A stretch of DNA of 21,932 nucleotides from a virus: the IMG/VR virus record IMGVR_UViG_3300042731_002831, positions 1-21,932 of that record; one strand, written 5' to 3'. This document shows, one piece after another, positions 1-21,932 of this stretch. Within the stretch, counting starts at the first letter, position 1; the number at the start of each line of letters is the position of its first letter. The notes below the pieces were generated by a model. It was not told where the DNA came from, did not search any database, and saw nothing but the letters and a program-made list of their open reading frames with translations. The translations under genes and the position numbers were made by a program.

Positions 1-783
1 ATCACTCAACAAGCTGAAATTTATAAAAAAGTAGCAACTCAATTAGTAGCTGAAATAGATGAATTGTTAGCTACGGCAGAAGCAAGCGGCATGAATATAA
101 CTGTTGAACATATATTGACAAAGTTAATTAGATTGGCTCAAATTTGTTCTGGTTTTGTAAAAATTGATGATGACATAGATGATATTTCTGGATCAATTAT
201 TAATGGTGATATAATTCAAATATCTGAACGTAATCCAAAAATAAATGCTTTAATTAATTTGATAAAAGAAGATTGGGAAAATGATGAAAACAGTAAATGT
301 ATAATTTGGGCGACTTTTATTGAAGATATCAGAGCAATTAGCGAACGATTAGCAAAAGAAAATATGAATCATGTTGGTTATCACAGAGCAATTCAAGATG
401 GTTATCGTGTTAAAGATTCTGCTGTTGCTGAAGATGTTATAAATTTCGATGATAGTTGTAGAATATTAGTTGCTAATCCAGCATCTGCTGGTATTGGTCA
501 GAATTATTTGGGGTATGATGTTAATCACCCTGAAAAATCTGATATGTATGTTAATCATCATATTTATTTTAGTTGTAATTGGTCTGCCGTTGATAGAATT
601 CAAAGCGAAGATAGATCACATCGTAGAGGCACTCGTACTAATGTTCGTATTACTGATTTAGTAATTCCTTACACAATAGATGAAGAGATAAGAAATAGAG
701 TAACTGATAAACGTGAGATGGCAATGACAATACAAGATGTTCGTGATATACTTAATAATGTTTTAAGAGGATATAGGAAATAA
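1..783 (+). CDS. SNF2-type helicase, C-terminal part (5' end outside window)
   Basis: The frame is open from base 1, so the gene begins upstream of the window; about 260 C-terminal residues are present. They look like the second RecA-like domain of a superfamily 2 SNF2-type DNA helicase/translocase. A strand reading KCIIWATFIEDI is followed by RILVANPASAGIGQN (motif V-like) and then SAVDRIQSEDRSHRRG (motif VI, with arginine-finger arginines). Family knowledge: such phage proteins use ATP to move along or remodel duplex DNA during replication, recombination or repair. The Walker A and B motifs would lie in the missing N-terminal half, so ATPase activity cannot be judged here. It is followed by an 85-nt gap and a set of small genes. 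The SF2/SNF2 assignment is firm; the specific role is not. Confidence 0.85.
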   Translation: MTQQAEIYKKVATQLVAEIDELLATAEASGMNITVEHILTKLIRLAQICSGFVKIDDDIDDISGSIINGDIIQISERNPKINALINLIKEDWENDENSKCIIWATFIEDIRAISERLAKENMNHVGYHRAIQDGYRVKDSAVAEDVINFDDSCRILVANPASAGIGQNYLGYDVNHPEKSDMYVNHHIYFSCNWSAVDRIQSEDRSHRRGTRTNVRITDLVIPYTIDEEIRNRVTDKREMAMTIQDVRDILNNVLRGYRK

Positions 784-868
784 TTTGGAGAGGTTGGAAT
801 TATATATTAAAAAGAATATGGGATAAATTTTTAGGAGATAAAAGAAACATTAAAATTAAGGGGGTAAA

Positions 869-1163
869 ATGGAAACAAAAAATAAGGTAAAAATAACAAT
901 TAGAAATTTTAACGGTGCGTTGGCAGTTTTAAAAGCTTCGGTAAATCATTCGTTAATAGATAAATTTAAAGAAGAGAGATTCTCTACTTCTGAGTCAATA
1001 AAAACTTTTAATAGATATATTGACTCAATGTTAAAAAATGGTATTAATCATATTATGTTAGATGAAAGTAAATTTACTGATTTTATTTTACAATTAGATA
1101 ATTTGAATACACAATTAGCTAATAATCAAAAACGATTTACATGGGATGGAGAGGATGTTAAAG

Positions 1164-1174
<11 letters not shown>
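869..1174 (+). CDS. hypothetical small protein (101 aa)
   Basis: The protein is not recognised. The ATG has a good SD (aaggggg about 6 nt upstream), so the gene is very likely real. The product is hydrophilic and lysine/asparagine-rich, with no signal peptide, membrane segment or cysteine motif. Predicted helices around KASVNHSLIDKFKEER and a Leu/Asn-rich C-terminal stretch suggest a small alpha-helical protein. Its last 11 nt overlap the next gene, which suggests co-transcription and translational coupling. Function unknown. Confidence 0.7.
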
Positions 1175-1362
<188 letters not shown>

Positions 1363-1370
<8 letters not shown>

Positions 1371-1722
1371 AAGAAAAGCAAAAATGACTGTAAGTATTGC
1401 ATTAAATGTTTTTGGTATAACATTAAAAGATAATATTACTAAAGATTTCATAAAGAAACGATTTGCTAAATTGATATTTGCTAATCATCCTGACAAGAAT
1501 AAAACTATTAATTCTAAAAAGGCCGGAGAAAAAATCACTCAGATAAAAGAAGCCAAACAAGTATTATTGGAAAATTTTGAAAGTTTAACTATAATAACTC
1601 CAGATAAAAATAGAAAATCTAATACTTCAATCGATTCAACTTTTGTAGATTGGTTAAAAGTTGCTGATGCTGGTAAAGTAAATCCATTTACTGTATATAA
1701 ACAAGGTAAAGATAATGATTAA
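1363..1722 (+). CDS. J-domain (DnaJ-like) small protein
   Basis: The product (about 119 aa) carries a J-domain signature: a helix with basic residues (FIKKRFAKLIFAN), the diagnostic HPD tripeptide (about residues 42-44), then a helix containing KITQIKEAKQVLLENF as in helix III. Family knowledge: J-domains stimulate Hsp70 (DnaK) ATPase through HPD. No Gly/Phe region, zinc domain or C-terminal substrate domain is present, so this is a minimal class III type J protein that would need host DnaK. The start is uncertain: GTG 1351, ATG 1363 and ATG 1384 are in frame and none has a strong SD; 1363 overlaps the previous stop by 8 nt. Phages use J-proteins to recruit the host chaperone for replication or assembly; which applies here is unknown. 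Confidence 0.75.
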
Positions 1723-1746
1723 AGTTATTTTAGGTTGGAGGTGAAA

Positions 1747-2196
1747 ATGTTTAAAGTTACGGTTACAGATATTGAAGGATTGAATTTTAATTTAACAGTT
1801 TTGTTTCATGAGATTAAGCGTATTAGAAAAAATAAACCTGTAATAGATACTATTTGTAAAATATATCTTTGTGGAGAATTAGGTACCACCAAATTATTAG
1901 CTGGTTCAGTAGCTTGGCAATCACCAAAAGATAATTATAATAAAATTATTGGTGAGAAGATAGCATTGACAAGAGCTTTAAAACAAATAGACTGTTTAAA
2001 ATCAGTACCAGAAATTAAGACAATAAATCTTCATAGAAAATTAATGCGAACTAAAATTTGGCAAGCATTTCATGAAAATAATATACCATTAAAAACTAAT
2101 AAAGTTTCAAAAGATTCAATTAAATCGATTGCATATGCAGTTAAATATGGTGCAAGTGTTGAAACTATTTATAAGAATATTAATAGAATAAAATAG
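1747..2196 (+). CDS. hypothetical protein (149 aa)
   Basis: I chose ATG 1747 rather than the upstream in-frame TTG at 1735 because ggaggtga at 1737-1744 is a near-perfect SD for 1747 and itself covers the TTG. The protein has a beta-rich N-terminal half (FKVTVTDIEG, AGSVAWQSPKDN) and a basic helical C-terminal half. IIGEKIALTRALKQI resembles a conserved stretch I associate with small phage early proteins, but I cannot name a family. There are no membrane segments. Its position between a J-domain gene and a small nucleotide-metabolism-style protein gives no functional hint. Confidence 0.7.
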   Translation: MFKVTVTDIEGLNFNLTVLFHEIKRIRKNKPVIDTICKIYLCGELGTTKLLAGSVAWQSPKDNYNKIIGEKIALTRALKQIDCLKSVPEIKTINLHRKLMRTKIWQAFHENNIPLKTNKVSKDSIKSIAYAVKYGASVETIYKNINRIK

Positions 2197-2205
2197 GTGT
2201 AAATA

Positions 2206-2559
2206 ATGGGATCACGTCGTGTTTTTATATTAGAGAAAAATAATAGATATAATATATCTTCAGCTAATAAATTTGGTGAAATAATTTACATTAATACTTT
2301 TTCATGTGAAAAATTTAATGTATTTTCTCCTAATAAAGCGATTAAAATTATCAGAGATAAATTAAATGAATTACATTTTGATCATAGAAATGATATAATT
2401 TGTTTAACTGGTAATTCTACTTTATTAGCTTTATTTTTATCCGTTGCATTTTTATATTTAGAAAATAATTGTTTCGATGGTAGTTATGAATTAAAGATTT
2501 TGATATTTGATGCCAAAACAAGTAATTATAAATTAAGAACTTTAAATTATAGAGATTAA
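2206..2559 (+). CDS. hypothetical small protein (117 aa)
   Basis: It starts 9 nt after the previous stop, with a weak SD (aggtg). The product has a pattern common in small phage proteins of unknown role: a central NDIICLTGNSTLLALFLSVAF strand-helix unit, then a strand with the LIFDAKTSNYKL turn. The hydrophobic stretch at about residues 66-85 looks like the buried core of an alpha/beta fold rather than a membrane anchor, because charged strands flank it and no positive-inside pattern is seen. No catalytic motif is visible and no function can be assigned. Confidence 0.65.
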   Translation: MGSRRVFILEKNNRYNISSANKFGEIIYINTFSCEKFNVFSPNKAIKIIRDKLNELHFDHRNDIICLTGNSTLLALFLSVAFLYLENNCFDGSYELKILIFDAKTSNYKLRTLNYRD

Positions 2560-2563
2560 TGTT

Positions 2564-3259
2564 ATGAAAAAAATAGCTCAGTCATGTCCTAATTGTAAAG
2601 AATTTTTTATTACAAAAGAAAGATTAGATAACTGCCCATTTTGTAATGAAATATTATCAAAAAAAGAAAAGTCTAATAGTTTTGATAGTAAACAAAAAAC
2701 ATCACGACCATCAGATATATCAGATATAATTAATGAATTTTTAAATGTTCAAGATGAAGTTCAAAGTATTTATAATTTAGTTTATGGATTTTTATCTAAA
2801 AACAATCAACTAATAAAATCTAAAAGTTTAGATAGTGAAAAACTTTGTGATTTTGGTTTTATATGCAGAGAATTAGAAAATTTATTTGATGAATTAAGAA
2901 AAGAAGTTAAAGCAAGAAAAGATTTATGTGGGAATATTATAGCTTATAGATTAATACAAGAGTCAGTTAGTAACCCCTCTTCTGAATTGAAGATTAAAGG
3001 TAAATTAGCTACAGGAACTCCAGATGTAATAATGCAAGCGGCTTTGCCTAAAAAATTTAGTGAAGATTATTATAAATTGACTGACTTTTTTAAAGTCCCT
3101 CGCAATGTTGCTGAATCCGGGATACTGAAATTAGATTGGAAATCTTGTGTTGAATTGCTTACTGAACTTACTTCTAAAGGCACTAAAATTCCAGATGGTT
3201 TTGGTAAGAAATATCCATTATATAAAACAACATTTAGAAAAAGAAATACTAATAATTAG
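2564..3259 (+). CDS. zinc-ribbon protein of unknown function (231 aa)
   Basis: The N-terminus has two CPxC knuckles (C8-P-N-C11 and C24-P-F-C27), a classic zinc ribbon. A polar linker (about residues 32-50) leads to a helical middle section (about 55-110) with a heptad-like pattern, and then a basic C-terminal domain ending in RKRNTNN. It begins 4 nt after the upstream stop with no clear SD, so translation is probably coupled. The ribbon suggests nucleic-acid or protein binding. No nuclease or polymerase motif is seen. This gene closes the first set of small genes; a promoter follows. Confidence 0.7.
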   Translation: MKKIAQSCPNCKEFFITKERLDNCPFCNEILSKKEKSNSFDSKQKTSRPSDISDIINEFLNVQDEVQSIYNLVYGFLSKNNQLIKSKSLDSEKLCDFGFICRELENLFDELRKEVKARKDLCGNIIAYRLIQESVSNPSSELKIKGKLATGTPDVIMQAALPKKFSEDYYKLTDFFKVPRNVAESGILKLDWKSCVELLTELTSKGTKIPDGFGKKYPLYKTTFRKRNTNN

Positions 3260-3319
3260 AAAGGAAATTTATAAAATTGAAGATAAACTAATAACTGTAA
3301 TTAAAATAAAATTTTTAAC

Positions 3320-3347
3320 TTGTTTTATGCTGTATAATATTTATAGT
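3320..3347 (+). promoter_or_regulatory. putative sigma70-like promoter P1
   Basis: TTGTTT (3320-3325), a 16-bp spacer and TATAGT (3342-3347) lie in a 144-nt gap before the gene at 3404. The architecture and the upstream TTTTTAACTTG match the two stronger promoters near 11061 and 12578. A second -10-like TATAAT at 3333-3338 has no good -35. The leader ends in SD ggagga at about 3392-3397. Confidence 0.55.
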
Positions 3348-3403
3348 ATAGAGTATGTAATTTAGTGTAATTTAATATAATTTAATTTTTCGGAGGATTT
3401 TTT

Positions 3404-4264
3404 ATGGGCACAGAAGAAAAACAATCGCGTATGGATAATTCGATTAAAAAAGTTGAAGGGATTGATGCCGATTATTTAGCAAAATATGTAGAAGAAGACA
3501 AAAGTTTAGAGTCCCTCAAAGAGCATCGCATAGTACCACGTTTCAAAATTATACAAGCTACATCAGATAGCGAATTAACAAACAATTTTGGAATCGGTTC
3601 TGTCATAGTTCGTCCCGGAGATGCTTTAATTTGCAAGCATAATGCAGAACCTGATTCTTTTGATTTCGTCCCCCTATTCTTCTTTGTTGAATTTGCTAAG
3701 TGGCGTGATCTTAAAGATAATGGGCCTATGATTTTAGAACGTAGTCATGATCAAACAAGTGAATTGGCAATAAAAGCAAAAAATGCTGAAAAAAGACGTG
3801 AATTGTATCCCGGTATGGATGGAAAACCTGAAAATGAAAGAATGTATTATAACTATGTTGAACATTTAAGATTCATTGGTGTTATTCATGGAGATCACCC
3901 TCTTGTTGGTACTCCTGTAACATTATCTTTTGAAAGAGGTGAATGGAGCCAAGGAAAGAATTTAATTTCCGCTATATCATTAAGAAGACAGACGATACAA
4001 AATAAACCTTCATCTGTACCTCTTTGGGCACAAGTTTGGTCATTAAAAACAATTTATCATGCTCCTGATGCTACAAGAAAATGGTATGGATTTAAATTTG
4101 AACCAGCAGATCCATCAATAATTCCACCGGAAGAAGCTGAAGCTATGCGATCATTACATTTAGAATTTAAAGATTTATTTGAAAAACAACGATTGATGGT
4201 ACAAGATGATGAAGAATCCGTATCACAAGACGAAGCTGCTGTAAAAGCTCATACAGAATTTTAA
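3404..4264 (+). CDS. putative phage replication accessory / ssDNA-binding-like protein (286 aa)
   Basis: I do not recognise a named family with certainty. The N-terminal third has a RFKIIQATSDSE strand followed by FGIGSVIVRPGD and FVPLFFFVEFAKWRD, a layout I associate with phage proteins beside replication genes that behave as single-strand binding proteins. The C-terminus (about residues 265-286) is acidic (QDDEESVSQDEA), as in SSBs that recruit partners through an acidic tail. The middle holds Trp/Phe/Tyr residues (WSQGKN, PLWAQVWSLK, RKWYGFKF) that could stack with bases. The gene has its own promoter, a strong SD (cggaggat) and a terminator, and more C/G-ending codons than its neighbours, all consistent with high expression. 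The SSB role is inference. Confidence 0.6.
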   Translation: MGTEEKQSRMDNSIKKVEGIDADYLAKYVEEDKSLESLKEHRIVPRFKIIQATSDSELTNNFGIGSVIVRPGDALICKHNAEPDSFDFVPLFFFVEFAKWRDLKDNGPMILERSHDQTSELAIKAKNAEKRRELYPGMDGKPENERMYYNYVEHLRFIGVIHGDHPLVGTPVTLSFERGEWSQGKNLISAISLRRQTIQNKPSSVPLWAQVWSLKTIYHAPDATRKWYGFKFEPADPSIIPPEEAEAMRSLHLEFKDLFEKQRLMVQDDEESVSQDEAAVKAHTEF

Positions 4265-4295
4265 TTGAGTTCAAATTTAACAGGTTTACTATTAT

Positions 4296-4327
4296 AACGT
4301 AGGCAGTGAATTATTCCTGCCTACGTT
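4296..4327 (+). terminator. Rho-independent-type terminator hairpin
   Basis: A perfect 11-bp stem (AACGTAGGCAG at 4296-4306 with CTGCCTACGTT at 4317-4327) has a 10-nt loop and is followed by a U-rich stretch (tatcttcttattct). It lies between the single gene at 3404 and the primase-helicase gene, so it would end the P1 transcript, perhaps incompletely because no promoter is obvious before 4343. Confidence 0.8.
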
Positions 4328-4342
4328 TATCTTCTTATTCTA

Positions 4343-7225
4343 ATGATAAACATTACTAAGATAAATGCTATAGCAGAATTGTCAAGATTGGGTTGGGATT
4401 TTAAGCCATCTTCTTCTAATGAAGTAAAATGTTTATGTCCTGTTCATGAAGATAAAAATCCAAGTGTATCATTAAATATAGAAAAAAACGTTTGGATTTG
4501 TCATGCTTCTCAATGTAAAGCTTCTGGAGATATAATTGCTTTACTTGCTTATATTGGTAAAGTAGAAAGAAAAACTATTTTAGCCGATTTATCCTCTCGT
4601 TATCCAGATTTAAAAGAAGTTAAATCAATAAAACAAGATCGTATTGAAAAATATCATCAAGCAATTTGGGATTCTGGGCCATTTATTAATGAATTATATA
4701 AAAGAGGAGTTACTGATGATGATATAAGAGATCAAAGATTAGGATATAATAATGGAAGAATTATGATTCCTATTTTTGATTTGCAACGAAGAGTAATAAA
4801 TATTAGAAAATACTTACCAGGAGCTCCCGGTAATGATAAAATGCAAAATATGAAGGGCTATAATGTCAATGCTCTTTATATGCCTGAACAATTAAAATAT
4901 CCTACTGTTTGGATTTGTGGTGGTGAAATCAAGGCTCTTGTAGCTAAGAGATTTTTAAATAAACATAATATAGGAGCTGTAGCTTTTACTGGAGCTGAAG
5001 GAGCTTGGCATGATAGTTTAACTCCTTTATTGAAAAATAAAATAGTATTTATTTGTTTTGATGTTGATGCAGGTGGACAAGCAGGATCGAGAAGATTAGC
5101 CACTTTAATTTATACTGTTTCTCAATCTGTTTCTATTTTAACTCTTCCTTTGGATTCTAATAAGTTCCCTAAAGGTGACATTAATGATTGGGTAGTTAGT
5201 GAAAATGCTGGTGAAAAGGATTTTATCAGTTTGATGACGTTAGGTTGTAAATTTATTCCACCACAATATAAAGAAGATGATGATTCAGATGATCCTATTA
5301 ATTGCAAATTAGTACAAGCTGCAAGAGCAGAAAATGTGAACAAGAAAATACAATGCAGAGCCGTAATAGCAGCCTTAAATGAAGTTCCATTTTTAATTCC
5401 AAGAGATGTTGAAGTTTCTTGTACCAGAGATCAACCATTCTGTTCCTATTGTATAGTAAATACAAAAATACCTGATAATTCAACTGGCAGAACTAAAGTG
5501 AAATTAAAGTCTATAAATTCAAGTTTATTAAATATGGTTCATTCTCCTCAATCGAGATTAAAACCTTCAATTTTAGAAGCTTTAAAAGTACCTGATTGTA
5601 AGTCCGCTGAAGTTTATCCAATTTCTTTTTATAATGTTATTGATGTTAGATTGGGAACTCCATTAGAAATAGATAGTGATAATAATGAATATATTATACA
5701 GCCTGCCTTTATAGTTACAGATAAATCCTTAGAGTTGAATGTTCCTTATGAAGTTATTGGGAAAACATTTCCAGATCCTAAAAATTCTCAGGCAATTTTA
5801 TTAATTAATAATATAGACGAAAAGGAAGATAATTTAAGTTCTTTTAAATTCAATGAAACAGATTTAGATTCATTAAAAATATTTCAACCTGAAGAATGGT
5901 CATTTGATGGAATAGAAAAGAAACTTGATGATTTATATGATGATTTGTCTTTTAACGTTACAAGGATATTTCAAAGACAAGATCTTCATTTAGTTATTGA
6001 TTTAACTTATCATTCAGTTCTGTATTTTAATTTTGAAGGCAGACAACAACACGGATGGGTTAATTGTATAATAGCTGGTGATACTTCACAAGGTAAAACA
6101 GAAGCTTCTACAAGATTAATGGATCATTACAGACTTGGTGTAAGATATGATTGTAAAAATGCAACTAAGGCCGGTCTACTTGGGGGATTGCAACAGATGG
6201 GAGGAACTAAATGGTTTGTAACTTGGGGTATAGTTCCTATACATGATAAACAATTAGTTATAATGGAAGAAATAAAAGGTGCAAGCCCTGAAATACTCGG
6301 GACTTTAACTGATATGAGATCATCAGGTTTAGCTGAAATTGTTGGTATTGAGCGTAGAAAAGCTCATGCAAGAACAAGACTTATTATGATTTCTAACCCG
6401 AGAACAGATAAATCTATAGATTCTTATACTTTTGGGATAGAAACTATAAAAGAATTAATGGGAAATTTAGAAGATATTAGAAGATTTGATTTTGCACTTA
6501 TAGTTTCAAAACAGGAAATAAACACAAAAATTATAAACCAATTAATAACTGATAATCAAATTCAAAATCCTAAATATTCTTCAGAAGTATGCAAAAAATT
6601 AATATTATGGGCTTGGACTTGTAAACCTGAAGATATAGAATTTGAAGAAGGGGCTGAAAAATTATGTTTAAAACTGTCTAACAAATTATGTTCTGAATTT
6701 TCTGAAACTTTACCATTATGTGATAAAGGTACTATGAGACATAAATTAGCCAGACTTGCAATTTCTTTAGCTTGTAGAACTTTTAGTAATAAGAATAACG
6801 GTAAAATAAGATTTATCAGAAAATGTCACGTAGAATTTATATACAAATTTTTAATGAAGATATATTCTACTGATCATTGTGGTTATAAAAATTTTTCAAT
6901 TACTGAAAGTTTCATAGCTACAATAAGAGACGAAAATGCAGTTAGAAAGGCATTAAAAGAAAGTAAACATCGTTGGGATTTATATGAACAATTATTACAT
7001 AATGAAACCATTGATGCTAATGATTTAAGAGTTTGGTGTGAAATAGGGCAAGATAAGGCAATGGAGCTATTATCTCTATTAGTTCGTGAAAGAGCATTAT
7101 TTAAAAAGGATAGATTTTCTTATGAAAAAAGTAGCAGTTTTATTAAACTGCTAAAAAATATTTTAGAAAATAAAAACAATGATATAGAAAGTATAGATAA
7201 TATAGATGAAAGTTCGGAGTTTTAA
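4343..7225 (+). CDS. primase-helicase: CHC2 zinc finger, Toprim, MCM-like AAA+
   Basis: This 960-aa protein joins priming and unwinding. Residues 30-65 form a CHC2-type zinc finger (C32, H35, C53, C58). A Toprim primase domain follows, with its Glu at about 194 (GGEIKAL) and the DxD metal pair D240/D242 (CFDVDAGG). A middle region (about 320-420) contains CTRDQPFCSYC, possibly a zinc-bearing OB fold. The C-terminal AAA+ domain has Walker A GDTSQGKTE (K585), Walker B LVIMEE (E642/E643) and a sensor-1 Asn (MISNP, about 685). The motif order and the MEEIKGASPEILGTLTDMRSSG segment look MCM-like rather than DnaB/gp4-like. It would be the replicative primase-helicase at the fork with the polymerase at 8875. 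No SD precedes the ATG, which lies just after a terminator. Confidence 0.88.
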   Translation: MINITKINAIAELSRLGWDFKPSSSNEVKCLCPVHEDKNPSVSLNIEKNVWICHASQCKASGDIIALLAYIGKVERKTILADLSSRYPDLKEVKSIKQDRIEKYHQAIWDSGPFINELYKRGVTDDDIRDQRLGYNNGRIMIPIFDLQRRVINIRKYLPGAPGNDKMQNMKGYNVNALYMPEQLKYPTVWICGGEIKALVAKRFLNKHNIGAVAFTGAEGAWHDSLTPLLKNKIVFICFDVDAGGQAGSRRLATLIYTVSQSVSILTLPLDSNKFPKGDINDWVVSENAGEKDFISLMTLGCKFIPPQYKEDDDSDDPINCKLVQAARAENVNKKIQCRAVIAALNEVPFLIPRDVEVSCTRDQPFCSYCIVNTKIPDNSTGRTKVKLKSINSSLLNMVHSPQSRLKPSILEALKVPDCKSAEVYPISFYNVIDVRLGTPLEIDSDNNEYIIQPAFIVTDKSLELNVPYEVIGKTFPDPKNSQAILLINNIDEKEDNLSSFKFNETDLDSLKIFQPEEWSFDGIEKKLDDLYDDLSFNVTRIFQRQDLHLVIDLTYHSVLYFNFEGRQQHGWVNCIIAGDTSQGKTEASTRLMDHYRLGVRYDCKNATKAGLLGGLQQMGGTKWFVTWGIVPIHDKQLVIMEEIKGASPEILGTLTDMRSSGLAEIVGIERRKAHARTRLIMISNPRTDKSIDSYTFGIETIKELMGNLEDIRRFDFALIVSKQEINTKIINQLITDNQIQNPKYSSEVCKKLILWAWTCKPEDIEFEEGAEKLCLKLSNKLCSEFSETLPLCDKGTMRHKLARLAISLACRTFSNKNNGKIRFIRKCHVEFIYKFLMKIYSTDHCGYKNFSITESFIATIRDENAVRKALKESKHRWDLYEQLLHNETIDANDLRVWCEIGQDKAMELLSLLVRERALFKKDRFSYEKSSSFIKLLKNILENKNNDIESIDNIDESSEF

Positions 7226-7227
7226 TT

Positions 7228-7719
7228 ATGATAGAAACACAAAAATCAATTTATGAATTTCATAGAAAACATCAATTTCCTTGCAGTCTGCCTCTAATTG
7301 CTAATAAAGGGTTGGATAAATTTATTATGAAATTTTTATGCAAATTAACTTTATTAATTTCAAAATTTTGTATAAAATATTGGAAATTTAGAGGGAAGGA
7401 AAATGAGTCTTTTTATAGATTCCATTTAATAAGCGAAGAACTTGCTGAAACTATGGAACCAATAAATAACGGGGAACTATTTAAAGTTTGTGATGGTCTC
7501 GGTGATTTATTATATGTTGTTTTAGGTACTTTTGTTACTTATAGACTACCAGCAAAAGAAATAGAGATGGAAATATGTAGTTCAAATAATACTAAATCCG
7601 CAAGGAATTTAAAAACTAATTTAAGACTTAGAAATAAAGGTGAAAATTTTAAACCACCAAATTTTGAAAAGGTATTAGAAGTAGGTTTAAAAAGATTAAC
7701 AAAAGAGAAGCAATTTTAG
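7228..7719 (+). CDS. MazG-like all-alpha NTP pyrophosphatase
   Basis: The product (163 aa) has the metal-binding pattern of the all-alpha NTP-pyrophosphatase superfamily (MazG / PRA-PH / dUTPase-like). There is an EExxE helix (E70-E71-L-A-E74), a second helix with D89-x3-D93 (CDGLGDLLYVV), and the downstream SNNTK motif (about 119-123) that matches the SN.TK signature of this group. Family knowledge: these enzymes hydrolyse (d)NTPs to (d)NMP and pyrophosphate with Mg2+. Next to a dNMP kinase and a deaminase, a role in removing dUTP or another unwanted dNTP, or in feeding a monophosphate to the TS-like enzyme, is reasonable but inferred. The first 50 residues are longer than in minimal members. 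It starts 2 nt after the helicase stop. Confidence 0.75.
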   Translation: MIETQKSIYEFHRKHQFPCSLPLIANKGLDKFIMKFLCKLTLLISKFCIKYWKFRGKENESFYRFHLISEELAETMEPINNGELFKVCDGLGDLLYVVLGTFVTYRLPAKEIEMEICSSNNTKSARNLKTNLRLRNKGENFKPPNFEKVLEVGLKRLTKEKQF

Positions 7720-7728
7720 GAGAATAAA

Positions 7729-8274
7729 ATGTTAGTGATAGAAGGTGGTGATTGTCTTGGAAAAACTGTATTAGCTAAAAAAATTGTTCGTAAAGTAAGT
7801 AAATTAGGTTTTCCAGTAGTTTATAGTTGGATGACAAGACCTAATGAACAATTATTTGATTTTTTCTTAGATTATAAAAAAATGATTAATCATTGTGCTG
7901 TTCAAGATAGATTTCATCTTGGGGGTTTAGCTTATCATCAAGATAAAATTTCTAAAGATCATTTACAAATTATAAATAGTTGGATTAGAAGTATAGGCGG
8001 TTTAATTGTTGTTCTTTATGCTGAAGATGAAAATAGATACAGGGAAAGATTAGAACATGATGAACGTGGGAATATTTTATCTATAGATTTAATGTGCCGA
8101 GGAAATAATTTCTTTAAAAAATTCAACACTAAAGGTGGAATGGATTCAGATTATGCTTTTAATATTTTACCAAATTCAACTTTTAATTATAAAGAACCTA
8201 ATTTTGTCAATGATGATGATATAGATGAATTAATAACTGATTGGTTACAAAGACGTCAAGATTTGAAAATTTAA
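7729..8274 (+). CDS. deoxynucleoside-monophosphate kinase (thymidylate-kinase-like P-loop)
   Basis: The product (181 aa) opens with a P-loop, EGGDCLGKT (about residues 5-13), equivalent to the EGxDGxGKST loop of thymidylate kinases. VQDRFHLGGLAYH then follows, the DR(F/Y)xxS-type motif of deoxynucleoside and dTMP kinases. A positively charged RYRERLEHDERGN stretch could be the lid. The reaction would be (d)NMP + ATP to (d)NDP + ADP. In phages with modified bases such kinases phosphorylate the modified monophosphate (as T4 gp1 does), and the TS-like hydroxymethylase downstream makes that plausible; the substrate cannot be read from sequence. The SD is good (ggagaat, 10 nt after the previous stop). 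Confidence 0.8.
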   Translation: MLVIEGGDCLGKTVLAKKIVRKVSKLGFPVVYSWMTRPNEQLFDFFLDYKKMINHCAVQDRFHLGGLAYHQDKISKDHLQIINSWIRSIGGLIVVLYAEDENRYRERLEHDERGNILSIDLMCRGNNFFKKFNTKGGMDSDYAFNILPNSTFNYKEPNFVNDDDIDELITDWLQRRQDLKI

Positions 8275-8311
8275 ATAGTTAAATTAATAAAGAATTAAAC
8301 GGAGAATTAAA

Positions 8312-8878
8312 ATGGAAAAAGAAAACAAATTACAATTACAAAGAGCCTATTTAGGTATAAAAAATGAAGATGCTTTAATAGAAACAATAGCAAAACAAGC
8401 TATACTAAAATCTTTTGAAAGCATAAAAAAAGAAGCGGAACAAAATCAAATTTGTAAAAGAAAAGCTGTCGGTTGTGCTATATTAGAAATAGATAAAAAA
8501 GAACAGTTAATCACTCATTTTACTGCTATAAATGGCCCAAGTGGAAAACATAATAAATGCAAGAATATAAAAGGAGCTTGTGGTTGTAGTCATGCAGAGC
8601 CAAGAGCCATAATGAAATATCTTAAGAAATGTAAAAGAAATGGCCACCGTGGAAAAACTATTCTTTTAACTACTTTTAGTAGTTGTGTTAATTGTGCTAA
8701 TATAATTATAGATTCTGGGGTTATAGATGTTGTAGCTTATGAAATATTAGCTGAACATTGGTCAGAAGAACCGAATAATGCTAAAGCTATGTTAGATGGA
8801 TCATTACCTCATTGGACTAAAAAACAAATAGAAGAAGATTTAAATAATGAATTAATTTCAAACTGGTTAAATAAATGA
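8312..8878 (+). CDS. dCMP/cytidine-deaminase-family protein
   Basis: The product (188 aa) has the zinc-dependent deaminase signature: H94-A-E96 (CSHAEPRAIM) supplies one zinc ligand and the proton-shuttling Glu, and C125-V-N-C128 (SSCVNCANI) supplies the two cysteines, with Ser in place of the usual Pro before the first Cys. Extra cysteines (C83, C90, C92) precede the HAE motif and could form a second zinc site, as in some dCMP deaminases. The expected reaction is dCMP + water to dUMP + ammonia. In this cluster it would set the dCMP/dUMP ratio available to the TS-like enzyme. SD cggagaa is clear. Its stop overlaps the polymerase start as ATGA, which indicates translational coupling. Confidence 0.85.
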   Translation: MEKENKLQLQRAYLGIKNEDALIETIAKQAILKSFESIKKEAEQNQICKRKAVGCAILEIDKKEQLITHFTAINGPSGKHNKCKNIKGACGCSHAEPRAIMKYLKKCKRNGHRGKTILLTTFSSCVNCANIIIDSGVIDVVAYEILAEHWSEEPNNAKAMLDGSLPHWTKKQIEEDLNNELISNWLNK

Positions 8879-10887
8879 TAAATCTTAGAAATAATTTTCA
8901 TATAATTGAATCTTTATCAGAATTACCAAATCTACGAAATAAAAAAGAGATATTTTGTGATGTAGAAACTAAGAGAATATTTGATGATAAAGATTTAGGT
9001 GGGTTGTATCCTTGGAAGGGTGATCGTATATGTGGAATAAGTGTAACATTTGATGATGAGGAAAATTATTGGTATGTCCCTATTCGTCATACAGCTCCTA
9101 ATTCTAATAATCTACCTATAAAAAATGTTATGAATTGGGCAAGTGATTATTTACAATCTTGTAAAGATTGGCCTAATCATAATGTAAAATTTGATGCTTT
9201 AATGTTTGATATTGGAGACAATGTTACTTTCAACTGTAGATTAGTTGATACTTTAACTTTAAGTAAATTATATTATAGTGATAGATTTTCTTATGGTTTG
9301 AAACCTATTTGTAAAGATTGGTTAGATTATGACACTGGTAGTACAGATAAAATAAAATCTTATTTAGATAGTATAAAATCAAAATCTTATGCTGATGTTC
9401 CGATTGATCTTCTTGGTGAATATGCTTGCGATGATGTTAGAATGAATAGAAAATTATATCGTTTTTTACAAAAGAAAATGCAAGCAAGAATTGAAGAAAC
9501 TACTGGAAAACAATCTGAAGCTGTTAAGAAATTAATAGAAACAGAAATAAAAATGACTTCAATTCTATTTGATATGGAAAAAGAAGGGATAAGAATAGAT
9601 GAAACAGAATGCAAAATAGAAACAGCAAAATCATTAAAAATAATGATAAGAAATACTACAAAAATAGCTGAACTAACAGGCAGAGAATTTACAAATTCAA
9701 ATAATTGTATATATGATATTTTTGTAAATCAATTTGAACTACCAATTTTATCAACAATTAGAGAAAAGAAGGATGGAAAATGGTATGATACTGGGAGACC
9801 ATCTTTTGATAAAGATGCAATGGCTTTATATAAAGTTCATCCTTTAGTCACAAGCAATTATAAAATAAAAGAAGTTGTTAATTTAATTTCTGAATATAGA
9901 ACAGAACAGCAATTTAAAAGTTTATTTTTAGATACTTTTTTAAAATTAAATGTTAATGGGGTCATGCACCCCAATTATAATCAATCAATAAGAACTGGAA
10001 GATTATCTTGTAGTAAACCCAATTCTCAGCAACAAAATGATAGATCTAAAAAACTTATACATCCAGATGAAAATATGGGATTTGTATCAAATGATTATTC
10101 ACAAATTGAATATAGATTAATAGTTCATTATGCTAAAATTCAAGCTGCTATAAAAGCTTATAATGAAAATCCAGCTACTGATTATCATCAATGGGTAGCA
10201 GATTTACTACAAATAATAAGGAAACCAGCTAAACAATTAAATTTTGGAATGGCGTATGGAGCCGGTAAAAAACTCGTTACTAAATCGTTAACTTCTAATG
10301 AACATATTATTGAGATAATGGGAGAAAAAGTTAATAAGTTGATTGAAGATGGTTTATTAGATCCAAGTTTGAGAGTTAAAAAATTTAATGAATTATGTAA
10401 GAAACACGCAGAAGAATCCTATAAAGCTTATCATAATAAAATGCCAGAAATAAAAGACACTTCGCAACGTGCTATAGATGTAGCATCTGTTAGGGGCTTT
10501 ATTTTTAATATACACGGCAGAAGGAGATATCTTCCAGGAAGAGCAAGTTATAAAGCTTTTAATTCTTTAATTCAAAGTGATGCTGCCGATATTATGAAAG
10601 AAAGAATGGTAGCTATTTCTCCTCGTTATAATTCTGATTCTCGTAAATGGGGTATTAGATTAAGTGCTAATGTTCATGATGAATTATTAAATCAAGTTCC
10701 TATTGAAGTTTTATATGATCCAAAGTTACATGAATTTATTTGTGATACTTTGGAAAATACAAACGTTAAATATCGTGTGCCAATTTTAACCGGTTTAGGT
10801 ATAAGTCCAAATAATTGGAGCGAAGCAGCAGGAGATGAAATGATAAAAACTAATAACGGGAAATTTTTAGCTGGTAAAATACGTTAA
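8875..10887 (+). CDS. family A DNA polymerase with 3'-5' exonuclease
   Basis: This 670-aa PolA-type polymerase has a proofreading domain with all motifs: Exo I D29-V-E31, Exo II around N103 to D107 (NHNVKFD), and Exo III Y183-x3-D187 (YACDD). The polymerase domain has motif A DYSQIEYR (D407), motif B K453-x3-NFG-x2-YG, and motif C H601-D602-E603. There is no 5'-3' exonuclease domain, so Okazaki flap removal would need another protein. It is the likely replicative polymerase partnering the primase-helicase upstream. In a phage with modified bases it must accept the modified dNTP. The start ATG overlaps the deaminase stop. Catalytic residues look intact; the family call is firm. Confidence 0.95.
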   Translation: MINLRNNFHIIESLSELPNLRNKKEIFCDVETKRIFDDKDLGGLYPWKGDRICGISVTFDDEENYWYVPIRHTAPNSNNLPIKNVMNWASDYLQSCKDWPNHNVKFDALMFDIGDNVTFNCRLVDTLTLSKLYYSDRFSYGLKPICKDWLDYDTGSTDKIKSYLDSIKSKSYADVPIDLLGEYACDDVRMNRKLYRFLQKKMQARIEETTGKQSEAVKKLIETEIKMTSILFDMEKEGIRIDETECKIETAKSLKIMIRNTTKIAELTGREFTNSNNCIYDIFVNQFELPILSTIREKKDGKWYDTGRPSFDKDAMALYKVHPLVTSNYKIKEVVNLISEYRTEQQFKSLFLDTFLKLNVNGVMHPNYNQSIRTGRLSCSKPNSQQQNDRSKKLIHPDENMGFVSNDYSQIEYRLIVHYAKIQAAIKAYNENPATDYHQWVADLLQIIRKPAKQLNFGMAYGAGKKLVTKSLTSNEHIIEIMGEKVNKLIEDGLLDPSLRVKKFNELCKKHAEESYKAYHNKMPEIKDTSQRAIDVASVRGFIFNIHGRRRYLPGRASYKAFNSLIQSDAADIMKERMVAISPRYNSDSRKWGIRLSANVHDELLNQVPIEVLYDPKLHEFICDTLENTNVKYRVPILTGLGISPNNWSEAAGDEMIKTNNGKFLAGKIR

Positions 10888-10896
10888 TTCAAAAAC

Positions 10897-11019
10897 CGCC
10901 TAAAAGTGACTCCGCTGCCGGCCGTATATGGGCCTAAAAGCTAATTTAGGTGTTATTATACCCTTAAAACTCATATAGAGCCAACTGGGACTCCTTGTAA
11001 CTATAGTATTTATAAGGGT
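10897..11019 (+). ncRNA. structured non-coding region, two stem-loop domains
   Basis: The 263-nt gap after the polymerase gene holds two nested structures. Domain 1: CGCCTAAA (10897-10904) pairs with TTTAGGTG (10945-10952), 8 bp with one G-U, enclosing GCT/AGC and GGCC/GGCC (10920-10923 with 10931-10934). Domain 2: ACCCTTA (10960-10966) pairs with TAAGGGT (11013-11019), enclosing CTC/GAG (CTCATATAGAG). It is more GC-rich than its surroundings and lacks a U-run, so a simple terminator is unlikely. It could be a processed leader or tail, a small RNA or a regulatory element. I cannot match it to a known class. Confidence 0.4.
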
Positions 11020-11060
11020 TTATATTAATAAAAAATATTTATAAAATTACTATTTTTTAC

Positions 11061-11088
11061 TTGCAAAATATTATTTATATGTTATACT
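11061..11088 (+). promoter_or_regulatory. sigma70-like promoter P2 with extended -10
   Basis: TTGCAA (11061-11066), a 16-bp spacer and TATACT (11083-11088), with TG one base upstream (TGnTATACT). About 52 bases around it are almost identical to those around P3 at 12578, and two independent copies support function. It drives the cassette starting at 11151. Confidence 0.8.
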
Positions 11089-11139
11089 TTACATAAGTTC
11101 GGTAATTAATAAATCGATTTATTGTTTAATGTAAATGTA

Positions 11140-11159
11140 GGAGGCCTAAGATGGCGAAA
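11140..11159 (+). promoter_or_regulatory. duplicated ribosome-binding/start segment, copy 1
   Basis: GGAGGCCTAAGATGGCGAAA is identical over 20 nt to 13235-13254. It contains the SD (GGAGG) and the first three codons (Met-Ala-Lys). Confidence 0.85.
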
Positions 11160-11525
11160 AAGAATTCAAAGAAGACAGAAGTAAAGGCTGATAAGCCAAC
11201 ACCAACAGAAACTACAAAAGTTCCAGTGATTGTCAGTGACATTCGTAATGTAGCTGGTAATTTGGGGGAACTGGCTGATTTACCAAAAGTAACTTTAAGT
11301 CAGCGTTCAAAGCTTGTAGATGGCATTAATAAACTTGCAACAAGAGTTGAAAAGATTCTTGCGAGTGCTGGTAAAAAAGCTGAAAGGGAGGCTGCTAAAG
11401 CCAAACGCGAAGCAGTGAAGGCTGAAAAGGCAAAAGCCAAACGTGAAAAGGCTGAAAAGAAAATCGCCGATATGCGGAAGAAGCTTGAAAAGATGGAAGC
11501 TGATCTTGCTGCGGATGGTAAGTAA
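11151..11525 (+). CDS. Lys/Ala-rich coiled-coil protein, cassette 1
   Basis: The function of this 124-aa protein is not recognised. Residues 1-25 are polar and basic; about 27-70 form a compact helical or mixed section (VPVIVSDIRNVAGNLGELAD); about 72-124 are almost pure Lys/Ala/Glu/Arg helix with heptad spacing, ending IADMRKKLEKMEADLAADGK. The C-terminal helix resembles the end of the protein at 13246 (VAKMREMLKSLESQLEAEG), and both genes share an identical 20-nt ribosome-binding/start segment and a hammerhead ribozyme just downstream, so they look like paralogous cassettes. Codons are richer in G/C than in neighbours (gctgaaaaggcaaaagcc), which together with P2 and the SD suggests high expression. 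It could be DNA-binding or structural; unproven. Confidence 0.8.
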   Translation: MAKKNSKKTEVKADKPTPTETTKVPVIVSDIRNVAGNLGELADLPKVTLSQRSKLVDGINKLATRVEKILASAGKKAEREAAKAKREAVKAEKAKAKREKAEKKIADMRKKLEKMEADLAADGK

Positions 11526-11532
11526 TTAATTG

Positions 11533-11666
11533 ATCCCAGATTCGAAACTCCACCGAAAAATATTTACCGCTAATAATGTTAGCGGAGAATTAGGTTGAAA
11601 GTCCGAGAGTAGGTGGAGTATATAGCAGGTGGTGCTGTTATACTGATGAGAAGCCAATTAAGGGAT
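11533..11666 (+). ncRNA. type II hammerhead ribozyme, copy 1
   Basis: All core elements are present in the order of a hammerhead with stem II open. GAAA (11544-11547) is followed by stem III, CTCCACC (11548-11554) with GGTGGAG (11612-11618), closed by the A15.1-U16.1 pair (11547/11619). H17 is A11620, so the predicted cut is between 11620 and 11621. Stem I is TATAGCAG (11621-11628) with CTGTTATA (11635-11642) and loop GTGGTG. CTGATGA is at 11643-11649. Stem II is GAA (11650-11652) with TTC (11541-11543), an internal loop, then GGGAT (11662-11666) with ATCCC (11533-11537). The stem III loop is large (57 nt) and holds its own hairpin CCGCTAA/TTAGCGG. Cleavage would release a downstream mRNA starting with the stem I hairpin, just ahead of the gene at 11672. 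Confidence 0.92.
11615..11666 (+). repeat. direct repeat (ribozyme 3' half), copy 1
   Basis: This matches 13759-13810 with one substitution and one single-base gap. It covers the cleavage site, stem I, CTGATGA and the 3' strand of stem II. Confidence 0.9.
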
Positions 11667-11671
11667 GAAAA

Positions 11672-11875
11672 ATGAATTTTGATAGAGAGATAAAAATTGC
11701 TAAACAAACCAAAGATTCAATTTCTACAGTTAAAATAGATAAAATCTCTTGTGCTGGTACTGCATATTCTGCGACTTGCCCAGAATGTGGAAAATTCCAT
11801 TGGTTGGGCGGATCAGAAATTAATTCATTATCAGTGGTTTGTATCTGTGGTACAAAATTTTTATTGGAGAGATGA
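11672..11875 (+). CDS. small zinc-ribbon protein (67 aa)
   Basis: The ATG lies 5 nt after the last paired base of the upstream ribozyme, and its SD (agggatga) is itself part of ribozyme stem II. The product has C36-P-E-C39 and C57-I-C59 separated by 17 residues, with a Trp between them (KFHWLGG); this looks like a compact zinc ribbon, with C27 as a possible extra ligand. Such small ribbons bind nucleic acid or protein. No enzyme motif is seen. The gene is probably translated from a processed 5'-hydroxyl mRNA if the ribozyme cuts. It is followed 3 nt later by another small gene. Confidence 0.7.
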   Translation: MNFDREIKIAKQTKDSISTVKIDKISCAGTAYSATCPECGKFHWLGGSEINSLSVVCICGTKFLLER

Positions 11876-11878
11876 AAA

Positions 11879-12007
11879 ATGAATGAAGAAAAGAAAATTG
11901 CACAAGCCATTCTTGATGCACAAAATATACATGAAGATAGTTGGAAAGATAATGTTTATAAAAGAACTGGTTCTGGTTATACAAAACAATTTGAAAAATG
12001 TTTATAA
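11879..12007 (+). CDS. hypothetical 42-aa protein
   Basis: This short frame starts 3 nt after the stop of the zinc-ribbon gene (TGAAAAATG) and runs MNEEKKIAQAILDAQN..., ending FEKCL. It is Lys/Glu/Asn-rich with a likely N-terminal helix. The next gene begins in the -1 frame inside its last codons (ATG 11998). The two may be one protein split by a frameshift near the GAAAAATG at 11993-12000, or two coupled genes. Codon use fits the neighbours; no function assigned. Confidence 0.5.
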   Translation: MNEEKKIAQAILDAQNIHEDSWKDNVYKRTGSGYTKQFEKCL

Positions 12008-12204
12008 TAGCTTGTAAAGAAAATGGATTATCTTCAAATTTTTGGGCTCTATTAAATTTAGCTAATTATTGGTATAATGATATTCAACTTTGGGCTGAAG
12101 ATGTTTTAGCTGATAAAAATATTTTAGAAAAATGCCAAAAAGAAAATGCTAAAGCTAAAATTGAGGCTGAACAAAATTTGAAATATCCTAAACAACAATT
12201 CTAA
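11998..12204 (+). CDS. hypothetical small protein (68 aa)
   Basis: The start ATG overlaps the end of the previous small gene by 10 nt in the -1 frame. The product has an aromatic, Leu-rich N-terminal half (SSNFWALLNLANYWYNDIQLW) followed by a charged helix (ILEKCQKENAKAKIEAEQN). There is no clear membrane segment because polar residues interrupt it. No family recognised. It ends the transcript begun at P2; a palindrome and a strong hairpin follow. Confidence 0.55.
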   Translation: MFIIACKENGLSSNFWALLNLANYWYNDIQLWAEDVLADKNILEKCQKENAKAKIEAEQNLKYPKQQF

Positions 12205-12246
12205 ACGGGATAAAAAAGATATTATCGCAGTCACCCCATATAAAAA

Positions 12247-12301
12247 AGAGGATTAATCCTCTGCCCGATACTGTCAACGTCTGCGTGCAGGCAGTATCGG
12301 G
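12247..12301 (+). terminator. palindrome plus strong hairpin (possible terminator or processing site)
   Basis: AGAGGATTAATCCTCT (12247-12262) is a perfect 16-nt palindrome. It abuts a perfect 10-bp stem, CCCGATACTG (12264-12273) with CAGTATCGGG (12292-12301), whose 18-nt loop holds a further CTGC/GCAG pairing. There is no U-run after it, so intrinsic termination would be weak; RNase processing or protein binding is equally possible. It separates the genes ending at 12204 from the one at 12329. Confidence 0.5.
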
Positions 12302-12328
12302 ATGATGGTTAATTGAAAAGGAGGTAAA

Positions 12329-12478
12329 ATGGAAGTCATAAAAAGCAAAGAGAGCAGAATAAGGAAGGCAATTCATTATCTCATGGACAGGTGGGATGGC
12401 AGGTATGGTACTTGGACATATCATCGACTTACTTTTGTGTGTAAAGAAATGGATAAGCTAAAAATTAAAATGTGGTAA
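12329..12478 (+). CDS. hypothetical 49-aa protein
   Basis: This short gene has one of the best SDs in the window (aaaggaggt, 5 nt before ATG) and sits directly after the strong hairpin. The product is basic and aromatic: MEVIKSKESRIRKAIHYLMD, then an RWDGRYGTWTYHR stretch and a Lys-rich tail ending KMW. No family is recognised. The SD and a full-length open frame support it as real. A 12-codon frame with an SD-like gggg follows at 12504. Confidence 0.6.
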   Translation: MEVIKSKESRIRKAIHYLMDRWDGRYGTWTYHRLTFVCKEMDKLKIKMW

Positions 12479-12577
12479 TTGATTAAGGTTTGGGGAATTT
12501 AAAATGAAACGATTAGCGGAATATAAAGCTAATATATTATAGGGCGTAAAATAATTCATTAAAATTACTATTTTTAC

Positions 12578-12605
12578 TTGCAAAATCTTATTTATATGTT
12601 ATACT
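12578..12605 (+). promoter_or_regulatory. sigma70-like promoter P3 with extended -10
   Basis: TTGCAA (12578-12583), 16 bp, TATACT (12600-12605) with TG one base upstream. It is nearly identical to P2 across 12561-12612. The leader contains ATAGGTT (12610-12616) pairing with AACCTAT (12631-12637), a 7-bp hairpin next to the SD gggaga of the beta-helix gene. Confidence 0.8.
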
Positions 12606-12651
12606 TTATATAGGTTAAACAATATTATTAAACCTATTTGGGAGAAATAAA

Positions 12652-13179
12652 ATGAAATATAAGCTGTTAAAAACTGATACAATTCAAGTCGATGGAAAAA
12701 CACTATTTCGAATAAAATCATTAACTTCTTTTTCTGAAGTTAGAGCTGGGGAATTAGGTGGCTATGTTGAATCAGAAGCTAATTTAGCTCAAATTGGTGA
12801 TGCTTGGGTATCCGATGATGCTAAGGTATTTGACAATGCTAAGATATCCGATGATGCTTGGGTATCTGACAATGCTAAGATATCTGGTAATGCTGAAATA
12901 TTTGGCAATGCTGAGATATCCGATGATGCTAAGATATCCGATGATGCTAAGATATTTGGCAATGCTTGGGTATCTGACAATGCTAAGATATCTGGTGATG
13001 CTAAGATATCCGGTAATGCTTGGGTATTTGGCAATGCTGAGATATCCGGTGATGCTAATATATCTGGTGATGCTAAGATATCTGGTGATGCTAAGATATC
13101 CGGTGATGCTAATATATCTGGTGATGCTGAGATATCCGGCAATGCTAAGATATCCGGTAATGCTAAGATATCCGGTTAG
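12652..13179 (+). CDS. left-handed beta-helix hexapeptide-repeat protein
   Basis: The product (175 aa) has an N-terminal domain of about 50 residues (YKLLKTDTIQVDGKTLFRI, then GELGGYVESEANL), followed from residue 51 to the end by about 21 tandem six-residue units of the form A-[KEWN]-[IV]-[SF]-[GD]-[ND]. Hexapeptide arrays of this kind fold as a left-handed parallel beta-helix, three units per turn, giving about seven turns. The N-terminal segment plus AxVxGN repeats is a layout known in phage and prophage proteins of unclear role. None of the loops or His residues of hexapeptide acyltransferases is present, so a structural or binding role is more likely. The stop follows directly in the repeat array with no capping domain. 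It is driven by P3. Confidence 0.8.
   Translation: MKYKLLKTDTIQVDGKTLFRIKSLTSFSEVRAGELGGYVESEANLAQIGDAWVSDDAKVFDNAKISDDAWVSDNAKISGNAEIFGNAEISDDAKISDDAKIFGNAWVSDNAKISGDAKISGNAWVFGNAEISGDANISGDAKISGDAKISGDANISGDAEISGNAKISGNAKISG
12802..13176 (+). repeat. 18-bp tandem repeat encoding the beta-helix
   Basis: About 21 copies of a GCTAAGATATCCGGTGAT-like unit in register with the codons. Variation falls into a few variants (GCTTGGGTATCTGACAAT, GCTGAGATATTTGGCAAT), which suggests repeated duplication. The repetition keeps the other forward frame and the reverse strand open too; I regard those as shadows. Confidence 0.9.
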
Positions 13180-13234
13180 ATTTTAATTGTTGAATATAAG
13201 TAATGTAATCAATGTAAACAAAATTTTATTAATT

Positions 13235-13254
13235 GGAGGCCTAAGATGGCGAAA
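13235..13254 (+). promoter_or_regulatory. duplicated ribosome-binding/start segment, copy 2
   Basis: Identical over 20 nt to 11140-11159, including SD GGAGG and Met-Ala-Lys codons. No promoter like P2 or P3 is seen between the beta-helix gene and this site, so it is probably transcribed from P3. Confidence 0.85.
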
Positions 13255-13713
13255 GTAAACAAAGTTGGTCAAAAAGAATCTGCAACACAAACAAAAGAGG
13301 AAAAAGGGCGTATAGATTTTCCAGTGGCGGAAGCTATGTATGTTGACAAGGAAGGGAAAATAGTCACAGCAGTTAATAATGAAGGTTTGTTAATCGCTGT
13401 GCCAAAACCTATTAAGGATGATAATGGAAATGTTACTTATAGCGGATACAATGTTCGCAGGCATCTTCCAATAAAGAAGGGACAATTCGAATCAACAGGA
13501 ACTTATTTAAGATATCAGGCTTATGTTGCTCGACTTAAAGCCGCTATTCTTATCAAGAATGCTGAAGATAAGGAAAGTAAAGCTGAGCGAGTTGAAAAGT
13601 TTGGTGATGAAAAAACGCGTCGTGCAGTAGCTAAAGTTGCTAAGATGCGTGAAATGCTTAAATCTCTTGAATCTCAGCTTGAAGCTGAAGGAGTTAATGT
13701 AGAAGATATTTAA
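13246..13713 (+). CDS. hypothetical basic protein, cassette 2
   Basis: The product (155 aa) is not recognised. After a polar N-terminus (MAKVNKVGQKESATQTKEEK), residues about 25-75 look beta-rich (AMYVDKEGKIVTAVNNEGLL, NVTYSGYNVRRHLPIKKGQF). The C-terminal 70 residues are helical and charged, ending VAKMREMLKSLESQLEAEG, which resembles the tail of the cassette-1 protein at 11151. Shared start segment, similar tail and a ribozyme immediately downstream mark the two genes as a duplicated unit. Codons are again richer in G/C than in most neighbours. A nucleic-acid-binding or virion-associated role is possible but unsupported. Confidence 0.78.
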   Translation: MAKVNKVGQKESATQTKEEKGRIDFPVAEAMYVDKEGKIVTAVNNEGLLIAVPKPIKDDNGNVTYSGYNVRRHLPIKKGQFESTGTYLRYQAYVARLKAAILIKNAEDKESKAERVEKFGDEKTRRAVAKVAKMREMLKSLESQLEAEGVNVEDI

Positions 13714-13719
13714 CACACT

Positions 13720-13809
13720 CCCCTCATTTCGAAACTCCGCTGTAGTAATTATCTCGGCGGAGTATATAGCAGGTGGTGCTGTTATACTGATGAGAAACCA
13801 ATTAAGGGG
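13720..13809 (+). ncRNA. type II hammerhead ribozyme, copy 2
   Basis: Same topology as the copy at 11533. GAAA is at 13731-13734. Stem III is CTCCGCTG (13735-13742) with CGGCGGAG (13755-13762), plus A-U closure (13734/13763). H17 is A13764, so the predicted cut is between 13764 and 13765. Stem I is TATAGCAG (13765-13772) with CTGTTATA (13779-13786), loop GTGGTG. CTGATGA is at 13787-13793. Stem II is GAAA (13794-13797) with TTTC (13727-13730), then AGGGG (13805-13809) with CCCCT (13720-13724). Compared with copy 1, stem III changes on both strands (CTCCACC/GGTGGAG to CTCCGCTG/CGGCGGAG) and stem II likewise (ATCCC/GGGAT to CCCCT/AGGGG), so pairing is kept while sequence drifts. A second AGGGG at 13817-13821 could compete for CCCCT. 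Confidence 0.93.
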
Positions 13810-13810
13810 A
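13759..13810 (+). repeat. direct repeat (ribozyme 3' half), copy 2
   Basis: Matches 11615-11666 with one substitution and one single-base gap. Confidence 0.9.
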
Positions 13811-13829
13811 TAATTAAGGGGTGTGAAAA

Positions 13830-14198
13830 ATGAAATGTTGTTCTAATGTAGTAAATACAAAAACTAAATTAAGAGATTTATCTGAAAATGTTAAAGTAGA
13901 TAAATGTTTGATTAAACGCTATACTGATATATTAAAAAATAAAGATGAAATAATTGCTGAATATGATGCTGAAATAGCTAAAATAGAATCTAAAAAAGCT
14001 GAGATATTAAAAGATTATAATTCAGCTCCAAGTAAAATTAAAGAACTAAATATTCATCTTAAAGAAATGACTTCTAAAATGCAAGATATAAAAGATAAGG
14101 CGAGCGGTAAAAAACGTAAAATTCAACGATTAAAACTTTTACGCCAACGTCTTGCAACTTTAGAAGCTGAAATTGCCAAAGATCAATTAACAACTTAA
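13830..14198 (+). CDS. coiled-coil hypothetical protein (122 aa)
   Basis: The ATG lies 20 nt after the ribozyme, with an SD-like aaggggtg that may pair with bases 5' of the ribozyme. The product is almost entirely helical. After MKCCSNVVNTKTK, residues about 15-115 show heptad spacing with Lys/Glu/Ile/Leu (IAEYDAEIAKIESKKAEILK; LKLLRQRLATLEAEIAK), so it is probably a dimeric coiled coil. An N-terminal Cys pair is present, with no further zinc motif. It is the last gene before a 339-nt non-coding stretch. Function unknown; a scaffold or partner of the two Lys/Ala-rich cassette proteins is only a guess. Confidence 0.7.
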   Translation: MKCCSNVVNTKTKLRDLSENVKVDKCLIKRYTDILKNKDEIIAEYDAEIAKIESKKAEILKDYNSAPSKIKELNIHLKEMTSKMQDIKDKASGKKRKIQRLKLLRQRLATLEAEIAKDQLTT

Positions 14199-14537
14199 AA
14201 TCAATATTAGCCGTTTACTCTTATCGTTAATAAAGAGCGTAAAGCGGTAATGGTTGCTTAACAACAGAATCCGTAGAGCAGTACGAAAACCCGCTTATTT
14301 AATTGATACTATTAAGTTTAGCTGCGAGCTGAACTATTATATTGTTATGAGACTGTTAATTTATAATAGTCTCTAATTATTATACATCGCGTCCAGTACA
14401 TTAACGGCGATATATTATCAAATCCCAAGGGCTGGAGTAGGGCATATTAATATTAAGGAGGTGAAAGCTGCGATATCAATAAGTCGGTTATTAACCTCCT
14501 TTTAATTAAATTTAACCATAGTACAAAGAAAAACAAA
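14199..14537 (+). ncRNA. 339-nt non-coding region with serial hairpins
   Basis: I see no gene here but several well-formed stems. CCGTTTACTCTT (from 14211) pairs imperfectly with AAGAGCGTAAAGCGG (to 14247). AGTTTAGCT (14315-14323) pairs with AGCTGAACT (14327-14335), 9 bp with a GCG loop. GAGACTGTTA (14349-14358) pairs with TAATAGTCTC (14364-14373), 10 bp with an ATTTA loop. ATCGC (14386-14390) pairs with GCGAT (14407-14411). The last hairpin is listed separately as a terminator. No tRNA T-arm, CTGATGA core or known riboswitch core was found. It could be one or more small RNAs or a long structured leader for the ligase gene. Confidence 0.45.
14455..14503 (+). terminator. terminator-like hairpin with SD/anti-SD stem
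   Basis: AAGGAGGT (14455-14462) pairs perfectly with ACCTCCTT (14494-14501), followed by TT and an AT-rich stretch; the loop is 31 nt. One strand is a perfect Shine-Dalgarno with no start codon at normal spacing, and the other copies the anti-SD end of 16S rRNA. It may terminate transcripts entering the ligase gene; the long loop lowers confidence. Confidence 0.5.
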
Positions 14538-15410
14538 ATGCAAAAAATAGAATTCCCAAAATTCAAAAATTATAAAGATCAATTTGTAAATTATATTCAA
14601 CCTAAACACGATGGTCATTTAACTAAAGTTTATGTTGATGAAAATGGAATAATTACTTGTTTAACTAAAAATGATAAAGACATTACAACAAAACTTTGGG
14701 CAATAAATCATATTAGCAGCGAACTTTGTAGAATCCCACCTAATAGTGTTTTATTTGCTGAATTACATTGTCCTGATGTTTTAGCAACAAGTGTACCGAC
14801 TTTATTAAATGGTGCTGATGAAAGATTGCAATTAACTTTTTTCGCTGCTCCTTTATTTAATGGGCAAGATTGGGAAAATGAACTTCTTCTTTATGTAGTT
14901 AAAGAATTAAAAAAATATAAATTGAATGTTGTGGATACTTCAATAGTAATAGGGATAAAAGATGAAGATCAAGGTGATTTTCAATTAGATGAAGTTTATA
15001 AACAAAATTTATTAAAAGAAGCTATTAAAAATAAACTTGAAGGGTGGGTATTAAAAGAAAAACATACAGAAGGATGGTATAAATTAAAACCAATAAAAAC
15101 ACTTGATGCTTTTGTTATAGCAACTCAAATGTCTTTTAGTTCAACTCATTATGGTGGGTTACAAAGTATTCATATTGCTGTTATCGATGATAAAGGAAAA
15201 ATGATAGATTTAGGTAATGTTGGTAGTGGGTTTGAATTAGAATATCGTAAAAGTTTAGATTCAAAAGCCAAAAGAGATTCTTTATTGGACAAGGTTTGTG
15301 AAGTAGAATATGATAGTATAGCTGCTAATGGTAAATTACGTTTTCCTCGATTTAAAAGATGGCGAACAGATAAAAATAAAAACCAATGTACTACAGAGCA
15401 ATTTAAATAA
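14538..15410 (+). CDS. ATP-dependent DNA ligase
   Basis: The product (290 aa) has the nucleotidyltransferase motifs. Motif I is K23-H-D-G26 (the Lys that becomes adenylylated); the motif III-like strand is VLFAELHCP; motif IV is E168-GWVLKE; motif V is WYKLKPIKTLDAFV; and an OB-fold-like C-terminal region ends RFPRFKRWRTDKN, resembling motif VI. Family knowledge: it seals nicks using ATP through a ligase-AMP intermediate. At about 290 aa it is a minimal phage-size ligase without extra domains; motif I lies unusually near the N-terminus. It would join Okazaki fragments made by the primase-helicase and polymerase. No SD precedes the ATG, and the 127 nt upstream contain a terminator-like hairpin. 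Confidence 0.88.
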   Translation: MQKIEFPKFKNYKDQFVNYIQPKHDGHLTKVYVDENGIITCLTKNDKDITTKLWAINHISSELCRIPPNSVLFAELHCPDVLATSVPTLLNGADERLQLTFFAAPLFNGQDWENELLLYVVKELKKYKLNVVDTSIVIGIKDEDQGDFQLDEVYKQNLLKEAIKNKLEGWVLKEKHTEGWYKLKPIKTLDAFVIATQMSFSSTHYGGLQSIHIAVIDDKGKMIDLGNVGSGFELEYRKSLDSKAKRDSLLDKVCEVEYDSIAANGKLRFPRFKRWRTDKNKNQCTTEQFK

Positions 15411-15588
15411 TGAAGAGTTAAGTATCTTAATCTTGTAGGCGTTTGAACAAGGCCCTAAAATTGCTTTTGAATGGGCTTGGGATGATGATGGTAATGAATA
15501 TAAAAAACTTTTATGGTTTAAGCCATTAAATATTTTAAATGCTGATGGAATCATAACAACTCCATGGTATAATCATAAATGTACTACA

Positions 15589-15867
15589 ATGTGGAGAGGT
15601 TATGAGTACTTATTAGAAATATATTATAATGCTTGTCTTAGAGAATGGATAAAACGTGGCTATAACAATAATATGTTATTTTGTGTTTATAGCGAATTAG
15701 ATACTAATTACAAAGTAGATTTAGAACATATACCTAAGCCAATATGGTTCGGAAATAAATCTTTCTATGATAGTCATAAATCAATGCTATTACAAAAAGA
15801 TTATGAATATTATAAACAATTTAATTGGAAAGTCCCATTGAATTTAAATTATGTTTGGCCTAATTAA
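15589..15867 (+). CDS. C-terminal part of a pyrimidine-dimer glycosylase-like (MSMEG_6728-type) protein, probably decayed
   Basis: The 92 residues from this ATG begin MWRGYEYLLEIYYNACLREW, then RGYNNNM and a PIWFGNKSFYDSHKSMLLQKD block, ending VPLNLNYVWPN. These match my memory of a small family annotated as pyrimidine-dimer DNA glycosylase or MSMEG_6728. In that family the conserved TPWYNHPAT segment lies before MWRG. Here a similar TPWYNHKCTT is encoded in frame just upstream (about 15559-15588), and the frame stays open back to a TAG at 15436, but it has no ATG, GTG or TTG and no SD. The canonical N-terminus (LD.KRL.KQR) is missing. So the gene is probably 5'-truncated or degraded; a short product from 15589 lacks an SD. 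Confidence 0.55.
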   Translation: MWRGYEYLLEIYYNACLREWIKRGYNNNMLFCVYSELDTNYKVDLEHIPKPIWFGNKSFYDSHKSMLLQKDYEYYKQFNWKVPLNLNYVWPN

Positions 15868-15900
15868 ATAAAAATCGTTTCATTTTTATCTCCCTTACAT

Positions 15901-15937
15901 AACCGGTAGGGGATTATTCCTCTACCGGTTATTATTT
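15901..15937 (+). terminator. Rho-independent-type terminator
   Basis: AACCGGTAG, one G-U and GGA (15901-15913) pair with TCC, U and CTACCGGTT (15918-15930): a 13-bp stem with a TTAT loop, then attattt. It separates the glycosylase remnant from the TS-like gene. Confidence 0.8.
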
Positions 15938-15952
15938 AATTGAAAGACAATT

Positions 15953-16951
15953 ATGAATTCTTATAATAATTTAAATACTTTATGGTACGAAACACTAAAA
16001 CATATTATGTCTCATGGAGATTCTTTAGATTCACGTGCTGGCAACACAAAAGAAATTTTAGGTTTTCAAGTAGAACTAACTAATCCTCTTAATAATATTT
16101 TATTGGGATTTCCTGAACGAAAATTCAGTCTTTCTTATGCTTGTGCAGAATTTTTATGGTATCTTTCTGGTGCTAATAAAATTGATATGATAAAAGCATA
16201 CGCCCCTTCGTATGAAAATTTTGCTGAAAATGGGGTAGCTTATGGAGCTTATGGTTATAGATGGAAAAGCAATCCTGGATTTGTTGCTGAAGATACTGTA
16301 TTCTTTAATCCTAATGGACGTTCTCAACTTGAAGCAATAATTCAATTATTAAAAGAAAAACCAAATACACGACAAGCTATAATGACAATGTGGGATAGTG
16401 GTGATTTGATTCATGCAATAATAGGTGATCATAAAGATTTGCCTTGTACTTTAAGTTTAAAATTTTATGTTCGCAATAAAAAACTATATTGTATAGCAGA
16501 TATGAGAAGTAACGATGCGTGGCTTGGTCTTCCTTATGATATTTTTTGTTTTACTACTTTGCAACGATTAATTGCAGAAGAATTAGGTTTACATCTTGGT
16601 ACATATATTCATCAAGCAGGTAGTGAACATATTTACGAACGCAATTTTGAAAAGATAAAACAAATATTGATTAATGATGAAATCAGTTATCCAAATGTAA
16701 ATACTGAACTCAATAACAACAATCATTATTTCCCATTGAATACAATGATTGAAAAATCTTTAAAAATGGAATATGGCATAAGAACCGACAAGCCATTTAG
16801 TAATAAATTAAACCATAATGGCTTATCAAAATTATTTATAGATTTGTTATCAGGATGTTTTACAAAATGGATGCATGTAACTCCTAATGATTTCTATAAC
16901 CCTATATTTTCAGAATACCAAAATAAATACTTTAAAACTAAAAATGGATAA
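15953..16951 (+). CDS. thymidylate-synthase-family pyrimidine hydroxymethylase (probably dCMP or dUMP)
   Basis: The product (332 aa) has the TS fold signatures: SRAGNTKEILGFQVEL (phosphate-binding Arg loop), EFLWYLSG, the catalytic Cys C165 (DLPCTLSLKFYV), RSNDAWLGLPYD and HIYERN. The residue that is Asn in thymidylate synthase (GLPFN in E. coli) is Asp here (D196, GLPYD). Family knowledge: Asp at this position favours cytosine recognition, as in T4 dCMP hydroxymethylase, whereas Asn favours uracil. The C-terminus lacks the usual TS ending. Neighbours are a predicted DNA-base processing protein and two glycosyltransferases, so a hydroxymethylase making 5-hydroxymethyl-dCMP (or -dUMP) with methylene-tetrahydrofolate is more likely than ordinary dTMP synthesis. 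No strong SD (gaaagaca). Confidence 0.82.
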   Translation: MNSYNNLNTLWYETLKHIMSHGDSLDSRAGNTKEILGFQVELTNPLNNILLGFPERKFSLSYACAEFLWYLSGANKIDMIKAYAPSYENFAENGVAYGAYGYRWKSNPGFVAEDTVFFNPNGRSQLEAIIQLLKEKPNTRQAIMTMWDSGDLIHAIIGDHKDLPCTLSLKFYVRNKKLYCIADMRSNDAWLGLPYDIFCFTTLQRLIAEELGLHLGTYIHQAGSEHIYERNFEKIKQILINDEISYPNVNTELNNNNHYFPLNTMIEKSLKMEYGIRTDKPFSNKLNHNGLSKLFIDLLSGCFTKWMHVTPNDFYNPIFSEYQNKYFKTKNG

Positions 16952-17102
16952 ACGAGAAAAATTTTTTGATAAATATAATTATAAATGTACCTGTCATCCA
17001 GGATATAATATTTGTTTAAATTGTCATAATTATTATAATCCTTTTGGAAGATTGTGGATGATAATTTGTAGTTGGCTAAAGAGAGTTAAAAATGGCAAGT
17101 AG
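16944..17102 (+). CDS. small Cys/His-rich protein (52 aa)
   Basis: I chose ATG 16944, which overlaps the hydroxymethylase stop by 8 nt, rather than the in-frame ATG 16887 deep inside that gene. The product carries C15-T-C17-H18 and C24-L-N-C27-H28, a likely zinc knuckle, followed by an aromatic/hydrophobic stretch (FGRLWMIICSWLKR) that could be an amphipathic helix. Its last 11 nt overlap the next gene. It may be a small adaptor in the modification set, but nothing in the sequence proves that. No family recognised. Confidence 0.55.
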   Translation: MDKREKFFDKYNYKCTCHPGYNICLNCHNYYNPFGRLWMIICSWLKRVKNGK

Positions 17103-18018
17103 ATTAAAAAATATAAAATTTGGTTTTTGTAATATACAGGACTTTGCTAATTTTATAAATGAACGACATAATATTTATATTAATCGTTTTATAAAAAAAT
17201 TAAACAAACCGTGGACTGACGATAAGATATTACAATCATATAAATTTACTAATGTATTTAGACAATTAGATAAAGGTACTATTGCTCTTCAAGAAATGCT
17301 TAAAAATAATAAATTTAATTACAAGAATGAACCACAAGAATTTTATAAACATAAAGAATCAGCATTAATATTCTTCAATATTTGTTGGTATAGATATTTT
17401 AATTGGTATGAACATGGAAATAATTTAAAATTTGTTTGTTCTTATAAAGAAGTCGAAAATTATATATTAAGAAGATATAAAGAAGGAAAACGTATTTTTA
17501 CAGGTGCATGGATGACAACGGGAGTATTTGCTGAAGATAAACATATAACATATTTGCGAGCCTGTAAAGAAGCGTGGAATAAACGATTTGAATTTGTAGA
17601 TTTTATTAAAAATAATCAATCATTAGAAAAGGTTTGTCATAAATTAACTGAATTATATATGATTGGTAAATTTATGGCTTATGAAATAGCTTGTGATTTG
17701 CGTTTTACATCTTTATTAGAAAATGCAACTGATAAATTAACTTGGGCTAATATGGGTCCGGGAGCACAACGAGGATTGAAAAGATTAGGATATCAACATA
17801 AAAATCAACAAGAAGCTTGTAATTCAATGATAGAGATTTATAATGATTTAACTTGTTTAACAAAACGAATGTTAAGTGCTGATGTGTATGAAGCTTCCGT
17901 GCCTTTTGAATTAAGAGAGGTAGAACACAGCCTATGTGAATTTGATAAATATATGCGAGTTAAATTAGGTGAAGGTCGCCCAAGGAGTAAATATAATGGA
18001 TTAACTAATAATCAGTAA
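17092..18018 (+). CDS. HMUDK_hel / aGPT-PPlase-type DNA base-modification protein
   Basis: The product (308 aa) matches the helical domain described for 5-hmdU DNA kinases and alpha-glutamyl/putrescinyl-thymine pyrophosphorylases. It has FINERHNIYINRF, then KPWTDDKILQSYKFTNVFRQLD (the TNV.R.LD motif), FTGAWMTTG, IGKFMAYEIACDLRFTSLL and WANMGPGAQRGLKRLG. The last resembles the helix-hairpin-helix GPGA.RGL motif that ties this group to HhH DNA glycosylases. No Walker A kinase motif is visible, so the P-loop domain of true HMUDK kinases is absent; it would act as the stand-alone glycosylase-like or transferase domain on a modified base in DNA. It lies between a hydroxymethylase and two glycosyltransferases, as expected for a hypermodification cluster. 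The exact reaction is unknown. Confidence 0.78.
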   Translation: MASRLKNIKFGFCNIQDFANFINERHNIYINRFIKKLNKPWTDDKILQSYKFTNVFRQLDKGTIALQEMLKNNKFNYKNEPQEFYKHKESALIFFNICWYRYFNWYEHGNNLKFVCSYKEVENYILRRYKEGKRIFTGAWMTTGVFAEDKHITYLRACKEAWNKRFEFVDFIKNNQSLEKVCHKLTELYMIGKFMAYEIACDLRFTSLLENATDKLTWANMGPGAQRGLKRLGYQHKNQQEACNSMIEIYNDLTCLTKRMLSADVYEASVPFELREVEHSLCEFDKYMRVKLGEGRPRSKYNGLTNNQ

Positions 18019-18022
18019 TATA

Positions 18023-18061
18023 TGACTAATTTAAGCGTCTCAGCTTAAAGAATAAGAGTCA
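18023..18061 (+). other. intergenic hairpin before the first glycosyltransferase gene
   Basis: Nested stems TGACT/AGTCA (18023-18027 with 18057-18061) and TTTAAGC/GCTTAAA (18030-18036 with 18043-18049). No U-run follows. It could stabilise an mRNA end or be an attenuator. Confidence 0.45.
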
Positions 18062-18102
18062 AACGATCTTAATTAATATTAATTATTAATACAGATAAAA
18101 CA

Positions 18103-18936
18103 ATGAAAATAGTAATACCTACAATGCAACGCAGTGATATTCAATTTACTGCTAAACAATTATTAAAAGCAGATACACCAAAAATATATGATTGTTTTAT
18201 GGTTGTTCCTATTGATGAAGGAGTTGAATATTCTAAAAAATTTGGTAACAATTTTAAAATTATCACTACAAAATTACATGGAATTAACAATATTAGGCAA
18301 TTTATTATTGAAAATTGTAATGATAATAAAGTATTAATGATAGATGATGATTTAAGATTTTTTCATCGGCCTTCAATAGATGATGTTTCATTATATCAAG
18401 CTACTGGCGAACAAATATTAGATATGATTCAATGGTTAGATAATAGATTAGATGAGTATGCTCATGTTTCAATTGCAGCAAGAACTCAAAATTTTCAATT
18501 AACAAGTAGAATGCAAAAAGCAGAAAGTTTTGAATTAAAAACTGTTCGCCCATATAGAATATATGGTTTTAGAAAAGATATAGTATTAGGAGAAGAACTT
18601 GATTATCATGCTGGATTAAAAATAAATACTATGGATGATTTCCATATAACTCTTTCTTTATTAGAACTCGGTTATCCTAATATTGTGTCTTGTAAATGGG
18701 CACATGATCAATGCACTTCTAATTCTCGTGGTGGTGCTGCTTCTTATCGAGATTTAGAAATGTTGAAAGTTTGTGCTTTAAATCTTAAAGAAAAACATCC
18801 ACAAGTTGTAAAAGTTGTAGAAAAGACTACAAAATCATCCTGGGGAGGTACACCGAAGAAACCTGTAACAAGAACCGATGTTATTATACAATGGCAGAAA
18901 GCGTTGGGAATAAGAGCTAACGAAAGTAAATTATAA
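18103..18936 (+). CDS. TET-associated-type glycosyltransferase (TAGT, GT-A fold), predicted to act on DNA base
   Basis: The product (277 aa) has the layout of the TAGT family: an N-terminal Rossmann-like start MKIVIPTMQR, a conserved Arg in HGINNIRQFII (R65), and a GT-A metal motif LMIDDDLRFF (D81-D82-D83), followed by HVSIAARTQNF and an acceptor-side KINTMDDFHITLSLLELGYPN segment. Family knowledge: TAGTs were predicted, and some shown, to glycosylate 5-hydroxymethyl pyrimidines in phage DNA. No TET/JBP oxygenase is in this window, so the hydroxymethyl base would come from the TS-like enzyme at 15953 instead. Its stop overlaps the next start (TAATG). No SD is seen. Sugar donor unknown. Confidence 0.8.
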   Translation: MKIVIPTMQRSDIQFTAKQLLKADTPKIYDCFMVVPIDEGVEYSKKFGNNFKIITTKLHGINNIRQFIIENCNDNKVLMIDDDLRFFHRPSIDDVSLYQATGEQILDMIQWLDNRLDEYAHVSIAARTQNFQLTSRMQKAESFELKTVRPYRIYGFRKDIVLGEELDYHAGLKINTMDDFHITLSLLELGYPNIVSCKWAHDQCTSNSRGGAASYRDLEMLKVCALNLKEKHPQVVKVVEKTTKSSWGGTPKKPVTRTDVIIQWQKALGIRANESKL

Positions 18937-19489
18937 TGAATAAAAAATATAATATAATTTATGCTGATCCCCCATGGAATTATAAAGATGGATTTAGCAA
19001 TCCATCTTCAAATAATTGTAATATTTCTATGCACTATCCCACAATGGATTTACAAGATATTAAAAATTTATCTATTGAGAAAATTGCTAAAGAAGATTGT
19101 TTATTATTTATTTGGACAACTGATGCTCACCTACCAAAATGTTTAGAAGTGATAAAGGCTTGGGGTTTTAAATATATTACAGTTGGATTCTATTGGTATA
19201 AAAAGACTAAGAATAATAAAACTCATATTGTTTTTGGTAGATGGACTTTGAAATCTGTAGAAATGTGTCTTCTTGCAGGGCGAGGTCACCCATCATATTT
19301 AAAATTTGTAGCAATGTCCGTCAATTTGTAGAAGAAAAGGTGACGGGGCATAGTATAAAACCTTTAGAAGTTGCAAATAGGATTGTTGAATTAGTTGGTA
19401 ATGCTCCACGAATAGAACTTTTTGCTCGTGATAAAAAAGAAGGCTGGGATGTATGGGGTAATGAAGTTGAAAGTGATATTATATTATGA
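18936..19489 (+). CDS. MT-A70 adenine methyltransferase, reading frame shifts -1 near 19304
   Basis: The first frame (18936-19331) encodes an N-terminal part with the catalytic D11-P-P-W14 motif (IIYADPPWNYKDG), then LLFIWTTDAHLPK and CLLAGRGHP. The rest of the MT-A70 fold, RNVRQ-like SNVRQFVEEKVTGHS, KPLEVANRIVELV and IELFARDKKEGWDVWGNEV, is in the -1 frame up to 19489. The break falls exactly at TTTAAAA (19298-19304), read T TTA AAA in the first frame; a -1 slip yields 184 aa, the usual phage length. Without it the protein ends at 19331 (131 aa) and loses the C-terminal block. The family methylates N6 of adenine in DNA (or RNA). The -1 end overlaps the next gene as ATGA. Programmed frameshifting, mutation and sequencing error are all possible. 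Confidence 0.8.
19298..19350 (+). promoter_or_regulatory. candidate -1 ribosomal frameshift signal
   Basis: The slippery heptamer TTTAAAA (19298-19304) is in the right phase (T TTA AAA). About 13 nt later CCGTCA (19318-19323) pairs with TGACGG (19341-19346) around a 17-nt loop; extending through a G-U and a bulged G to 19315/19350 shortens the spacer to 10 nt. The zero-frame stop is at 19329. Confidence 0.6.
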
Positions 19490-20379
19490 ATTATGATCGT
19501 AAAATATTGATAGCTTCAAATGCTTTCATCCCAAGAATGAAAGCTCAAAATATCGTTAAAGATTTGAATTATCATTATATTTTTAATACTGATGAAGAGC
19601 GAAATAGAGCTATTAAAGAATTTAATTTAAGAAAAGAAGGTACTCATGTTGCTAATATAAATAAAGAAAAAGTTAAGCAATATGGAGTAACTTTAGCAAG
19701 AGAATGGGGTGAACGTAATTTAACAAATGAAGAAGAGTGGTATATTTGGCTTGATGATAATGTAAGTCATTTTACTTGGCTTCCTTATCCTTGGTATGAT
19801 TATGATAGAATTGATTTTGATTTAGATTGGGATGATCCTAATGGTAAAGAATTAATAATAAAACATAGCTATGATTGGAGATATATTTATAATGAAATTT
19901 GCCCAATAAAACAGATAATAAAAAATTGGGAAGAGATGATAAAGAAATGTGAAGAAATGAATACTGTTGCTGGTGGATTTGCTATAGAAACTAATTATTT
20001 CTTTAGAAGAATAAAATGGCAATATTTTGGTTATTGTCGAACTCAAAATGCTGTAATAAAAAATACTGGCCTTCCTTGGGATTATTGGGAAGGCGGAATG
20101 ATAGAAGATATGGCTCGTAGTGTGGATGTCGTTGCTCGTTATGGTTGTGTTTGTATAAATAGATTTATGAAACCAATGAAACAATTTTGGGAGAAAGGGG
20201 GAATAGGTTCTTTACAAGAAAGAATGCCTAATCTAATAGACGGATGTAAAAGATTAATGGAAATGTATCCCGGACTTCTTCAATATGTTAAAGATCATGA
20301 ATATCAATTAATGTTTAAATATAAAAGACAAAAAAGTGTAAATAAATGGCGGCGAGAAAACGGATATTTACAAGGATAG
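19486..20379 (+). CDS. second predicted DNA-base glycosyltransferase (TAGT/GREB1-like GT-A fold)
   Basis: The product (297 aa) follows the same plan as the glycosyltransferase at 18103 with low identity: N-terminal RKILIASNAFIPR, a strand-turn containing YHYIFNTDEERN, an ANINKEKVKQYGVTLAREWG helix with a conserved Arg (about residue 72), and the GT-A metal motif EWYIWLDDNVSHF (D90-D91-N92). Aromatic-rich acceptor segments follow (FAIETNYFFRR, WDYWEGGMIEDMARSVDVV). The DDN in place of DDD suggests a related but distinct enzyme, possibly adding a second sugar or acting on another acceptor. Its start overlaps the end of the -1 frame of the methyltransferase (ATGA), so it may be coupled to the frameshift product. 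Family call moderate; activity inferred. Confidence 0.7.
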   Translation: MNYDRKILIASNAFIPRMKAQNIVKDLNYHYIFNTDEERNRAIKEFNLRKEGTHVANINKEKVKQYGVTLAREWGERNLTNEEEWYIWLDDNVSHFTWLPYPWYDYDRIDFDLDWDDPNGKELIIKHSYDWRYIYNEICPIKQIIKNWEEMIKKCEEMNTVAGGFAIETNYFFRRIKWQYFGYCRTQNAVIKNTGLPWDYWEGGMIEDMARSVDVVARYGCVCINRFMKPMKQFWEKGGIGSLQERMPNLIDGCKRLMEMYPGLLQYVKDHEYQLMFKYKRQKSVNKWRRENGYLQG

Positions 20380-20382
20380 ATA

Positions 20383-20565
20383 ATGGAGATATTGAAAATA
20401 CATTCTTTTAGCTTTATAATTTCATTAATTATAATTTATCTTCTCCATAAAACATTGAATGGATTGTATCCTAAAAAAGAAAAACAAATTGCATTAATAA
20501 TTTATATAATAGTAATGCAATTAGGAGCTTTACTATGCTCTTTGGAAAAAATATTACAAGGGTAG
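20383..20565 (+). CDS. small membrane protein (60 aa, two TM segments)
   Basis: The product has two hydrophobic stretches long enough to span the membrane, about residues 7-24 (FSFIISLIIIYLL) and 36-55 (IALIIYIIVMQLGALL), joined by a positively charged loop (NGLYPKKEKQ) that would face the cytoplasm by the positive-inside rule. It starts 3 nt after the previous stop and ends 3 nt before the next gene. No holin motif is diagnostic; a holin-like or superinfection-exclusion role is possible but there is no lysis gene nearby. Confidence 0.6.
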   Translation: MEILKIHSFSFIISLIIIYLLHKTLNGLYPKKEKQIALIIYIIVMQLGALLCSLEKILQG

Positions 20566-20568
20566 ATA

Positions 20569-21932
20569 ATGAGATTAAAACCAGATAAAAATGCTATTGC
20601 TGATTATATTCATGCCAGTAAATACGCTAAATATATACCAGAATTACACAGACGTGAAACTTTTGAAGAAACTGTAAATCGTGTTAGAAGGATGCACGTA
20701 AAAAAGTTTCCTGAATTAAAAAACGAAATAATTGATGCTTTTAAATTAGTCCATAAAAAAATGATCCTCCCTTCTATGCGTTCAATGCAATTTGCTGGTA
20801 AATCAATTGAAGAAATGAATGCAAGAATGTATAATTGCAGTTTTACATTAATAGATAGATCTGATGTATTTGGGAAAATACTTTATCTTTTATTGTGTGG
20901 AGTTGGAGTTGGATTTAGTGTTCAAAAACATCATGTAGAAAAACTACCAAGATTATTTGGAATAGATACTGACTTAGTTTGTCATCATACAATAAAAGAC
21001 ACGATAGAAGGATGGGCTGATGCTGTAAATGCTTTAATAAATAGTTTTATAAATGGTTATTATATAGAATTTAATTATAATGAAATTAGGCCGACAGGTA
21101 GTCAACTTAGTAGTGGCGGTAAAGCTCCGGGTCATTTAGATTTAAAAGAAGCATTAGAAGCTACAAGAACAATTTTAATGCAAGCTGATGGTAGACAATT
21201 AAAACCAATTGAATGTCATGATATAATATGCCATCTTTCTAAAGCAGTTCTTGCAGGTGGTATTAGAAGAAGCAGTTTAATTAGTTTATTTAGTTATGAT
21301 GATAATGAGATGATGAATTGTAAAACTGGTAATCAATTTGCCTTTGGGAAAATAAATTCGCAACGTGAATTATGTAATAATACAGTAGTATTAGATCCTA
21401 ATGAATGTACTTATCAACAATTTAAAGAATTAATTCAGTTAAATAAAGATAATTTTGGGGATCCTGGATTTATTTTCTTAGACAATAAAGATTATGGGAT
21501 AAATCCTTGTGGTGAAATAGGCATAAATCCAGTTTTGACTGGGCTTTGTAAAAGAGATTGGCACTATCCTGAAGGGGAACATATCCATTATGGTGAAAAA
21601 ACTACAGGATTCGGTTTTTGTAATTTAGTAGAAATAAATGCAGCAGCTTGTAAAAGTACAGATGATTTTTATAATGCTTGTAATTATGCAAGTTTTATAG
21701 CAACTTTACAAGCAAGTTATACGAATTTCCCTTATTTAGGAAAAGTTACAGAAAAAATTGTGAAAAGAGATGCTCTTATTGGTGTTAGTATAACAGGGAT
21801 GATGGATGCTAATTTTGATATTTTTAACGGAAATGTATTACAAGAAGGAGCAAGAATAGTTGAACGAATAAATAAGAAGATAGCAAATGAAATAGGTATC
21901 AACTCCGCTGCTCGTTGTACTTGTATAAAACC
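20569..21932 (+). CDS. adenosylcobalamin-dependent (class II) ribonucleotide reductase, 3' end outside window
   Basis: The first 454 residues are present and the frame is open to the window edge. Diagnostic motifs are R-M-Y-N-C90-S-F-T-L (first redox Cys), GGIRRSSLISLFS, and N-P-C314-G-E316-I, the thiyl-radical Cys and Glu of the finger loop, followed by GFGFCNLVEIN. The pattern (NCSFT plus NPCGEI in a single chain) fits the monomeric class II triphosphate reductase type, which uses B12 (adenosylcobalamin) and works with or without oxygen. It would convert host ribonucleotides into the dNTPs needed by the polymerase at 8875. The C-terminal redox Cys pair lies outside the window. The start follows the membrane-protein stop by 3 nt without a strong SD. 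Confidence 0.9.
   Translation, partial: MRLKPDKNAIADYIHASKYAKYIPELHRRETFEETVNRVRRMHVKKFPELKNEIIDAFKLVHKKMILPSMRSMQFAGKSIEEMNARMYNCSFTLIDRSDVFGKILYLLLCGVGVGFSVQKHHVEKLPRLFGIDTDLVCHHTIKDTIEGWADAVNALINSFINGYYIEFNYNEIRPTGSQLSSGGKAPGHLDLKEALEATRTILMQADGRQLKPIECHDIICHLSKAVLAGGIRRSSLISLFSYDDNEMMNCKTGNQFAFGKINSQRELCNNTVVLDPNECTYQQFKELIQLNKDNFGDPGFIFLDNKDYGINPCGEIGINPVLTGLCKRDWHYPEGEHIHYGEKTTGFGFCNLVEINAAACKSTDDFYNACNYASFIATLQASYTNFPYLGKVTEKIVKRDALIGVSITGMMDANFDIFNGNVLQEGARIVERINKKIANEIGINSAARCTCIK

Follow-up and report, generated by a model that had tools for sequence, protein, structure and literature searches.

Type II hammerhead ribozymes were described in 2011 by Perreault et al. (PMC3088659). 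In that work, cleavage in vitro depended on a pseudoknot, prophage copies from A. tumefaciens cleaved in vitro as well as on expression in E. coli, and mRNA processing between cistrons was proposed for clustered prophage hammerheads. For the HHphage element of haloviruses HF1/HF2, a mapped mRNA 5' end lies near the cleavage site (PMC3088659). The DNA analyzed here (the window) is the 21,932-nt stretch of virus record IMGVR_UViG_3300042731_002831, a 21.9-kb record with primase/helicase, family A DNA polymerase, and DNA ligase genes. Two elements on the plus strand, at 11533-11666 (copy 1) and 13714-13825 (copy 2), form a well-supported pair of type II hammerheads when their sequences are judged by the published criteria. 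Both are new but ordinary members of a class that is well known in phages.

The hammerhead core criteria were taken from PMC3088659. Core positions C3 U4 G5 A6 N7 G8 A9, G12 A13 A14, A15.1-U16.1, and H17 were found in both copies, the core-adjacent pairs N1.1-N2.1, N10.1-N11.1, and A15.1-U16.1 are U-A, G-C, and A-U in both, and the pseudoknot between loop I and the tail that belongs to type II (RF02276) is present in both. The sequence-only reading had proposed a complete type II hammerhead at 11533-11666 with CTGATGA, GAAA, the A15.1-U16.1 pair, and a GTA triplet, and all of these elements were located there. In copy 1, the 3' strand of stem II (UUC) and the core GAAA lie at 11541-11547, with GAAA at 11544-11547. 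Stem III (11547-11619) is a perfect 8-bp helix of A11547-C11554 with G11612-U11619, including A15.1-U16.1, and closes a 57-nt loop that contains a CCGCTAA/TTAGCGG hairpin. The GUA triplet is G11618-U11619-A11620 (11618-11620), and the predicted cut lies between 11620 and 11621. Stem I (11621-11642) pairs 11621-11628 with 11635-11642 in 8 bp with one G.U, and its loop is GUGGUG. The core CUGAUGA (11643-11649) and the 5' strand of stem II (GAA) follow at 11643-11652. Stem II has 3 bp (U11541-C11543 with G11650-A11652) and is extended by a 5-bp outer helix of AUCCC at 11533-11537 with GGGAU at 11662-11666. UGGU of loop I (11630-11633) is able to form the pseudoknot with GCCA at 11653-11656. Of the stem lengths of 8, 7, and 3+5 bp given earlier, those of stem III and of the divided helix stood, and that of stem I is 8 bp instead of 7. 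The description of stem II as the open helix was borne out in both copies, where stems I and III are hairpins.

The free minimum-energy fold of 11530-11670 contained the outer helix together with stems I and III, and its energy corresponded to a z-score of -3.67, with 0 of 200 shuffles equally stable. A hairpin of 7-8 bp with a flank forms within loop III of copy 1, and copy 2 has no such insert. An alternative GAAA register of copy 1 at 11597 was rejected; it has a mismatch at stem III position 15.2 and a U.G at 10.1-11.1 and was evaluated at -2.1 kcal/mol, versus -18.7 to -23.4 kcal/mol for the 11544 register. The snoRNA matches at the copy 1 site were attributed to chance.

The sequence-only reading named one element, which stands as copy 1, but a second complete and cleaner hammerhead at 13714-13825 on the same strand had been missed. 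Copy 2 was found by searching the record with copy 1, to which it is 96% identical over 53 nt (13756-13808), and was also found as a repeat family. The core model match covers 13729-13802, and the whole element includes a predicted outer helix, seen in the fold, of CACACUCC (13714-13721) with GGGGUGUG (13818-13825). GAAA (13731-13734) and stem III together span 13731-13763, with 13734-13742 paired to 13755-13763 in 9 bp around a 12-nt loop. Stem I (13765-13772/13779-13786), CUGAUGA (13787-13793), the stem II strand GAA, and the pseudoknot occupy 13765-13800, and the predicted cut is after 13764. Stem I is identical in the two copies. Stem III carries a compensatory change, A11552-U11614 in copy 1 versus G13739-C13758 in copy 2, and the pseudoknot partner is GCCA in copy 1 and ACCA (13797-13800) in copy 2, either of which can pair with UGGU (13774-13777 in copy 2). 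When copy 2 was folded by plain energy minimization, part of CUGAUGA was paired with an upstream UCAU, a possible competing fold that is neither proved nor excluded by an energy model that lacks the tertiary core.

A strict descriptor was defined as GAAA, stem III of at least 5 bp beginning with A-U, UH, stem I of at least 4 bp whose loop is no longer than 12 nt, CUGANGA, and stem II of at least 2 bp. It matched the plus strand of the window exactly twice, at copies 1 and 2, and gave no match on the minus strand. Over 9,855 dinucleotide shuffles of the window, the descriptor matched 25 times, and no shuffle had more than one match. No hammerhead surrounds the remaining CTGATGA sites of the window (4713, 6320 on the minus strand, 14815, and 19589).

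A family collection was assembled from 95 IMG/VR stretches matching the pattern TGGTGN{3,12}ACTGATGAGNANCCAA, and after a second pattern scan 84 distinct entries were parsed; L142 and L160 (poor matches) and L077 (wrong register) were dropped from later tests. A covariance model (R1) was built from 24 diverse phage hammerheads, with the window and a near-identical contig left out. In the 24-element alignment, 98.5% of pair cells were standard, 11 of 20 pairs had changed on both sides, and the pseudoknot was 94.8% paired; sliding the partner strand destroyed the covariation signal. Copy 2 scored 55.1 bits (E 4.1e-12) with R1 and copy 1 scored 43.9 bits (E 2.7e-9), the latter over 11595-11658 with stem III shifted to the register of GAAA 11597 because of the 57-nt loop III. 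Nothing else in the window scored above 11.5 bits. Ten loci, seven of them in the training set, were scanned with Rfam, and all ten passed the RF02276 gathering threshold (41-78 bits); the training family is therefore the Rfam type II family, and the two copies are homologous to bona fide RF02276 members. The only match in GTDB genomes (L225, a Spartobacteria MAG) scored 14.4 bits, lay inside a long open coding frame, and had broken stem III pairs; it was taken as a chance match and a useful negative.

The covariance-model search set as a check by the sequence-only reading came out in two parts: RF02276 remained below threshold, and the model from 24 other phage elements matched both copies. 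The Rfam scan of the window at the gathering threshold returned no match. In a permissive RF02276 scan, copy 1 reached 20.9 bits, against a threshold of 37 that is a detection cut-off rather than a mechanistic feature, and was aligned in a wrong register on a GAGA; copy 2 was not listed. With this pair, the range of type II hammerheads comes to include an AT-rich phage lineage in which Rfam's model fails, and such ribozymes are therefore probably under-counted.

Each hammerhead sits between two small ORFs, after the stop codon of one and before the start codon of the other, a placement shared with dozens of further phage elements. Copy 1 is preceded by a charged, coiled-coil-like ORF of 124 aa (11151-11525) and followed by a Cys-rich ORF of 67 aa (11672-11875), and copy 2 is preceded by an ORF of 155 aa (13246-13713) and followed by a coiled-coil-like ORF of 122 aa (13830-14198), all on the plus strand. 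Family searches with the flanking ORFs gave nothing firm, and the 155-aa ORF matched only the near-identical contig. The two upstream ORFs have weak C-terminal similarity (E 0.001, single comparison), which in charged coiled-coil-like sequence is not strong evidence of paralogy. In the 84 parsed entries, GAAA most often follows the end of the upstream stop codon by 2-4 nt, and about 10-12 nt separate the pseudoknot from the start codon; the window copies are spaced more loosely, with stop codons 17-18 nt before GAAA and start codons 14 and 28 nt after the pseudoknot. A promoter-like repeat, TTGCAA-16-TATACT with TG before the second hexamer, lies ahead of the copy 1 unit (11031-11099, plus strand), and a sister repeat, 81% identical, lies ahead of the copy 2 unit (12548-12616).

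Other features were noted in the window. An ORF of 18-nt repeats (12652-13179) encodes a YdcK/LpxA-like beta-solenoid (Pfam, PHROG 7964) that is also present in other phages. The overlapping ORFs 18936-19331 and 19241-19489, in different frames (18936-19489), resemble, by eye and from translations only, a single N6-adenine methyltransferase that a frameshift has divided.

Two hammerhead copies also occur in several relatives. One contig (L069/L218/L219) has hammerheads and flanking genes identical to those of the window. The nearest diverged phage found, L220, has a polymerase 72% identical and keeps the gene pair around copy 2, with a counterpart of the 155-aa ORF. The L220 intergenic region at the place of copy 2 has no hammerhead and has a plain hairpin instead, so the ribozyme is dispensable in the L220 lineage. 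That hairpin, TTAGCCGTT/AACGGCTAA after the counterpart of the 155-aa ORF, is enclosed by an outer helix, TTAAATCC/GGGTTTAA. No hammerhead was found in MW202657.1, the nearest named phage record (polymerase 44%), either; the element was therefore gained in, or lost from, related phages. The GUA triplet is rare among phage relatives (3 of 84), where GUC is usual, and loop III length varies freely in the phage family. Small genes of L220 are also preceded by sequences similar to the promoter-like repeats. A conserved noncoding stretch of the window at 14392-14454 (CCAGTACA(T/C)TAACGGCGA..TATT..AA.TCC.AAGG..), with the coiled-coil-like ORF on one side and the DNA ligase gene on the other, is kept in L220 (from 9950) and is a candidate structured RNA; it had no Rfam match.

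Both hammerheads very probably cleave themselves in polycistronic phage mRNA, between cistrons, as it is made. This is proposed because core and stems are complete in two copies, stem III shows a compensatory change, and such matches are rare in shuffles, and because a covariance model free of window sequence matches both copies, and the family behind that model shows strong covariation, includes RF02276-passing members, and is placed between stop and start codons. The 124-aa ORF would be separated from the 67-aa ORF by the cut after 11620, and the 155-aa ORF from the 122-aa ORF by the cut after 13764. Each upstream mRNA would carry a 2',3'-cyclic phosphate at its end, directly after the stem III hairpin, and each downstream mRNA would begin at a stem I hairpin with a 5'-OH, beyond which lies the Shine-Dalgarno site. 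In vivo cleavage would, we infer, serve to divide long messages into separate cistrons. Counting against mRNA cutting are the long loop III and second, weaker GAAA register of copy 1, the possible competing fold of copy 2, the scores below the Rfam threshold or unlisted, the rarity of GUA, and the lack of a hammerhead in L220. The low Rfam scores, GUA in place of the usual GUC, and the L220 locus would also suit decayed or inactive relics kept by recent duplication, but this is very unlikely given that the core positions are all intact in both copies, that stem III has changed on both sides yet is still paired, and that copy 2 reaches 55 bits with an independent model. Scarcely probable at all is an allosteric ribozyme in which the structured 57-nt loop III of copy 1 would be a ligand- or protein-sensing domain; the loop does form a hairpin of 7-8 bp with a flank and copy 2 is without the insert, but there was no diverged homologue for a conservation test, and family members vary freely in the length of loop III.

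Cleavage might also gate translation, which would complement the cutting of mRNA. Before cleavage, the downstream Shine-Dalgarno site would be paired with the outer part of the extended stem II, and after the cut this helix would join two separate RNAs, fall apart, and free the site. In copy 1, AAGGGA and the AUG of the 67-aa ORF lie at 11660-11674 on the plus strand, and the GGG, which is paired in the precursor as predicted, is in part more accessible in the 3' cleavage product. What is unusual in this pair, and suggestive, is the helix over the site, which was predicted in both copies from different sequences (AUCCC/GGGAU and CACACUCC/GGGGUGUG). Within the site, the central G's were unpaired at 4-17% in the precursor of copy 1 and 0-2% in that of copy 2, partly freer in the 3' product, and by hiding of the site by the native 5' flank versus shuffled flanks the copies ranked 2nd and 3rd among 64 phage elements. 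The idea was chosen after the pairing was seen, however, a flank helix of at least 5 bp arises in 23% of mismatched flank pairs, the outer helix over the site is known in one lineage only, and hiding as a general family feature was unsupported (mean 0.561 versus 0.566, 64 elements). Gating of this kind is therefore regarded as a minor possibility, and it is doubtful that cleavage acts as a translation switch in this phage lineage, with only processed mRNA translated. If true, it would give phage hammerheads a testable purpose.

Self-cleavage of mRNA between cistrons is also what Perreault et al. proposed (PMC3088659). In common with Hammerhead_II (RF02276) and the type II elements of PMC3088659, the window copies have an open stem II, closed stems I and III, the invariant core, and the pseudoknot between loop I and the tail, and they occur as several copies flanking small phage genes, next to stop and start codons. 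They differ from these in being AT-rich, in having GUA and not GUC, in scoring below the gathering threshold, in a stem II of 3-4 bp to which an outer helix covering the Shine-Dalgarno site is added, in the 57-nt loop III of copy 1, and in a stop codon 17-18 nt, not 2-4 nt, upstream. With HHphage of HF1/HF2 they share the position of a virus hammerhead a few nucleotides upstream of a start codon; HHphage is a variant hammerhead of archaeal viruses (PMC3088659), whereas the window copies have the canonical core.

Follow-up and report, generated by a model that had tools for sequence, protein, structure and literature searches.

Two type II hammerhead ribozymes of an uncultured tailed-phage-like virus as probable dividers of polycistronic mRNA

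Genomic setting and architecture of the two elements

The window, by which is meant the whole stretch of DNA analysed, is a virus record of 21.9 kb whose genes include ones of the DNA polymerase A, primase, ligase and thymidylate synthase types, and its source is an uncultured, tailed-phage-like virus. A search of known-phage DNA with the window returned, for the most part, either the hexapeptide-repeat gene or matches that were short and weak. The gene at 12652-13179 consists mostly of an 18-nt (6-residue) tandem repeat of the hexapeptide/YdcK-like beta-solenoid kind, and similar repeats occur in many phages.

Two hammerhead elements, here called copy 1 and copy 2, are located downstream of the genes g11151 and g13246, respectively (Table 1). 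Outside the window, g13246 has homologues in 11 viral contigs and in one phage record, while the search of bacterial and archaeal genomes found no relatives; the AlphaFold model of its product is of low confidence (mean pLDDT 65). Promoter-like repeats (11031-11099 and 12548-12616) are common to g11151 and g13246, and the second of them is likely, as judged from its consensus match, to be the start of the copy 2 transcript. The two genes have also an identical 20-nt ribosome-binding/start region, GGAGGCCTAAGATGGCGAAA (11140-11159 and 13235-13254), a similar version of which is found almost unchanged before their homologues in the related phage L143. Elsewhere between genes, an inverted repeat with 22-nt arms and an 18-nt loop, CTGCCCGATACTG..CAGTATCGGG, occupies positions 12252-12313.

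Table 1. Coordinates of the two hammerhead elements, their parts and the neighbouring features in the window
Feature	Position	Strand	Basis
g11151, 124 aa, upstream of copy 1	11151..11525	+	
Type II hammerhead ribozyme, copy 1, same plan as copy 2	11541..11656	+	sequence, CM match
Stem III, copy 1, 57-nt loop	CTCCACC 11548-11554 / GGTGGAG 11612-11618	+	
Predicted cleavage site, copy 1	11620/11621	+	
Stem I, copy 1	11621-11642	+	
Core, copy 1	11643-11649	+	
Promoter-like repeat TTGCAA-16-TATACT, 81% identical to 11031-11099	12548..12616	+	consensus match only
g13246, 155 aa, upstream of copy 2, function unassigned	13246..13713	+	
Alternative closing helix, copy 2, CACACTCC 13714-13721 / GGGGTGTG 13818-13825, spanning the downstream ribosome-binding site	13714..13825	+	
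Type II hammerhead ribozyme, copy 2, stem II 5' strand to pseudoknot strand	13727..13800	+	sequence, CM match
Core G12 A13 A14, copy 2	13731..13733	+	sequence; invariant across viral set
Stem III, copy 2, CTCCGCTG 13735-13742 / CGGCGGAG 13755-13762, 12-nt loop	13735..13762	+	
Predicted cleavage site, copy 2, after A17 (13764)	13764..13765	+	hammerhead numbering
Stem I, copy 2, TATAGCAG/CTGTTATA, loop GTGGTG 13773-13778	13765..13786	+	
Core CTGATGA, copy 2	13787..13793	+	sequence
Stem II 3' strand GAA, copy 2, partner TTC 13728-13730	13794..13796	+	
Pseudoknot strand ACCA, copy 2, partner loop I TGGT 13774-13777	13797..13800	+	
g13830, 122 aa, downstream of copy 2, coiled-coil-like	13830..14198	+	

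Copy 2 has an open stem II and loop-closed stems I and III, the three helices being arranged around the core, and its layout on the plus strand, between g13246 and g13830, is TTC-GAAA-CTCCGCTG..CGGCGGAG-U-A/UAUAGCAG-GUGGUG-CUGUUAUA-CUGAUGA-GAA-ACCA. The CUGANGA and GAA core with its A15.1-U16.1 pair (13734 and 13763 in copy 2) is exact in both copies, and both present GUA as cleavage triplet, with A17 at 13764 and 11620, which conforms to NUH in that H17 is not G. A pseudoknot of 4 bp between loop I and the tail may be formed in each (UGGU/ACCA in copy 2, UGGU/GCCA in copy 1). This contact was absent from the original prediction, which had described 13720-13809 as a second hammerhead ribozyme; the letters it had assigned to stem III and to the outer pairing in both copies were all found where it had placed them, and the cleavage site it had given at 13764/13765 reads U-A/U. 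The outer pairings are ATCCC (11533-11537) with GGGAT (11662-11666) in copy 1 and CCCCT (13720-13724) with AGGGG (13805-13809) in copy 2. The stem III loop of copy 1 contains a second GAAA segment, AGGTTGAAAGTCC..AGTA (11585-11611), resembling AGGTCGAAACTCC..AGTA in copy 1 of the related phage L146 (near 3340-3370), and possibly left over from the 5' half of an older ribozyme.

Detection and class assignment

A CM constructed from 19 type II hammerheads of other viruses, with the window left out, matched copy 2 at 13721-13809 with 52.3 bits (E 4.6e-12) and copy 1 with 48 bits, the latter being a lower bound as regards the outer pairing because the aligner took the nearer GAAA inside the stem III loop; the third-best match in the window reached 10 bits. 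A descriptor demanding GAAA, NUH, CTGATGA, stem II and at least 13 pairs in stems I and III was matched twice in 1000 dinucleotide shuffles (both strands), compared with the two real matches of 15 and 16 pairs, so that about 0.002 such matches per window are expected by chance. A further hammerhead-like match at 19469-19589 was set aside, having 4+6 pairs and no GUGGUG loop; the CM match near it scored 7.5 bits, and descriptor matches with at least 10 pairs numbered six in 1000 shuffles.

The Rfam scan of the window gave no match over the cut-off. With the type II family RF02276, whose gathering cut-off of 37 bits is a curated score threshold holding no structural definition, copy 1 scored 20.9 bits and copy 2 was unlisted. 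The same cut-off is passed by three elements of L152 and one of L155, located in corresponding gaps within the same phage clade, and the Rfam type II model overlooks some AT-rich phage hammerheads. As in the type II hammerhead of RF02276 (Perreault et al. 2011, PMC3088659), for which the pseudoknot has been described, the window copies combine an open stem II with closed stems I and III, a CUGAUGA and GAAA core with an NUH site and a GUGGUG-type loop I pseudoknotted to the tail 3' of stem II, and several copies flank genes in phages or prophages. They differ in their AT-rich stems, in the score below the cut-off, in the 57-nt stem III loop of copy 1 and in having A as H17, a position at which 45 of 50 viral type II hammerheads have C. 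The ribozyme class is a known one, and the window copies are well-supported additional members of it.

Covariation of the helices

The original prediction had regarded the differences between the two copies as compensatory and as direct evidence for selection on the folded RNA. In stem III this is borne out by one double change (pair 5, A-U to G-C), the remainder consisting of a single change (pair 7, C-G to U-G) and one extra pair. The covariation claimed for the outer part of stem II does not stand, since the helices have different registers in the two copies and are thus not homologous pairs with true compensatory changes; moreover, no such helix is evident in the orthologues of gap 2, the gap that follows g13246.

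A covariation test with related genomes had also been proposed, and the elements behave in it as predicted. In a nine-member clade alignment, anchored on core and pairing, 143 of the 144 cells (16 pairs) remain paired although double changes are numerous, whereas shuffling gave 106 on average and 119 at most; these members having been selected for paired stems, the percentage arises partly by construction and the variety of pair types is the informative part. The pseudoknot is present with 4-5 bp and changed letters in all nine. Among 69 distinct hammerheads of a wide viral set, whose alignment was fitted to the structure, double changes occur in 14 of the 16 pairs, 99.3% of the cells are paired, compared with 62.9% after shuffling, and the covariation score reaches 0.867 (0.184 shuffled, about 0.1 with slid partners). 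The mean pseudoknot length in this set, 4.26 bp versus 3.98 bp shuffled, represents a modest gain that nevertheless exceeds 1000 shuffles. Alignment of the viral hammerheads was by CM, as MAFFT had misregistered rows with a 21-nt stem I.

Compensatory changes are hence found for the helices in both the clade and the wide set. The hammerhead identity of 13720-13809 is upheld by the CM score, the shuffles and the covariation in relatives. Selection on the fold is likewise supported, although the decisive evidence is provided by the relatives, the comparison of two copies alone being thin evidence.

The same gene gaps in related phages

Homologues of g11151 are followed by a hammerhead in L143/L146, L147, L152 and L155. 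In L143/L146, whose DNA polymerase is 74% identical to that of the window, a hammerhead follows the g13246 homologue as well, which is also the location of the single hammerhead of L148, and L152 has one in every gap of the block g13246-g11151-g13830-ligase. The third hammerhead of the L152 array (4759-4835, before the ligase gene) is over the Rfam cut-off with the core CCGATGA and not CTGATGA. The corresponding element after the g11151 homologue of L150/L151 (L140 5535-5600) has kept stem I, CTGACGA and the pseudoknot letters, its GAAA and stem III being missing; this half hammerhead is a decayed orthologue of copy 1.

Gap 2 is occupied by terminator-like hairpins in L150 and L155, by hairpins without a T run directly behind in L132/L149 and L154, and in L147 by a long hairpin followed by ATTTTG according to the fold, the hairpin scan giving a different stem there. 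The gene tree is too poorly resolved for ordering the gains and losses of ribozymes and hairpins in this gap. Since several relatives have no ribozyme in gap 2 and the L150/L151 element has decayed, the ribozyme is dispensable in some lineages.

Homogenised halves and the possibility of a selfish element

The 3' halves of the ribozymes, running from U16.1 to the tail, show 98% identity between the window copies (11612-11664 and 13756-13808) and 100% between the two L146 copies, whereas the window and L146 share 84-86%. For the 5' halves the identity is 40% and 36% within the genome (window and L146) and 58-59% between orthologues, in a small sample in which the different lengths of the copy 1 and copy 2 5' halves lower their identity. 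L152 reverses the pattern, with uniform 5' halves (89-96%). Our reading is that halves uniform within a genome probably result from recombination between copies. The observation that core and stem I are unchanged between the window copies was correct in that the halves are near-identical, but it is at least partly accounted for by this presumed homogenisation and not by constraint alone.

Homogenised halves, together with the patchy presence in gap 2 and the decayed L150/L151 copy, would also fit a selfish or vestigial element spread by recombination within phage genomes and functionless for the phage. We consider this unlikely, as the fold has persisted through deep divergence, compensatory changes having occurred in every stem, and hammerheads follow g11151 in five lineages.

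Proposed role in mRNA division

In a sample of 50 viral type II hammerheads, non-random as it was fetched by a motif pattern and including the window copies, 47 have an ORF stop no farther than 80 nt upstream, in many cases at 1-6 nt, and in 38 an SD and start codon follow within 70 nt downstream. Hammerhead arrays are common in the viral set, an example being L007 with ten listed in about 3 kb. Prophage arrays were shown to cleave in vitro, and one of them in E. coli (PMC3088659). The role of prokaryotic and phage hammerheads is considered an open question (PMC6155905). A start codon also closely follows the HHphage hammerhead of haloviruses HF1/HF2, and there a major transcript has its mapped 5' end at most three nucleotides from the cut site (PMC3088659). 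HHphage has a variant core and belongs to an archaeal virus, while the window copies have the standard core.

We consider it probable that both elements are type II hammerheads of a tailed-phage-like virus that divide its polycistronic mRNA between genes. This view is based on sequence, structure, covariation, orthologous position and the hairpins or terminator-like sites that sister phages have in gap 2; the cleavage itself and its benefit are what we infer. Cutting of the mRNA would most likely be co-transcriptional and take place at each gap, by analogy with the proposal made for prophage arrays (PMC3088659). As the RNA folds during transcription, stems I and III would close and the pseudoknot between loop I and the tail would keep stems I and II side by side, leading to a strand cut after A17 that would split the polycistronic phage mRNA in the space separating two genes. 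From known hammerhead chemistry, the message upstream of the cut would be left with a terminal stem III hairpin bearing a 2',3'-cyclic phosphate, and the one downstream would have the stem I hairpin at its start, carrying a 5'-OH and near its own ribosome-binding site. The benefit may be that message ends are defined and protected and that the expression of adjacent genes is uncoupled.

An intrinsic terminator or 3' hairpin, of the kind found after g13246 in L150 and L155 (terminator-like) and in L132 and L154 (hairpin), would also fix the 3' end of the upstream message. The difference is that a terminator halts transcription, whereas the ribozyme would cut while transcription of the downstream gene continues. 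From the hairpins and terminator-like sites that sister phages have in this gap, a defined message boundary seems to be what matters. We tentatively propose, with somewhat less than even confidence, that in this phage lineage hammerhead and hairpin or intrinsic terminator are interchangeable at one gap, the ribozyme being a working operon divider that sets the mRNA ends and has one half kept uniform within a genome by recombination between copies. The aspects that are new here are this putative exchange of ribozymes with hairpins or terminators and the homogenisation of one ribozyme half within genomes. Among the sister phages, one gap between recognisably homologous genes varies in its device, from ribozyme to hairpin to terminator-like site. 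This is a natural swap experiment, in which message ends and the expression of g13246 and g13830 could be compared from device to device.

Folding energies, which omit the pseudoknot and core contacts, place the active fold 1.4-2.2 kcal/mol above the minimum, as for other viral members; for copy 2 with shorter flanks the value is 1.4 kcal/mol, ordinary for the class. With longer flanks the minimum fold of copy 2 buries the core in a CUCAUU/GAUGAG helix, which counts against mRNA division by the ribozyme, as do the A at H17, the Rfam scores under the cut-off and the absence or decay of the element in some relatives. The flanks are also the basis of a possible translation switch, in which a closing helix of the uncut RNA would mask the downstream ribosome-binding site until exposed by self-cleavage. 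The SD region can indeed pair with the 5' flank in both window copies (ATCCC/GGGAT; CACACTCC/GGGGTGTG), with duplex energies better than most shuffles (p 0.003 and 0.014), making the switch plausible from the window alone. It is weakened by the gap-2 orthologues of L146, L148 and L152, where inspection by eye revealed no closing helix; besides, copy 1 of L143/L146 is followed by promoter-like sequence and not by SD and start codon, and the cut strands could remain paired after cleavage. Such a switch is accordingly improbable.

Hammerhead cleavage leaves 2',3'-cyclic phosphate and 5'-OH ends, the form required for ligation, and two active flanking ribozymes could in this way release the 2144-nt RNA between the two cuts for circularisation or other use as a unit. 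This is very unlikely in view of the variable inter-copy segment (just a promoter-like stretch and g13246 in L143), of the single ribozyme of L148 and of the published prophage-array study, which detected no spliced or circular products (PMC3088659). Least probable is a chance resemblance, or an inactive hammerhead-like fold serving merely as a hairpin: the window copies are below the Rfam cut-off and some consensus hammerheads proved inactive when assayed (PMC3088659), but the shuffle rarity, CM scores, orthologues, clade covariation and Rfam-passing elements of L152 and L155 speak against it, and the catalytic core, for which a plain hairpin would have no need, is intact in nearly all relatives.

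Other conserved elements of the gene gaps

Gene gaps of the clade repeatedly contain a hairpin in which an AAAACC/GGTTTT-like outer helix encloses the conserved internal loop CAATAC .. GACTTRT: L132 11399-11465, L148 about 4604-4662 and 5060-5120, and L176 near 480 (minus strand). The L148 hairpin has no Rfam match, and a pattern scan for a second hairpin motif gave mostly chance matches. In L132 the CAATAC .. GACTTRT hairpin lies at the exact position of window copy 2. The intergenic sequence TCGCGYCCAGTACAYTAACGGCGA..AAGGGCTGGAGTAGGG, which has no match in Rfam, is conserved between diverged flanks in the window (14385-14450), L132 (11940-12010) and L143 (8150-8215), and is a candidate structured RNA.
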